Shown here piece by piece: positions 1 to 64,000 of a stretch of DNA of 64,000 bases. The notes beneath the pieces are model-generated. The model searched no databases. It worked only from the letters and a program-made list of their open reading frames with translations, and was not told where the DNA came from. Within the stretch, counting starts at the first letter, position 1; every line of letters begins with the position of its first letter. Made by a program: the position numbers and the translations under genes. The stretch is from Alteromonas pelagimontana. GTDB lineage: Bacteria; Pseudomonadota; Gammaproteobacteria; Enterobacterales; Alteromonadaceae. Where the stretch lies: positions 4,030,001 through 4,094,000 of the forward strand of contig NZ_CP052766.1 of the NCBI RefSeq assembly GCF_002499975.2, given 5' to 3'.

Positions 1-70
1 CAATAGCGGTGGCGTGACCCAATCCTGAACAGCCACCTGTCACAATGGCCGTAGCACCTGATAAATTCAT
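1..70 (-). CDS. SDR-family oxidoreductase, N-terminal fragment (cut by window start)
   Basis: Only the first 23 codons lie in the window. They read MNLSGATAIVTGG followed by CSGLGHATA, the N-terminal beta strand and glycine-rich TGxxxGxG nucleotide-binding loop of short-chain dehydrogenases. The closest type is the 3-hydroxyacyl-CoA dehydrogenase type II-like group that begins with a similar xLSGxTAIVTGGxSGLG stretch. The ATG lies at 68-70 on the minus strand, with a weak AGGT-type ribosome site about ten bases upstream. Substrate cannot be told from this fragment. Confidence 0.75.
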   Translation of the reverse strand, partial: MNLSGATAIVTGGCSGLGHATAI

Positions 71-160
71 GCAAATACCTGCTTTTCGATAACGAAAACG
101 CATAGTACTGACAGGTGAAGCAGAAAACTATGTTTCGAGCCAGATTAGGAAAAACAGATT

Positions 161-457
161 CTAGTGTTTTGGCAACTGTATTTTACGCTCTTCACTGGGG
201 CGAAAAAGCACCAGGGTATGGCCAATAGCCTGAACTTTGATTGAATCTGTTTCCCGCACAATCGCATCCATTATCAATGTCTTTTCTTCTCTGTCATCAG
301 TGGGAACTTTAACTTTAATCAGTTCATGATAGTTGAGCGCATTGTTAATTTCAGCAACGACTCCCTCTGTGAGGCCGTTTGCACCAAGTTGAACAACAGG
401 CTTTAATGCGTGTGCTAAACCTTTAAGAAATTGTTTTTGTTTATTTGAAAGCTTCAT
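161..457 (-). CDS. yhbY: YhbY-family ribosome-assembly RNA-binding protein
   Basis: 98 residues, the normal length for YhbY, a single CRM (chloroplast RNA splicing and ribosome maturation) domain. The N-terminus LSNKQKQFLKGLAHALKPVV and the central GANGLTEGVVAEI segment with the GxxG-type loop are characteristic. It associates with pre-50S particles in E. coli. It is transcribed away from the rlmE-ftsH locus, which is the usual arrangement in gammaproteobacteria. Here the rlmE partner is decayed (see 553-1092), so two 50S-maturation genes meet here and only this one is intact. Confidence 0.93.
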   Translation of the reverse strand: MKLSNKQKQFLKGLAHALKPVVQLGANGLTEGVVAEINNALNYHELIKVKVPTDDREEKTLIMDAIVRETDSIKVQAIGHTLVLFRPSEERKIQLPKH

Positions 458-552
458 TTAATAGGTTTTCTTACAATTATTATGATAATTACATCTTGAA
501 ATGACGTATTCTACCGCCATCTTTACCACAATCCTAATCAGAATGCGCTGAA

Positions 553-1092
553 ATGGCAAAAAAGAAGTATATAGCCGGCATCATGTACATGTGGATTTCA
601 GGAACGCTGTTAAGGCTAGAAAATTTCGGATTCAAGTTAGATAGCAGATCTGCTTGAAACAGACTCTACGTTAAATGGATTTATTGAAATTGAAGGTAAT
701 GGCGAGGATTGCTACTGACACTGTTGTTGGCCAGCATTTTTTTCCCTGTCCTCTCAAAAAATGTTTTGAACAGGTTGTTGAACGGAATCAATGGGAACTT
801 CGTAGAAATAGCATTGCCTGAGCTTGGCGCTTTTAATTTGTCAGGAAGTATGAACGTCCTTTTTCTTTTATAAAGGCAAGAAGTCAGCCAGAACGGAAAA
901 CGAACGTGCGGTTGATAAGGTGTAGTAAGTAGGGCTTTGAAATTTTGACTGAAGGAGTTTCGTTAATATTTCATTGCCTTTGTTGGTTTTACTTTATTAT
1001 TCTTTAAAATGACAACTCCGATTTTTGCGCGTTGTGCTGTTTTTAGCGCATTATGCTTAGGAAGTCTGGTGGCATGTGGTTATAAAGTGTAG
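553..1092 (+). pseudogene. rlmE: Decayed rlmE/ftsJ (23S rRNA Um2552 methyltransferase) remnant
   Basis: This stretch occupies the place and roughly the size of rlmE between yhbY and ftsH but has no open frame. Pieces of RlmE can be read in order. MAKKKY is at 553. FKLD (631-642) matches the conserved FKLDEI. RIATD (705-719) matches VIACD. The frame from 763 to 846 gives VLNRLLNG then VEIALPELGAFNLSG, matching VLEALLERVG and VDVVLSDMAPNMSG. RQEVSQNG (874-897) matches RQVLAPNG. Bases 917-960 match KVFQGEGFEQFLAEV with stops and indels. The end at 1092 reads VACGYK where RlmE has VATGYK. The SAM-binding GAAPGGW segment is deleted. The comparison is with family sequences from memory. Confidence 0.72.
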
Positions 1093-1234
1093 TAATCTTG
1101 GTGTGCGATGAAAGGAACGTATTTCGTTACGGAAAGCACGGGTGGCAAGCATTTTCTAGTAATTTCATTACTTGTTATGTAGTTTACTTGATGAATGCGT
1201 CAGTACGATTCCGGTTTTTTAGAGGTTAGTAGCA

Positions 1235-3184
1235 TTGAGCGATATGGCAAAAAATTTAATCTTATGGTTGGTTATCGCCGTTGTGTTGATGTCGGTGTTT
1301 CAAAGCTTTTCACCTGGTGAATCGACGCGAGCGCAAACAGATTACACAACTTTCTTAAAAGAAGCGAAACAAGGCAACATTCGTGAAGTCCGCATTGATA
1401 GTGACTCCAGAGAAATTCGGGGCACTAAGCGTTCGGGTGAAACGTTCGTAACATACATTCCTTATTTTGATGATCAGTTAATTACTGATTTAATCAAACA
1501 GGATGTTCGTATTCTGGGTGAGCCACCAGAAAAGCCGTCAATTCTTACATCAATTTTTATCTCCTGGTTTCCAATGCTGCTTCTTATTGGTGTGTGGATA
1601 TTTTTCATGCGTCAAATGCAAGGGGGCGGTGGTCGTGGTGCTATGTCGTTTGGCAAAAGTAAGGCGCGCCTGCTAGGGGAAGATCAAATTAAAACCACAT
1701 TTGCCGACGTGGCAGGTTGTGATGAAGCCAAAGAAGACGTTGCGGAGTTAGTGGACTTTCTCCGTGATCCATCAAAATTCCAGAAACTGGGCGGTAAAAT
1801 TCCCAAAGGCGTATTGATGGTTGGCCCTCCTGGAACGGGTAAAACGTTACTGGCCAAAGCTATTGCCGGGGAAGCAAAAGTTCCATTCTTCACCATTTCC
1901 GGTTCAGATTTTGTAGAAATGTTTGTTGGTGTGGGAGCGTCTCGGGTTCGGGATATGTTCGAACAAGCTAAGAAAGCAGCACCGTGTATTATCTTTATTG
2001 ACGAAATTGATGCGGTAGGTCGCCAACGCGGGGCAGGTTTGGGAGGAGGTCATGATGAACGTGAGCAAACTCTTAACCAGATGTTGGTGGAAATGGACGG
2101 GTTTGAAGGCCACGAAGGAATTATCGTGATTGCCGCGACTAACCGCCCAGATGTACTTGATCCTGCGTTATTACGTCCAGGCCGATTCGATAGACAAGTT
2201 ATTGTCGGACTGCCGGACATTCGCGGTCGTGAGCAAATTCTTAAAGTACACATGCGTAAAGTACCGACGGGCGATAATGTAGATGCCGCAGTAATTGCCC
2301 GAGGAACTCCTGGCTTCTCTGGTGCAGATTTAGCCAATTTGGTTAATGAAGCTGCGTTATTTGCTGCTCGGTCCAACAAGCGATTAGTGTCAATGGAAGA
2401 ATTTGATAAGGCTAAAGACAAAATCATGATGGGCGCTGAGCGTAAATCGATGGTGATGTCAGAAAATGAAAAAGCCATGACAGCCTATCACGAAGCGGGT
2501 CACGCTATTGTGGGACGCCTGGTGCCAGAACACGACCCAGTGTACAAGGTGTCGATTATACCTCGAGGCAGAGCGTTGGGTGTAACAATGTATCTACCAG
2601 AAAGAGATAGAGTCAGCCACTCTAAGCAGCATTTGGAAAGTATGATTTCCAGCTTATTCGGCGGCCGGATAGCAGAACAAATCATTTATGGTGACGAGAA
2701 AGTTACCACAGGTGCGTCTAACGACATTGAACGAGCCACGGACATTGCGCGCAAAATGGTAACGCAGTGGGGCTTGTCCAGTAAAATGGGGCCAATGCTT
2801 TATGCAGAGGAAGAAGGGGAAGTTTTCCTTGGAAAAACGATGTCTAAAGCATCGCATATGTCAGACGATACCGCTCGCGCTATTGATGCTGAAATTAAAG
2901 CCGTAATCGATAGTAACTATGATAGGGCGAAAAAGATTCTCATCGAGAATGAAGATATTCTGCATACGATGAAAGACGCTTTAATGAAATACGAGACCAT
3001 CGATGCGAAGCAAATTGATGATCTGATGGCGCGCCGTGATGTACGTCCTCCAGCAGACTGGGATGACCGTACACCTTCTGGCGGAGATAAGCCTACAGGT
3101 GGGAAGCCTGCCAGAGAAGGCGAAATTACCGATGATGGAATTGATAAACCATCGGTAGGTAAGCCTGGCGATTTGCCTAGCTAA
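1235..3184 (+). CDS. ftsH: ATP-dependent zinc metalloprotease FtsH
   Basis: Membrane-anchored AAA+ protease that extracts and degrades membrane and regulatory proteins (LpxC and sigma-32 in E. coli). 649 residues. Two membrane segments lie near residues 6-24 and 103-122 around a periplasmic domain. The AAA module has Walker A GPPGTGKT at about 197-204, Walker [12 protein letters not shown], and a full second region of homology. The zinc site HEAGH begins at His419. The C-terminus is a proline/glycine-rich tail as in relatives. The start is a TTG giving [11 protein letters not shown], identical to the E. coli N-terminus, with AGAGG upstream; the alternative ATG three codons later lacks that agreement. 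Confidence 0.98.
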
Positions 3185-3201
3185 CTGACAATATTGTTGT
3201 T

Positions 3202-3231
3202 AAAAAGCGCCAGTTGATCTGGCGCTTTTTT
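3202..3231 (+). terminator. Rho-independent terminator after ftsH
   Basis: A hairpin with AAGCGCCAG pairing to CTGGCGCTT around a five-base loop, followed by a run of T. It lies 20 bases past the ftsH stop and separates ftsH from folP. Confidence 0.85.
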
Positions 3232-3308
3232 ATTGCGGGACGTGGTAAGGTCTTTCACTGAAAATCCTGAACGTCCTTACCGGCAAACGATTTTCGAGCC
3301 AAACAACT

Positions 3309-4133
3309 ATGCATTTTAATCACATCGACTTGGACTTACAGTTCCCACAGGTTATGGGAATTTTAAACGTCACGCCGGATTCCTTTTCAGACGGAGGCGC
3401 TCACAATTCTTTGGATGCCGCCGTTCTTAAAGCGAAAGCTATGATCCGCGAAGGTGCGTCTATCATAGACGTTGGCGGCGAATCTACGCGTCCTGGCGCG
3501 CCGGAGATTACAGAAGAAGAAGAGTTAGAAAGAGTGATTCCTGTAATAAAGCGGCTTCGTCAGGAAACTGATGTGGTTATCTCAATTGATACCAGTAAAG
3601 CAACGGTCATGCGTGAAGCAGTTGCAGTTGGCGCAGGATTGATTAATGATGTGCGGGCGCTTCAGGAACCTGGAGCAATGCAGGCAGCCGTAAACGCACA
3701 GGTACCGGTATGCCTGATGCACATGAAAGGGCAACCGCGTACTATGCAGCAAAATCCTCAATATTCTGACGTAGTGGCAGAGGTGATCGAATTCCTGCAA
3801 GAGCGTATAACTGAATGTGTTGAAGCGGGCATTTCTAAAGAAAATATTATTTTGGATCCCGGTTTCGGTTTCGGTAAAAATCTGGAGCACAATTATCAGC
3901 TATTGGCGCAGTTGCCACGATTGATAGCAACGGGTTATCCCGTTCTTGTAGGCGTATCACGTAAGTCAATGATTGGACAATTACTCAATAAACCCGTTGG
4001 TGAACGTCTTGCTGGTGGTATTGCAATTGCCACAGTAGCGGCCCAGATGGGCGCGCAAGTATTCAGGGTGCACGATGTTGCTGAAACTGTCGATGCAATA
4101 AAAATTATAAACAAATTACGTGCCGTAAAATAA
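3309..4133 (+). CDS. folP: Dihydropteroate synthase
   Basis: Condenses p-aminobenzoate with 6-hydroxymethyl-dihydropterin diphosphate in folate synthesis; the sulfonamide target. 274 residues, a complete TIM barrel. The signature [15 protein letters not shown] is near the N-terminus, [12 protein letters not shown] follows, then [16 protein letters not shown], and DPGFGFGKN; the C-terminal barrel has the basic motif [10 protein letters not shown]. It sits directly before glmM with 16 bases between them, the same folP-glmM pairing as in E. coli, so the two are probably cotranscribed. Confidence 0.97.
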
Positions 4134-4149
4134 AAACAAAGGAGCTTTT

Positions 4150-5493
4150 ATGGGGCAACGCAAATATTTTGGAACCGATGGAATTCGGGGGCAGGTAGGG
4201 CAGAGCGTTATCAATCCGGAATTCGTCATTAAACTCGGCTGGGCAGCTGGAAAAGTACTGGCTGGTCAGGGAACCAACAAGGTACTTATTGGGAAAGATA
4301 CTCGAATTTCCGGTTATATGCTCGAATCCGCGTTGGAGGCGGGCTTGTCTGCGGCCGGAATTAATATCGGCCTCTTAGGCCCTATGCCGACTCCTGCTAT
4401 AGCTTATCTAACCAAAACATTTCGCTCCGAAGCGGGCATTGTTATCAGCGCTTCCCACAATCCGTACTATGACAATGGTATCAAGTTTTTTTCCTCTGAC
4501 GGCTTCAAGCTTGATGATGACATTGAACTTGCTATCGAACGTATGATGGACCAGCCACTACAGTGTGTTGCTTCTAACAAGCTGGGGAAAGCGTCGCGCA
4601 TAAATGACGCTGCTGGTCGCTATATTGAGTTTTGTAAAGGTTCTTTTCCGTCAGAATTATCGTTAACGGGTATGAAAATAGTGGTGGATTGCGCCCATGG
4701 TGCTACCTATCATATTGCTCCAGACGTACTCTCGGAACTTGGTGCAGACGTAATAGAAATAGGTACTTCACCTAACGGTTTAAACATCAACGAAGACGTC
4801 GGTGCGACCTCAATGAAGGCGGTAGTCGATAAGGTGCTGGAGACAAAAGCTGATTTAGGTTTTGCGCTCGATGGAGATGGTGATCGAATTATGTTGGTAG
4901 ATCATCTTGGCAATATCATTGATGGCGATCAGATTATTTATATAATTGCACGCGATGCGCTGAAAAGCGGTCGACTCAATGGCGGCGTAGTGGGAACGCT
5001 GATGAGCAATCTGGGGTTAGAAATTGCTCTGAATAAACTGGGTGTGCCGTTTGCGCGTAGTAAAGTGGGCGACAGGTATGTAATGGAACTTCTGCAAGCG
5101 AAGGGTTGGGCTATTGGTGGAGAGAATTCAGGACATGTGCTAAATCTAAATACGGCATCTACTGGAGATGGTATTGTTGCCGGGCTGCAGGTATTAGCAT
5201 CTATGTTACGTGCTAGCATGAGTCTGCATGATCTCGCCAGCGGTTTTGAAAAATACCCACAGCAGTTAATCAATGTGAGATATCAGGAAGGGAATAGCAA
5301 TCCCTTAGACGATTCCACCGTTAATGAGGCTGTGTTGGAAGCTGAACGCGTGTTGGGGAAAAATGGCCGCGTCTTGCTTCGTAAAAGCGGTACTGAGCCG
5401 TTAATTCGGGTTATGGTTGAATCAAACGATGCAATGGCTTCTTTGCAGTGGGCTGAATATATCGCTGAGGCTGTACGCAAAGTAGCCAAATAG
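4150..5493 (+). CDS. glmM: Phosphoglucosamine mutase
   Basis: Converts glucosamine-6-phosphate to glucosamine-1-phosphate for UDP-GlcNAc, feeding peptidoglycan and lipid A. 447 residues, four-domain phosphohexomutase. N-terminal [10 protein letters not shown]; phosphoserine loop SASHNP with the catalytic serine at residue 102, as in E. coli; metal-binding loop DGDGDR; sugar-binding GGENSGH; C-terminal phosphate-binding [13 protein letters not shown] good AGGAG ribosome site precedes the ATG. Confidence 0.97.
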
Positions 5494-5586
5494 TTGAAAT
5501 CGATGCAAGATTCTGCTTTTTGTACTTGTATATTTTTGCGGGACTCGTTACTATCACGCCCGCTTCAGGACAGGTAAGGTCTGACT

Positions 5587-6333
5587 GTGAACAAAGTAAA
5601 ACGCAAGCCTTTGGTGGCTGCAAACTGGAAAATGAATGGTGACCGAGCATTAGTAGAAGTTTTTACTAACGCATTGAATCAGAAATGTTTTTCAGGATTG
5701 GACGTGGTTTTGTGCCCGCCATTCCCTTATTTGTCTTTGTTCAACGCTGAGACCTTTTCTATAGGCGGGCAAGATATAAGCCATCTTAAAAATGGTGCTC
5801 ACACCGGCGATGTTTCTGTAGCAATGCTTCAGGAAATGAATTGTAAGTATGTCATAGTCGGGCATTCTGAGCGACGTGAACATCACGGCGAAACGAACGA
5901 GATTGTCGCTGAAAAAGCGCATAGAGCAGTTTCAGAAGGACTTATCCCTATTATCTGTGTGGGTGAGTCGCTGGAAGTTCGTAAAGAAGGCTTTGTTGAG
6001 CGTTTTATTACTGAACAACTACAAGCCGTAGTCTCTGTGATGTCTGCTGACATTTTGCAACAGTGTGTTATTGCCTATGAGCCTATCTGGGCTATCGGAT
6101 CTGGGGAAACGGCTACCCCTGAACAAGCACAGGAAGTTCATGCTTTTATCAGAGGCTTTCTTGCTGATTACGATGAGGCGATGGCTTCACGTGTAAGAAT
6201 TATTTATGGAGGCAGCGCTAAGCCTTCTAATGCGACTGAATTATTTAAGCAGACAGATGTAGATGGCGGTTTGATTGGCGGCGCCAGTTTAAATACAGAT
6301 GATTTTATAGCAATTTGCCAAGCGGCAATTTGA
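5587..6333 (+). CDS. tpiA: Triosephosphate isomerase
   Basis: Interconverts dihydroxyacetone phosphate and glyceraldehyde-3-phosphate. 248 residues, the usual bacterial length. Catalytic residues are visible: Lys15 in AANWKMN, His93 in VGHSERR, Glu165 in AYEPIWAIG, and the phosphate loop YGGSAKPSN. The start is GTG, preceded by AGGTAAGGT. In many gammaproteobacteria, as here, tpiA lies between glmM and secG. Confidence 0.97.
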   Translation: MNKVKRKPLVAANWKMNGDRALVEVFTNALNQKCFSGLDVVLCPPFPYLSLFNAETFSIGGQDISHLKNGAHTGDVSVAMLQEMNCKYVIVGHSERREHHGETNEIVAEKAHRAVSEGLIPIICVGESLEVRKEGFVERFITEQLQAVVSVMSADILQQCVIAYEPIWAIGSGETATPEQAQEVHAFIRGFLADYDEAMASRVRIIYGGSAKPSNATELFKQTDVDGGLIGGASLNTDDFIAICQAAI

Positions 6334-6343
6334 CGAGGTAATT

Positions 6344-6715
6344 ATGTTATATGAAGTGCTACTGGTCGCGTATTTGATAATCGCACTGCTTTTGATTGGG
6401 TTTGTGCTCATTCAGCAGGGAAAAGGCGCAGACATGGGTGCATCATTTGGTGCGGGTGGTTCAAATACCGTTTTTGGATCATCGGGCTCTGGTAATTTTA
6501 TGACCAGAACAACCGGTATTCTTGCAACCCTGTTTTTCCTGATAAGCTTAATTTTAGGAAATTTAACTGCTAATCGTGAGAAGGGCGGCGATGAGTGGGA
6601 GAATCTTGAAGTTCCAGTGCAACAGGAAACTGTTCCAGCAGATCAGGATGTGCCTGTAGATAATGACGTTCCTGCCCCAGCGCAGCAACCACAAACTGAT
6701 GATGTACCTAATTAA
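6344..6715 (+). CDS. secG: Protein-export membrane protein SecG
   Basis: Auxiliary subunit of the SecYEG translocon in the inner membrane. 123 residues with two hydrophobic segments (about 4-22 and 54-73) separated by the glycine/serine-rich loop GKGADMGASFGAGGSNTVFG typical of SecG. The C-terminal tail is acidic and rich in Pro and Gln. It starts ten bases after tpiA and is followed at once by tRNA-Leu, the same secG-leuU order as in E. coli. Confidence 0.96.
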   Translation: MLYEVLLVAYLIIALLLIGFVLIQQGKGADMGASFGAGGSNTVFGSSGSGNFMTRTTGILATLFFLISLILGNLTANREKGGDEWENLEVPVQQETVPADQDVPVDNDVPAPAQQPQTDDVPN

Positions 6716-6721
6716 TAATTT

Positions 6722-6807
6722 GCGGAAGTGGTGGAATTGGTAGACACGCCATCTTGAGGGGGTGGTGAGCATAGCTCGTGCGGGTTCAAGTCCCGCTTTC
6801 CGCACCA
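6722..6807 (+). tRNA. leuU: tRNA-Leu (anticodon GAG)
   Basis: An 86-base class II tRNA with encoded CCA. Acceptor strand GCGGAAG pairs with CTTTCCGC. The D-arm is TGGTGGAATTGGTAGACA, the anticodon loop is CTTGAGG, a variable arm GTGAGCATAGCTC follows, and the T-arm is GCGGGTTCAAGTCCCGC. Alignment to E. coli leuU gives anticodon GAG. It sits seven bases after secG. Confidence 0.95.
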
Positions 6808-6819
6808 AATAGTATAAAG

Positions 6820-6842
6820 AGCCGGCGAAAGCCGGCTTTTTT
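6820..6842 (+). terminator. Rho-independent terminator after tRNA-Leu
   Basis: AGCCGGC, GAAA tetraloop, GCCGGCT, then a T-rich run. It would end the glmM-tpiA-secG-leuU transcript here. In relatives transcription units for rimP-nusA-infB would follow; none is present. Confidence 0.88.
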
Positions 6843-7034
6843 CTTTCTCTTTTTCTATCTGTATTATAATGTTAGCTGTCACGCCCTTCGATCATGGCCG
6901 TGAACAGTGAAAAGGATTGTTAAACCTGCTACCAAACCAAGCTACAATTGTTTAATACAAACGCTCGCGTAGAAACCATATAGAGGTGATACATTAATAT
7001 TTCACTACAGCGTCTGCTTCTGTGGACAATAGCG

Positions 7035-7664
7035 TTGATACTGTTATCAAATCCACGGATGGCGGTTCATGCCAAGCTATTACTGCTGGTAGATCAAAAT
7101 AATCACCCGATTGAAGATGTCATTGTAAGTGTTCCGCGAGCAGCAATTATTGATCGTAAGGAGCATCTTAAAATTCCCAATACTGTTGCCATTATGGATC
7201 AGCAGGGCAAACAATTTTATCCCCGGGTCTTAACAATAGATAAAGGGCAGTCGGTGTTATTTCCTAATAGTGACAATATTCGTCACCATGTATATAGCTT
7301 TTCTGCACCCAAGGCTTTCGAAATTGAGTTGTATAGCGGAAGAAATGCCCCTCCCGTTCAATTTGATATACCCGGAATCGTGGTAATCGGATGTAATATT
7401 CACGATCAGATGGTGGGTTATATCTATGTAAAAGACGAGGAAATCACGTGGCAATCTGATGCTTCTGGGCAGATTTCGGTACCCGATAATGTTGACGAAG
7501 TTTCTCTCTGGCACCCCCTGCTCGACGAGACCCACAATAAACGATTCGCTGTAAAGTTGAGAGATACAGCGGTTAATGAACCCCAGGTAGTGGATCTAAC
7601 ACTTGTCGAAGCGCCCGCTGTGGACTCAGGTACAGTTTTTGGAAAGCAGAAGTTTGGCGGATAA
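7035..7664 (+). CDS. Secreted cupredoxin-like protein (methylamine utilization-type)
   Basis: 209 residues from TTG. The core PRVLTIDKGQSVLFPNSDNIRHHVYSFS and the later IGCNIHDQMVGYIYV carry the histidine, cysteine and methionine spacing of a type 1 copper (plastocyanin-like) site (H...C..H....M). Proteins of this kind are often annotated as methylamine utilization protein. The frame stays open upstream of TTG and adds LQRLLLWTIALILL, completing a Sec signal peptide that would be cleaved after AVHA. A GAGGTG ribosome site at 6983 points to a rare ATT start near 6999 rather than TTG at 7035. It is followed eight bases later by an EAL-domain protein, so the two likely form an operon. Its physiological partner is unknown. 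Confidence 0.75.
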   Translation: MILLSNPRMAVHAKLLLLVDQNNHPIEDVIVSVPRAAIIDRKEHLKIPNTVAIMDQQGKQFYPRVLTIDKGQSVLFPNSDNIRHHVYSFSAPKAFEIELYSGRNAPPVQFDIPGIVVIGCNIHDQMVGYIYVKDEEITWQSDASGQISVPDNVDEVSLWHPLLDETHNKRFAVKLRDTAVNEPQVVDLTLVEAPAVDSGTVFGKQKFGG

Positions 7665-7671
7665 TCGCTAG

Positions 7672-10005
7672 GTGGAAATATCTCTTCGTCAAAGTATCTT
7701 TCGAATTTTGCTAGGTGGAGTGGTTTTCACTGCTGTACTCATTCTATTAAACGTATGGACTGCCACGTCCAGAATGGTCAATAACCAGGTAGAAAGGGAG
7801 TTGAACGTTGCTCAAAGCGTGTTTACTAAGGTTGTAGAGGGTAGGGAACAACAACTTATAAACTCTGCCACCGTTCTCACGGCGGATTTCAGTTTTAAAC
7901 AAGCGGTAGCAACGGGTGATATTCCCACCATCGCAAGCGCTTGGACTAATCAACGCTCACGCATCCATGCCGATCTTATGGTGCTGTTAGACCTTCAGGG
8001 CAATGTCATAAACAGTCAACCTCAACAATTTCTCAGCGGGATGAGATTTCCTCTCCCTGATCTTCTTCAGCAGGTCTCTAAGCAAGGTGGCGCCAACGAA
8101 TTCATTGTTGTCGATGGTCAGCTTTATCAAATGATCTTGTTGCCTGTAGGGGCGCCTACGCCTGTTGCTATTGCCGGTATCGGATTAGTAATCAATGAAG
8201 CATTTTTAGTAGATTTAAAAGCGGTAATTCAAGCCGATATCATTATTTCCACCGATAAGGAGCGTAATGCTTCTCCTGTGGTTATGACAGCAAGTCTTGC
8301 TGAAACTAAAGCTCAGCATATTTTGCAGCACAAGCCTCAAGCAGTCAGCTGGCTGGACATAACAATGGGAGGCGAGAACAATTACGACACTCGCGAGCTG
8401 ATGCTACCGAATGGCGAAGTAGCCCCTGTGGATATTTTAATGGCTGTAGATATCAGCGATCACTATAAGAACTTCTCTGAGCTTCAGTTTAGTATCATCA
8501 GCATTTCTCTTGTCGCTATGGTGTTTTCCCTCGCTGTGTCAATGCTGTTGTCTCGGCGGGTAAGCAAACCTGTGGCGCATCTGGTAAAAGCTGTCGAAAA
8601 AGTGGCGGAAGGTGATTACGAGCAAAGTCTGAATGTAAAAGGCAGATTATCTGAAATCTCAAATCTTGCTTCAGCATTCTCCAGTATGCAGCGCAGTATT
8701 AAAAGTCGTGAAGATCGCATTCGGTTTCAGGCACAACATGATTTACTTACGGGCTTGTTCAATCGTAGTTATATCGAACACCTGATTAATCAACGAATGG
8801 ATTCTGCAGAGCATTTTCAAGTTATTGCTATCAATCTGCTAGGGTTTCGAACTATTAATGATCTTTACGGTTATGCTAATGGCGACTACTGCTTAAAAAT
8901 TCTATCTGAGCGACTGTTGCGATGGCCGGGCGTTGCAGGACGATTGTCCGGAAGCGAGATTCTTTATATTCCTGAACAAATGCTTTCGCAATTGCAGTTG
9001 GAAACGCTTCGCCACATTCTTGAACAGCCGGTTGAATCAGACTTGTTAGCCATTCCAATGAAGGTTGTGTTCGCAGAAATTCGTTGTCCTGGCAATATCG
9101 ATAACGCAGAAGACTTGTTTCGTAAAGTGAATATTGTTATTGATGAAGCGGTAAAGTCATCGCAATGGTTACTGCCTTATGAACAGGCGCTTGAAAAAAG
9201 CTATCTACGGCGGTTAGCTATTATTACAGAATTAAAAAATGCACTGGTTGCTGAGCAGGCTGAATTAAGTATGGTGTATCAGCCCAAGGTATTTCTTTCA
9301 ACCCTGCAGATCTGCAGCATGGAAGCTCTCGTCCGATGGAATAATAAGCTGCTGGGTTTTGTTCCTCCCGATGAATTTATTGCCATTGCAGAACAAGCTG
9401 GAATGATTGAGCAGGTCACCACCTGGGTAATGCGAAAAACAATAAATGACTTAGCCATGTTTAGAGCGGCAGGTCACACATTTACTATCGCTATGAACCT
9501 GTCATCGCATGATATTCAAAATAGAGCATTACTGGATAAACTGGCTGATTTACTGGCGGCGCAGGGGTTAGAGCCAACTGATCTTGAATTGGAGATTACC
9601 GAAAGTGACTTGGTCGCGGATGCTGATCTCGCTACCGAGAATTTAAGACAATTAAAAGCGAAGGGCTTCCGTTTAGCGATTGATGATTTTGGGACAGGTT
9701 ACTCTTCGCTTGCTTATTTAAAGCATCTGCCTATTGATACCATCAAGATAGATAAAAGCTTTGTTTTGAATTTATCTAATGATGTCGATGATCAACAAAT
9801 AGTGCGTACGATTCTACACTTGGCTTCAGTCTTTGAACTCAAAGTGGTGGCTGAAGGTGTCGAAGACGAAGCTGCCTTTGCTCTTCTGCGCGACTGGCAT
9901 TGTGATATTGCTCAAGGCTATTTCATCAGCAAGCCATTATCGATAGCGGCATTAACTGAATGGCTAGCGGTGTCGCCTTATTCGCAAAACGCAGAGAAAT
10001 TATAG
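7672..10005 (+). CDS. Membrane sensor with HAMP, degenerate GGDEF and EAL domains (c-di-GMP phosphodiesterase)
   Basis: 777 residues. TM1 near 12-29, a periplasmic sensor of about 240 residues, TM2 near 270-292, HAMP, then GGDEF (about 350-500) and EAL (about 520-765). The GGDEF signature is replaced by SGSEI at residues 426-430, so cyclase activity is unlikely. The EAL part keeps MEALVRW (Glu551), ELEITES, and DDFGTGYSSL, as in active phosphodiesterases hydrolysing c-di-GMP. The start is GTG eight bases after the cupredoxin gene. The coupling suggests that the periplasmic domain may respond to the copper protein or its redox partner; that is inference. Confidence 0.88.
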   Translation: MEISLRQSIFRILLGGVVFTAVLILLNVWTATSRMVNNQVERELNVAQSVFTKVVEGREQQLINSATVLTADFSFKQAVATGDIPTIASAWTNQRSRIHADLMVLLDLQGNVINSQPQQFLSGMRFPLPDLLQQVSKQGGANEFIVVDGQLYQMILLPVGAPTPVAIAGIGLVINEAFLVDLKAVIQADIIISTDKERNASPVVMTASLAETKAQHILQHKPQAVSWLDITMGGENNYDTRELMLPNGEVAPVDILMAVDISDHYKNFSELQFSIISISLVAMVFSLAVSMLLSRRVSKPVAHLVKAVEKVAEGDYEQSLNVKGRLSEISNLASAFSSMQRSIKSREDRIRFQAQHDLLTGLFNRSYIEHLINQRMDSAEHFQVIAINLLGFRTINDLYGYANGDYCLKILSERLLRWPGVAGRLSGSEILYIPEQMLSQLQLETLRHILEQPVESDLLAIPMKVVFAEIRCPGNIDNAEDLFRKVNIVIDEAVKSSQWLLPYEQALEKSYLRRLAIITELKNALVAEQAELSMVYQPKVFLSTLQICSMEALVRWNNKLLGFVPPDEFIAIAEQAGMIEQVTTWVMRKTINDLAMFRAAGHTFTIAMNLSSHDIQNRALLDKLADLLAAQGLEPTDLELEITESDLVADADLATENLRQLKAKGFRLAIDDFGTGYSSLAYLKHLPIDTIKIDKSFVLNLSNDVDDQQIVRTILHLASVFELKVVAEGVEDEAAFALLRDWHCDIAQGYFISKPLSIAALTEWLAVSPYSQNAEKL

Positions 10006-10440
10006 GTTGAAGAGTAGCGATTAGCGCTATTGATATTAAATGGCCGCAACCAAAGTTCATTCAGGAGCCATAGCGGTTAACCTGTTTACAGGACGCCAGA
10101 CAGAAGCAAAGCAGTTAGAAATTAGGATTATTAGGTTTTGGTCATACTGGCGCAGTTACCAGTGAATGACGAAAAGGGGCGGTAGGACTACTTCTGAGTC
10201 ATCATCTAATCCTATGGGCTGGGTGCAGGCAAAAGTCAGATAATCTTCGATTAAGTGAAGAAGACTGGTGGATGTATTTGTTACATATATACCCAGCAAG
10301 TCTTTCATTATGACGTTTGCTTCACCGAGTGTGGCAGCATTGCTGATGCAAAAGATTAGAATGTGGATACTTATCAATGGGCGGATGAAGCTTAGCGGCG
10401 CTAGCTTATTCTATAGACCCTCTGGCGCTGGTTTTCGATA
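10006..10440. other. Non-coding stretch, no gene recognised
   Basis: Short frames on both strands (for example 10156-10377 minus and 10268-10465 plus) have no recognisable domain or good ribosome site. The last 100 bases may contain the 5' end of the decayed hemoglobin gene that follows: a possible signal-like start near 10346 reads in the same direction. Confidence 0.4.
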
Positions 10441-10807
10441 TCCGCAGCAGTTTATGAGCAACTAGGCGGCGAGACAGGCGTTGCAACCCTTCTTGCTAGT
10501 CTTGTTCATAAGATTGAATATTACCCGAGAGGACTGAAGTACTTGAGTAGCACGGTCGTCGTAACGTTTAAGAGCAAGTCAGCAAAGCCGATTCGCGCTT
10601 TGGTCGATGTTTCTTGTACCTGTGCTGACCATACTATGCTCCAATTTTGTTGAAGAATGAGATCAGTGAAAGCGATCCTAATTGAACAGTGGACTTGTTG
10701 ACTATGGCGATGAATAAGGCCGATATCCGCATTAGCAACAAAATGGTTTGTTGGCAAAGTAAGCACCGCTCCGTACAGAAACGCTCGATCATTACGCTTA
10801 TTATTAA
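10441..10807 (+). pseudogene. Decayed group 1 truncated hemoglobin gene
   Basis: The first frame reads AVYEQLGGETGVATLLASLV, then HKIEYYPRGLKYL and FKSKSAKPIRALVDVSCTCADHTM. YEQLGGEtGV is the diagnostic N-terminal helix of group 1 truncated globins. The second part corresponds to the usual YF....V..F..K....IC.LVDGPC.Y.GD.M. After a stop near 10650 the match continues in other frames: ISESDPN, a stop, then TVDLLTMAMNKADIRIS, and finally QNGLLAK, a stop, APLRTETLDHYAYY, matching the family C-terminus QN.LLA.LAPLR. At least three in-frame stops and frameshifts make this a pseudogene. The family binds O2 or NO. Judged from family patterns remembered, not from a search. Confidence 0.8.
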
Positions 10808-10862
10808 TGGCAAAGTAGTTGCATAGGTAGGATAGATGTTTTCACTTTATAAGGAACAGGAA

Positions 10863-11021
10863 ATGGATATTTTACGTATAATTCTTTCAATACTTTTACC
10901 CCCATTGGGCGTATTTCTACAAGTAGGTATTGGTGTGCAGTTTTGGATCAACATTGTACTGACGTTGCTGGGGTATATTCCCGGTATCATACATGCGATA
11001 TATATTATTGTTACACGTTAG
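10863..11021 (+). CDS. YqaE/Pmp3-family small membrane protein
   Basis: 52 residues, MDILRIILSILLPPLGVFLQ with the second hydrophobic helix WINIVLTLLGYIPGIIHAIYII. This is the whole UPF0057/Pmp3 fold: two membrane helices around the LPPLGVFL motif. Members are small inner-membrane peptides often induced by salt or cold. The ATG at 10863 is preceded by AAGGAACAGG; an upstream ATG at 10836 would add nine residues not seen in the family. Confidence 0.9.
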   Translation: MDILRIILSILLPPLGVFLQVGIGVQFWINIVLTLLGYIPGIIHAIYIIVTR

Positions 11022-11052
11022 GGGATCCTGGTATAAACGATCCAGACGCTAC

Positions 11053-11075
11053 GGGGCGATCTAATTGAACGCCCC
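11053..11075 (+). terminator. Hairpin after the Pmp3-like gene (weak terminator)
   Basis: GGGGCG pairs with CGCCCC around an 11-base loop, 32 bases after the stop. No T run follows, so it may act as an RNA end-stabilising hairpin or a factor-dependent stop. Confidence 0.4.
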
Positions 11076-11261
11076 TACACTTGTGTATGGCATCCAATAT
11101 CATACTGAAGATAACGACGTCGAAACGGTTTCTTCCTCTATCTTTCTGATATAACGTTTTTTTTATCCCTCATTCCTTACCGATACCGTGGAGCTATCAA
11201 GGTATTAAGCCTCAGGGCAACCGCTAGACTGAGCGAAAAACCATCAGCAGTGAAAATAGGT

Positions 11262-11395
11262 AAAGCTTTCTTATCCGAAACGCCGTAAAATCATCCCTGA
11301 TGGCTCTTCTGGAGCATCCAAGACTCCAGAAATTAAAGGCCCCAGAAGTTCTGGCTAAGAAAACTTCACTTTTTGGGTAAAAATATTCGCGATCT
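11262..11395 (+). repeat. Dispersed small-ORF repeat, copy A (degenerate)
   Basis: Matches the intact copy at 24567-24695 over about 55 bases with few differences (TTTCTTATCCGAAACGCC, then TCATCCCTGATGGCTCTTCT and GGAGCATCC). One frame reads FLIRNAVKSSLMALLEHPRL, then APEVLAKKTSLFG and a stop. The intact copy reads FLIRNAGKSFLMVLLERPRS, then AKKTSPLF. Copy A has lost its start: ATG is replaced by ATA and the frame shifts before FLIRNA. The rest of 11076-11561 shows nothing recognisable. Confidence 0.6.
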
Positions 11396-11561
11396 CGCCC
11401 TAGATTAGGCATCATCACTTAGTATTTACTGCGTTATGTTCAGCAGATTATTGATGTTTGGAGAATCTGAATAAAGTTCAGACGTTTAGTAGTCCACATC
11501 AAGGTGGATTAGTATTATCCGAACTACATGAGGCTGATATAATAACGCGCTAACGCCTCCT

Positions 11562-12890
11562 TCAGAATATCTTCGGGCAATGTGTAAATGACGTATAAGC
11601 TTCCTGAATTTCTCGTTTATCCTTTTCACTTATCCGCTCAAGTTCGATTAGTTCAACGGTAGCTTTAGCTTGTTCATTAATCTTCTCTTGAAACTCTTTA
11701 TCAAAGTGCTCCTTTAATTTACTAAGACAGTGCAATATATGCAGGGCAACATCGACGTGCGCTTTGCCCGCCTGACGAATTTGGTCGAAACTGGTGTCGA
11801 TAACACTGTGTAAATTAAAGGTGCGTCGCTTTAACCAGATATTCGAGGAGGTGTTCACTACGCAAGAAGCAGGAAAAACGCGATGTGACATTAGAATACA
11901 CGCTGAAGTTAATTTATCTAAACAAGTAATTGCGGTAAAGGGGTCGTTTATTCCTGGTGAAAGCGCGCGTAATGCAATTTCTACCAACTGGCTGACTACG
12001 AATTCCGGATCCTGTATGGGCGTGCGCTGCCGGCCGATAACAATAAACTTCCTCAACTCTTCTATAGTCTCTTCCTGCAATTGACAAGTTGAATGAATAA
12101 TTAGAATGGTCGCGTCTGGCATAACATGATCGCCGCTTCTCGCCTTCACCTCAATCCCTGTAATCCTGTCCGATTCAAGGTTTAACATCTTCGAGTAATT
12201 GATACTCTGCGCATAGCCAATGCGTTTCGCTTTAACGGATGTCTGATAAAAACCTACGCTTACCAACGCCTCGGAAATCGGTAGCTCATTCGCTTCGCCT
12301 TCGGGACGAGGCAGTAATGTGTCAAGATTCGCTTCTAAGTTTCTGAAGCACCGATAGATAACTTCATCTGCCTGAATAAACCGTGCAATGTGATGAATAA
12401 AGTAAACTATGGTGAAAGTATCAATAATAGCAAGCAGCATGGCCAGTGCAGAAAGGAGCGAAAGCGCATCTCTGTTTTCTGTAATACTACTTAAATGGTG
12501 CAGTGCAATAATACAAAAAAGAAAGGTCGATACCATTGTGCCCAGCACGACTTGTGTGCCTTTGTCTATCATAAATGTGCGTAGGAGACGAGGCCCAAAC
12601 TGCGCTGAAGCCATCGTTAGCGCTACGATTGTCATAGAAAACACGATACTTGTAGCAGTTATAATAGCTGTAGCGATGGTAGAAAGTAATTGCTGGGCAC
12701 CGGCTTGAGTCACCAGCGGGATTAAACTTAACATTCCCTCGGGCATCGAGGCGCGGCGTGCCACCGTTAGACACACCAGGCAAAACATCGAAGTGACTAT
12801 CATCATGCAAACGGGAATAAACCAATAGCTGGTACTGATCCCTTCCACCCATGTTCGAATTCGAGTGGTTAACACAGAATAGCTCACCAC
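11562..12890 (-). CDS. DUF2254 family membrane protein
   Basis: 442 residues. The N-terminal third has four hydrophobic segments (about 20-42, 68-92, 112-132, 140-162). Within it lies the family core SIVFSMTIVALTMASAQFGPRLLR followed by a second transmembrane pair; this is broken here for length but is continuous in the protein. The remaining 280 residues are soluble and contain RTPIQDPEF and LSPGINDPFTA, the conserved DUF2254 motif. The biochemical role of the family is not known; the architecture suggests a membrane channel or sensor with a cytoplasmic domain. Transcribed alone on the minus strand. Confidence 0.85.
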   Translation of the reverse strand: MVSYSVLTTRIRTWVEGISTSYWFIPVCMMIVTSMFCLVCLTVARRASMPEGMLSLIPLVTQAGAQQLLSTIATAIITATSIVFSMTIVALTMASAQFGPRLLRTFMIDKGTQVVLGTMVSTFLFCIIALHHLSSITENRDALSLLSALAMLLAIIDTFTIVYFIHHIARFIQADEVIYRCFRNLEANLDTLLPRPEGEANELPISEALVSVGFYQTSVKAKRIGYAQSINYSKMLNLESDRITGIEVKARSGDHVMPDATILIIHSTCQLQEETIEELRKFIVIGRQRTPIQDPEFVVSQLVEIALRALSPGINDPFTAITCLDKLTSACILMSHRVFPASCVVNTSSNIWLKRRTFNLHSVIDTSFDQIRQAGKAHVDVALHILHCLSKLKEHFDKEFQEKINEQAKATVELIELERISEKDKREIQEAYTSFTHCPKIF

Positions 12891-12965
12891 AGTCTAATAT
12901 CCTTTTACTGACCTTATATTGAGGGTAATCCCACGGCCGTTACCATCATCAGCTGCGAAAGGTAC

Positions 12966-13025
12966 GGTTTCGTATCTGAAACGCCATAGAATGTTGCGCG
13001 ATAGATCTGTTGGCGCACTCCTACT
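12966..13025 (+). repeat. Dispersed small-ORF repeat, copy C (strongly degenerate)
   Basis: TTTCGTATCTGAAACGCC and the following GATCTGTTGGCGCACTCC align with copy A over about 54 bases. In the homologous frame it reads F-R-I-stop-N-A and later DLLAHS, against FLIRNA and ALLEHP in copy A. No open frame remains. The rest of 12891-13353 holds only a small palindrome (ATGTAGT/ACTACAT, 13092-13111) and no gene. Confidence 0.45.
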
Positions 13026-13353
13026 TCGGAACTGCGGTTAATGAGCTATCAATTATCGGTTAGTTACGGTTAGCGATTTGGCTGACATCCTATGTAGTTA
13101 CAACACTACATGTGAGCCATTCGGCAAAAGACGAATTAAACACTGTGATATCGCCTATTTGCCTCATCTGCACCGCGTATAAACACTAATTTTGCTTACC
13201 CCGAACTTGCTATAGAAGAAATAATAAATACCCTCTTAGATAACTAAACTACATAACCCTATCTTTTGGCGCTAGTCCGCAGTACAGGACATAACATCGG
13301 GTAGTTGAGGACGAAAAATTAAAAGCCCCGGTTTTTCGACGCGGCATTTCCTC

Positions 13354-13797
13354 CTAATGCTCATGGAGTTCAGCCTGCATCTCGTCCCTGTACTCTTTTG
13401 CCAGGTGATTTTTCTGCTGTTTACTGAGAACTTTATCGGCAATCGGAAAGAAATCTTGTTCTTCGTCGTTAAAATGATGTTCGACGAGTTCCTGAAGCGC
13501 TTTCAAATGGTGTAACCATCCAGAAGAGCTCATATCTGTCTCATCCAGTTTTTCGAGTAGCTCGTCAATTTCATGGTGTTCCGCCATTCCGTGACGGGAA
13601 AGTTCTATAGCTTCGTCCGTATCTATTAAAGGCGAATAAAAAAATCGTTCTTCTGCAATTGCGTGACTTTCCAGTTGGTCCTTTAACTCCTGATAATACT
13701 CTTGTCTCGCAGGCGTATCTCCGCTGGTTTCCGCAAGTATCTTCAGTAATGAGCGTTGCTTTTCGTGATCTTGACGTATGGCTTCAAAAATATTCAT
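13354..13797 (-). CDS. Hemerythrin HHE-domain protein
   Basis: 147 residues, a four-helix bundle with the di-iron ligand pattern: HEKQ in helix 1 (His11), ESHAIAEERFF in helix 2, MAEHHEIDELL in helix 3, and VEHHFNDEEQDFFP in helix 4. This is the cation-binding hemerythrin-like family (YtfE/DnrN-like without its N-terminal domain), linked to O2 or NO binding and iron-centre repair. It stands alone on the minus strand. With the decayed globin 2.5 kb away it may be part of a gas or nitrosative stress set; that is inference. Confidence 0.9.
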   Translation of the reverse strand: MNIFEAIRQDHEKQRSLLKILAETSGDTPARQEYYQELKDQLESHAIAEERFFYSPLIDTDEAIELSRHGMAEHHEIDELLEKLDETDMSSSGWLHHLKALQELVEHHFNDEEQDFFPIADKVLSKQQKNHLAKEYRDEMQAELHEH

Positions 13798-13984
13798 AGT
13801 AGTACTCCCAGTTTACTATGTCTTTCCCTGCGAATATCGTTCCATTAAGTGAGGTGATTAACTCATTGAAAGTTAAAGTCTTTTCTCGCTGCGAGTGCGG
13901 CAGTTGCTCTTCGAATAATAACATTCCGTAGTTTTTACACTTATTTTGCATTTCTTGCGGTTACAAACTGAGGGGAAATCGCTA

Positions 13985-14080
13985 AGAGCCTGCGAAAGAC
14001 ATTGAGACTCCTTAGGCAACTTGCTGGAGCGAGAACGCCCCAGCAGAGATATCATGATTGACCTATCCATGCTCATTCGA
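13985..14080 (-). repeat. Dispersed small-ORF repeat, copy D (minus strand)
   Basis: On the minus strand an open frame from ATG 14076 reads MSMDRSIMISLLGRSRSSKL and PKESQCLS. The DNA aligns with the intact copy at 24567 over about 57 bases (GGTCAATCATGATATCTCTG, then CTGGGGCGTTCTCGCTCCAG and CAAGTT), roughly three in four bases equal. Its protein lines up with KSFLMVLLERPRSTSSAKKTS. The frame stays open to 13873 (67 codons), but its tail does not resemble copy B. It lies just downstream of gdhA. Confidence 0.5.
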
Positions 14081-14088
14081 TTACCCGG

Positions 14089-15429
14089 TTAGACTCCTTG
14101 CGCCACCATGGCATCGGCCAAACGTCGAAAAGCAGCAATATTAGCGCCTTTTGCATAATTAACGCGCCCATCTGCAGTGCCAGCTTCCACGCATTGCTGA
14201 TGAATGTTCAGCATAATGTCCTGAAGCGCATCATCAATTTTCTTGTAAGTAGCTCGTTTGAATGTGGCGTTTTGAGACATTTCGAGCCCAGAAATGGCGA
14301 CGCCGCCAGCGTTAGATGCTTTTCCAGGAACAAATGGAATGCCTTTTTCTTCAATGAGATCCAGGGCTTCATTGGTGCACGGCATGTTGGCGCCTTCAAG
14401 AATGTATTTACAACCATTAGACAGTAAAGCCGCCGCTGCATCTTTATCTAATTCATTTTGCGTAGCACAGGGCAGGGCAATGTCCATTGGTTGTTGCCAC
14501 GGCGTGGCATCTTTATGCCAATCTCCTCCATGATGTTCACACAGGTCAATCAGGATGTTGTCGCTTTCAGCTTTGTTCTTAATGGCCCACGAGATAGCCG
14601 ATTCACTGAACCCTTCTTCTTTAATAAGGCAATCACGGCTGTTGGAAAGGCTAATAACTTGCCCGCCAACCTGTACTGATTTTAGAGCAGCATGTAAGGC
14701 TACGTTCCCAGCCCCAGAAATGCCTATTCGTTTATTCTTAATCTCATCCTTATGCTGCTTAAGTACGGCTCTTAACATGTAAATGAGGCCGAAACCTGTC
14801 GCTTCCGTACGCACATGACTCCCGCCAAAGGAAATATCCTTTCCGGTCAGGCTGCCACCAAAGCGATTGTGGATCTTCCGATACTCGCCGTATAAAAAGC
14901 CAATTTCCCTGCTACCTACATTAATATCACCAGCTGGCACATCGGTGTGAGGCCCTATATGGCGCTGCAATTCGCCCATGAAAGCCTGACAAAACCGCAT
15001 TACCTCTGTTTCACTACGTCCTTTGGGATTAAAATCTGATCCTCCCTTGGCTCCGCCTATAGGAATTCCGGTAAGAGCATTTTTAAAGGATTGCTCAAAC
15101 GCGAGAAATTTAAGGACAGATTCGTTGACTGACGGATGGAAGCGCAGTCCCCCCTTGTAAGGGCCAATCAGGCCGCTATGTTGTATACGCCAGCCGTTGT
15201 GGATTTCCACTTCGTTGGCGTCGTTGAGCCAGTGAACGCTGAAATGAATAATGCGCTCCGGTTCGCATAGTCTTTTAAATACATTAAGTCGCCGGTAACT
15301 TTCATTGTTGCAAAAAATTGGTATGACATCCTTTGCAATCTCTTTAGTTGCCTGCAGATATTCGGGTTGAGAAGGGTGACGTTCATCTATCCAGGTTTTA
15401 AATTCGTTTAAAGTAGATTCCTCATCCAT
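14089..15429 (-). CDS. gdhA: NADP-type glutamate dehydrogenase
   Basis: 446 residues, the hexameric bacterial GdhA length. Reversible amination of 2-oxoglutarate with ammonia. Substrate-site motifs are present: GPYKGGLRFHPSVN, KNALTGIPIGGAKGG (catalytic lysine), and DVPAGDINVGSREIGFLYG. The Rossmann fingerprint GISGAGNVALHAA follows, and GKASNAGGVAISGLEMSQN is near the C-terminus. AGAGG lies upstream of the ATG. It supplies glutamate, the substrate for the proBA genes 5.5 kb downstream, though they are separately transcribed. Confidence 0.96.
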   Translation of the reverse strand: MDEESTLNEFKTWIDERHPSQPEYLQATKEIAKDVIPIFCNNESYRRLNVFKRLCEPERIIHFSVHWLNDANEVEIHNGWRIQHSGLIGPYKGGLRFHPSVNESVLKFLAFEQSFKNALTGIPIGGAKGGSDFNPKGRSETEVMRFCQAFMGELQRHIGPHTDVPAGDINVGSREIGFLYGEYRKIHNRFGGSLTGKDISFGGSHVRTEATGFGLIYMLRAVLKQHKDEIKNKRIGISGAGNVALHAALKSVQVGGQVISLSNSRDCLIKEEGFSESAISWAIKNKAESDNILIDLCEHHGGDWHKDATPWQQPMDIALPCATQNELDKDAAAALLSNGCKYILEGANMPCTNEALDLIEEKGIPFVPGKASNAGGVAISGLEMSQNATFKRATYKKIDDALQDIMLNIHQQCVEAGTADGRVNYAKGANIAAFRRLADAMVAQGV

Positions 15430-15573
15430 ATTTAGCCTCTTTTTACTTAAGGAATAATGTCGGTACCCAGAAACCGAAGATCTTGATCAATATATTTATC
15501 ACCGTTAAGGAGAGCCGCCGACAGCGGGTAAAAAATACGTTTCTGATAAGGCAATTTATCCGTAACAGCAGAG

Positions 15574-17196
15574 CTATTCTGGTTTCGAAGCCATTACCCG
15601 TAGATTATTGGAATGAATTTGAATATGAAGTTCCTCTGCCTGTTTGATTTCGCCATCTAATGCGTAGTGTTCCATACCAGAAAACTTAACAATTACCTGC
15701 TTTGCCTGGCGATAGCGGATTCTCTCTGATTCCTTCTTGCTTTCGCCACTTAAAAAAACGAGTTCCGCTAATGACAGAAACTGCTTATCGGAGCTTTCCT
15801 GCGGTTCCAGCCAGGTTATATCTAACTTACCGTCAGTTGCATCAGGAACATCACCACCCTGAGCGAGCGCTGTAGTCACCGGAGCGGCGTTTGCAATAAC
15901 AAGGCTAGGCGTCGTAAGTTTAACGCTTTCCTCATTATCAAATCGAATTTCAAAAGTACCGGTATCATTTTTTGATATCGCATCCCAGAGTCCGCGAAGA
16001 TATGCCAACTGCCCGCCAGCATCTTTTTGAGTGCGATCAGCAGAAGATATCATTTGCTGTTCAAAACCCACTGCAGCCACAAGCAGCATCAATTCGCCGT
16101 TACATAAGGCGGTATCCATTTCTATGACTTTTCCCTCGATTATTGCATCGCAGGCTGAACCGATTGGTACTATTTTGCTGGCATAACCATGAAGAACATG
16201 GCTAAGTGTATTTGCCGTTCCCAACGGAATGAGGCCCAATATTGCATTGGTATCAACACATGCCGCAGCGACTTCCGTAATGGTGCCATCACCTCCGCAC
16301 GCTACAACGACCTCGGCTCCTGCCTTTATTGCTTTACGGGCTAGATGAGTGCCATCAAGAGATTCTGTAGTCTCGTGTACAGTTACCCGATAGTGGGGAT
16401 TTAGCTGTGCAAGTATATCGTCTTTTTCTTCCAGCCATTTTCCCCCGCCAGCCACCGGGTTAGCTATTAATGCCAGGGAACGGGTAAATTTAAGTCTGCC
16501 GCCTTGTTTAATTTTAGATAGCGACCGCAGCTGGCGCTTATTCAACCGTGCTGTGGCGCGAATGGATTGAATTTTGTTAAGAGCATCAAGCACAGAAAGC
16601 GTGTTATCTCGGGCAAGCAGGTAAGCGGCCATGGTGAGGACTGATCTGCCTCTTCCTAGCGCACAATGCACGACCACCTTTTTCCCATCTCGAATCTGCT
16701 GGTCAATCCAGTTCAATGCGGTATTGAGCTGTTCACCAGTTGGACTAGTGTGATCGAGTACCGGAATATTTAGATATGCACAATCCCATTGATAGGCGGT
16801 CCAGTCCAGGCCGTCGAATTCAGCTGTGACATCAAGTATGGCGTTAACCCCATATTCATGGAGAGTTTCCACATCTTTGCCGAAGAGGCGGCAGGCGAGA
16901 AAAAGATTTTCATCTATTTGCTGTATAGCCGGGACTTTGTCGTTTCTTCTGGCCCACGAATTATATGCGTCTGTTCCCAATAAAAAAGGAATAAATAACC
17001 AACGCACGTATATGGGTATAGATCCGTCCTCACGTTTACGAAACATCGAAGGGTACTTAAGTAAGTATGCGGTGCTTACTGCTGCTAAAGAAAAGCAAAT
17101 CCATAAAAATAAAATCTGTACTGGCCAAAAAGGGATAAACCAAGCTAATAACGCTGCAGCAATTGCACCTAGCACGTAGTACTTCACCATTTTCAA
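15574..17196 (-). CDS. Membrane-anchored dual-specificity phosphatase fused to diacylglycerol/lipid kinase domain
   Basis: 540 residues. Two or three N-terminal membrane segments (about 5-22, 25-47, 63-75). A dual-specificity phosphatase domain (about 88-225) carries the P-loop HCALGRGRS with nucleophile Cys178 and Arg184 and a preceding DVTAEFDG loop. A YegS/DAGK-like kinase domain (about 238-540) carries NPVAGGGK, the ATP site GGDGT at residues 301-305, and IPLGTANTLSHVL. The family phosphorylates diacylglycerol, phosphatidylglycerol or sphingoid lipids. The fusion implies linked phosphorylation and dephosphorylation of a lipid or phosphoinositide-like molecule, but the substrate is unknown. 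Confidence 0.85.
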   Translation of the reverse strand: MKMVKYYVLGAIAAALLAWFIPFWPVQILFLWICFSLAAVSTAYLLKYPSMFRKREDGSIPIYVRWLFIPFLLGTDAYNSWARRNDKVPAIQQIDENLFLACRLFGKDVETLHEYGVNAILDVTAEFDGLDWTAYQWDCAYLNIPVLDHTSPTGEQLNTALNWIDQQIRDGKKVVVHCALGRGRSVLTMAAYLLARDNTLSVLDALNKIQSIRATARLNKRQLRSLSKIKQGGRLKFTRSLALIANPVAGGGKWLEEKDDILAQLNPHYRVTVHETTESLDGTHLARKAIKAGAEVVVACGGDGTITEVAAACVDTNAILGLIPLGTANTLSHVLHGYASKIVPIGSACDAIIEGKVIEMDTALCNGELMLLVAAVGFEQQMISSADRTQKDAGGQLAYLRGLWDAISKNDTGTFEIRFDNEESVKLTTPSLVIANAAPVTTALAQGGDVPDATDGKLDITWLEPQESSDKQFLSLAELVFLSGESKKESERIRYRQAKQVIVKFSGMEHYALDGEIKQAEELHIQIHSNNLRVMASKPE

Positions 17197-17309
17197 GCTG
17201 AATTCTCCTTGAAGCTTATTCCTTTCCCGACCGATTATGGAACTTCAGACATATTGCCCATACTAAGAGGGAATTATTATGTTATAAACAGTTAAAACAT
17301 CCCGTCATA

Positions 17310-17924
17310 ATGCAGAATGTCTGCCATGTTGAACACAACCGGCGGAAAAATCGGAATTTTTTATGGTTTCCAGCAATTTGGATAATAGCTGTCATTTTTC
17401 CGTTTCAGTTGATGTGGATAATTGTTCTGCTGCTAGAGAGCTTCTTCATCTTCTCTAAAGAACGTAACACCGATTTTCACTGTGCAGTTGCAATTGGATT
17501 ATTAGGTACTGTTAGTGACAGCCTTGGCTGTCGCCATCGGATTGTTTATTTTTCCTGATCATCCATCAGCTCCACTTGCTCCGGTATGATTGGTTTTTAT
17601 ATGGGCGGGATTTGGTGTAACAGTGCGCTACAGTTTGCATTATTTACAGGGTCGCTGGTTTCTCGCTGCTATATTGGGGGCATTAGCTGGGCCCTTAATT
17701 ATTGGGCGGGGCTTCGCCTGGAGGCTGTGACTTTTGATTTAAGCCTGGTGCAATCGTTGGCTGTGCTGGCGATAATATGGATTGGTATTTTGCCTCTTAC
17801 GCTTTTAATTGTAAAAAAGGTAGAACAGCCCGAAATATATAATGGCGGAGCTTGCGATAAATATTTGGCTACTGGTATGGCTCCTGTGGAAAATTATTCA
17901 AGTTTTCATCTTTCGTTGTTCTAA
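17310..17924 (+). pseudogene. Decayed DUF2878 family membrane protein gene
   Basis: Three consecutive frames make one membrane protein. Frame 1 (from 17310) gives FLWFPAIWIIAVIFPFQLMW, FFIFSKERNTDF and GLLGTVSDSL. From about 17524 the match shifts to LAVAIGLFIFPDHPSAPLAPV, an in-frame TGA at 17587, then FIWAGFGVTVRYSLHYLQGR and FLAAILGALAGPL. From about 17690 it shifts again to NYWAGLRLEAVTFDLS and AVLAIIWIGILPLTLLIVKK. The order FxFPDHP, LHYLQG, GALAGPL, YWAGLRLEAV is that of DUF2878 inner-membrane proteins. Two frameshifts and one stop make it non-functional unless they are sequencing errors. Confidence 0.75.
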
Positions 17925-17978
17925 GATGGCTGGAGGTTGACATAATGACCCGAAAGGCTGCTACTTGCGGAAATTGCA

Positions 17979-18000
17979 AAGCGCTCAAATCAGAGCGCTT
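17979..18000 (-). terminator. Possible terminator of the 18015-18569 gene
   Basis: AAGCGCTC and GAGCGCTT pair around a six-base loop just past the stop of the minus-strand gene; a short, imperfect T run follows in that direction. Confidence 0.5.
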
Positions 18001-18014
18001 CAACTTTCTACAGC

Positions 18015-18569
18015 TTACTGAGCAGATTCCACTACTTTTCGACTGCGCTGGGAAAGCACATCAACAACTGCTTTAATGGACTGATGCTTCTTAAGGTTAA
18101 CGATGACTGCGTAATGCTTTCTGCGAATGGCGTGTCTTACCGTATCAATAATTTCTGTTCTGTCGGGGCGAAGACCCATCAAACCCGCGACGAAAAGACC
18201 GATGAATATGCCTGGGCTAATAAGGGCAATAAATGTAAACATTGGATTATTCTGCGTGAGCTCAGGACCAAATTGAACGAGTAAAAAGGCAATGGTTAGT
18301 CCGACCGCCAATCCTACCGCTCCCAATATCAAATGGGAATTCCACATCATTCTACCAATACTTTCACTATCCCCTTCTAATTTTTCGCTAAAGTGACTAT
18401 CAGTTGGATCGACAATAGTGATTTGATCGCGTCCAACTCCGGTATCGTGCTCCACGTCAGTCACAGACGCACGGGCTTCATCTGCTGTTTCAAATACTGC
18501 AGCAACCTGAATGTGTTGAGGGCTCAAAAATGCTGCCCGAATATTTTCATGATTAGCTGGACTGTTCAT
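18015..18569 (-). CDS. Stress-type membrane protein, two transmembrane segments, function unknown
   Basis: 184 residues. An N-terminal alpha/beta region (QVAAVFETADEARASVTDVE, ITIVDPTD) resembles the general stress protein 17M-like domain. Two hydrophobic helices follow (about 79-98 and 108-130, with the glycine-rich ISPGIFIGLFVAGLMGL). A basic C-terminal region ends in HAIRRKHYAVIVNLKK, whose hydrophobic strand resembles the end of the same domain. I recognise no enzyme motif. The domain resemblance is tentative. Confidence 0.7.
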   Translation of the reverse strand: MNSPANHENIRAAFLSPQHIQVAAVFETADEARASVTDVEHDTGVGRDQITIVDPTDSHFSEKLEGDSESIGRMMWNSHLILGAVGLAVGLTIAFLLVQFGPELTQNNPMFTFIALISPGIFIGLFVAGLMGLRPDRTEIIDTVRHAIRRKHYAVIVNLKKHQSIKAVVDVLSQRSRKVVESAQ

Positions 18570-19054
18570 ACTTCCTCCACACTGTGACTAAACATCAATC
18601 CATTTTTTTGCCAAATCCCGTAACTCTACTGGAATACCTGGCTGGAGCATTACGCTCGAATTCCTTCAGGATTAGGAAAGTAGCCTTACGTTCCTTTTCC
18701 ATTCTCTAAAATGATGATACAAGATTTGTACCGACGGCTATAAGTAGTTGAAAGGTAAAGGACTGTTCAGTCACAAATGCTTGGAACACTTGAAAATCTT
18801 GCTGAAACAGGAACTTTTTGCGGGAACAAATGAAAATTTTTCTGATTATTCAAGATTCCGCTTTAGCTAACTGAGCAGGATTCACCTGCCTGCAAAAGAA
18901 TTTTCGGGTACTTACCTGATACTTGGTTAGTTGGTCTTAAGATTGCACTACCAACTGCCAGAGAACAATGCGGGCACCTGGTCGAGCCCTGAAATTTCGC
19001 CTAAAGGGGTGCAAAATGTTGACGCATTGAATATGAATCATCGAGGTAGCAGTA
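18570..19054. other. Non-coding stretch between the stress-type gene and topoisomerase IB
   Basis: No frame with a recognisable product. 18604-18665 has a very faint likeness to the small-ORF repeat (GGCTGGAGCATTACGCTC), not enough to call. The final 20 bases hold the GAGGT ribosome site of the next gene. Confidence 0.4.
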
Positions 19055-20053
19055 ATGGAAAGTGCAATGTTAGATATTCGGCGTAGACGTCGTGGAAAAG
19101 GGTTTGAGTTTTTTTACTCATCCGGGCGGAAGGTACAAAGCCAAAGAGTGCTCCAGCGAATTCAAAAGTTGGTTATCCCTCCTAATTGGTGTGACGTACG
19201 TATTAATCAACAAGCTACTGCTAACCTGCAAGTTACCGGCATAGATGCTAAGGGGCGAAAGCAATACATCTATCATCCTAATTGGCACAAGGCTCAACAA
19301 AGCGCAAAATTTGCCCGGCTAAGTGAATTTGGCGCGGCCCTGCCGGCGTTTAGAAAGTTTTGCTGGTCTCATGTAGATGATCTTCATTGGACCCGCGATC
19401 GCACTCTTGCCCTTGTTTGCCTTATCCTCGATCACACAGGTCTACGCGCGGGAAATAAACAGTATACCGTTAGTAACAACACCTACGGCCTTACTACGTT
19501 AAGACGTAAACATATTCTTCAAGATGATAACACCGTTAAACTTTCCTTCATTGGAAAGCACAACAAGCCGCGAGAGGTCCAGATTGAAGATCCAAAACTG
19601 GCAGACCTTGTTGCTGAAAGTGCTGAAGAGCGTGGTTATGCACTGTTTCGGTATGAGGATAGCCAAGGAAAATGGCATGATGTGGACAGTCACGATGTTA
19701 ACGCCTTTATCCACGAAAATATGGGAGACGGATTTTCCTGCAAAGATTTTCGCACCTGGGGAGCGAGTCGTTTTGCATTAATGAGTTTGCCCCAGGTCGA
19801 ACGCGCAGTCCTGGAAAATCCTCGCCGTGGCTGGTCTACCACATTGGTTAAGCACGTCGCGTCAATGTTGGGAAATACGCCAGCAGTTTGTCGCCAATAT
19901 TACCTTCACCCGAAATTATTTCAGGTTGTTGATACCGCCTCTAAGCGAGAACTGACGATGGAAGAAATCAAAAAAATTATTCCGGAAGATCAGTTGAACG
20001 ATGAAGTAATCGTCGCGACAGAGAAACTTCTCAATGGAATAATAGCTGCTTGA
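19055..20053 (+). CDS. DNA topoisomerase IB (poxvirus-like bacterial type)
   Basis: 332 residues. The catalytic set can be placed from motif context: Arg131 in TGLRAGNKQY, Lys168 in FIGKHNKPRE, Arg233 in DFRTWGAS, His267 in LVKHVAS, and the nucleophile Tyr283 in VCRQYYLHP. These correspond to Arg130, Lys167, Arg223, His265 and Tyr274 of the vaccinia enzyme. It relaxes supercoils through a 3'-phosphotyrosyl intermediate. Bacterial members are scattered and accessory, often acquired horizontally. ATG at 19055 follows GAGGTAGCAGTA; MLDIRR five residues in is an alternative start. Confidence 0.93.
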   Translation: MESAMLDIRRRRRGKGFEFFYSSGRKVQSQRVLQRIQKLVIPPNWCDVRINQQATANLQVTGIDAKGRKQYIYHPNWHKAQQSAKFARLSEFGAALPAFRKFCWSHVDDLHWTRDRTLALVCLILDHTGLRAGNKQYTVSNNTYGLTTLRRKHILQDDNTVKLSFIGKHNKPREVQIEDPKLADLVAESAEERGYALFRYEDSQGKWHDVDSHDVNAFIHENMGDGFSCKDFRTWGASRFALMSLPQVERAVLENPRRGWSTTLVKHVASMLGNTPAVCRQYYLHPKLFQVVDTASKRELTMEEIKKIIPEDQLNDEVIVATEKLLNGIIAA

Positions 20054-20878
20054 GACAAACTCTCCCCATAAATTAACCGAACCCGTAAATTAAATGAGTA
20101 AATCATGTTTTGTTGAGGTATTTTATTCAAAGTTAATTTATAAAGGATATTGAATTAAACCATAATTATAATCTATAACAATGACTTATATATTTTATTG
20201 AGAGACATTGTAGACTTTTGTTAATCGTGGAAGTACTTACCTACGAAACCGACAATAACCTGATTTTATCCTCTACAGCTTGCAAAGCAGTGCTCAAACT
20301 TGATATAGTTAGAGCTCAAACTAATTGGCACATCCATCTAGTGACGCATGGCCGAAAATGATTAGGCGGCAATGTGAGAGACTTTCGTCCGTTTATTTAC
20401 CAAATTTCAAAAGGTTGAATAGATTTGACTACTCTTAGAAATAGAAAAGATTGTTATTGAGCGGCGCGGCTTATTCTGAGGTGGGGTTACATTAAGGTGG
20501 CGGTTAGTTTAGCTACGGCGATGAGTGCAGAAGTGTCGTTAGTCAACGAAAAATTACGAAGTGCTGAGTGTCTTCGGGGTTGGCGGGTAATAAGTAAATA
20601 TCGCTTTATTGGCTAACGCGCTCTTGAATACTTAATTGTTGGTAGCATAACAATTAGACATCTACACTATGTCTATTGATTTTGGGTAGTGCTGGGTTAA
20701 CGAAGGATTAGTGATTTACTCTCGTTTTTCGTAAATGGAACGAATTTAGTCCTGCTTTTGCTGTGCGTACCGTGGAAGGTAGGAGCACTTTTTAGGCTTA
20801 GTTTTCACGCAGGTGATGCGCTTAGTTGTCTTCAGTAAAGTAAGAATTCGCAGAATAAATGGTTTGAGGTGATTAAAT
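20054..20878. other. Long AT-rich intergenic region upstream of proB
   Basis: 825 bases without a convincing gene. It includes a 33-base piece of the MITE-like element (20444-20476). A short open stretch from about 20499 reads VAVSLATAMSAEVSLVNEKL and stops after about 35 codons; it may be the start of another lost gene, but I cannot name it. GAGGTG before 20879 is the proB ribosome site. Confidence 0.4.
20444..20476 (-). repeat. Fragment of MITE-like terminus
   Basis: GATTGTTATTGAGCGGCGCG followed by GCTTATT matches, on the opposite strand, the left end of the element at 24231-24463 (24245-24270) with one or two differences. No second terminus is found nearby, so this is a broken copy or an independently mobile end. 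It faces the complete element across proBA-mscS. Confidence 0.6.
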
Positions 20879-21988
20879 ATGAGTCGTTCAAATTGGAAAC
20901 GTATCGTAATTAAGGTTGGGAGTGCATTAATTTCTCCGAATAAAAAGGGGTGCAGCAGCCACTATTTGTTGAGTATTGCGCAATTTATTGTGAAGTGTAG
21001 GGCTGCTGGTACCCAGGTGGTGCTGGTTTCTTCCGGTTCCGTTGCGGCAGGATCTCAGTTGTTTCCTGAGCAGGAAAAAACAGATATCGCGGTTAAAAAG
21101 GCAATGGCGGCAGCCGGACAGACAGAAATGATGTCAACATGGGATCGGTTGTTCGATTTCCCTTCTGCGCAAATTTTGTTGACCCACGGCGATTTGCGGG
21201 ACAGGGAGCGGTATGTCAGTATTCGCGAGACCATATTTTGTCTGCTGGACAACGGCGTTTTACCTATCGTAAATGAGAACGATACGGTAACGACTGATAA
21301 GCTTAAAGTTGGAGATAACGATAATCTGTCAGCAATGGTGGCAGCGGCTGCTGATGCAGATGCGCTGATAATCTGTTCGGATATCGATGGGTTGTACAAT
21401 AAAAATCCTCATGAACATGATGATGCAAAATTATTGTCGTGGGTGGAACATATTGATGAGAGTATCTATGCCATGGCTGGTGGCGCTGTGAAAGGCGGTG
21501 TAGGTACCGGCGGAATGCGAACGAAAATCGAGGCGGCCGAAAAAGCGGTTTCTCATGGCATAGATACATTCATCATTAACGGTTTTACCGAATTGTCATT
21601 CAATATGTTGCTTGAAGGCAAGAATCCGGGCACCCATTTTCAGGCGCACGAGACCCCTATGCAGGAGAATATTCACTGGATGCGGCACACCTCTAATGCG
21701 CAGGGTGAGGTTATCGTGGAAAGCAATTTCGCCGCGTCTTTAGAAAGTGACACAGATCAGTTAACGAGTAGTGAAATAATTGAAGTGAAAGGTGAGTTTT
21801 CCGTCGGCGATACGATTTTAGTGCGAAAAGATGATGGTACCAAGCTGGTAAAAGCGAAATCCAATTACAGCAGTTGTCTTTTAAACTTTATCGCCAAGCA
21901 AGATAACGAAGATTTTGCCACTGAGTTTGAACAAAAAACCGGTCCGATTATTTCAAATCAAAACATCGCAAATTTGGAGAAAGAATGA
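20879..21988 (+). CDS. proB: Glutamate 5-kinase
   Basis: First step of proline synthesis from glutamate. 369 residues, the two-domain form: amino acid kinase domain (about 8-260) with KVGSALIS, LVSSGSVAAG, NENDTV, DNDNLSAMVA, GGMRTKIEAA, and a C-terminal PUA domain (about 280-360). The DNA ends in ATGA overlapping the start of proA, so the two are translationally coupled. It has its own long upstream region, as expected for a regulated osmoprotectant route, but no known regulatory site is recognisable. Confidence 0.96.
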   Translation: MSRSNWKRIVIKVGSALISPNKKGCSSHYLLSIAQFIVKCRAAGTQVVLVSSGSVAAGSQLFPEQEKTDIAVKKAMAAAGQTEMMSTWDRLFDFPSAQILLTHGDLRDRERYVSIRETIFCLLDNGVLPIVNENDTVTTDKLKVGDNDNLSAMVAAAADADALIICSDIDGLYNKNPHEHDDAKLLSWVEHIDESIYAMAGGAVKGGVGTGGMRTKIEAAEKAVSHGIDTFIINGFTELSFNMLLEGKNPGTHFQAHETPMQENIHWMRHTSNAQGEVIVESNFAASLESDTDQLTSSEIIEVKGEFSVGDTILVRKDDGTKLVKAKSNYSSCLLNFIAKQDNEDFATEFEQKTGPIISNQNIANLEKE

Positions 21989-23232
21989 GCTTAATTTCAG
22001 AGTTAGCGAAAGAGACAAAAAAAGCTGCACAAACCTTAGCTGTCCTGGATGAAGCTAAAAAAAATGCAGTGTTAAAAGATATGGCAGCGGCGCTTCGGGC
22101 AAACAAAGAAAAAATAAAGCAAGTTAATGAAAAAGAAGTCGCTCGAGCGAAAGAAAACCAATTAGATTCTGCTATGGTAGATCGGTTGATTCTCAATGAC
22201 GAACGCATAGAAAGTATGGCTGAAGGCATTGAAGTCATTGTCAGCCTTGATGATCCGGTGGGGCAGGAACGGGTAATAGGAACCCGCCCCAATGGTATCG
22301 AAATTAAAAAAATGCGTATTCCATTGGGGGTGGTGTGTATGATTTATGAAGCCCGCCCTAATGTGACCGCCGATGCAGGAGCACTATGCTTCAAATCGGG
22401 TAACGGAGTAATTTTACGTGGGGGCAAAGAAGCGCTCGATTCCAGCCTCTGTATCGCTGAGATTCTACAAGATGTTCTGGTAAAGCATGATCTGCCGAAA
22501 GCGTTGATTAACGTTGTACCTGATGCAGATCGCCAGCTTATGCAGGAGTTGATGGAGCAGCGAGATTATATTGACGTAATTATTCCACGTGGCGGCGAAG
22601 GGCTGATTAACTACGTGACAGATAACGCAAAAGTGCCTGTCATCCAGCATTTCAAAGGCGTATGTCATCTTTACGTTGATAAAGCCGCTGACTTGGACAA
22701 AGCGCTCAATTTGCTACTTAACGGAAAAACGCAAAGAACGGGTGTATGTAATGCACTGGAAGGATTAATTGTCCACCAGGCGGTAGCTGGAGATTTCCTT
22801 CCGCGAGTTGCGAAATCCTTAGCCGAACATGACGTAAAAATTCACGTCAATGACAAAGGTGCTGCTTATTTTGAGGGCGCAGATGTTATTAGTGAAGAAG
22901 GTTACGGTGAAGAGTATCTTGGCTTGGAAATCGCTATTCGTGTGGTGGAGGATATTGACGCCGCGTTCGAACATATTTTTCGGTTTGGCAGTCACCACAC
23001 AGAGGTTATCTGTACTGAAGATAAAGAAGCAGCGGATCGTTTTCAGCGCACAGTCGATGCGTCAGTAGTGATGGTTAATGCTTCCTCACGTTTCTCAGAT
23101 GGCAGTCAGTTAGGACTGGGAGCTGAGATAGGGATTGCAACCACCAAACTACACGCTTACGGCCCAATGGGACTGGAATCTTTAACGTCGGAAAAGTATC
23201 TGGTAAATGGTACTGGACAGGTAAGAGATTAA
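21985..23232 (+). CDS. proA: Gamma-glutamyl phosphate reductase
   Basis: Reduces gamma-glutamyl phosphate from ProB to glutamate semialdehyde with NADPH. 415 residues, full length. Motifs: MIYEARPNVTADAGALCFKSGN, VIPRGGEGLI, the catalytic cysteine in RTGVCNALEGL, HHTEVICTED, and SRFSDGSQLGLGAEIGI with the C-terminal GPMGLESLTSEKY. ATGA overlap with proB. Confidence 0.97.
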   Translation: MSLISELAKETKKAAQTLAVLDEAKKNAVLKDMAAALRANKEKIKQVNEKEVARAKENQLDSAMVDRLILNDERIESMAEGIEVIVSLDDPVGQERVIGTRPNGIEIKKMRIPLGVVCMIYEARPNVTADAGALCFKSGNGVILRGGKEALDSSLCIAEILQDVLVKHDLPKALINVVPDADRQLMQELMEQRDYIDVIIPRGGEGLINYVTDNAKVPVIQHFKGVCHLYVDKAADLDKALNLLLNGKTQRTGVCNALEGLIVHQAVAGDFLPRVAKSLAEHDVKIHVNDKGAAYFEGADVISEEGYGEEYLGLEIAIRVVEDIDAAFEHIFRFGSHHTEVICTEDKEAADRFQRTVDASVVMVNASSRFSDGSQLGLGAEIGIATTKLHAYGPMGLESLTSEKYLVNGTGQVRD

Positions 23233-23276
23233 CCGTATGGGATTGTCTCTTGGTTAGGCATTGGTCATAATGAAAG

Positions 23277-23308
23277 CACCGGGTTGGATAGAAACCCGGT
23301 GTTTTTTT
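23277..23308 (+). terminator. Rho-independent terminator after proBA
   Basis: CACCGGGTT and AACCCGGTG pair around a seven-base loop, followed by seven T. It lies 45 bases after proA. Confidence 0.93.
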
Positions 23309-23340
23309 ATGTGGAGCGAAAAATTGAAGCCAGGGGCTAA

Positions 23341-24234
23341 GTGTTGAATATTGATGTAGATAATTGGTGGTTACAAATTGTTTATCTGACAGACACCTAC
23401 AAGCTGTTTTCCTCCGCTATCATTGTAGTGCTGTTTTTGGCGGCAAAACGTCTTATCCTTAAGCTCATTAAAATGCGCAGTAAAAGAAAAGGTGAGGACA
23501 GACGCCATACCATAAATATTCTTGAACAGCTGGGAAACGCCTCTCTTCTTATTCTTCTCATGCTGCTCTGGGGCAATGAAATCCAGAGTTTGGCTATTTC
23601 CATCGCTGCTTTTATGGTAGCAATCGTACTTGCCACCCGGGAATTCATTCAGTGCTTCATGGGTTTCATCTACTATCTGGGAGCCAAGCCTTTTAGAGTC
23701 GGCGACTGGATTCAGATGAATAATATAGTGGGCGAAGTGGTTGAAATGGACTGGGCAAAAACTGCCTTGCTCGAAGTTGATCACGAATCATTTAGCTACA
23801 CTGGAAAACATGTGTATGTTCCTAATAGTCAACTGGTCACCCAGACCGTTAAGAATCTCAACTTTTTACGAAGATATACGCTTCACTCATTTTCTATTAT
23901 TAATGAACCCTCAGTAAATCCCTATTCTTTATTGCCCACCTTCATCGCAAAAGCAAAAGGCCATTGTGAATATTTTCGGGACGTTGCTGAACGCTATAAA
24001 GGGCTAATTGAGCGGCATATGGAAGTGGAATTTATTCAAATCGATCCTGATATTGCCGTGGAAACAAATCAGTTTGCAAAGCTGAAAGTCACGGTATCGC
24101 TTTTTTGTCCTACTGCAGAGGCACATGCATTACAGCAGAAAATCAGTGCCGACTGGATGGATCTTTGGCATTCGGCGTTACAAGGGCAAACGCTTGAAAA
24201 GCAGGCTTCCTCGCAGACGGTAGATAATAATTAA
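23341..24234 (+). CDS. MscS-family mechanosensitive channel
   Basis: 297 residues from GTG. Three hydrophobic helices (about 21-42, 63-80, 85-105), the third being the pore-lining segment running into REFIQCFMGFIYYLGAKPFR. The beta domain motif FRVGDWIQMNNIVGEVVEMD and VPNSQLV follow, as in MscS/MscK. It would release solutes on hypo-osmotic shock, which suits its position after proBA. The stop codon TAA is part of the TTAA that begins a MITE-like element, so the last residues may have been changed by its insertion. Confidence 0.88.
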   Translation: MLNIDVDNWWLQIVYLTDTYKLFSSAIIVVLFLAAKRLILKLIKMRSKRKGEDRRHTINILEQLGNASLLILLMLLWGNEIQSLAISIAAFMVAIVLATREFIQCFMGFIYYLGAKPFRVGDWIQMNNIVGEVVEMDWAKTALLEVDHESFSYTGKHVYVPNSQLVTQTVKNLNFLRRYTLHSFSIINEPSVNPYSLLPTFIAKAKGHCEYFRDVAERYKGLIERHMEVEFIQIDPDIAVETNQFAKLKVTVSLFCPTAEAHALQQKISADWMDLWHSALQGQTLEKQASSQTVDNN

Positions 24235-24463
24235 CCCAACTCGAGATAAGCCGCGCCGCTCAATAACGATCTTTTTGCGCCTGGCATCGTTGCGCTTTTT
24301 AATCATAGCTGGCTATGACGTACGAAATCTTGCTTTGCTATGCGCAAAAATCTCGTCCTCGAGCCAATATTAACTTAAGAACAATCGACTTCTATATATA
24401 AGCTGCTGATTTAAAAGTATATTTAAGGTCTGTACGATACTTCTTATCTCGGGTTGGGCTTAA
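24231..24463. mobile_element. MITE-like non-autonomous element with ~20 bp terminal inverted repeats
   Basis: 233 bases. Left end TTAACCCAACTCGAGATAAG, right end (read on the other strand) TTAAGCCCAACCCGAGATAAG minus one base, i.e. the two ends pair over about 20 positions with one mismatch and one indel. Both ends carry TTAA, which may be a target duplication. Internal inverted repeats GATCTTTTTGCGC / GCGCAAAAATC and CATAGCTGGCTATG add further secondary structure. No coding frame. The left TTAA supplies the stop of the mscS gene. Confidence 0.75.
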
Positions 24464-24566
24464 GCTGCCCCGACATATTTGTCGAATAAACCTGATGATA
24501 AATTTGTCATTGAGGTAAAAATCAGAACAAGAGCATGAATGAATAAACATTCTGCAACCTTAAAAA

Positions 24567-24695
24567 ATGAGTAAATTTCTTATTCGAAACGCGGGAAAGT
24601 CATTCCTGATGGTTCTGCTGGAGCGTCCCCGTTCCACAAGTTCGGCTAAAAAAACGTCACCATTGTTTGAAAGTGGCCATCTCTCCCTGCGTTAA
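24567..24695 (+). CDS. Small ORF of 42 residues, intact member (copy B) of a dispersed repeat family
   Basis: ATG at 24567 opens MSKFLIRNAGKSFLMVLLER, continues PRSTSSAKKTSPLFESG and ends HLSLR. Degenerate relatives occur at 11262, 12966 and 13985 (minus). Copy A keeps FLIRNA.KS.LM.LLE.PR and AKKTS.LF at the protein level. The N-terminus is a short basic-hydrophobic segment. No clear ribosome site: AACCTTAAAA precedes the ATG. The stop overlaps by two bases the stop of the convergent HNH gene. It may be a peptide gene or a non-coding repeat that happens to be open. Function unknown. Confidence 0.45.
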   Translation: MSKFLIRNAGKSFLMVLLERPRSTSSAKKTSPLFESGHLSLR

Positions 24696-25246
24696 CCACT
24701 GGCGATCCACTCGCGACGCTGGGTGAAGTGACTGGCAAGAAAATTCATTTGGTCTGCAAGAATACGGCGATTCATTAAATAAAAACGCTCGTAAATATTG
24801 GGTCTAAACGGTACGGCGAGCAGAGGCATACCTGCTTCTTCGGGCGTTTTAGCACCTTTCGCGTGGTTACATCGGGGACAGGCTGTTACCACATTAGTCC
24901 AACAGTCTTTCCCGCCTCGAGAGCGAGGAATAATGTGATCCCGAGTGAGTGTAGAAGGCGAAAAGGTTTGGCCGCAGTAGAGACAAAGATAATTGTCTCG
25001 CCGAAAAAGGTAACGATTAGTAAGGGCAACCTTGCCGCTGATATCAGTTACTTTACCATCACAGGCGATGATGGAAGAAAGGCGCAATCTACTCCTATTG
25101 CCAAGGCGATTCCAACCTCCCAGCATCGTATAGTGATCGGTACCCAGTTCAAACAGCACTTTATCTTGAGAGTAGAGCCGCGCTGCCTGCTCGACATGAA
25201 TCCACTCCTGGGGCATACCTGCTTTATTAAGTCGTAAAACCAGCAT
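24692..25246 (-). CDS. HNH endonuclease family protein
   Basis: 184 residues from the ATG at 25246, chosen because AAGGAG stands six bases upstream; longer starts lack this. The HNH core is complete: CLYCGQTFSPSTLTRDHIIP, RSRGGKDCWTNVVTACPRCN, H..KG, i.e. two CxxC zinc knuckles around DHIxPxSxGG. The N-terminal 80 residues (LRLNKAGMPQEWIHVEQAARLY) are typical of a widespread chromosomal HNH group in marine gammaproteobacteria. Substrate unknown; no toxin partner or restriction genes adjoin it. Confidence 0.88.
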   Translation of the reverse strand: MLVLRLNKAGMPQEWIHVEQAARLYSQDKVLFELGTDHYTMLGGWNRLGNRSRLRLSSIIACDGKVTDISGKVALTNRYLFRRDNYLCLYCGQTFSPSTLTRDHIIPRSRGGKDCWTNVVTACPRCNHAKGAKTPEEAGMPLLAVPFRPNIYERFYLMNRRILADQMNFLASHFTQRREWIASG

Positions 25247-25624
25247 GATAACTCCTTTGCGTTCATCTGCTAACAGCATACTCTTTTATATGTCATTTTG
25301 ATGAAAAAATAGACTTATTTAAAAGCAAAATAAACCGAATAAAAAGTAAATTTAGCGGGTTTGTTTCAATGCTGTGCAATAGACGATACGGCAAATAGAA
25401 AAGTGGCTTTAAAAATAAGGTCGCAAATGAATGATAGATTACACCTCAGAGAGAGCGTAAACGGGATGGCGGGGCCGCTAGTAGAACAGTTGATTAACCG
25501 GTAATACTGCTATGATAATTTCGCTAAACCAGGATTTGTCAATGGAATTAGGTGCTATTCATAGCTATACTATGCGCCGCGTTCAAAAGCGAATATATAT
25601 AGATGAATATTTAAAGGATAAATA
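25247..25624. other. Leader region of pnp; rpsO expected here but not intact
   Basis: No open gene. In E. coli and most relatives rpsO lies just upstream of pnp. Faint in-order resemblances to RpsO can be read (NFAKP near 25518 against HFAKH; RRVQKR then DEYLKDK near 25575-25622 against RMVNQRRKLLDYLKxK), but the last overlaps the pnp ribosome site AAAGGA and may be chance. The pnp leader could also fold for autoregulation; no hairpin is clear to me. Confidence 0.35.
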
Positions 25625-27736
25625 GTGACTCCTATTACAAAATCTTTTCAGTACGGACAGCATACTGTCACATTAGAAACGGGTGTGATCGCTCGTCAGG
25701 CAACAGCTGCAGTTATGGCTAGTATGGATGATACGTCCGTGCTGGTAACTGTTGTAGGGAAAAAAGAAGCAAAAGCCGATCAAGACTTTTTCCCACTTAC
25801 CGTGAATTATCAAGAGAAAGCCTATGCTGCGGGTAAAATTCCTGGCGGCTTCTTCAAACGTGAAGGGCGTCCTTCTGAAGGCGAAACCCTTACTGCGCGT
25901 TTAATCGACCGCCCGATTCGTCCCTTGTTTCCTGAAGGCTTCAAAAATGAAGTTCAGGTTGTGGTAACAGTGATGTCGGCGAATCCTGAAATTCCTACTG
26001 ATGTCATTTCCATGATTGGTACATCAGCAGCATTGGCTATTTCTGGCATTCCTTTCAATGGCCCGATTGGTGCCGCTCGTGTGGGTTATTCCGCGGGTGA
26101 ATATATTCTTAACACTCGTGCTTCTGAGCAAGAAAACAGCGACCTGGATCTGGTTGTTGCTGGAACTCAGGGCGCTGTGCTGATGGTAGAATCTGAAGCT
26201 AACGTACTGTCTGAAGATGTGATGCTTGGCGCAGTGATGTTTGGTCATGAACAACTGCAAACCGTTGTGTCGGCAGTCAACGAATTTGCCGCATCCGTGG
26301 GCACTGAACGTTGGGATTGGCAGCCAAAAGCAGAAAACACGGCGCTTAAATCGAAAATTAAGGCGTTAGCGGAAACTGGTATGACAGAAGCGTACCAGAT
26401 TTCAGATAAGCTGGTTCGCAAAGATACCGTTACTGCAGTGACAGAAAAAGCGCTGGCCGATATTATCGCTGAAGATGAAGAGCAGGATAAAAAGGAAGTT
26501 TTAGATTTACTGCATGAATTGGAAAGCGACGTAGTTCGTTCTCGTATTCTCGCGGGTGAGCCAAGAATTGACGGCCGTGATCCGGCTATGATTCGTGCGC
26601 TAAATGTTGCTACTGGCATTTTACCACGTACCCATGGGTCTGCATTATTTACCCGGGGCGAAACGCAGGCGCTGGTTGCTGCTACCCTTGGAACAGAACG
26701 TGATGCTCAGATGATTGATGAGCTTGCTGGTAAGCGTGACAGCCGCTTTATGTTGCACTACAACTTCCCTCCATACTGTGTGGGAGAAACGGGTATGATT
26801 GGTTCGCCTAAGCGTCGCGAAATCGGTCACGGCCGTTTGGCGAAGCGTGGTATTCAAGCTGTTATGCCTGACGAAGCTGATTTTCCCTACGTGGTGCGTG
26901 TAGTATCAGAAATTACCGAATCTAACGGTTCATCGTCAATGGCTTCTGTGTGCGGTACATCTTTGGCATTAATGGATGCTGGTGTTCCTATTAAAGCCTC
27001 TGTTGCTGGTATTGCAATGGGTCTTGTTAAGAGCGACGATAATTTTGTGGTTCTTTCCGATATTCTGGGTGATGAAGATCATCTAGGAGACATGGACTTT
27101 AAAGTCGCGGGTACCACTAACGGTATTACTGCACTGCAAATGGATATCAAGATTGAAGGTATCACGCAGGAAATTATGCAGGTTGCTTTAAAGCAGGCGA
27201 AAGAAGCGCGGTTGCATATTCTGAAAGTGATGGATGAAGCTATCTCTGGCCACCGCGATGAACTGAGTGAATTCGCTCCTCGCATCTACACGATGAAGAT
27301 TGATCAGGATAAAATCCGCGATGTTATCGGTAAAGGCGGCGCTATGATTCGCCAGATTACTGAAGAGTCAGAAACAAATATTGAAATTGAAGACGACGGT
27401 ACAATCAAGATTTTTGCCACCGAACGTGCAAAAGCTGATATTGCGATCAAGAAGATTGAGCAAGTTACTGCAGAAATTGAAGTAGGCAAAACGTATAACG
27501 GTAAAGTGACGCGTATTGTTGACTTTGGTGCGTTTGTAGAAGTACTTCCGGGGAAAGAAGGCCTGGTTCATATTTCACAAATTGCCCATGAACGCGTCAA
27601 TAAGACATCCGACTATTTATCTGAAGGACAAATGGTCGATGTTAAAGTTATGGAAATTGACCGTCAGAATCGGGTACGTCTCAGCATCAAAGAACTGCTA
27701 GAGAAACCTGCACCTAAAGAATCTAACGACGAATAA
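25625..27736 (+). CDS. pnp: Polyribonucleotide nucleotidyltransferase (PNPase)
   Basis: 3'-5' phosphorolytic exoribonuclease of the degradosome. 703 residues. Two RNase PH domains (about 5-215 and 315-530) with the linker helices between; [20 protein letters not shown] and FKREGRPSE in the first, and [42 protein letters not shown] and [18 protein letters not shown] (metal-binding aspartates) in the second. A KH domain (GKGGAMIR) and an S1 domain ([26 protein letters not shown]) complete it. GTG start with AAAGGA upstream, giving the N-terminus [20 protein letters not shown]. Confidence 0.98.
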
Positions 27737-27755
27737 TCGTTATTTTATAATTAAA

Positions 27756-27781
27756 GAGGGAGCATCGCGCTCCCTTTTTTG
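27756..27781 (+). terminator. Rho-independent terminator after pnp
   Basis: GGGAGC, ATCGC loop, GCTCCC, then TTTTTT(G)T. It lies about 20 bases after the pnp stop and directly before the next gene. Confidence 0.92.
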
Positions 27782-27795
27782 TATAGGAAATACGA

Positions 27796-28086
27796 ATGAA
27801 CAAACAAACTCAGACTGAAGTAGAAGCCGCTACTTTTCGCCGCTTACTTGAGCATTTAGACGCTAACAAAGATGTTCAGAACATTGATTTAATGATACTT
27901 GCCGATTTCTGCCGCAACTGTCTGGCAAAATGGTATACCACGGCCGCGACGGAAAGAGGAGTGGAGATAGATTATGAGCAAGCTCGGGAAGTTATTTATA
28001 AAATGCCTTATTCCGAATGGAAAGCTAATCATCAGGCGCCAGCATCCGAAGAACAACTGGCGGCTTTAGCAGCAAAGGCAAAATGA
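27796..28086 (+). CDS. DUF1244 domain-containing protein
   Basis: 96 residues. Carries the family signature LADFCRNCLAKWY and the segment EIDYEQAREVIYKMPYSEWK. DUF1244 proteins are small soluble helical proteins of unknown function common in proteobacteria. AGGAAATACGA precedes the ATG. It runs in the same direction as pnp but after a strong terminator. Confidence 0.92.
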   Translation: MNKQTQTEVEAATFRRLLEHLDANKDVQNIDLMILADFCRNCLAKWYTTAATERGVEIDYEQAREVIYKMPYSEWKANHQAPASEEQLAALAAKAK

Positions 28087-28117
28087 TCTTTCGGTAACGG
28101 TCAGTTTTGTTACGACG

Positions 28118-28516
28118 CTATGGTTTAAGCCGAAATGCGTAAGGTAAAAGCTCACCCACAGTAACAGTTTTTGATTGTGCTCCCTGAGTGACAAGTATGA
28201 CAGGTATCTCGTCATCAGCGAATTCTGCAATTTTTTGTCTACAGCCGCCACAGGGAAAACAATAGTCATTGTTTGGGCTGGCAATTAAAACAGCTTTAAT
28301 GTTTTTACTGCCGTGAGAAACCATAGCACCGATAGCCGATGCCTCCGCACATTGTCCCTGCGGATAGGCTGCATTTTCTACGTTACAACCACTGTAAATC
28401 TGATTATCATGGGTAAGTATAGCTGCACCGACCTGGAAGCCGGAGTAGGGAGCGTGTGCATTTTTCTGCGCAACATGTGCGCGTTCTGTTAAGAGTTGTT
28501 CAATTTCAGTGTCCAT
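28118..28516 (-). CDS. cdd: Cytidine deaminase (homotetrameric type)
   Basis: 132 residues, the short homotetrameric form rather than the 290-residue E. coli form. Zinc and catalytic residues: PYSGFQVGAAI, GCNVENAAYPQGQCAEASAI (Cys-Ala-Glu with the proton-shuttle Glu) and FPCGGCRQ (two zinc cysteines). Deaminates cytidine and deoxycytidine to uridines in pyrimidine salvage. Divergent from nlpI. Confidence 0.95.
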   Translation of the reverse strand: MDTEIEQLLTERAHVAQKNAHAPYSGFQVGAAILTHDNQIYSGCNVENAAYPQGQCAEASAIGAMVSHGSKNIKAVLIASPNNDYCFPCGGCRQKIAEFADDEIPVILVTQGAQSKTVTVGELLPYAFRLKP

Positions 28517-28657
28517 ACAAATACCTTATATCACCTCTTCGGGCTTTACTTTTACCAGTAAATGCGCGATCGTTGCGCCTATCACAACGGCTTGGAACGG
28601 CAGCGTTAGTAGCCGTTGGCGCAATTCTATTAATTATTGAGAGACCCCATTTTTAAC

Positions 28658-29548
28658 ATGCGTAAACTCTTTAGTCTCATCTTTTTTTCATTCTTTCTTT
28701 TCTTTTTAGCTGGATGTGCACAAACACGTGATGTTTCGCAGCGAACGGAGATGGGGAATCTTCTTCTTGCCGAGCCCGCGCCCGTTAATCCGCGTTCGCA
28801 AATGGCAATTGCTCGGTACAACCAAATTTTGGCAAGTGCCTCATTGCCTGATGAAGATCGTGCTGAACTGCATTATCAGCGTGGCATGCTTTATGACAGC
28901 GTTGGACTTGCCGGGCTTGCTCAGTTTGACTATGGTCAGGCACTGCAATTAAAGCCGGATATGGCTCCAGCTTTTAATTCCATCGGCATTCATTATATTC
29001 AGCAAATGGAGTTCATCCAGGCATACGAAGCTTTTGATTCCACGTTGGATATTAACCCTGACTATGACTTTGCTTATCTTAACCGAGGTATAGCATTGTA
29101 CTACGGTGGAAGGGCTGATCTTGCGATCAATGATTTAAACACCTTTCTTGAGAAAGAAGAGAGTGATCCGTTTCGCGCGCTATGGGCCTATTTCGCTAAA
29201 GCTGATGTAGAACCGGTGCAGGCTCTGGCTGATCTAAAATCTGTACGGGATAAACTCTCGCCGCAGCATTGGGCAACCCGGCTGGTCGACCTGTATTTGG
29301 GTGAAATAACAGAAAATACGTTACTGAATTCTTTAATTGAAGGCGTTTCGAGTCAAAAGGAACTTACTGACCGGCTCTGCGAAGCCTATTTCTATTTAGG
29401 CAAATATCACAGTGCCCGTGGGAACAGAAGTGTTGCAGCTAACTACTTCAAGTTGGCACTTAGCACCAATGTTTATGACTACGTAGAGCATCGTTATGCT
29501 CGACTGGAACTCAGCCGCCTGCGCAATGCAGTAGACGAAACGAATTAA
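28658..29548 (+). CDS. nlpI: Lipoprotein NlpI (TPR)
   Basis: 296 residues from the ATG at 28658; the upstream TTG would lengthen the signal peptide. Signal peptide MRKLFSLIFFSFFLFFLAGC with lipobox LAGC, modified Cys20. TPR repeats follow: LHYQRGMLYDSVGLAGLAQF, PAFNSIGIHYIQQMEFIQAY, and AYLNRGIALYYGGRADLAIN. In E. coli NlpI scaffolds peptidoglycan endopeptidases such as MepS and binds Prc protease, and lies downstream of pnp as here. It is followed nine bases later by a putative metallopeptidase. Confidence 0.95.
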   Translation: MRKLFSLIFFSFFLFFLAGCAQTRDVSQRTEMGNLLLAEPAPVNPRSQMAIARYNQILASASLPDEDRAELHYQRGMLYDSVGLAGLAQFDYGQALQLKPDMAPAFNSIGIHYIQQMEFIQAYEAFDSTLDINPDYDFAYLNRGIALYYGGRADLAINDLNTFLEKEESDPFRALWAYFAKADVEPVQALADLKSVRDKLSPQHWATRLVDLYLGEITENTLLNSLIEGVSSQKELTDRLCEAYFYLGKYHSARGNRSVAANYFKLALSTNVYDYVEHRYARLELSRLRNAVDETN

Positions 29549-29557
29549 ACCAAGCCC

Positions 29558-31063
29558 ATGCGAGGTTTATGCTTAGCGTTGCTGGCATTATTGCTGGTAA
29601 GCGCGGATTCAGGTCGTCAAAATCAGCAGCTAATTCAAAATGCTCAAGCGGCATCATATCCGGCCCCGTTACTGTGGCGTGCGGCTCTGCAGGGTAGCGA
29701 CTCGGCTCAGCAATTACTAACCGGTTATGCGCAATCTAATGGCGATGAATACTGGTTGAACAAACTGGTGGCGCTGGGCAATGCGGACGCCGCTTGGGCG
29801 CTGTACCAGATGGTTAGCGACGATGACAAAAGCACCACCTTGATGCGACTTGCTGCAAGAGGAGAAGTGCCCGAAGCGCAAATGAAATATGCACTTGCCA
29901 CGGACGATCCAGAAAAGCGGGAGGCATGGTTAGTTCGTGCCGCTGAGCAAGACTATTTGCCTGCACAAGCTGCGTTAGCCGACTGGTATTTGCTCCACTC
30001 ACAGCCCGACAAAGCGCGTCCCTGGTTAAAGAAAACTGCGAAGGACTATGCGCAAAGCGCGTTTCAGTATGGCCGGTTGTTATGGGATGAAGGAAGCAAG
30101 AAAGAGTCAGAAGGATATCTTGAACAGGCTGCGCAGCAAGGTCATGAGCTAGCGCAAAAGTTAACTAAGGTGCTTGCGCTGTATCAACCGGTGACGGTAA
30201 ACCAGATAAAACTACAACAATGGCCGTCAGATCAGCTTTGTCAGCAACGCATCCAGATTTTTGCGACCTCCTTATCTACCATAGAAAGAGCTCACGACAT
30301 AAAGAAGCGCTTTACCCACGACAAGCGTCTTTCTTCTTTACCAATATGCATGCTGGATCCCGTGTGGCTGAAAAAAGATGTACTGAAGTGCGATGACAGC
30401 TGGCAGCAATCCGGCAGGCTTGGTTGTGATATCCGTCCACTTGCAGCTGCTGTAAAAAAACAGAGTTTTACTCACGCCGTTATTGTCGCAGATTTAGGGA
30501 AAGCCAATGTCAACAATGGAGTCATGTTCCTTGACCTTACCGATGCTTATTCTGTGTTTGTGCATGAGTTAGCGCACTTTGCAGGGTTTGTTGACGAGTA
30601 TGCACTAAGTGAGCCTATGGCAAAACGGTATTGCGGAAAAATACCTGCACCGAATCTGATTTTCGATGGTGTGCTGACTTACGCGCCCTTGGCTACACTT
30701 GAAAACTGGCAATCATTAGAGCCTGATCTCAGTATATGGCCGGCAAAATCCTGTGACGGGACGGGTGAACGTGCGTATAAGCCCAGCGATAAAATTACCT
30801 TTTTAGAACATCACGACAGCGGCGAAATTCCGCCCATTTACTTGCAACTTTGGCAACAGCAGTTAGCGGAGCCCACAGCGCAAAGGCCTATATTTATGAA
30901 TCTTTTTCAAAGCTTTCACAAACACGGGCAAACCGCTCAAGCAGGCGAATGGCTGGCAAAATACGAAGCCTACAATCGCTCCGAGCCCATTGTCAGGGGT
31001 AATGAAAACACCCTGGCAGAACAGCCGCAAGCGGATTCGCAGCCTCCTGTTATTCGCGAATAA
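29558..31063 (+). CDS. Periplasmic Sel1/TPR-repeat protein with HExxH metallopeptidase-like motif
   Basis: 501 residues. The short N-terminal hydrophobic stretch (LCLALLALLLVSADS) is a probable signal peptide. Sel1-type repeats (about 70-205), such as EYWLNKLVALGNADAAWALY and YLEQAAQQGHELAQKL, precede a domain with FVHELAHFAGFVDEYAL: His336-Glu337-x-x-His340 then DEY at 346-348. The pattern HExxHxxGFxDEY resembles the M64 type zinc site. Several cysteines suggest disulfides. It starts nine bases after nlpI, so it probably shares its transcript. I know no characterised homologue; protease activity is inference. Its end overlaps the convergent cysZ by 14 bases. Confidence 0.72.
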   Translation: MRGLCLALLALLLVSADSGRQNQQLIQNAQAASYPAPLLWRAALQGSDSAQQLLTGYAQSNGDEYWLNKLVALGNADAAWALYQMVSDDDKSTTLMRLAARGEVPEAQMKYALATDDPEKREAWLVRAAEQDYLPAQAALADWYLLHSQPDKARPWLKKTAKDYAQSAFQYGRLLWDEGSKKESEGYLEQAAQQGHELAQKLTKVLALYQPVTVNQIKLQQWPSDQLCQQRIQIFATSLSTIERAHDIKKRFTHDKRLSSLPICMLDPVWLKKDVLKCDDSWQQSGRLGCDIRPLAAAVKKQSFTHAVIVADLGKANVNNGVMFLDLTDAYSVFVHELAHFAGFVDEYALSEPMAKRYCGKIPAPNLIFDGVLTYAPLATLENWQSLEPDLSIWPAKSCDGTGERAYKPSDKITFLEHHDSGEIPPIYLQLWQQQLAEPTAQRPIFMNLFQSFHKHGQTAQAGEWLAKYEAYNRSEPIVRGNENTLAEQPQADSQPPVIRE

Positions 31064-31793
31064 TTTCGCCTTTTAATTCGTTAACCCACATTGCAGTTGC
31101 GCCACAAATTGCTACGGGCATAACAATGAAATTAACGATGGGAATAAGCGAAAAAATATTTACCATTACCCCAAAAGAAAATGCTTTTCCTTTGTGCTGA
31201 CCGAGATGGTAGCGCATAGTTCCAAATGGCACTTTATGGTTGTCGTATGGATAATCACAGTATTGGATTGCCATCATCCACGCACTGAAAGAAAACCAAA
31301 GAATCTGTCCAAAAACCGGAACAAACAAGAAAAGCAGGAGAAAACCCAGTGCTCTAGGGATGTACCACAGAAGCTTGGATAGCTCGCGGCCCAGCGTTCT
31401 GGGAATGTCTTTAAGCAAATCGAAGAGGCCATCATCACCAAGACGTTTGCCAGTAAGATGTCGTTCTACTTTCTCCGCTAAAATGCCATTAAACGGGGCG
31501 GCAATCCAATTCGCCAGCGTCCCGAAGATCAACGCGAAAACCAGCAGCACGCTAATTACCGCTAATGGCCACAAGAGAAACGCCAGCGCCGACTTTAGCC
31601 ACCCAAGCCACTCAGGAATTAGCGACAGGATATACCAGATCCCTCCCTCAATTTTGCCAAATAAAAAGTAGAAGGCGGTGGCGAATAAAATAAGATTTAT
31701 ACAAAGCGGTATAAATACAAAACGCTTTAATCCTTTGGTTTTTATTAAGGAAAATCCGGCAATAAAGTAGCCGAAACCACTGCGGGATTGCAT
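31050..31793 (-). CDS. cysZ: Sulfate transporter CysZ
   Basis: 247 residues with four main hydrophobic stretches (about 26-46, 66-95, 145-170, 200-235). Motifs of the family: SGFGYFIAGFSLIKTKGLKR, NWIAAPFNGILAEKVE, SAWMMAIQYCDYPYDNH, FGTMRYHLGQHKGKAFSFG. Imports sulfate for cysteine synthesis in E. coli. As in E. coli it lies next to zipA-ligA, here with smc between and divergently oriented. Confidence 0.95.
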   Translation of the reverse strand: MQSRSGFGYFIAGFSLIKTKGLKRFVFIPLCINLILFATAFYFLFGKIEGGIWYILSLIPEWLGWLKSALAFLLWPLAVISVLLVFALIFGTLANWIAAPFNGILAEKVERHLTGKRLGDDGLFDLLKDIPRTLGRELSKLLWYIPRALGFLLLFLFVPVFGQILWFSFSAWMMAIQYCDYPYDNHKVPFGTMRYHLGQHKGKAFSFGVMVNIFSLIPIVNFIVMPVAICGATAMWVNELKGEIIRE

Positions 31794-32017
31794 AATCTCT
31801 CCTTTAATTTATTTGATGTGCGAGTATACAGAGAGGCAGGCCAAATCTCTAAATCCAATTGTTACAGCGTATGAGTTTTGTTAAAGTCGCAGCATAACAA
31901 TAATTTACATGCGCGCTGCTAAACGGTGACCCAACTGACCTTCATCAATATATTTACGGTAGCACTGCAGCTCCGGAGCCAGGGTCTTCTGTTACGTGAC
32001 AGAACGGGAGCAATGCG

Positions 32018-35000
32018 GTGCGCCTGAAGAAAATTAAACTCGCCGGATTTAAGTCTTTCGTAGACCCCACCACAATACCCTTTCCCGGCAAAATGACCGC
32101 AATTCTGGGACCAAACGGATGCGGAAAATCCAACGTTATTGATGCTGTCAGATGGGTGCTTGGCGAAAGCTCAGCAAAAAATTTGCGCGGCGATGCCATG
32201 ACCGATGTCATTTTTAATGGTTCTTCAGCACGCAAACCTGTAGGGCAGTGTAGCGTAGAGCTGACCTTCGATAATAGTTCAGGCCGTATTGGCGGTGAAT
32301 ACGCGAAGTACAATGAACTGGCAGTAAAAAGACTGGTCACGCGGGATGCGCAATCGCACTACTTTCTCAACGGCGTAAAGTGCCGCCGCCGCGATGTCAC
32401 TGATTTGTTTTTAGGTACAGGCCTTGGCCCTCGAAGCTATGCCATTATAGAGCAGGGCATGATTTCCAGGCTTATCGAATCCAAGCCACAGGAGCTGCGA
32501 ATCTTTATCGAAGAAGCCGCCGGAATTTCCAAGTACAAAGAACGCCGAAGAGAAACCGAAAGCCGTATTCGCCATACCCATGAAAACCTTGAAAGACTTG
32601 AAGATGTGCGTAACGAGCTTGGCAAGCAGCTGGAAAAATTGCAGCGCCAGGCTGCGGCGGCGCAACGTTATAAAACGCTTAAGTCTACTGAAAGAACGTT
32701 GAAGGCCGAGCTGGCTGCGATTCGCTGGCTAAAGCACAACGAGCATATCAGCCGTCTGGAAAGCGATGAGCGCCAACAACAATCTGAAGTTGATGCACTC
32801 GTCGCGCAGCAACGTGGCGATGAAGCCGGCATGATGGTATATACCGAACAGGCTGCTTCCCACAAAGCGCAGCTGGATGACCTGCAACAGCAGCTATTTG
32901 GCATCAGTACTTCAATCACTCGTATCGAACAGAACATGCTGCACAGTCAGCAGCGCAACAACCAGATTACAGAAGAACTTGATGAGCTCAACAATAAGCG
33001 CAACGTACTTGCCAGCGCGATGAGCGAAGCGAAAACCGCCAAAGCCATGGCGCAGCAGCAGCTTGAGGAGCTTATTCCCCGTCAGGAAATTATCGATGAA
33101 ACCCTTTTTCAAGCGCAGGATAATCGCGACCAAGCGGAACAGGCGTTAAGAAGTTTTAATGCGAAAAGCCGTGATCAGGAATCGGGGTACAACGACGTAA
33201 AGCAAAAAGCGCAAAATTGTCATGGCCAAATTCAGTCGGCCATGAATATGCAGCTGCGGACTTCTCAGAGAATCTCTGAACTTAAACAGGAGTTGAGGGA
33301 ACTCGCGCAGGACGATTTGACGGTTAAACTCGCTCAGTTGCAAAATGAGATTGAGTTAGCGCGCGGAAAACTTGGTAGCTGCGAAGTCAGTTATAGCCAG
33401 CGCGCAGAAAATCACAATGCTGCAACAGAAAAATCTCGCCAAACGCAGGGGCTACTTACCCAGGCACAAGGTGATGTCCAGCAGATGGAGTCACGGATTG
33501 CAGCACTGGAAACGCTGCAGCAATCTGCTGTAGCAGAAAATGGCGAACTGCCAGATTCAGTCCAGGCGCTGTGGCAATCGTTAGTAGTGGAACCGGGCAG
33601 AGAAAAGCTGGTAGAACAAACGTTAAAGTATCTCCAACATCCCGTCGTTGCCAACGAATTGTCGTTACAAGACCTTATCGATGACCTCGACAATGTTCCC
33701 GCCGGCATACCCATTTACACCAGTGATAGTTTTACGACCACGAAGATTCCTGGAACACTTGCGCAGAGTTTGAATCAGACACGCGTGCCGAACATTTTCA
33801 ATAGCATTTACATTGCCAGCGATGTTGCAACGGCTATGGAGCGGGTCTCAAGTTTAGATAACAACGAAAGCGTTGTATTAGAAAGTGGGGGATGGATTGG
33901 CAGAGACTGGCTGGTATATGGGGAGGCCAGCGAGGAGACTGGAGCTTTGCAACGTGCAGCACAGTTATCATCATTATATGAACACTTGCAACAGTTACAG
34001 GCAAAGCTGGAAGAGACAAGCGAGCTTGCCGATAACTTTCGCGCCAATGAAAGAGAGACCCTAATCCAGCTGGATGAGGCAAAAGCTAAGCGGAACGAGA
34101 CCAGCAATGCGTTGCAGCAGCTACAAAATCAATACGGTGTGGCAAAACTGCAAAAGGAACAGAGTGAAAATCGTGCTCAACGCACTGCAGAGGACTTGGC
34201 AAAACACGAAGAGATGTTGGAAATGGAGCAACAACAGATCGAAGCGTTATCTGCGCAACTGGAAGTGTTGGAGGAATCGATTGTTGATCATGAAACTCAA
34301 ATGGAAGAGAGTCAGCAACAGCGCGAAAAACTTGAGCATCAGGCTATTGAGTTTCGTCGTTCTGTGGATCAATACACCGCAGAAAAACATCAGCTGGCTT
34401 TATCCATTCAACAACAGCAAAGTCAGCAGTCTTTATACGAGCAGCAGGTCACGCGTAACCAGACTCAACTGGCTGAATATGAGAATCGGGAAAGGCTGTT
34501 AAGGGAAGAGCGCGACAGCATAGCTACGCCGCTTGAAACTCAGAAAGAACAGTTGCAAACGCTGCTTTTGCAGCGTGAAGATACTGAAGAGTTGCGGCTA
34601 ACTGAGCAACAAAAACTGCAAAATGCAGAAGCATTATTACAGGAAGCGCAGCAAGGGCAAAAAGGGCTGCAGGAACAAATTCAGCAGCGTCAGAAAATTA
34701 TTGATTCGGTAAAAATAGAAATTGAAGGCTACCGTGTCAGAGCCAACTCTGTTCTTGAACAATTGCAGGAAACGGGACAATCACTGAAACCGATATTGGA
34801 AAATCTTGCCAATAATGCTGATGAAAATGAGTGGCAAAAAGAGCTGGAAAAAACGACAGCTGCTGTTGCCCGTTTGGGTGCCGTTAATCTTGCAGCTGTA
34901 GAAGAGTACGAAGTTCAGGCGGAAAGAAAAAATCATCTTGATATGCAGCACGAAGATTTAGTCACGGCGATGGATACGCTACAAACGGCGATACGAAAGA

Positions 35001-35488
35001 TTGATAAAGAGACCAGAACCCGCTTTTCCCAAACCTTTGAAGATGTGAATGAAGGTTTGAAAACGCTGTTTCCGAAGGTATTTGGCGGAGGAGCAGCTTA
35101 TCTGGCATTAACGGATGATGATTTACTGGAAACCGGTGTCACCATCATGGCTCGGCCGCCGGGAAAGAAAAATAGTACAATTCACCTATTAAGCGGTGGA
35201 GAAAAAGCCTTAACAGCTTTATCATTGGTGTTTGCAATATTTCGGTTGAATCCGGCGCCGTTTTGTCTGTTGGATGAAGTGGATGCGCCATTGGATGATG
35301 CCAACGTGGGGCGTTTCTGTAATTTAGTTTCGGAAATGTCTAGTTCAGTGCAGTTTATTTACATTACCCATAATAAGATTGCGATGGAGATGGCCACCCA
35401 TCTTACCGGCGTTACCATGGCTGAACCCGGGGTATCTCGTATGGTAGCGGTGGATGTAGATGAAGCTATGGCCTTCGTAGAAGCATAA
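32018..35488 (+). CDS. smc: Chromosome segregation protein SMC
   Basis: 1156 residues. N-terminal ATPase half with MRLKKIKLAGFKSFVDPTTI and Walker A GPNGCGKSN at about 32-40, long coiled coils (about 165-490 and 650-990) rich in Gln, Glu and Leu, a hinge (about 500-640, KLVEQTLKYLQHPVVANELS onwards), and a C-terminal half with signature LSGGEKALTALSL and Walker B FCLLDEVDAPLDDAN. Forms the bacterial condensin ring. Many gammaproteobacteria use MukB instead; Alteromonadales with an Smc next to zipA-ligA are usual. The start is GTG. No scpA or scpB neighbour is in the window. Confidence 0.97.
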   Translation: MRLKKIKLAGFKSFVDPTTIPFPGKMTAILGPNGCGKSNVIDAVRWVLGESSAKNLRGDAMTDVIFNGSSARKPVGQCSVELTFDNSSGRIGGEYAKYNELAVKRLVTRDAQSHYFLNGVKCRRRDVTDLFLGTGLGPRSYAIIEQGMISRLIESKPQELRIFIEEAAGISKYKERRRETESRIRHTHENLERLEDVRNELGKQLEKLQRQAAAAQRYKTLKSTERTLKAELAAIRWLKHNEHISRLESDERQQQSEVDALVAQQRGDEAGMMVYTEQAASHKAQLDDLQQQLFGISTSITRIEQNMLHSQQRNNQITEELDELNNKRNVLASAMSEAKTAKAMAQQQLEELIPRQEIIDETLFQAQDNRDQAEQALRSFNAKSRDQESGYNDVKQKAQNCHGQIQSAMNMQLRTSQRISELKQELRELAQDDLTVKLAQLQNEIELARGKLGSCEVSYSQRAENHNAATEKSRQTQGLLTQAQGDVQQMESRIAALETLQQSAVAENGELPDSVQALWQSLVVEPGREKLVEQTLKYLQHPVVANELSLQDLIDDLDNVPAGIPIYTSDSFTTTKIPGTLAQSLNQTRVPNIFNSIYIASDVATAMERVSSLDNNESVVLESGGWIGRDWLVYGEASEETGALQRAAQLSSLYEHLQQLQAKLEETSELADNFRANERETLIQLDEAKAKRNETSNALQQLQNQYGVAKLQKEQSENRAQRTAEDLAKHEEMLEMEQQQIEALSAQLEVLEESIVDHETQMEESQQQREKLEHQAIEFRRSVDQYTAEKHQLALSIQQQQSQQSLYEQQVTRNQTQLAEYENRERLLREERDSIATPLETQKEQLQTLLLQREDTEELRLTEQQKLQNAEALLQEAQQGQKGLQEQIQQRQKIIDSVKIEIEGYRVRANSVLEQLQETGQSLKPILENLANNADENEWQKELEKTTAAVARLGAVNLAAVEEYEVQAERKNHLDMQHEDLVTAMDTLQTAIRKIDKETRTRFSQTFEDVNEGLKTLFPKVFGGGAAYLALTDDDLLETGVTIMARPPGKKNSTIHLLSGGEKALTALSLVFAIFRLNPAPFCLLDEVDAPLDDANVGRFCNLVSEMSSSVQFIYITHNKIAMEMATHLTGVTMAEPGVSRMVAVDVDEAMAFVEA

Positions 35489-35506
35489 CAAAGGGCGATT
35501 TGATTA

Positions 35507-38910
<3,404 letters not shown>

Positions 38911-38938
38911 GGATAAGTAGCGACGCAGATGTTATTAA

Positions 38939-38970
38939 TAAAAAGAGGAACTAACATTCCTCTTTTTTTT
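38939..38970 (+). terminator. Terminator between ligA and the DUF2062 gene
   Basis: AAAAGAGGA pairs with TCCTCTTTT, with T runs on both sides. It ends ligA on the plus strand and overlaps the last codons (KKEEC) of the convergent DUF2062 gene. Confidence 0.85.
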
Positions 38971-39484
38971 GCTGCCTTGCCAGTCTTCGTTTTTCCCAGG
39001 ATTTGCGGACCGAAAATCGCCACAGCCAGTTTAAACCGAAATAACCTGCCAGCCCACCAACTACGGAACAGATAGCGCAACCTACCAGGAAAGCGGGGCC
39101 TATCGTAGACAAACTTTCAACAACCCACTGCCAACTGAACTGAAACTCGAAGTGCTTCGGGTCAGACCCAAGTACAGTAGTTCCTATTTTATAAGCACCG
39201 TAAAATATCGGAGGAATAGTAAAAGGATTAGTAATCCATACTGTGGCTACAGATAACGGTAGATTGACGCGAAACGGAATTGCAGCGGCGGCGGAAAGCC
39301 ACATCTGAAAGGGGACTGGCCAGAAGGCAAAAAATAATCCGATTCCTAATGCGCCTGATGCCGAACGACGATTTAAATGCCACAGGTTCGGCTCATGCAA
39401 TATCGTCCCGAACATTCGCAATGCACGCTGTTTCTTTATTGTCTGATGATCGGGCAAAAACCGCTTTATAAATTTTCTTGGCAT
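38951..39484 (-). CDS. DUF2062 domain-containing membrane protein
   Basis: 177 residues from the ATG at 39484; a TTG five codons earlier is less likely. Family motifs LWHLNRRSASGALGIGLFFA, FWPVPFQMWLSAAAAIPFRVN, and VTNPFTIPPIFYGAYKIG are present, with three hydrophobic segments (about 46-66, 83-105, 140-165). DUF2062 proteins are inner-membrane proteins of unknown function that often neighbour comEC in gammaproteobacteria. The lysine-rich C-terminus is encoded by the terminator stem. Confidence 0.92.
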   Translation of the reverse strand: MPRKFIKRFLPDHQTIKKQRALRMFGTILHEPNLWHLNRRSASGALGIGLFFAFWPVPFQMWLSAAAAIPFRVNLPLSVATVWITNPFTIPPIFYGAYKIGTTVLGSDPKHFEFQFSWQWVVESLSTIGPAFLVGCAICSVVGGLAGYFGLNWLWRFSVRKSWEKRRLARQQKKEEC

Positions 39485-39522
39485 ACAAAAAATGACCAAT
39501 TTCGTAGGAACGAAGCAACGGA

Positions 39523-41943
39523 ATGCAACAATATACCACTATTTGGCTGGCCGCCTTTTGTGCAGGAGCACTATCTGCGGTGCTATGGCCTGTATTGCCA
39601 AACCTGTGGGTATTGTCAGCCGGAGCCCTGCTTTTATCGGCGCTACTTTTAAGCAACTGCCGAAATTCTCTTTACTGTGTACCTTCGCACCCACTAAAAA
39701 GTTCGTTTACCAACGCAATCTCCCGTAGTGTTGGGCCGATTATTGGTGGTGTCGGTTTACTATTCGGGGCACTGTGGGTGGCGAGTGTAGGGCATTGGCA
39801 CACCGCTTGGCAACTCCCTCTGGACAAAATTCAACAAGATGTCGTTTTAACAGGACAGATCGTGGAATATCGACATGATGCGCTTCGCTCGACAATGGTA
39901 ATGTCTGTCAGCCAACTAGATGAAAGTCAAATTCAGCCAGCGCGAAAAATAGCGTTATCCTGGGCTAAACCCACAGCAAAACTTGCTGTTCATCAGCAAG
40001 TGTTAGTCACCGCCAGGTTGAAACCTGCCTACGGAAGCGCCAATCCGGGTACCAGAAGTAAGCAGCAATATTTGGTGGCTAAGGAAATAGTTGCTACGGG
40101 ATATATCCGCAACGCTGCGCCTATTAAAGTTCTGCAACCTGCAAAGAGTTTGCACTACCAACTGGGTGCGCATATTGATAACGCGAGGCTAAAGCATGGG
40201 CGATGGCTAAAAGCGTTACTGATCGGCGATCGCAGCGACTTCACAGCGGATGACTGGCAAATGATGCAGGTCACCGGCACCGCGCATTTATTTAGCATTT
40301 CCGGCTTACATCTTGGTATGGTCGCGGCATTTAGCTACGGGTTTATGATGATAATCGGCGTGGGTTTCTCCTGCTTAAGTGGCCTGCGCACACCCGTGCT
40401 GAATCTTGACCGGCAACTGGTGATACCGGTACTGGCGATGTGTGCGGGATATGCGCATCTGGCAGGATGGCAATTGCCAGTAACCCGGGCTTTGGTGTTA
40501 CTCAGCGTCTATTTTGCCATTAAGCACTTTTATCGGCACTGGGCTGCGCATCACATTGCTCTTTGGATGCTAGTGGCTGTAATTATTTGCTTTCCGTTCA
40601 GCATTTTATCCGCCAGCCTCTACCTGAGTGCCGGAGCGGTATTAATGATATGGTTTATCAACTGGCGTTCTCCCGCTTTATCAATTACCGGATATCAGAA
40701 ATTTAAGCAGCTCATCCGCATCCAATTGTGGCTGTCATTACTGATGTTACCGGTTACGCTAGGGTGGTTTGGAGCCGTTTCCTTAACTGCGCCTGTGGTA
40801 AACCTTTTCTGTGTACCCTTGGTTTCACTACTGGTGCCAGTGGGGGAGATAGCGCTGTTATTGAGCTGGTTTTTACCTCATACCGGTATGCCAGCTCTGG
40901 AATTTGTTGACTGGCTTATGGGCGGTATCCTGCGTGTGCTCTCCATTCCGGCACTGGAGGAAGGTATGGTAACAACCTCTGCATTTTCAAGTTCAAACGT
41001 CGTACTACTTTTAGCTGCCATTATTGCACTGAGCTTTCCACCATTTCAGCATAAACGTCTCATCTCTGGAATATTGCTTGTTGCTGCCTGTTCCGGGTTC
41101 GTTCCCTTCGCTTCGTCACCTTGGTACTTTCATAGCTTTGATGTTGGGCAAGGTACGGCGCTGCTTATTTCAAGAGGCGGTAAAGGTGTCATTGTCGATA
41201 CGGGAAAAAGTTTCCTATCTCAGGGCAGCTATATGGAAGCGGTGGTTATACCAGCACTTAATGCACTTTCGATTACGCAGATTGATCATATATTTGTAAG
41301 TCATGGTGATGATGATCACGCGGGCGGACTATCCGCAATACTGGAGTATACTAAAGCAAATGGGCAAGCTTCAGAGCCTGCCGTGCATCTGGCCGACGGC
41401 GATTGTCAGCAAGGGTTAAACTTGATGTGGGAAGGGCTCTCGTTTAGTAGTATCTGGCCGTTGCCTGGAAACCACATAACGGATAATAATCATTCGTGTG
41501 TTTTACTGGTTGACGATGGAAGCCATCGCTTACTTTTGCCCGGAGACATTGAAAGAAGCAGCGAATATGCGCTTTTATACAGGGCGTCAAACCTTAACGC
41601 TGATGTACTTGTGGCACCGCATCATGGTAGCAGTACCTCTTCTTCAGGTATTTTTGTGCAGCGAGTATCGCCCAAAATAGTGGTATTCAGCCAGGGTTAT
41701 GCTAACCAGTGGGGTTTTCCGTCTTCCGAAACGATGACGCGTTACCAGAAGGTAGGTGCAAAAATGTTCGCGACCAGTTATCACGGCTATATCCGCATTG
41801 ATTTTACCGGCGTTAACGCGCCTGAAGTTTTCACTTACCGTCAGCACCTTAACCCCCGATGGTTTCAACTGGGCCGAAAACCTGAAAACTGGATAGGTGA
41901 GGACTCGGATGGCCGTAAAAACGGAAAAGAATTGATGCCTTAA
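39523..41943 (+). CDS. comEC: DNA internalization/competence protein ComEC
   Basis: 806 residues (Rec2 type). N-terminal membrane segments and OB-like DUF4131 region, the competence domain (about 215-480, LLIGDRSDFTADDWQMMQ, TAHLFSISGLHLGMVA, LAGWQLPVTRALVLL), and a C-terminal metallo-beta-lactamase domain (about 535-770, FDVGQGTALLIS, SHGDDDHAGGL, APHHGSSTS). Forms the inner-membrane channel for transforming DNA. Its place before msbA-lpxK matches E. coli ycaI-msbA-lpxK. Starts on the opposite strand from DUF2062, 38 bases away. Confidence 0.96.
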   Translation: MQQYTTIWLAAFCAGALSAVLWPVLPNLWVLSAGALLLSALLLSNCRNSLYCVPSHPLKSSFTNAISRSVGPIIGGVGLLFGALWVASVGHWHTAWQLPLDKIQQDVVLTGQIVEYRHDALRSTMVMSVSQLDESQIQPARKIALSWAKPTAKLAVHQQVLVTARLKPAYGSANPGTRSKQQYLVAKEIVATGYIRNAAPIKVLQPAKSLHYQLGAHIDNARLKHGRWLKALLIGDRSDFTADDWQMMQVTGTAHLFSISGLHLGMVAAFSYGFMMIIGVGFSCLSGLRTPVLNLDRQLVIPVLAMCAGYAHLAGWQLPVTRALVLLSVYFAIKHFYRHWAAHHIALWMLVAVIICFPFSILSASLYLSAGAVLMIWFINWRSPALSITGYQKFKQLIRIQLWLSLLMLPVTLGWFGAVSLTAPVVNLFCVPLVSLLVPVGEIALLLSWFLPHTGMPALEFVDWLMGGILRVLSIPALEEGMVTTSAFSSSNVVLLLAAIIALSFPPFQHKRLISGILLVAACSGFVPFASSPWYFHSFDVGQGTALLISRGGKGVIVDTGKSFLSQGSYMEAVVIPALNALSITQIDHIFVSHGDDDHAGGLSAILEYTKANGQASEPAVHLADGDCQQGLNLMWEGLSFSSIWPLPGNHITDNNHSCVLLVDDGSHRLLLPGDIERSSEYALLYRASNLNADVLVAPHHGSSTSSSGIFVQRVSPKIVVFSQGYANQWGFPSSETMTRYQKVGAKMFATSYHGYIRIDFTGVNAPEVFTYRQHLNPRWFQLGRKPENWIGEDSDGRKNGKELMP

Positions 41944-41991
41944 TGGACAATTCGTGGGCTAAATTATGGATTTTCGCATCAAGCAGTTACA

Positions 41992-43773
41992 ATGGTGCTG
42001 ATAAACAACGTGGTGTTATATTTCATGCAGCAAATCGATTATTCAGCGTCGCAATTGCGCCGGTTCACAGGCTATCTTCGCGATTACAAATTGGCTTTCG
42101 CTCTTGCCGTCGTAGGGATGATCGGTTACTCCGCAGTGGATACCTACGTTGTCTCTCAACTACAGCCACTAATAGATGAATCGCTGGGCAACAGTGATCA
42201 CGAATATTTGCGGCTTGCTGCGTATGCCATTGTTCCGCTTTTCCTGCTCCGCGGCCTTTTTAATTTTCTTGGTACTTACATGCTGTCGTGGATTGGGTCT
42301 CGAGTCGTCATGCGTATGCGCCAGCAATTGTTTGAAAAGTACATTCATCTTCCCGTCTCTTTTCATGACAACAACGCGGTTGGAGGGCTGATCAGTAAGG
42401 TCACATATGATACAGAGCAAGTCGCCAATGCATCGGGCAAAGCGTTGCTGACTATTGTGAGAGAAGGCGCGTTTGTTATCGGTCTGCTCGGCGTGATGTT
42501 TTATCAATCGTGGGAACTGTCGCTGGTATTTCTTGTTATCGGACCTGTCGTCGCCGTTATTGTCGCGTTTGTAAGTAAACGGTTTCGGATTGTCAGCCGG
42601 AACATTCAGTTATCAATGGGTAACGTCACTTCTGCAGTCGAGCAGGCAGTAAAAGGCCACAAAGTTGTGTTGATGTTTGGCGGGCAAAAGATTGAAGAAG
42701 ATCGCTTTGCTAAGAAGAACAATTTTAATCGACAGCAAACTATGAAGCTGGCAGTGACTCAAATCTTGAGTGTATCTTCCATTCAGGTTATAGCTTCAAT
42801 TGCACTTGCGGTCGTACTATTTATTGCCAGTACGCCGCAAATGATAGAAGAACTTACCGCCGGTGTGTTTATCAGCGTAGTATTCTACATGGTGTTGTTG
42901 TTGAAGCCTCTAAAGCAATTAACCACAGTCAATAATGAATTTCAAAAAGGTATGGCTGCCTGTACCAGCGTGTTTGAAGTGCTGGATGAAAATGATGAGC
43001 CAGATAACGGGACGGTGACAAAACAGAGAGTAAAAGGAAATCTCAGCTTCGAAAACGTTACTTTTACTTACCCAGGCAAGAATATTCCGGCATTAAAGAA
43101 CATTTCTTTTTCCGCAAAAGCAGGGGAAACCGTTGCGCTTGTAGGCCGATCAGGCAGTGGTAAGTCAACCATATCATCGTTACTTACCAGATTTTATTCT
43201 CCGCAGCAGGGAGAAGTACTGCTAGATGACATTTCGCTGGAGGATTACGACCTCAAGTCATTGCGTAGCCAATTCGCGTTGGTTTCGCAGCATGTCACCT
43301 TGTTTAACGATACCATCGCCAATAACATCGCCTACGGGTCGTTAGAAAAAGTTAGCCGGAAAGACATTGAACAGGCTGCGGATATCGCACACGTTACTGA
43401 GTTTCTCGCCCAATTACCCGACGGTCTGGATTCAATAGTAGGAGAAAACGGCCTGATGTTATCCGGCGGTCAACGTCAGCGTATTGCTATCGCTCGCGCT
43501 ATTCTCACCAATGCGCCCGTATTAATTCTGGACGAAGCGACATCGGCTTTGGATACCGAGTCGGAAAGACTGATTCAGGATGCCTTGGAAAAACTGCAGA
43601 AAGAACGCACCAGTATTGTGGTAGCGCATCGTCTGTCTACTATTGAAAATGCTGACCAGATTATTGTGGTTGAACAAGGCCAGATCATTGAAAAAGGCAA
43701 GCACCATGAGTTGCTGGAAAAGCAAGGTCATTATGCTCAACTGCATACTTTACAGTTTGGTGACGCGGGGTGA
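41992..43773 (+). CDS. msbA: Lipid A export ATP-binding/permease protein MsbA
   Basis: 593 residues from this ATG; an ATG at 42025 (MQQIDYSASQL) is equally possible, since neither has a strong ribosome site. Six-helix ABC exporter domain (about 25-325) then ATPase: Walker A GRSGSGKST, Q-loop SQHVTLFND, signature LSGGQRQRIAIARA, Walker B LILDEATSALD, switch His in VAHRLST. Flips core-lipid A across the inner membrane. Overlaps lpxK by four bases, a coupled pair. Confidence 0.96.
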   Translation: MVLINNVVLYFMQQIDYSASQLRRFTGYLRDYKLAFALAVVGMIGYSAVDTYVVSQLQPLIDESLGNSDHEYLRLAAYAIVPLFLLRGLFNFLGTYMLSWIGSRVVMRMRQQLFEKYIHLPVSFHDNNAVGGLISKVTYDTEQVANASGKALLTIVREGAFVIGLLGVMFYQSWELSLVFLVIGPVVAVIVAFVSKRFRIVSRNIQLSMGNVTSAVEQAVKGHKVVLMFGGQKIEEDRFAKKNNFNRQQTMKLAVTQILSVSSIQVIASIALAVVLFIASTPQMIEELTAGVFISVVFYMVLLLKPLKQLTTVNNEFQKGMAACTSVFEVLDENDEPDNGTVTKQRVKGNLSFENVTFTYPGKNIPALKNISFSAKAGETVALVGRSGSGKSTISSLLTRFYSPQQGEVLLDDISLEDYDLKSLRSQFALVSQHVTLFNDTIANNIAYGSLEKVSRKDIEQAADIAHVTEFLAQLPDGLDSIVGENGLMLSGGQRQRIAIARAILTNAPVLILDEATSALDTESERLIQDALEKLQKERTSIVVAHRLSTIENADQIIVVEQGQIIEKGKHHELLEKQGHYAQLHTLQFGDAG

Positions 43774-44801
43774 GTAAGCTGGAACGAGCCTGGTACAGAG
43801 GCCACCCGTTCCTTTGGTTATTGTGGCCTTTTTCAATGTTGTTTGCTGCGGTTACTGCTTGTCGGCGGTATCTTTTCGCTACTGGGTTCATTGCCTCTTC
43901 CAAGCCTGATGCTTTTCTTGTTATTGTTGGTAATATCAGCGTTGGGGGAAACGGCAAGACCCCGGTGGTCATAGCTCTAGTTGAACATTTTCGTGCTAAG
44001 GGACTTAAAGTCGGTGTGCTAAGCCGCGGTTATGGCGGACGCGCGCAACATTTTCCTCATCATGTTATGCATGCTGACTCAGCTGCTCTCGTAGGCGATG
44101 AGCCAAGATTAATTGCGTCGCGCACTGGCGTAGATGTAGTCATTGACCCCCTCAGGCGCAGAGGAGCAGAGTTTCTTGTCAGCCGTTTTGGATGTCAGGT
44201 CATTGTGTGTGATGACGGTTTACAGCATTACGCGCTAAAAAGGGATGTTGAGCTGGTAGTGATGGATGAAAGACGCTACGGGAATGGAAAGCTTTTGCCA
44301 ATGGGGCCACTGCGTGAAGGGATCTGGCGTCTTGACACTGTGGATATGATTTTACACAACGTTAAGTGCGCAGAAGATGCGCGCTTGTTAAGTGTCACAA
44401 TTCCGCAGTTTCACATGCAATTGCGCTCATCCTGTATAATTAATGTTAAGGATCCTGCGCTCACCTTGGGTATTGAAGATTTTATTGCTCGATATCCTAG
44501 CGTGAATGCGATTGCTGGTATCGGTAACCCGCAGCGTTTTTTCACGCAACTGTCGAGTGCCGGTGTGAATGTATTAAAGAAGCGGGAATTTGCAGATCAC
44601 CATACCTTTGTAAAGGATGATATTCCTATAGGCCCTGTAATTATGACGGAAAAAGACGCCGTAAAAGTAAACTACTTCGCCCACGAAGAATGCTGGTACC
44701 TTGCAGTAAATGCAGTATTACCCGATGCATTTTATAATGAACTAAACACCCGTTTAGAAGCCTCTGGATGGCTGAATAAAGGAAGGTCAAATGGCGTTTG
44801 A
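43770..44801 (+). CDS. lpxK: Tetraacyldisaccharide 4'-kinase
   Basis: 343 residues. Adds the 4'-phosphate to the lipid A precursor. N-terminal membrane-associated helix ([18 protein letters not shown]), P-loop [37 protein letters not shown], catalytic-region [19 protein letters not shown], and C-terminal [11 protein letters not shown] start overlapping the msbA stop. Confidence 0.96.
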
Positions 44802-44985
44802 TAAAAAATTACTGGATGTGGTGGCATGTCCATTGTGTAAAGGGAAACTTATTTTTGTTGATGATAAAAAAGCACTGGTGTGTCGATTTGATCGACTTTC
44901 CTATCCGGTAAAAGAGGGAATTCCGGTGCTTATTGAAGAAACGGCAAATCAATTATCTCTTGATGAACTCGAAGCCATTAAATAG
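44791..44985 (+). CDS. ycaR: Trm112-family protein YcaR
   Basis: 64 residues. Zinc-ribbon-like start [16 protein letters not shown] with CPLC, then [20 protein letters not shown], the whole UPF0434/Trm112 fold. Sits between lpxK and kdsB as in E. coli, overlapping lpxK by 11 bases. AGGAAGG precedes the ATG. Confidence 0.95.
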
Positions 44986-44995
44986 CAGGGATATT

Positions 44996-45751
44996 ATGTC
45001 TTTCATTGTAGTCATTCCCGCTCGTTTCGGCTCAAGTCGTTTTCCCGGCAAGCCTCTGGCTGATATTCAGGGTAAACCTATGATTCAGCACACGGTGGAA
45101 AGAGCACAGGAAGCGGGCGCCTCGCGGGTTATTGTTGCAACTGATGACGAACGGATTGCTAATGTGGCGAAGGGGTTTGTGGATGTATGCATGACTTCCA
45201 GGGATCATACATCGGGCACCGAACGTATAGCGGAAGTGATAAGCAGAGAAAAGCTCATAGACGACGCTATTATTGTAAACGTTCAGGGTGATGAACCCTT
45301 TGTGCCCGCTGAGAATATCAATCAAGTGGCTGCTAATTTGTCTGCTAACAGCGATGTCGCCATTGCAACGCTCGCTACACCGATTATTAGAGCGGATGAG
45401 GTATTAAACCCAAATGTGGTAAAGGTGGTAACGAATCAGTATTCTCACGCCATCTATTTTTCCCGCGCTGCCGTGCCTTTTGAACGAGATAGAATGCTTG
45501 GCAACCCTACCTACGCTAACCCTGATTTGTATTTCCGCCACATAGGGCTGTACGCGTATCGGGCCAAATATGTGCGTCAGTACGTAGCTTATGAACCTAC
45601 CGCGCTGGAACATATAGAATCGTTAGAGCAGCTACGGGCGCTTTGGTACGGGGACAAAATTCATGTAGATGTAGCACAAGCTCCCCCACCAGTAGGAATT
45701 GATACGCCAGAGGATCTGGCATCTCTACTACATATATTGTCAGAACGTTAA
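44996..45751 (+). CDS. kdsB: 3-deoxy-manno-octulosonate cytidylyltransferase
   Basis: 251 residues. Activates Kdo as CMP-Kdo for LPS inner core. Starts at the ATG 44996 (MSFIVVIPARFGSSRFPGKP); upstream starts would overlap ycaR. Motifs: DIQGKPMIQHTVERA, ATDD, VNVQGDEPFV, FSRAAVPFERD, HIGLYAYR, and LEQLRALWYGDKIHV near the end. Last gene of the comEC-kdsB run on this strand before an SDR gene 16 bases later. Confidence 0.97.
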   Translation: MSFIVVIPARFGSSRFPGKPLADIQGKPMIQHTVERAQEAGASRVIVATDDERIANVAKGFVDVCMTSRDHTSGTERIAEVISREKLIDDAIIVNVQGDEPFVPAENINQVAANLSANSDVAIATLATPIIRADEVLNPNVVKVVTNQYSHAIYFSRAAVPFERDRMLGNPTYANPDLYFRHIGLYAYRAKYVRQYVAYEPTALEHIESLEQLRALWYGDKIHVDVAQAPPPVGIDTPEDLASLLHILSER

Positions 45752-45767
45752 AGAAGGAGAAACGAAA

Positions 45768-46427
45768 ATGAACGTAGTCATAACGGGCGCAAATCGAGGT
45801 ATTGGTCTGGCATTGGTTCAGGCCTATCTTTCTCGTGGTGATAGAGTATATGGCGTCTGCCGAAATAGTAGTGATGAACTTAGCTCCTCAGGTGCGACAG
45901 TGGTAACAGGTGTCGATGTATCCAATCCAGAGAGTCTTCATCAGTCATTGGCCTCACTGTTAAGCGTTAAGATAGACATGCTAATTAACAATGCCGGCGT
46001 GCTTGGGCGCGAAAGTCTGGAAGACTGGGACCCGAACACGATCGACTATCAGTTTCGAGTCAATGCGCTAGGGCCGCTGTTGGTAACTCAGTTGCTGCTA
46101 CCGGCAATGGCGGAAAATGCCAAAATTGGCTTGATGACCAGCCGTATGGGCTCAATGACTGATAACGGTTCTGGTGGTTATTATGGTTATCGTATGTCCA
46201 AAGCGGCGTTAAACGCGGCGGGAGTATCCCTTGCCAGAGATTTGCGGCCCAGAGGAATAGCGGTGGCGCTTCTCCATCCGGGCTTTGTTCAAACAGAAAT
46301 GGTAAACAACGCAGGCGATATTGATGCTGCCACTGCGGCGAAAGGACTGGTAGAAAGAATGGGTGAGCTTACGTTGGAAAGCACCGGGGGCTTTTTCCAC
46401 TCTAACGGAGACTCCTTACCGTGGTAA
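45768..46427 (+). CDS. SDR family oxidoreductase (C-factor-like)
   Basis: 219 residues from the ATG at 45768, preceded by AAGGAG. Cofactor loop TGANRGIGLAL, NNAGVLG, catalytic serine in LMTSRMGSM, and YGYRMSKAALN with the Tyr-x-x-x-Lys pair, then HPGFVQTEM. This is the short csgA/C-factor-like SDR type. It begins 16 bases after kdsB and its end overlaps the Kelch gene. Substrate unknown. Confidence 0.9.
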   Translation: MNVVITGANRGIGLALVQAYLSRGDRVYGVCRNSSDELSSSGATVVTGVDVSNPESLHQSLASLLSVKIDMLINNAGVLGRESLEDWDPNTIDYQFRVNALGPLLVTQLLLPAMAENAKIGLMTSRMGSMTDNGSGGYYGYRMSKAALNAAGVSLARDLRPRGIAVALLHPGFVQTEMVNNAGDIDAATAAKGLVERMGELTLESTGGFFHSNGDSLPW

Positions 46428-47428
46428 AATGGCTGGTTGCAGGATTGTGGCTGACAGGAACCTTTGCCAGTGCCATAGCTGCTGAGCCGGTAACAAACTA
46501 CCGATGGTCATTAGGACCTTCTTTACCTCAGCCGGTGCAGGAAATTTATCCCGCGGTGTTACATAATGCGATTTATGTCGCTGGCGGATTACGCGCAACG
46601 GAAACCGGTGGTTTAAACGTTTCTGCTCACGTTTATCGGCTGCAAAAGGACCAAGAAAAATGGCAGCGATTGGCCCCTTTGCCAGCACCTCGGCACCACC
46701 CGATGTTGGTCGCGGTTAAGGACAATATATGGTCTTTTGGTGGTTTTGTCGAATCTGACGACGGGCAGTGGACAAATACTAATTCCGTCCTTATGTATGA
46801 CGAAAATGTGAATGAATGGGCCGAAAAAACGCCTATGCCAGTCGCATTATCCGAAACCGTTTCAGGTATATTGAACGGGAAGATTCATATTGCTGGGGGG
46901 CGAACTCCTAAAAAAGGTAGCAATGGGAAGTGGGCGGATCAGGAAGATGCAAATTGGCATGGCGTATTTGATCCCGAAGCTGGAGTTTGGCAGACAGCAG
47001 CGCCAATGCCTACTTCCAGAAACAGTGCATGCGCTGTGGTAGCGAAAGGTAAATGGCATGTCATTGGCGGACGTACGGTGGAAGAGGGCAATCTGGATTC
47101 ACATGAAATTTTTGATCCCGCCACCAATGAGTGGGTTGAAGGAAAGCCGCTTCCACAGCCGCAGGCGGGGCTAGCTTGCGCGGTATTACACGGCAATATT
47201 TTTGCTTTTGGTGGAGAATACTTCACCGAGGGACGCGGCGTATTTTCATCAGTATGGCGCTATAACTTGAAGCGAGAAAAATGGTCGCAGGCCACAGTCA
47301 TGCCGGTGCCCCGGCATGGATTAGGGGCGGTGTCTGTTGACGACGCTATATGGATAATCGGTGGTGCGGCTAAAGCGGGTGCAAATGATACCCGCTCAAC
47401 TGTCAGCAAGCTTAAACTTCACCAATAA
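46421..47428 (+). CDS. Secreted Kelch-repeat beta-propeller protein
   Basis: 335 residues. Signal peptide MVKWLVAGLWLTGTFASAIA with a probable cut after AIAA. Five or six Kelch blades, each with GG after a strand and a Trp five or so residues before the next: AIYVAGGLRA, NIWSFGGFVE, KIHIAGGRTP, KWHVIGGRTV, NIFAFGGEYF, AIWIIGGAAK. This resembles NanM-type propellers, but sialic acid mutarotase function is not supported by any neighbour. GTG start overlapping the SDR end by seven bases. Confidence 0.88.
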   Translation: MVKWLVAGLWLTGTFASAIAAEPVTNYRWSLGPSLPQPVQEIYPAVLHNAIYVAGGLRATETGGLNVSAHVYRLQKDQEKWQRLAPLPAPRHHPMLVAVKDNIWSFGGFVESDDGQWTNTNSVLMYDENVNEWAEKTPMPVALSETVSGILNGKIHIAGGRTPKKGSNGKWADQEDANWHGVFDPEAGVWQTAAPMPTSRNSACAVVAKGKWHVIGGRTVEEGNLDSHEIFDPATNEWVEGKPLPQPQAGLACAVLHGNIFAFGGEYFTEGRGVFSSVWRYNLKREKWSQATVMPVPRHGLGAVSVDDAIWIIGGAAKAGANDTRSTVSKLKLHQ

Positions 47429-47442
47429 TCTGTATTCTCGCT

Positions 47443-47465
47443 AAAGAAAGCCTGCAAAAGCAGGC
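47443..47465 (-). terminator. Terminator of rimO
   Basis: Read on the minus strand: GCCTGC, TTTT, GCAGGC, then a T-rich run. It lies between the convergent Kelch gene and rimO and may serve both. Confidence 0.7.
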
Positions 47466-47473
47466 GTTACTCA

Positions 47474-48901
47474 TTAATTGAGTAAACTATCTTCTTCATC
47501 GTCCGACAGTACGCCCCAGATATCATGTTCGTCAGCATGAATGATTTCAGCCCATACTCTTTCACCGGGTTTGAGATGATATACACCATTAAGATGAACC
47601 ACACCGTCCACCTCTGGTGCATCTGCGTAGGTTCTTCCTGTTGCGCCTTCACTATCTACTGAATCAATGACTATTTGATATTCTTTGCCTATGCGTTGTT
47701 GCAAGCGAGCTGCAGAAATTTTCCCTTGAACTTCCATAAATCTTGCTAAACGAGCCTGTTTAATATCTTCAGGAACCGGATCAGGTAAATCGTTGGCTTT
47801 TGCGCCGTCAACGGCGGAATAGGTAAAACAGCCTACGCGGTCTAGTTGCGCCTCTTGCAGAAACTGGAGTAACTCTTCAAATTCTTCTTCAGTTTCACCA
47901 GGAAAGCCCACTATGAAAGTGGAACGGATAATAAGTTCAGGGCACAGTTCTCGCCACCGTTTTACGCGTTCAATGGTTCTGTCTGCACTCCCTGGACGCT
48001 TCATCAGGCGTAAAATTCGTTTGCTGGCATGTTGGAAAGGAATATCTAGGTAAGGCAGGATCTTGCCTTCATTCATTAGCGGAATGAGATCGTCCACATG
48101 AGGATAGGGATACACGTAATGCAGACGCACCCACATGTCTAATTCCCCCAGCTTTTCACAAAGTTGCTGCATGTGCGTTTTTACCGGCATACCATTCCAA
48201 AAGCCGGTCCGATGTTTTACATCTACGCCATAGGCACTAGTGTCCTGCGAAATCACTAAAAGCTCGTTAACTCCTGCGGCCTGCAAACGTTTTGCTTCAT
48301 CTAAAACTTCGCCCACGGGACGACTTACCAGATCGCCTCGCATAGACGGTATAATACAAAACGTACAGCGGTGATTACATCCTTCGGAAATTTTTAAATA
48401 GGCGTAGTGTCGCGGCGTTAACTTAATACCTTGATCAGGGATCAAGTGCAGATAGGGATTGTGTTCTGGTTTCGGCAAATGCGTATGCACCTGCTCCACC
48501 ACTTCCTCATAAGCGTGAGGGCCGGTGATAGCAAGAACATTAGGATGGACTTCACGTATTTCGTCATCCTTTATTCCCAAGCAGCCGGTGACTATCACCC
48601 GCCCGTTTTCTTTAAGTGCTTCACCGATAGTATCAAGCGATTCCTCCACCGCAGAGTCAATAAATCCGCAAGTGTTTACAATGACCAGATCGGCATCTTG
48701 ATAAGTGGGAACCACATCGTAGCCTTCGGTGCGTAATTGTGTAAGAATCCGCTCAGAATCGACTAAATTTTTTGGGCAGCCGAGACTGACGAAACCGATT
48801 CTCGAGCCCAAAGCAGGTGCAGCTGAACGGTTTTCCTGTAGCGTTTTTACAGGGATTTCCATTGTGGTAGTTTGATTCGGGCGATAGGTTTTAACGGTCA
48901 T
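47474..48901 (-). CDS. rimO: Ribosomal protein uS12 methylthiotransferase RimO
   Basis: 475 residues from the ATG at 48901 ([10 protein letters not shown]). The frame is open to 48994 and a further ATG at 48862 is possible. UPF0004 domain with [19 protein letters not shown] and [14 protein letters not shown], radical SAM cluster [18 protein letters not shown], and C-terminal TRAM domain. Adds a methylthio group to aspartate of ribosomal protein S12. The N-terminal extension of about 35 residues is longer than E. coli's. Confidence 0.96.
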
Positions 48902-49135
48902 AGGCGGCTTTGGCGTTTGGGTAAAAGTTAAGAAAGGACGCGGATTATACATGATGATAATCGTAATCGCAGTAGATTCGGCGGCTAATTTCATCCATCA
49001 CAGCCGAGCGCTGAGAAAGAAAAATAACCAAAAGGAATTATTTTCCGGTGTCGCGGTCTTACTGACCGCGAAAAAGGCGCTGGTTTATCCAGGTAAAAGC
49101 GAGACAGGCCGTTAAATAAAGATATACGTTTAACT

Positions 49136-49597
49136 ATGAATATAAAAGTGCAAGATTCAGAAAGGAAGGAAGAAAATGCAGCAACGGCTGGTGACTTAGG
49201 GCGCTTGGTTGCTTCTTTGCGCAACCAGATCGTGGCGAAGCTCGATTGTAAACTGAAACCTTTGGATTTAACCGCTTCCCAGTACGCAGTGATTAAATTG
49301 ATAGCAGGCAATCGCGCAGATACGCTGGCGCAGTTATGTGAACTCACGCAAAACGATAGGGGAGCAATGAGTCGTATGTTGTGCCGGATGGAAGCAAAAT
49401 GTCTTATCGTTCGCACGCCGTGCCCTCACGACGGGCGAGCGTTTAAACTGGCGCTCACGGACAACGCGTGGGCATTATTCCCGCAAACAGTTAAGCACGT
49501 GAACACCGTGTATGAAGAGGCGCTAAGTGGGTTAAATATGAAGCAGCGTGAGCAGTTGTTCTCGTTGCTCGGTCATTGTCTGTCCAATTTAGAATAG
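49136..49597 (+). CDS. MarR family transcriptional regulator
   Basis: 153 residues. Winged helix region LDLTASQYAVIKLIAGNRAD, LAQLCELTQNDRGAMSRMLC and RTPCPHDGRAFKLALTDN, with the conserved wing Asp-x-Arg (DGRA). Helices at both ends form the dimer interface. Two matching palindromes lie just after it (49630-49683), in front of a kinase-like gene, and are its probable operators. No efflux or stress target is adjacent. Confidence 0.9.
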   Translation: MNIKVQDSERKEENAATAGDLGRLVASLRNQIVAKLDCKLKPLDLTASQYAVIKLIAGNRADTLAQLCELTQNDRGAMSRMLCRMEAKCLIVRTPCPHDGRAFKLALTDNAWALFPQTVKHVNTVYEEALSGLNMKQREQLFSLLGHCLSNLE

Positions 49598-49629
49598 TTC
49601 ATCGTAAAGAAACCTGGCTTTACCTCAAT

Positions 49630-49683
49630 ATAGTTGCCTGGGCAATAAAGTGGGTGGGAAAATAGTTGCCTTGACAACTATTT
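49630..49683. promoter_or_regulatory. Twin palindromic operators, probably for the MarR regulator
   Basis: Site 2 (49660-49683) is a perfect palindrome: arms AAATAGTTG and CAACTATTT with six bases between. Site 1 (about 49630-49648) has the same layout, ATAGTTG, six bases, CAATAAA, with an imperfect right arm. Their centres are 32 bases apart, about three helical turns. Such sites fit a MarR dimer. Site 2 ends 13 bases before the TTG start of the next gene, so bound repressor would block its transcription. Confidence 0.65.
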
Positions 49684-49695
49684 GGGTTCGTAAAA

Positions 49696-50442
49696 TTGGA
49701 CACGTTAATACAGTCCTTGCAGCAGTACTTTCCCTCACATTTTTTTGACGTTCGTCATCTTAGCATTATTAATGAAGGACGGTTCGCGAACGCTATCGTG
49801 TATCGGTACTGTGATCATGTTTTTGACTTGGTTATAAAAGACTTTTCCTCACGTCATTGGTTAATCAGACATTCAGTGGGAAGAATGTTTATCAATCAGG
49901 AATTTAAGGCAATAAGTGCGCTGAAGCATATTGATGGCATTGCAGAGAAGTGCTACCGGCTTACCTCCTCGACCATTGCGTATTCGTATGTAGAAGGAAA
50001 AACCCTCAAGAGCCTTTGCGAGAGCGGCGAACAACTCTCGCCTCAATTTTTTTATCAACTTGAAAAGCGTATAAGCGCTATGCATAAAGCCGGCAGAGTG
50101 CATTTGGATTTACGCAATTTGGGAAATATCTTAGTTGATACGCACGGAGAGCCGGCAATTATTGATTTCCAGTCGAGCATACGCTGGCATTCGCTGCCCC
50201 GTTGGCTGTCGCGTTTTATGCGTGGAGCAGATATTACAGGCACATACAAAGCCTGGCAGCGCCTTGGGAAAACGCCTTTGCCTCAATTTCGCAGCCGTTT
50301 TTATGAAAAATACAATAAAGTACGTAAGGTATGGATATTTCGCGGATATCCTCTCCACCGGTTGCAGGTTCGCGTTCAGGCGCTTTTTGCCAACATCTTG
50401 AGTTTGGATATTGTAAAAAACATACTGGAAAAGTTCTGGTAG
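49696..50442 (+). CDS. Small lipopolysaccharide/RIO-type kinase-like protein
   Basis: 248 residues from TTG, with no strong ribosome site. Kinase-like core: VIKDF (lysine of the small lobe), SYVEGKTLKSL, catalytic loop RVHLDLRNLGNILVDTHGEP (HxDxxxxN), and metal-binding IIDFQSS in place of DFG. This is the layout of Kdo-kinase/WaaP/RIO-like kinases. Substrate unknown; an LPS sugar is possible. Controlled by the palindromes just upstream. Confidence 0.78.
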   Translation: MDTLIQSLQQYFPSHFFDVRHLSIINEGRFANAIVYRYCDHVFDLVIKDFSSRHWLIRHSVGRMFINQEFKAISALKHIDGIAEKCYRLTSSTIAYSYVEGKTLKSLCESGEQLSPQFFYQLEKRISAMHKAGRVHLDLRNLGNILVDTHGEPAIIDFQSSIRWHSLPRWLSRFMRGADITGTYKAWQRLGKTPLPQFRSRFYEKYNKVRKVWIFRGYPLHRLQVRVQALFANILSLDIVKNILEKFW

Positions 50443-50632
50443 ACTGCGCCTTGTTATGTAAGCAGCGGTCCTGAAAAGATCATGTTTCGTCGCTTTTACG
50501 GTTTGGAATACTTACATCTGCATTTACTTGCCAAGTGAGTGGGAAATAGGTGAAAGAAATCGGTAGTGGCCGGGAATGTGAGGGAAGGGTGTAATGTGGT
50601 CTTCCTAAAAATACGTAAAACAATGGGAAGTT

Positions 50633-51070
50633 ATGGAACTTCAATACATTCATTTAACCACTTATTCTTCTCTACTGGCTGCTGCACCAGTGATGCAACA
50701 ACTCAGACCGCATGATTCGCTGGAGAAACTTGCTAATAAAATGCACACGCAAATGAAGTCCGGCTACCGGCTTCTTGCTGCCATGCAAGGAGAGCAGGTC
50801 GTTGCTCTGGCTGGATATGTGATAAATGAGAAGCTGGCGTGGGGAAAACATCTTTATATTGATGATCTTGTAACCGTAGATAGCGCTAGAGGAAAAGGAA
50901 TCGGCGACGGACTGATGGAAGCCTGTATTCAGATTGCCAAAGAGCAACAATGTGAAAGTTTACATCTGGATTCCGGAGTCCAGCGTTTTAACGCGCACCG
51001 ATTCTACTTACGTAAACGAATGGCAATTGCCAGCCACCATTTCGCATTGACGTTAAGCCATGACGCGTAA
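50633..51070 (+). CDS. GNAT family N-acetyltransferase
   Basis: 145 residues. Acetyl-CoA loop VTVDSARGKGIGDGLMEACI (R/Q-x-x-G-x-G/A) after the strand LYIDDLV, and the C-terminal LHLDSGVQRFNAHRFYLRK typical of GNAT. Substrate cannot be told. Overlaps the next gene by 11 bases. Confidence 0.92.
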   Translation: MELQYIHLTTYSSLLAAAPVMQQLRPHDSLEKLANKMHTQMKSGYRLLAAMQGEQVVALAGYVINEKLAWGKHLYIDDLVTVDSARGKGIGDGLMEACIQIAKEQQCESLHLDSGVQRFNAHRFYLRKRMAIASHHFALTLSHDA

Positions 51071-51584
51071 CACATTGCCATTGCCTCTTCATTGCTACGA
51101 TGAAGGCGGTGTCGTTAAACCGCCTCTTTGGTTATACATGCTGTTGCTGGCAGCATGCGCTGACTGGCTCATATTTATTTTTGCGGTTGCGATAAGAGAT
51201 CAAACAACATTCCTGCTTCAGTTATTTTATCCCCAAAGCAGCTACCTGATAATTAGGCTTGTAATCACACTTCCTTTTTTGACTGTATTGTTGTTGCTGG
51301 GAAATCGGGAGCGCCTTTGGAAAAAATCGCGCACCTCCTGGCGACATTGCATTTACCCGCTTTTAATCTTCGGAATACTTGCTTCTGTTACTGTGCAGGT
51401 ATGGCAAATTGCGGTTTATCACTGGCTGTTTCAGTTTGTCAACGCGCTGATGCTGCTACTCTCGTGCTTGTTTCTTGTTTGCTTGGTGAGGAGTCGCCAT
51501 GTAAAACTAATGATAAAAGATTGGCGCCACCCCAAGCGCACTGAGGCGGGACCTTTATCTTCAAGCTCTGAAAAGCCCGGTTAA
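51060..51584 (+). CDS. DUF2919 family membrane protein
   Basis: 174 residues. N-terminal LPLHCYDEGGVVKPPLWLYM is the DUF2919 signature (YD..G..K.P), as in E. coli YfeZ. Four membrane helices (about 23-46, 62-80, 97-117, 123-143) precede a basic tail. Function unknown. Overlap with the GNAT gene implies coupling. Confidence 0.8.
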   Translation: MTRNTLPLPLHCYDEGGVVKPPLWLYMLLLAACADWLIFIFAVAIRDQTTFLLQLFYPQSSYLIIRLVITLPFLTVLLLLGNRERLWKKSRTSWRHCIYPLLIFGILASVTVQVWQIAVYHWLFQFVNALMLLLSCLFLVCLVRSRHVKLMIKDWRHPKRTEAGPLSSSSEKPG

Positions 51585-51600
51585 ACACGCTTGACTACCA

Positions 51601-52008
51601 TTAATGCATTTGATTTTGGCTAGCTTTATCGAAGTAAGCTTTTACACTTATTTGGCTATCGTTTACCAGCCTTTCATAGCAAATTCCCGCGAATGCGTAG
51701 GAGCGGTCACCTACATCCAGTACAACAAAGGGTGCTTGCGGATCAGTTTGATCGTAGCGCCAATTGCCGCCGGCTATTTTTTTAAAACTTTCCCCGACAT
51801 AAGCGCCGAAGATATTACAGAGAGTGAATACGGCATTGTCTTCCAGCGCTTGGTCATGATACCTGTCTACAAAGCTCAGCAATACGCTATCTACTTGCCG
51901 GATACTTTCGGGTGTAAAATCCAGGGAAACACCAAACTCTTGTTTTGCAGTTTGCACTGCATCGTTGGCACTCTCGGCCATTAATTGCTCCAGATCAGCC
52001 TGTTGCAT
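51601..52008 (-). CDS. Conserved hypothetical protein, soluble, function unknown
   Basis: 135 residues with no signal or membrane segment. Helical N-terminus (ESANDAVQTAKQEFGVSLDF, SIRQVDSVLLSFVDRYHD), then LCNIFGAYVGESFKKIAGGN and FVVLDVGDRSYAFAGICYER, an alpha/beta layout. It resembles an uncharacterised group with an ESI..VD..L and FGAYVGE pattern; I cannot name the family. Downstream of tcdA on the same strand. Confidence 0.7.
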   Translation of the reverse strand: MQQADLEQLMAESANDAVQTAKQEFGVSLDFTPESIRQVDSVLLSFVDRYHDQALEDNAVFTLCNIFGAYVGESFKKIAGGNWRYDQTDPQAPFVVLDVGDRSYAFAGICYERLVNDSQISVKAYFDKASQNQMH

Positions 52009-52044
52009 ATAAAACTCCTCAGTGGCGATTACGCTCGTGAATTA

Positions 52045-52821
52045 TTATTTTTCACCGGTAAGACGATTTATGATTCGCGCTGCGGCAAACATTCCAAAGG
52101 TTGATGTTACCGTGACCACGGCACCAAAACCACCTGCACAGTCGAGCCGGGTTCCACCTTCTAACACCGATTTATTGAAGCATACACTGCCATCGGGCTG
52201 AGGGTAGCGTAATTGTTCAGTGGAATATACGCACTCCACGCCAAACTTACGTTTTACATTCTTCGTAAAATTATAGCTGCGTCTCAATTCACTGCGCAGC
52301 TTTGCCGCCAGTGGATCCTGTATGGTCTTGGAGAGATCGCCCACCGTGACCTGAGTTGGATCAATCTGTCCTCCGGCGCCGCCAATTGTTACCACGGCTA
52401 TTTTGTTACGTTTACAAAACGCGATAATGGCCGCTTTAGCGCGAACGCTGTCGGTTGCTTCCACCACTGCATCCATCTGCGTGGTTATATATTCTGACAC
52501 TGTATCTGATGTTGCAAAATCTTCAATTGCATTTACCTGGCAGTCTGGATTGATCAAACGAATACGCCGGGCCATAACTTCTACTTTCGGTTGGCCTATG
52601 GAATCAGTGAGGGCGTGAATCTGCCGATTGGTATTAGTTACACATACGTCGTCTAAATCGATAAGCGTGAGATTGCCTACACCACTCCTTGCCAGGGCTT
52701 CTGCTGTCCACGATCCCACGCCTCCGATGCCAACAATACAGACGTGTGAGCGGGCGAGAGTAGTAGTGGCATCGGCACCGTAAAGCCGGCTGATACCACC
52801 AAAACGTTGTTTGTTACTCAT
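52045..52821 (-). CDS. tcdA: tRNA threonylcarbamoyladenosine dehydratase
   Basis: 258 residues (CsdL/YgdL). E1-like fold: FGGISRLYGADA, nucleotide loop GIGGVGSWTAEALARSG, LIDLDDVCVTNTNRQIHA, VVEATDSVRAKA, and C-terminal GGTRLDCAGGFGAVVTVTST. Cyclises t6A37 to ct6A in ANN-decoding tRNAs. Cys-dependent partner genes csdA and csdE are not nearby. Confidence 0.95.
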   Translation of the reverse strand: MSNKQRFGGISRLYGADATTTLARSHVCIVGIGGVGSWTAEALARSGVGNLTLIDLDDVCVTNTNRQIHALTDSIGQPKVEVMARRIRLINPDCQVNAIEDFATSDTVSEYITTQMDAVVEATDSVRAKAAIIAFCKRNKIAVVTIGGAGGQIDPTQVTVGDLSKTIQDPLAAKLRSELRRSYNFTKNVKRKFGVECVYSTEQLRYPQPDGSVCFNKSVLEGGTRLDCAGGFGAVVTVTSTFGMFAAARIINRLTGEK

Positions 52822-53070
52822 AAATTAACGACTAATCCGGAAAAAAGTATTTAGGATGCTCTGCTGACTGTAGCAGCTGACTACCGTAGAACTTGTCATA
52901 ATACCTTAATCAATTGAACGACACACTACCGCAACCGCAGAGAGTCGTGTACTCAACACGCCCTAGCGTCAATATCTAAAAAATAGGATGAAAAATCCAA
53001 AATTATGCGCAATACGTTCAACTTGGTATATGGTGAAATAGCGCAAGATCAAATTTACGGGAGCAGACTA

Positions 53071-54030
53071 ATGGGCTTACTGGTTGACGGCAAGTGGCAA
53101 GACAAATGGTACGACACTGACAGTAACGACGGCAAGTTTAAGCGTGAATCATCGTCTTTTCGTGATTGGGTGGAAGACAGTAAAGACGCCAGGTACACTC
53201 CGGAATCAGGTCGCTATCACCTTTACGTATCGCTAGCCTGCCCGTGGGCGCATCGGACTCTGATATTCCGCAAGCTTAAGCAGCTAGAATCTCACATAGA
53301 TGTATCTGTTGTTTCTCCGGAAATGTTGGATAAAGGCTGGAGTTTTAAATCCTTTCCAGCAGCAACGGGAGATAAGCTTTATAATTATGAGTATTTACAC
53401 CAGCTCTATACGCGGGTCGATGCGACCATTACCAGCCGGGTGACAGTCCCGGTGCTGTGGGATAAAAAAAGCGAAACTATTGTAAATAACGAATCTGCGG
53501 ATATTATTCGGATTTTTAATCAGTCATTCAATTCGCTGACGGGCAATCACGATGATTACTACCCGCAATCGCTTCATGCCGAGATTGAGGAGATAAATCA
53601 ACTGGTTTATAGCAACATCAACAACGGTGTTTATAAAACCGGCTTTGCCACTACGCAAAAAGCTTATGAGGAAGCCGTGGCGGCTCTTTTTGACGCTCTT
53701 GATCTAGTTGAACAACGGCTTTCTACACAGCGGTACCTTGTTGGCAAACGTATTACGGAAGCAGACTGGCGCCTATTTACGACACTTATTCGCTTTGATC
53801 AGGTTTATCATGGGCACTTCAAGTGCAATATAAAACGGATTGCAGATTATCCCGCATTAAACGGCTACATGAAGGAGCTTTATCAGTATCCCGGTGTTGC
53901 TGAAACTGTTAACTTTGAGCATATCAAGCGTCACTATTACTTTAGCCATACCATGATCAACCCGACGCAAATTGTACCTGTCGGGCCTGATTTAGCCTTG
54001 AATGCTCCCCACGGAAGAGAATCTCTATAA
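53071..54030 (+). CDS. yqjG: Glutathionyl-hydroquinone reductase (YqjG/ECM4 type)
   Basis: 319 residues from ATG 53071 (MGLLVDGKWQDKWYDTD), preceded by GGGAG; upstream frame is open but less likely. Xi-class GST: catalytic SLACPWAHRTLIFRKLKQLE, VTVPVLWDKK, NNESADIIRIFN, NINNGVYKTGFATTQKAYEE, and LTTLIRFD region, with HGRE at the end. Reduces glutathionyl-hydroquinones. The stop overlaps the start of the pirin gene (TAATG). Confidence 0.96.
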   Translation: MGLLVDGKWQDKWYDTDSNDGKFKRESSSFRDWVEDSKDARYTPESGRYHLYVSLACPWAHRTLIFRKLKQLESHIDVSVVSPEMLDKGWSFKSFPAATGDKLYNYEYLHQLYTRVDATITSRVTVPVLWDKKSETIVNNESADIIRIFNQSFNSLTGNHDDYYPQSLHAEIEEINQLVYSNINNGVYKTGFATTQKAYEEAVAALFDALDLVEQRLSTQRYLVGKRITEADWRLFTTLIRFDQVYHGHFKCNIKRIADYPALNGYMKELYQYPGVAETVNFEHIKRHYYFSHTMINPTQIVPVGPDLALNAPHGRESL

Positions 54031-54863
54031 TGACGACAAGAACCGTAACCGGTGTTTATGAAGGAATGGCGACTCAGGATGGCGCTGGTGTTTCGTTAAC
54101 TCGCATTATTGGTCAGCCTGCCATTAAACGACTGGATCCTTTCCTCATGCTGGATTTTTTCAGTTCGGATAAACCGGGCGAATATATTGCCGGTTTTCCT
54201 CCACACCCTCACAGAGGCTTTCAAACCGTTACCTATATGCTGGCAGGTAAAATGCGGCATCGGGACTCTGTTGGTAATGAAGGTTTGATTCAAAGCGGCG
54301 GCATCCAATGGATGAATGCGGGTAGGGGGCTGATTCATGAGGAAATGCCAGAGCAGGAAGAAGGTTTGCTTCAGGGTTTTCAACTATGGGTTAATTTACC
54401 CGCCTCGCAAAAAATGTCAGCCCCGGGTTATCAGGATATTCAACCCGATGCTGTTCCTCACGTTTCTCTTACTGACAAAACCATTGTTAAAGTGTTAGCG
54501 GGTAATTTGGAAGGACAGGCGGGGCCGGTGCAAACTAATTCAGTCAAGCCACTTTTTACCGATTTTATCGTATCAGAGCGTGACAAATTTGACGTTACGT
54601 TACCCGCAGATCACACTGCTTTTGTATATTGCTACGAAGGTGGCGTAGAAATTGCTGAAAAACCGGTAGAACAGGGACAGTTAGCTGTGTTGTCCGCCGG
54701 TGACTTCTTTTCCGTTAAGGCAGAAAAAGCTGCCAAATTTATTCTTGTTGCGGGGGCGCCTTTACGTGAGCCAGTGGTTCAATATGGGCCATTCGTTATG
54801 AATACCGATGAGGAAATTCAGCAGGCGTTACAGGATTACCAGAGCGGCAAGCTAGCAAACTGA
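54030..54863 (+). CDS. Pirin family protein (quercetinase-like)
   Basis: 277 residues. Two cupin barrels. The first has the metal ligands FPPHPHRGFQTVTYMLAGKM and HRDSVGNEGLIQSGGIQWMN, then HEEMPE. Known members include quercetin 2,3-dioxygenases and regulators. Its coupling to the hydroquinone reductase gene suggests a joint role in quinone or phenolic detoxification; that is inference. Confidence 0.94.
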   Translation: MTTRTVTGVYEGMATQDGAGVSLTRIIGQPAIKRLDPFLMLDFFSSDKPGEYIAGFPPHPHRGFQTVTYMLAGKMRHRDSVGNEGLIQSGGIQWMNAGRGLIHEEMPEQEEGLLQGFQLWVNLPASQKMSAPGYQDIQPDAVPHVSLTDKTIVKVLAGNLEGQAGPVQTNSVKPLFTDFIVSERDKFDVTLPADHTAFVYCYEGGVEIAEKPVEQGQLAVLSAGDFFSVKAEKAAKFILVAGAPLREPVVQYGPFVMNTDEEIQQALQDYQSGKLAN

Positions 54864-54887
54864 TCTGTATTACCAGTTTTGATTTAA

Positions 54888-54913
54888 AAAGGGGTCTGTT
54901 GAACCCCTTTCTT
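54888..54913 (+). terminator. Terminator after the pirin gene
   Basis: AAAGGGGT and ACCCCTTT pair around a seven-base loop, followed by a short T run. Confidence 0.75.
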
Positions 54914-55031
54914 AGATTAAAAACGAAAATAGACCATGTATTTGCATTACCACCATTGATTGGATTTAATGCCTTGATTAACATGGAGTAAGGATAAATA
55001 AGGCTTTCGCCAATATTTCACAGGAAAGTAA

Positions 55032-56453
55032 ATGAAACCAGTCATATTAGCCGGTGGTACCGGAAGTCGTCTCTGGCCGAAATCTCGCGCGGCATTGCCT
55101 AAGCAGTTTTTAGCCCTTACCTCAGAACAAACCATGCTTCAAGAAACTATTGGAAGGCTGAAAGGTACGGGAGCAGAAGAGCCTATTTTAATCTGTAATG
55201 ATGCACATCGTTTTCTGGTGGCGGAGCAACTACGCCAACAGAACGTAAAGCACAGCGGAATTTTGCTGGAACCAGTAGGAAGAAATACGGCGCCTGCAAT
55301 TGCGCTGGCAGCTTTACATGCGGTGCAGGGAGGAGAAGATCCTACGTTGCTCGTTCTTGCAGCAGACCACTTAATCAAAAAGCTTCCAGCGTTCCATGAT
55401 GCTATAAAAAAGGCAGAGGAATTGGCAAATGCAGGCTATTTGGTTACTTTTGGCATTGTGCCTGACCAAGCGCATACCGGTTATGGCTATATAAAGTCTG
55501 GACAGGAGCTGGAAAACGGTTTCGCCGTTCAGGAATTTGTAGAAAAGCCGGATATGGCGACAGCAGAGCAATACGTGGCATCGGGTAATTATTTCTGGAA
55601 CAGCGGTATGTTCATGTTCAAAGCCAGCCGCTATCTGGAAGAACTTGAAAAGTATCAACCAAAAATTCTTAGTGTTTGTAAGAAAGCCATAGATTCCGAA
55701 TCTCAGGATCTTGATTTTATTCGAGTAGATGCTGACGTGTTTGCCTCGTGCCCTGACGATTCAATCGATTATGCAGTGATGGAGAAAACTCAGAAAGCAG
55801 CCATGGTGCCTCTGGATGCGGGTTGGTCAGATGTAGGAAGCTGGACGTCGTTATGGGAAACGTCTGATAAAGATGCCCACGGAAACGTGGTTGTGGGTGA
55901 TGCCATTTTGGAAAATACCCGCAACAGCTACATTAACTCTGAAGAAAGGCTCATTGCTGTAATCGGGTTGGATGATATCGTTGTCGTTGAAACCAAAGAC
56001 GCTGTCATGGTGGCGCACAAAGATAAGGTGCAGGAAATCAAAAATGTGGTTAACACGCTTAAGGCCGAAAAGCGCCCTGAGTTTGAATTCCATCGCGAAG
56101 TCTTCCGGCCCTGGGGTAGTTACGACTCAATTGATAATGGCGCGCGATTCCAGGTGAAACGTATTACTGTAAAGCCCGGCGAAAAATTATCTGTTCAAAT
56201 GCATCATCACCGCGCCGAACACTGGATTGTGGTTTCAGGTACAGCCAGTGTAACAATTGGCGATACCACACAAATGGTGACAGAAAACGAATCTACATAT
56301 ATTCCCATCGGTGAAGTTCATGCGTTAGAAAATCCTGGAAAAATTCCGTTGGAGCTGATTGAGGTTCAATCTGGAGCCTATCTTGGTGAAGACGATATCG
56401 TAAGATTTTCCGATCGCTACGGCAGAACTGAGAGTAAAGAGGCCAAAAAATGA
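55032..56453 (+). CDS. manC: Mannose-1-phosphate guanylyltransferase / mannose-6-phosphate isomerase
   Basis: 473 residues, type II bifunctional. Nucleotidyltransferase half: [66 protein letters not shown]-terminal cupin isomerase half (about 350-465): [40 protein letters not shown], and [19 protein letters not shown]. Makes GDP-mannose for exopolysaccharide or LPS. ATGA overlap with manB. Confidence 0.95.
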
Positions 56454-57910
56454 GTAAGCCTATAACATGCTTTAAGGCTTACGACATTCGCGGCGAACTC
56501 AATACCCAACTAGACGAAGAGGTGGCTTATCGTATTGGTTTTGCTTTCGCTAAAGAGCTTTCTGCACAACGTGTTGTGGTGGGTGGCGACGTACGGTTAA
56601 CATCCACTCCGCTCAAGCTAGCACTTGCCGCCGGTTTAATTGAGGGCGGCGCAGCGGTGACTGATATCGGCATGGCCGGAACAGAAGAAATTTATTTTGC
56701 TACTACCTATTTGGGTGTAGATGGTGGAATCGAAGTAACCGCAAGTCATAATCCTATCAACTATAACGGCATGAAATTAGTAAAAGCTAATTCCGTGCCG
56801 ATTAGTGGAGATACAGGGCTAAACGCTATTAAAGAGGCTGCCCAAGCGTTATCTGATGACGAAGTAAACCAGCGAATGGCGTATTACACCGATGGTGTTA
56901 CCATTGATAAAGAAGCATTCTTTAACGGAAAGGCACATATAAAAGAGGGGTTGCTTCAAAGCACGGGACGCTATGAGTGCAAGAGTTGCCTAAACAGTTA
57001 TGTGGCTCATGTATTGTCATATGTAAATTTAAACAATTTTACGCCATTGAAGATAGTCGCCAATGCGGGGAATGGGGCGGCGGGTAAAGTGCTGGATGCC
57101 ATTGAATCAGCGTTAAAGGAAAAAGGCGTACCTATTGAATTTATCAAAGTCCATCATCAACCAGATGGTACTTTCCCTAATGGTATTCCCAATCCTCTCC
57201 TTCCCGAAAATCGCGCTGATACAGCCCAGGCAGTTGTCGAAAATAATGCTGATTTCGGTATTGCGTGGGACGGCGATTTTGATCGCTGTTTCTTGTTTGA
57301 CGCCCAAGGTAACTTTATAGAAGGTTATTACATAGTTGGGTTACTTGCGAGAGCCTTTCTGGATAAAGATAATAAAGCTAAAATTATTTATGATCCACGG
57401 GTCTGCTGGAATACGGAAGATATTGTCACTACTGCTGGCGGTACGCCTATAAAATGTAAAACCGGCCATGCTTTTATAAAAGAGCGAATGCGTAAAGAAG
57501 ATGCAGTATACGGCGGTGAAATGAGCGCGCATCATTATTTCCGAGATTTTGCCTATTGTGATTCCGGCATGATCCCGTGGCTGCTAGTGGCTGAATTACT
57601 CTGTACTAAACATCAAACGCTGGCTGAAATGGTAAAAGCCCGCATTGCTGCATTTCCCTCATCAGGTGAAATTAACAGCACACTAAAAGATGCTGACGCG
57701 GCGTTGGAACGGGTGATGAAGAAATACCAACCCGAAGCAGAAGTTATCGAGGAAATTGACGGTCTAGGGCTAGAATTCGGGACGTGGCGATTTAATTTAC
57801 GCAAGTCTAATACTGAACCTGTTATCAGACTGAATGTGGAATCGAGAAATGATATTCCTTTAATGAAAGAAAAAACGGCAGAATTGCTTGCCGTTATTCG
57901 AGACGAATAA
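56450..57910 (+). CDS. manB: Phosphomannomutase
   Basis: 486 residues. Phosphohexomutase with [11 protein letters not shown], phosphoserine loop [13 protein letters not shown], metal loop [11 protein letters not shown], sugar loop [19 protein letters not shown], and phosphate loop [14 protein letters not shown]. Converts mannose-6-phosphate to mannose-1-phosphate for ManC, with which it overlaps. An insert around residues 140-180 ([10 protein letters not shown] onward) is longer than in some homologues. No other polysaccharide genes follow. Confidence 0.94.
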
Positions 57911-57923
57911 CTCGCTTCTAATT

Positions 57924-57957
57924 AGGAGCTGCCGTAAGTCACGGTAGCTCCTTTTTT
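57924..57957 (+). terminator. Rho-independent terminator after manCB
   Basis: AGGAGCTGCCGT pairs with ACGGTAGCTCCT (one G-T pair), followed by TTTTTT. Confidence 0.93.
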
Positions 57958-58044
57958 ACTAGAGCGTCAGTGTTCCTGTCGTTTCCCCAAGCTTCTTCAG
58001 CAAACTCTTTTATAGATATCCAGCAAGTTGTTAGGGAACGGCAT

Positions 58045-58467
58045 TTATTGCAGTTGAAAAATCATGATTGCGTGACAGATAACTACAACGGTGGTAAGTA
58101 GCACGCGTAGCGAGATATAGCTTACAACCAGCTCTTTATCAAAAGCTAATGTGTATTTATCGTACATTAGAAGAAGCACATAAGAGACAGAGAGTACGCC
58201 AAGTACCCGCACATCGCCATTAAAAATAAGACATAGCCAACCAATGATAGTGGGAAGCATCGCCACATATAACTGGTGATTAGTGCGCCGGTTTTGAATC
58301 GCATCCAGCCAATGAACGCCGCCAAAAAATGACAGAAGCACCGCGGAATATTGAGTAAAATATCTCGCAGCTTCATAGACTGGAAGCAAGTCAACAACTG
58401 CAGTAACGGCTAGAAAAATAAAAGGAATGAGTCCAGCAATACCTAACGCGAGAGCAGGATAGGGCAT
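58045..58467 (-). CDS. DUF3429 family membrane protein
   Basis: 140 residues, five hydrophobic segments covering most of the chain. Family core YFTQYSAVLLSFFGGVHW with the following LYVAMLPTIIGWLCLIF and LLLMYDKY. Function unknown. It lies just downstream of gltA, reading in the same direction; a terminator stands between them. Confidence 0.9.
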   Translation of the reverse strand: MPYPALALGIAGLIPFIFLAVTAVVDLLPVYEAARYFTQYSAVLLSFFGGVHWLDAIQNRRTNHQLYVAMLPTIIGWLCLIFNGDVRVLGVLSVSYVLLLMYDKYTLAFDKELVVSYISLRVLLTTVVVICHAIMIFQLQ

Positions 58468-58485
58468 AGTCGCTACTCCTTATTT

Positions 58486-58514
58486 AAAAATAGCGCCATG
58501 CAGGCGCTATTTTT
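58486..58514 (-). terminator. Rho-independent terminator of gltA (bidirectional)
   Basis: AAAATAGCGCC and GGCGCTATTTT pair around a five-base loop, with A and T runs at the two sides, so it works for gltA on the minus strand. Confidence 0.9.
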
Positions 58515-58530
58515 GCGGTTCGACAAAAAA

Positions 58531-59811
58531 TTAATTGTCGATAGGGGTGTATTTACGTTTACTATAGCCCGTATAAAGCTGACGAGGACGTCCAATCTTT
58601 TGTTTAGGATCGCTCATCATTTCATGCCAATGAGAAATCCATCCCACGGTACGGGAAAGAGCAAAAATACACGTAAACATATTGGTTGGAATACCAATAG
58701 CTTTCAAAATAATGCCTGAGTAGAAATCCACATTCGGGAACAGCTTCTTCTCGGCAAAGTAAGGGTCTTCAAGTGCAATACGCTCAAGTTCCATAGCTAC
58801 TTCAAGCAAAGGATCTTTAATTTCCAGCTCTTTAAGAACTTCATGACAGCTTTCACGCATTACTGTTGCGCGCGGATCGTAGTTCTTGTAAACCCGATGC
58901 CCAAAACCCATGAGGCGGAAGGGGTCTTTTTTGTCCTTCGCACGCTCAATAAATTCCGGAATACGGTCAACGCTTCCGATTTCCTCAAGCATTCGCAGAC
59001 ACGCTTCGTTTGCACCACCGTGAGCCGGGCCCCATAAAGAAGCCACGCCAGCAGCAATACACGCGTAAGGATTAGCACCAGAAGAACCGGCTAACCGTAC
59101 AGTTGATGTAGAAGCGTTTTGTTCGTGATCGGCATGCAAAATAAATATACGATCCATTGCACGTTCAACCGCAGGGCTGATTTTGTAATCTTCAGCCGGA
59201 ACGGAGAATAACATGTTCAGGAAGTTGCCCGCATAGCTAAGATCATTACGCGGATAAACAAAGGGTTGACCAATGTTGTACTTGTAACACATTGCTACCA
59301 GGGTAGGCATCTTCGCGATGAGACGGTGCGCGCTACGCATGCGTTCATCACAATTGGAAACATCCAGGTCGCTATGGTAGAACGATGACATTGCACCCAC
59401 TGTTCCGCATAACATAGCCATTGGATGGGCATCGTTACGGAAACCATGGAAGAACATATTTATCTGTTCATGAACCATGGTATGACGGGTGATAGTTGCT
59501 TTAAACTCTTCGTATTCTTCGCTACTCGGAGCTTCGCCATTTAATAGCATGTGACAAACTTCAAGATAGCTTGCATCCCGTGCTAATTCTTCAATGGGAT
59601 AACCGCGATGTAACAATACGCCTTTTTCGCCGTCAATATAGGTAATTTTCGATTCGCAGGATCCTGTAGCCATGAAGCCCGGATCATACGTGAAGTATCC
59701 GTTTGCCCCAAGTGGACGCACGTCAATTACATCTTGTCCTTCTGTGCCAGACAATATAGGAAGTTCAATTTCCTTGTCGCCGGCTTTAAGAATGGCTTTC
59801 TGATCTGCCAT
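58531..59811 (-). CDS. gltA: Citrate synthase
   Basis: 426 residues, the hexameric gram-negative type. Motifs: [20 protein letters not shown], the catalytic region [49 protein letters not shown], and the end DNPKQ-like [14 protein letters not shown]. Condenses acetyl-CoA and oxaloacetate. Divergent from sdhCDAB as in E. coli, with a 620-base shared control region. Confidence 0.98.
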
Positions 59812-60474
59812 AAAATGCTCTCCTCAGAATGGTTCTGTTTGCAGCGAAACAGCTTTAAATGGACTGCTTCGTTGGGAAAAGTGGCGTAGTTTTACTTTAT
59901 TATGTATCAATAAGTCAATTTAAATGCAGGTTTGCGCAATAAATATTCTCAATTCTTTAGCATTATACACCAGACCTGACACAAGTATGGTTTGGTAAAC
60001 GTAAATTGATGCTGCTTTATCTGAACTGAGATGCAAACATCAATGTTGGGCTTAATTTGAAACTTTCAACTGAGAAACGTTGGCAAAGCTACAGCCGATT
60101 CTTACAACGACGGGTAAATGCTTACCGCTTAATACCGTTTCATTTAATGTATAGCAATATTGATAAAATGAAATCTCTTTGTAATTTTAATTTACTTACC
60201 TGGTTATCTTTAACTGCTGTCTTAGTTGAGAACAGAATATCGACAACTAACGCCTCAATAGGCCACAAAAAATTGTAATTATACAATGCGCTGGATATAC
60301 TCATGCGAGCTTTGAAGACAGAATATTTGTTCTGTTAAACAAGTAATAAAAAATTCACAAATTGTTAACGACTCAACGGATGAGGCAATTAACAGGTTAT
60401 AAGCGGAATAGCTCAATTAGGACATAAAAACAGTGAGTGATTCCTTCTCCCTACGGAATAAACAGGCATACATT
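59812..60474. promoter_or_regulatory. Divergent gltA/sdhC control region
   Basis: An AT-rich region between the two TCA units, without a plausible gene (short frames only). It must hold promoters for both sides. Several ATTGTTAAC/AAATTGT-type AT tracts near 60350-60370 could be regulator sites, but I cannot assign ArcA or CRP sites by eye. Confidence 0.5.
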
Positions 60475-60849
60475 GTGAAAAAGCAAAGACCAGTAAATTT
60501 AGATCTTACTACCATAAGATTTCCTCCCGCTGCTATTTCGTCAATCCTCAACCGTATTACCGGCGTCGCATTATTTTTTGCGTTGTTGTTCGTCATCTGG
60601 GCGTGGGCAGTTTCTGTTTCCTCCCCAGAAGGATTCGCTGATGTACAAGAGATAATGAACGGCTGGGTTGGGAAAGTGATAGCAATCGGCACAATATCGG
60701 CTCTGATATATCACACCCTCGGCGGCATTCGTCATCTCATAACTGAGATAGGATATTGGGAAGAACTTAAATCAGGAAATCTCAGTGCACAAGCGATTAT
60801 TGCACTTTGGATAATACTGACCGTCGTATTGGGAGTTGCAATATGGTAA
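60475..60849 (+). CDS. sdhC: Succinate dehydrogenase cytochrome b556 subunit
   Basis: 124 residues from GTG 60475, giving MKKQRPVNLDLTTIRFPPAA as in relatives; a GTG at 60433 would add 14 residues. Three transmembrane helices (about 25-47, 65-85, 103-122). Conserved SILNRITGVALF (quinone-site Ser/Arg) and haem ligand His in LIYHTLGGIRHL. Stop overlaps sdhD. Confidence 0.93.
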   Translation: MKKQRPVNLDLTTIRFPPAAISSILNRITGVALFFALLFVIWAWAVSVSSPEGFADVQEIMNGWVGKVIAIGTISALIYHTLGGIRHLITEIGYWEELKSGNLSAQAIIALWIILTVVLGVAIW

Positions 60850-61190
60850 CAAATCAATCAGGTGCTAGACGTAACGGAGTGCAGGATTTTATTTCACTGC
60901 GTACGACCGCCTTAATCATTACAGCGTATGCCATCTTTATGGCGTGGTTCTTCTTCACCACAGAAGAAATTACGTTTACTGTCTGGCGTGGTCTGTTTGC
61001 TGGTTTGACAATGAAGGTGTTTACCCTCGCTACGCTTGTCGCCACCATGATCCATATTCGAATTGGTATGTGGCAGGTGCTCACTGATTATGTAAAAGCG
61101 CTGAAACTGCGGGCCACTATCCAGTTTTTAATTAACCTTATTGCTTTTATATACGTTGCTGTTGGTCTGTTTGTTTTGTTGGGAGTGTAA
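60843..61190 (+). CDS. sdhD: Succinate dehydrogenase membrane anchor subunit
   Basis: 115 residues from ATG 60843, with GGGAG upstream; the frame overlaps the end of sdhC by seven bases. Three transmembrane helices (about 20-39, 53-75, 87-112). Conserved [15 protein letters not shown], haem-ligand region [19 protein letters not shown]. Confidence 0.93.
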
Positions 61191-61191
61191 T

Positions 61192-62964
61192 ATGAATTTA
61201 CCAGTACATGAGTTTGACGCCGTAGTTATAGGCGCCGGTGGTGCAGGTATGCGTGCTGCACTTCAGATATCACAGTCAAATAAAACGTGCGCATTATTGT
61301 CTAAAGTATTTCCGACTCGTTCACACACCGTGTCAGCCCAAGGCGGAATTACGGTTGCGTTAGGCAATTCCCATGAAGATAACTGGGAATGGCATATGTA
61401 CGATACCGTAAAAGGCTCTGATTATATTGGTGATCAGGAAGCCATTGAGTACATGTGCAAAAACGGCCCTGAAGCCATTGTTGAAATGGAAAACATGGGC
61501 CTGCCTTTTTCCCGTTTTGAAAACGGTAAGGTTTACCAACGTCCGTTCGGTGGACAGTCGAAGAACTTCGGGGGCGAGCAGGCTGCACGAACTGCCGCTG
61601 CTGCTGACCGTACTGGTCATGCTTTACTGCATTTGTTGTATCAGCAAAACGTAAAAAACAACACTACGGTATTTAGCGAATGGTACGCTCTTGATTTGGT
61701 AAAAAATCAGGATGGCGAAGTTGTAGGGTGTACCGCCATAGATATCGAAAGTGGCCAGGTGGTTTATTTTAAATCTCGTGCTGTTGTTCTGGCAACGGGG
61801 GGAGCGGGACGCATATTTGCATCTACGACAAACGCCCATATTAATACTGGTGACGGCGTGGGTATGGCTCTTCGTGCGGGCGTATCCATGCAGGATATGG
61901 AAATGTGGCAATTCCATCCCACTGGTATTGCAGGTGCTGGCACCTTGGTTACTGAGGGTTGTCGAGGCGAGGGTGGTTATCTGCTAAATAAAGATGGTGA
62001 ACGCTTCATGGAGCGTTATGCTCCTAATGCTAAAGATTTGGCAGGTCGTGATGTTGTAGCTCGTTCCATGATGACAGAAATTCGTGAAGGCAGGGGTTGT
62101 GATGGCCCGTGGGGTACCCATCTTAAGTTGAAGCTCGATCATTTGGGTAAAGACGTACTTGAATCTCGTCTACCCGGTATTCTTGAGCTTTCGCGCACTT
62201 TTGCGCACGTAGATCCTGTGAAAGAGCCAATTCCCGTTATACCGACTTGTCACTATATGATGGGCGGTATACCTACTAACGTTCATGGTCAAGCGTTACG
62301 CGTGGACGAGAACGGCCAGGATGTAGTGGTAAAAGGTTTATTTGCTTGTGGTGAGATTGCGTGTGTATCTGTGCACGGCGCCAATCGCCTGGGTGGAAAC
62401 TCGTTACTCGATTTGGTGGTATTTGGTCGCGCAACTGGCTTGCATCTGGGCGAAACGCTTAGCGAAATGGCCCCAACTCGTGATGCGTCAAACTCTGACA
62501 TTGAAGCAGCTATGTCTCGATTTAATCGCTGGGAAGGGTCCGAGAAGGGCAAGGGAGAAGATCCTGTTCAGATCAAAAAGGATATGCAGGAATGCATGCA
62601 GCTTAATTTTTCAGTGTTTCGTGAAGGCGATTCCATGGCAGATGGCCTCACCCAGCTAAAAGAAATTCGTGAAAGATTGCAACATGCGCGCTTAGACGAT
62701 AAGAGTCAGGATTTCAACACGCAACGTATTGAGTGCCTTGAGTTGGATAATTTGATGGAAACAGCCTATTGTACAGCCGTTGCCGCAAACTTTAGAACGG
62801 AAAGTCGCGGCGCGCACAGTCGGTTTGATTATCCAGATCGAGATGACGACAACTGGTTGTGCCACTCCATTTATCGGCCTGAGTCTGAATCAATGCGTAA
62901 ACGTGAGGTCAATATGGCGCCGAAGTTACGGGAAGCGTTTCCACCTAAAGTGCGTTCGTATTAA
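61192..62964 (+). CDS. sdhA: Succinate dehydrogenase flavoprotein subunit
   Basis: 590 residues from ATG 61192, directly after sdhD with GGGAG upstream. FAD site [14 protein letters not shown]; covalent flavin His45 in [30 protein letters not shown]; catalytic Arg in [19 protein letters not shown]; and [17 protein letters not shown]. Oxidises succinate to fumarate. Confidence 0.98.
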
Positions 62965-62978
62965 AAGAGGTAAAAATC

Positions 62979-63689
62979 ATGCAAATGTTTTTTTCGATTT
63001 ATCGCTATAATCCAGATGTTGATAACGCGCCACGAATGCAGGACTATGCGCTGGAAGTGGAAGAAGGTCAGGATATGATGGTGCTAGATGCACTGATAGC
63101 ATTAAAAGAGCAGGATCCATCGTTATCATTTCGTCGTTCATGCCGCGAGGGAGTCTGTGGTTCTGACGGTATGAATTTAAATGGGAAAAATGGTCTAGCT
63201 TGTATTACTCCCCTTTCTGCACTGGGTAAAGGCAAGATTGTAATTCGTCCGCTTCCTGGTTTACCGGTTATTCGCGACTTAGTTGTGGATATGACCCAGT
63301 TCTTTAAGCAATACGAAAAAGTTAAGCCGTTTCTAATTAATGATCACAAGCAGCCTCCTGCAGGAGAAAACCTGCAATCTCCTGAAGAGCGGGCTAAGCT
63401 TGATGGATTATATGAATGTATTCTCTGTGCCTGTTGCTCAAGCTCATGCCCATCGTTTTGGTGGAATCCAGAAAAGTTTATCGGTCCTGCGGGTTTGCTT
63501 CATGCGTATCGTTTCATAGCGGATACTCGCGACACAGCAACAGAAGAGCGTTTAAACGACCTTGATGATGCATTTAGCGTTTTCCGCTGTCATAGTATCA
63601 TGAATTGTGTGAGTGTTTGTCCGAAAGGATTAAACCCGACAAAAGCTATCGGCCATATCAAGTCGCTGCTTTTGCAACGGGCTGTTTAG
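62979..63689 (+). CDS. sdhB: Succinate dehydrogenase iron-sulfur subunit
   Basis: 236 residues. 2Fe-2S cluster cysteines in SCREGVCGSDGMNLNGKNGL (followed by AC), 4Fe-4S in CILCACCSSSCP, and 3Fe-4S in CHSIMNCVSVCPKGLNP. Carries electrons from SdhA to quinone. AGAGGT precedes the ATG. Ends the sdhCDAB operon. Confidence 0.98.
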   Translation: MQMFFSIYRYNPDVDNAPRMQDYALEVEEGQDMMVLDALIALKEQDPSLSFRRSCREGVCGSDGMNLNGKNGLACITPLSALGKGKIVIRPLPGLPVIRDLVVDMTQFFKQYEKVKPFLINDHKQPPAGENLQSPEERAKLDGLYECILCACCSSSCPSFWWNPEKFIGPAGLLHAYRFIADTRDTATEERLNDLDDAFSVFRCHSIMNCVSVCPKGLNPTKAIGHIKSLLLQRAV

Positions 63690-63737
63690 TACTATTTTCT
63701 GCGAAATATTGTATTGCAGATAGTAATGCTTTAAATG

Positions 63738-63766
63738 GCCATCCATCCGGGATGGCTATTTTTTTT
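63738..63766 (+). terminator. Rho-independent terminator after sdhB
   Basis: GCCATCC, a five-base loop, GGATGGC, then TATTTTTTTT. It separates sdhCDAB from sucA. Confidence 0.9.
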
Positions 63767-63857
63767 ATATGCGGGCTAAATGGTTGGTTCTGAAATCAAT
63801 AACGGTCATAATAGACGCTCGTGTTATTTAGTTCATAAAACGTAGCAAGGCACAATA

Positions 63858-64000
63858 ATGCAAGAAAGCGTGATGAAAGCGTGGTGGGATTCTTCACATA
63901 TGGCTGGCGCAAATGCAGCTTATGTTGAACAATTGTACGAGGCGTACCTTGAAGATCCCCAAAGCGTGTCCGATTCCTGGCGCCAAGTTTTCGATAGCCT
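63858..64000 (+). CDS. sucA: 2-oxoglutarate dehydrogenase E1 component, N-terminal fragment
   Basis: The first 47 codons are in the window. MQESVMKAWWDSSHMAGANA followed by YVEQLYEAYLEDPQSVSDSW is the SucA N-terminal E2-binding helix region (S.L.GANA.YVE.LYE.YL.DP.SV...W). AAGG stands eight bases before the ATG. Its place after sdhB matches E. coli sdhCDAB-sucAB. Confidence 0.95.
   Translation, partial: MQESVMKAWWDSSHMAGANAAYVEQLYEAYLEDPQSVSDSWRQVFDS

What the first reader, a model, noticed from the sequence alone, without database searches (positions are those of the whole stretch)
11262..24695. A dispersed repeat family that encodes a small protein (FLIRNAxKSxLMxLLExPR), in four copies limited to the accessory region
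Seen: copies at 11262-11395, 12966-13025, 13985-14080 (minus) and 24567-24695. Copy B is a clean 42-residue frame. Copies A and B differ at many positions yet keep FLIRNA.KS.LM.LLE.PR and AKKTS.LF, with silent differences (CTTATT/CTTATC, CTGCTGGAG/CTTCTGGAG), which suggests past selection for coding. Copies A and C are broken. I see no copy in the conserved blocks. Inference: a mobile or frequently duplicated small-peptide gene, or a structured repeat that is open by chance.
Basis: partly seen in the sequence, partly recalled or inferred. Interest (0 to 1): 0.75.

Follow-up and report, generated by a model that had tools for sequence, protein, structure and literature searches.

The report
Jumping hairpin repeat, not a gene
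The repeated 'small protein' is a chance reading of a short, hairpin-forming piece of mobile DNA that seems to borrow another element's jumping machinery, and its hairpin core belongs to a widespread bacterial repeat whose two strands appear to be listed already as two separate RNA families.

Summary
The four copies are real (one weakly), but they are remnants of a 173-bp mobile element, not of a gene. I aligned 53 copies over the genome, so they are not confined to an accessory region. Ends are CAGGGC-type inverted repeats; flanks match at 8 or more of 10 bases in 27 of 53 copies, against 23 of 2756 mismatched flank pairs. The ends match a resident ISAs1-family insertion sequence with a 10-bp duplication (up to 19 of 20 bases), the interior does not: a MITE, presumably moved in trans. 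Coding is not supported: both consensus sequences have an in-frame TAA just before FLIRNA, and 4 of 52 copies combine a start with an open frame. The conserved letters spell a fold: two hairpins with GGA loops on the opposite strand, inside a long stem. The same head with other, complementary arms occurs across Gammaproteobacteria (exact pattern in 32 of 369 genomes, own included; covariation). Rfam's TwoAYGGAY (CsrB clan) and Ysr224 hit its two strands. ISAs1-driven mobility is well supported; CsrA binding by the head is plausible, untested, and weakly supported by strand evidence.

The parts
11213..11401 (+). Repeat copy 1, subfamily A, nearly full length, with about 17 extra bases in hairpin 2
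   Evidence: Alignment score 264.9, null maximum 58; 190 bp, 90% of consensus positions identical
11269..11366 (-). Two-hairpin head of copy 1, on the strand with GGA loops
   Evidence: R1 53.4 bits, E 1e-13
12922..13082 (+). Repeat copy 2, decayed, nearly full length
   Evidence: Score 119.7, null maximum 58; missed by R1 at E<=10
13971..14098 (-). Repeat copy 3, strongly decayed, partial; weakest of the four
   Evidence: Score 74.4 with consensus B, null maximum 56.9; with A 60.5, null maximum 62.9
24523..24689 (+). Repeat copy 4, subfamily B, full length, diverged (77% of consensus positions identical)
   Evidence: Score 201.7, null maximum 56
24577..24658 (-). Decaying two-hairpin head of copy 4
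   Evidence: R1 36.2 bits with many broken pairs; the whole copy folds no better than shuffles, z 0.43
24567..24695 (+).
   Evidence: no homologous protein

Best explanation
The family is a MITE of about 173 bp in a genome that is probably an Alteromonas. SHOWN: its two ends resemble those of ISAs1-family insertion sequences, about half of the copies are flanked by near-perfect 10-bp duplications, and its inside is unrelated to the resident insertion sequences. INFERRED: ISAs1 transposase binds the ends and moves the element in trans. Subfamily B ends fit best the resident 1249-bp insertion sequence at 2852899-2854147; subfamily A ends fit best one found in genus-mates. The FLIRNA peptide is what the head spells when the other strand is translated. 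INFERRED, between 1 in 4 and 1 in 3: the head acts when transcribed, as a pair of CsrA/RsmA-type binding hairpins, so that the MITE spreads such sites; otherwise it acts at the DNA level or is a passenger.
For: Flanks match at 8 or more of 10 bases in 27 of 53 copies against 23 of 2756 control pairs, the same small offsets allowed in both. Insertion sequence 2852899-2854147 has a perfect 10-bp duplication; over 20 bases its right end matches the B left end at 19 and the A left end at 16, its left end the A right end at 17 and the B right end at 14; in all 8 comparisons the MITE interior scores below the best of 60 shuffles against the two resident types of insertion sequence. An ISAs1 element of G010 shares its first 19 right-end bases with the A left end (ends printed, compared by eye). 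G046, another family of the order, holds a 174-bp relative with a perfect 10-bp duplication. Head covariation on 76 sequences: 88.8% of cells paired against 35-41% when slid, 669 double-changed cells against 199 in shuffles. Hairpin-2 loop contains TCC in 176 of 187 copies although the search pattern left that hairpin free. An intact copy folds well on the GGA strand, z -3.56. One csrA gene is present. TwoAYGGAY and CsrB share an Rfam clan, and genus-mate L057 exceeds the TwoAYGGAY cut-off.
Against: 26 of 53 copies lack a good duplication, and the second copy of the insertion sequence (L031) has none. Among the five ISAs1 matches of this genome I saw no ends of subfamily A type. Nine distinct copies of this genome searched against Rfam hit neither TwoAYGGAY nor Ysr224, so that link runs through model R1, one of whose 76 sequences is from this genome. 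Two of five covariation measures did not exceed shuffles (pairs with double change 24 against 22.9; pair types 87 against 84.1). A2 was chosen by eye (76 of 135), so its paired percentage is too high. Strand evidence is limited: G.U plus G.A exceed A.C plus C.U on the GGA strand in the outer stem (90 to 44; 32 sequences against 8), but not in hairpin 2 (29 to 52 with all its pairs) nor over all pairs together (119 to 96, sign p 0.15). Orientation to genes is unbiased here (25 of 52) and elsewhere (66 of 123). No transcription data.
Confidence: 0.88

Rival explanations
1. A mobile or duplicated small-protein gene (FLIRNA peptide) under selection for its amino acids.
For: 35 of 52 copies stay open for 26 or more codons from FLI; third codon positions change slightly more (91, 85, 109) and synonymous changes are 95 against 84.4 expected, the highest of the six frames; copy 24567 is a clean frame with ATG.
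Against: In-frame TAA immediately before the conserved stretch in both consensus sequences; 4 of 52 copies with start plus open frame; synonymous excess not significant (26 of 300 simulations as high); no homologue in one word-based search; the conserved letters are explained by pairing and loops.
Confidence: 0.04
2. The head is a functional RNA: dispersed pairs of CsrA/RsmA-binding hairpins that titrate CsrA or put neighbouring transcripts under CsrA control.
For: Both loops carry GGA, with a TACARGGATGTA-like hairpin 1 in part of the copies (CsrA consensus recalled, not from a call); TwoAYGGAY shares an Rfam clan with CsrB; earlier proposal that TwoAYGGAY RNAs bind CsrA (PMC4333381, passage); outer-stem mismatches favour the GGA strand; the head changes somewhat less than the rest of the element (0.66 against 0.87 singletons per site, permutation p 0.016; seen in subfamily A rather than B).
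Against: Hairpin 2 does not show the strand asymmetry and over all pairs it is not significant; no strand bias relative to genes; in G035 the spacer between acnD and prpF holds two heads in opposite orientation; the expression reported for a relative is under the name Ysr224, whose Rfam model is the other strand (PMC12112432, passage).
Confidence: 0.27
3. The head is a DNA-level element like REP/BIME repeats: a hairpin-forming mobile or regulatory palindrome with no protein-binding RNA.
For: High copy numbers (160 exact pattern hits in G308), inverted pairs about 130-300 bp apart in at least nine loci and runs of copies, mostly intergenic (123 of 156 by crude ORF calls), 33 convergent against 18 divergent gene pairs, no orientation bias.
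Against: Outer-stem mismatches are asymmetric between strands, which a symmetric duplex role would not give; no REP-type transposase was looked for.
Confidence: 0.36
4. The repeat is purely selfish and the head is a passenger without role for the host.
For: 52 of 53 copies lie between genes by crude ORF calls and are decayed to different degrees; copy 24523-24689 no longer folds better than shuffles.
Against: The head is kept by covariation over many families, mostly without ISAs1 ends being apparent (ends not tested systematically).
Confidence: 0.3

Closest known systems
MITEs of bacteria (class of non-autonomous elements)
   Same: Short, non-coding, many copies, ends of an autonomous insertion sequence, target duplications
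   Different: The inside is not a deleted form of the resident insertion sequences but a conserved structured head shared with repeats elsewhere
ISAs1-family insertion sequences (NF033564)
   Same: CAGGGC ends and a 10-bp duplication in the resident copy
   Different: No transposase in the repeat; about 173 bp instead of 1249
Rfam RF01731 TwoAYGGAY RNA (clan CL00106 with CsrB)
   Same: Two hairpins with GGA loops on the same strand; genus-mate L057 scores 44.7 bits, cut-off 43
   Different: Nine distinct copies of this genome do not match the Rfam model; here the head sits in ISAs1 ends
Rfam RF02770 Ysr224 (Yersinia sRNA 224)
   Same: Hits the other strand of the same DNA at L042 and L040; best L055, 38.3 bits
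   Different: All matches seen are below the cut-off of 70; none in this genome's copies
REP/BIME and GTAG- or CGTC-tagged palindromes (PMC3733652, seen only in a search listing)
   Same: Intergenic, palindromic, often in inverted pairs
   Different: Larger, double-hairpin head with GGA/TCC loops and variable long arms

Membership tests
MITE | Terminal inverted repeats at both ends | tested here: met
   CAGGGC-type ends in both consensus sequences and in many copies; decayed in others
MITE | Target site duplication | tested here: met
   27 of 53 at 8 or more of 10, control 23 of 2756
MITE | No transposase, many copies | tested here: met
   173 bp, 53 aligned copies
ISAs1-mobilised element | Ends match an ISAs1-family insertion sequence with an intact transposase frame in the same genome | tested here: met
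   B 19 of 20 and 14 of 20; A 16 of 20 and 17 of 20; NF033564 matches of 404 and 400 bits without stops
ISAs1-mobilised element | Transposition in trans by that transposase | not testable with these tools
   Needs an assay
TwoAYGGAY (RF01731) | Score over the curated cut-off, copies of this genome | tested here: not met
   No match for nine distinct copies in 11 loci (2 at E<=5; 9 at E<=10)
TwoAYGGAY (RF01731) | Score over the cut-off, heads of other genomes | tested here: inconclusive
   1 of 27 loci over the cut-off (L057, 44.7 against 43); L042 37.5 and L040 35.7 below; the other 24 not listed at E<=5 or E<=1
CsrA-binding RNA | Two or more hairpins with GGA in the loop | tested here: met
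   Hairpin-2 loop with TCC on the complementary strand in 176 of 187; hairpin 1 was fixed by the search pattern and so is not informative
CsrA-binding RNA | Binds CsrA | not testable with these tools
   csrA is present; no binding data
REP/BIME | Associated REP-type transposase | not tested
   Not searched
Small-protein gene | Start codon and open frame in most copies | tested here: not met
   4 of 52
Small-protein gene | Excess of synonymous change | tested here: inconclusive
   95 of 285 against 84.4 expected, z 1.34

The most novel reading that the evidence does not exclude
Insertion-sequence ends have captured a CsrA-type two-hairpin RNA head, so that transposition seeds a genome with dozens of ready-made CsrA-binding sites: a mobile way to rewire or titrate a global post-transcriptional regulator. 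The class-wide head would be the parent repeat, already half-known as two separate Rfam RNAs that are in truth the two strands of one dispersed element.
Probability: 0.18. Interest if true: 0.8.

Novelty: new variant of a known kind. Interest (0 to 1): 0.5.

Why it matters
It turns a supposed small-protein family into a clear case of a MITE with a structured cargo and points to the insertion sequences whose ends it uses. It also suggests that two separately catalogued RNA families lie on opposite strands of one widespread gammaproteobacterial repeat, so that annotated 'Ysr224 sRNAs' may often be repeat copies. And it gives a testable link between mobile DNA and CsrA regulation.

Tried and rejected
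Rfam at curated cut-offs on the window: only one tRNA. Exact 21-mer from the core in genome contigs: no match; that collection may leave out this genome and its nearest kin. Protein homologues of the 42-residue peptide: no candidate shared three 5-residue words, a search of limited sensitivity. Placing the MITE copies in TwoAYGGAY directly: no match. Literature: nine searches; in the rows shown (titles and starts of abstracts; several lists were far longer than what I saw) nothing described this repeat or an ISAs1-derived MITE of Alteromonas. Subscription papers are not held, so this is weak evidence. Of papers I saw passages only: PMC2864571, PMC4333381, PMC4383904, PMC9029176, PMC12112432. 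The typical ISAs1 ends and duplication length and the CsrA SELEX consensus are recalled, not from a call. The mismatch count on MITE copies (85 to 33) was not used because one opposition already in the consensus supplies many of its cells. My first strand test (112 to 56) had left out two columns of hairpin 2; the check shows that the asymmetry stands in the outer stem only, and for this I lowered the CsrA odds from 0.30 to 0.27 and the novel case from 0.20 to 0.18, and raised the DNA-level rival from 0.35 to 0.36. A3 was not used for covariation because it was fitted to the model; its raw counts are therefore also biased. An empty-site comparison was not done. The G046 and G051 repeats were inspected at a few loci only; G051 has no ISAs1 match.
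Full report
Observation. Aligned to 173-bp consensus sequences they span 11213-11401, 12922-13082, 13971-14098 (minus) and 24523-24689; three score far above 200 random stretches of the window, the one at 13971 clearly only with one of two consensus sequences. The clean 42-codon frame at 24567-24695 exists. The copies are not limited to an accessory region: a peptide-level search of the 4,314,189-bp genome gives 48 matches at E<=10, a DNA search at least 40 places (only 40 of 104 candidates were scored; the other 13 rows are short palindromic cross-matches), and the covariance model R1 77 matches at E<=1 (150 of 723 candidates scored).

It is a MITE. I fitted 54 of the 77 places to the consensus and kept 53. 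Subfamilies A and B have 21 copies each with score 200 or more. Flanking 10-mers match at 8 or more positions in 27 of 53 copies, against 23 of 2756 pairs of flanks from different copies. The genome has five matches to the ISAs1 transposase family, one of them broken. One insertion sequence, 2852899-2854147, 1249 bp, is flanked by a perfect 10-bp duplication; a second copy, identical at 1241 of 1249 bases, has none. Over 20 bases its right end matches the left end of B at 19 and of A at 16, and its left end the right end of A at 17 and of B at 14; the MITE interior shows no similarity to it. An ISAs1 element of genus-mate G010 (57% identical transposase, seven matches) has a right end beginning with the same 19 bases as the left end of A, and 10-bp duplications in the two copies I looked at (compared by eye). 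Transposase homologues at E<=1e-60 occur in 14 of 118 genomes, own included. G046, of another family, holds a 174-bp element of the same build with a perfect 10-bp duplication (L044), and an insertion-sequence end like the right end of A beside a transposase remnant (L271). By crude ORF of 53 copies lie between genes, without orientation bias (25 of 52).

It is not a protein gene. In both consensus sequences TAA stands just before the conserved stretch (one lysine, or alanine and lysine, in between), with no start codon. From FLI on, 35 of 52 copies stay open for 26 or more codons, but only 4 also have an in-frame start upstream. Changes fall on codon positions 91, 85 and 109 times; 95 of 285 are synonymous against 84.4 expected (z 1.34; 26 of 300 simulations as high), the highest value of six frames but not significant. 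Copy 24567 differs from its consensus by 7 synonymous and 8 non-synonymous codons of 30. A word-based protein search found no candidate.

What is conserved is a fold. Relatives match mainly the middle of the repeat. The exact pattern GCCGTNNANNCATCCNTGNNGGCT occurs in 26 of 60 genomes near this one and in 32 of 369 sampled over the class, own included in both; the backward control gave none in either. A scan of named genomes stopped at its limit with 119 stretches, among them Alteromonas, Rheinheimera, Stenotrophomonas, Xanthomonas, Marinobacter, Microbulbifer, Oceanisphaera, Shewanella and Yersinia similis; one metagenome assembly is labelled Desulfobulbaceae. Copies have a constant head between long arms that differ but complement each other. 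On 76 sequences, chosen by eye from 135 non-redundant ones, 88.8% of cells pair against 35-41% with slid partners, 669 cells are changed on both sides against 199 in shuffles, and the covariation score is 0.692 against 0.174; two further measures do not exceed shuffles (pairs with a double change 24 against 22.9, pair types 87 against 84.1). All 12 pairs of the outer stem and 10 of 11 of hairpin 2 change on both sides. The pattern fixes hairpin 1 but not hairpin 2; the loop of hairpin 2 contains TCC in 176 of 187 copies where a hairpin was found, of 196 hits. On the other strand both loops are GGA. An intact copy folds well as RNA on that strand (z -3.56); copy 24523-24689 no longer does (z 0.43).

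Which strand. In the outer stem, G.U and G.A oppositions outnumber A.C and C.U on the GGA strand by 90 to 44 (32 sequences against 8, 36 ties), mostly through G.A. In hairpin 2 this is not seen: 29 to 52 with all its pairs, 22 to 12 only if two columns are left out. Over all pairs it is 119 to 96, not significant. So the strand evidence is suggestive at most. Gene orientation gives none: 66 of 123 intergenic heads have the upstream gene on the GGA strand; of 33 heads in crudely called ORFs 23 lie with the GGA strand and 10 against it. In G035 the spacer between acnD and prpF (named by eye) holds two heads in opposite orientation.

Known relatives. TwoAYGGAY (RF01731) matches heads of other genomes on the GGA strand: once above its cut-off (L057, 44.7 against 43), twice below (L042, L040), out of 27 loci tried. 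Ysr224 (RF02770) matches the opposite strand, at L042 and L040 of the very same DNA, always below its cut-off. TwoAYGGAY is in clan CL00106 with CsrB, seen with the E. coli csrB locus as control. A paper proposed that TwoAYGGAY RNAs bind CsrA (PMC4333381, passage); the original table calls it probably RNA and probably not cis-regulatory, in human gut, gamma-Proteobacteria and Clostridiales (PMC2864571, passage). Ysr224 is described as multi-copy and expressed in Yersinia ruckeri (PMC12112432, passage) and among the 20 most prevalent annotated sRNAs (PMC9029176, passages). Nine distinct copies of the present genome match neither model. They join this family through R1, of whose 76 sequences one is from this genome, and through the exact head pattern (9 places).

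Verdict. Mobility is well supported by ends, duplications and resident insertion sequence; movement in trans is inferred. The protein reading fails. A CsrA/RsmA-type RNA role of the head I put at 0.27, a DNA-level, REP-like role at 0.36, no role at 0.30. The host is probably an Alteromonas: its PNPase is 92% identical to that of genus-mate G001, 91% to Alteromonas halophila and 89% to Alteromonas confluentis, against 68-74% for the genomes tried outside the genus; this is inference.

Noticed in passing
L042 1459-1592 and L040 127-279: Rfam families TwoAYGGAY and Ysr224 match opposite strands of the same DNA, both below their cut-offs, so they may describe one repeat.
   Followed up: partly
L047 and L073 (genus-mate G020); L060 (G035): Two heads about 3.95 kb apart flank what looks like methylcitrate synthase (prpC) and acnD in a prp operon (names by eye, no family search run); several genus-mates have pairs at similar spacing, and G035 has two heads in opposite orientation between acnD and prpF.
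   Followed up: partly
L125, L143, L147, L154, L164, L173, L177, L186, L196: Heads occur as inverted pairs some 130-300 bp apart, like BIMEs.
   Followed up: no
L050, L051, L057, L062, L063: Behind the same terminator-like sequence, different genus-mates carry heads with different but mostly complementary arms, as if arms were replaced while staying paired; L051 looks broken.
   Followed up: no
L002 (genome 3306337-3306505) and L224: One MITE copy lies about 0.7 kb from the single csrA gene at 3305469-3305624; may be chance.
   Followed up: no
window 20445-20485 and 24235-24275: Inverted repeat of 41 nt, 88% complementary, 3.7 kb apart, on either side of the proB-proA-like genes (gene names by eye).
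   Followed up: no
genome 1656279-1656356: A head without recognisable MITE ends (33.7 bits; poor full-length fit); may be a stand-alone form.
   Followed up: no
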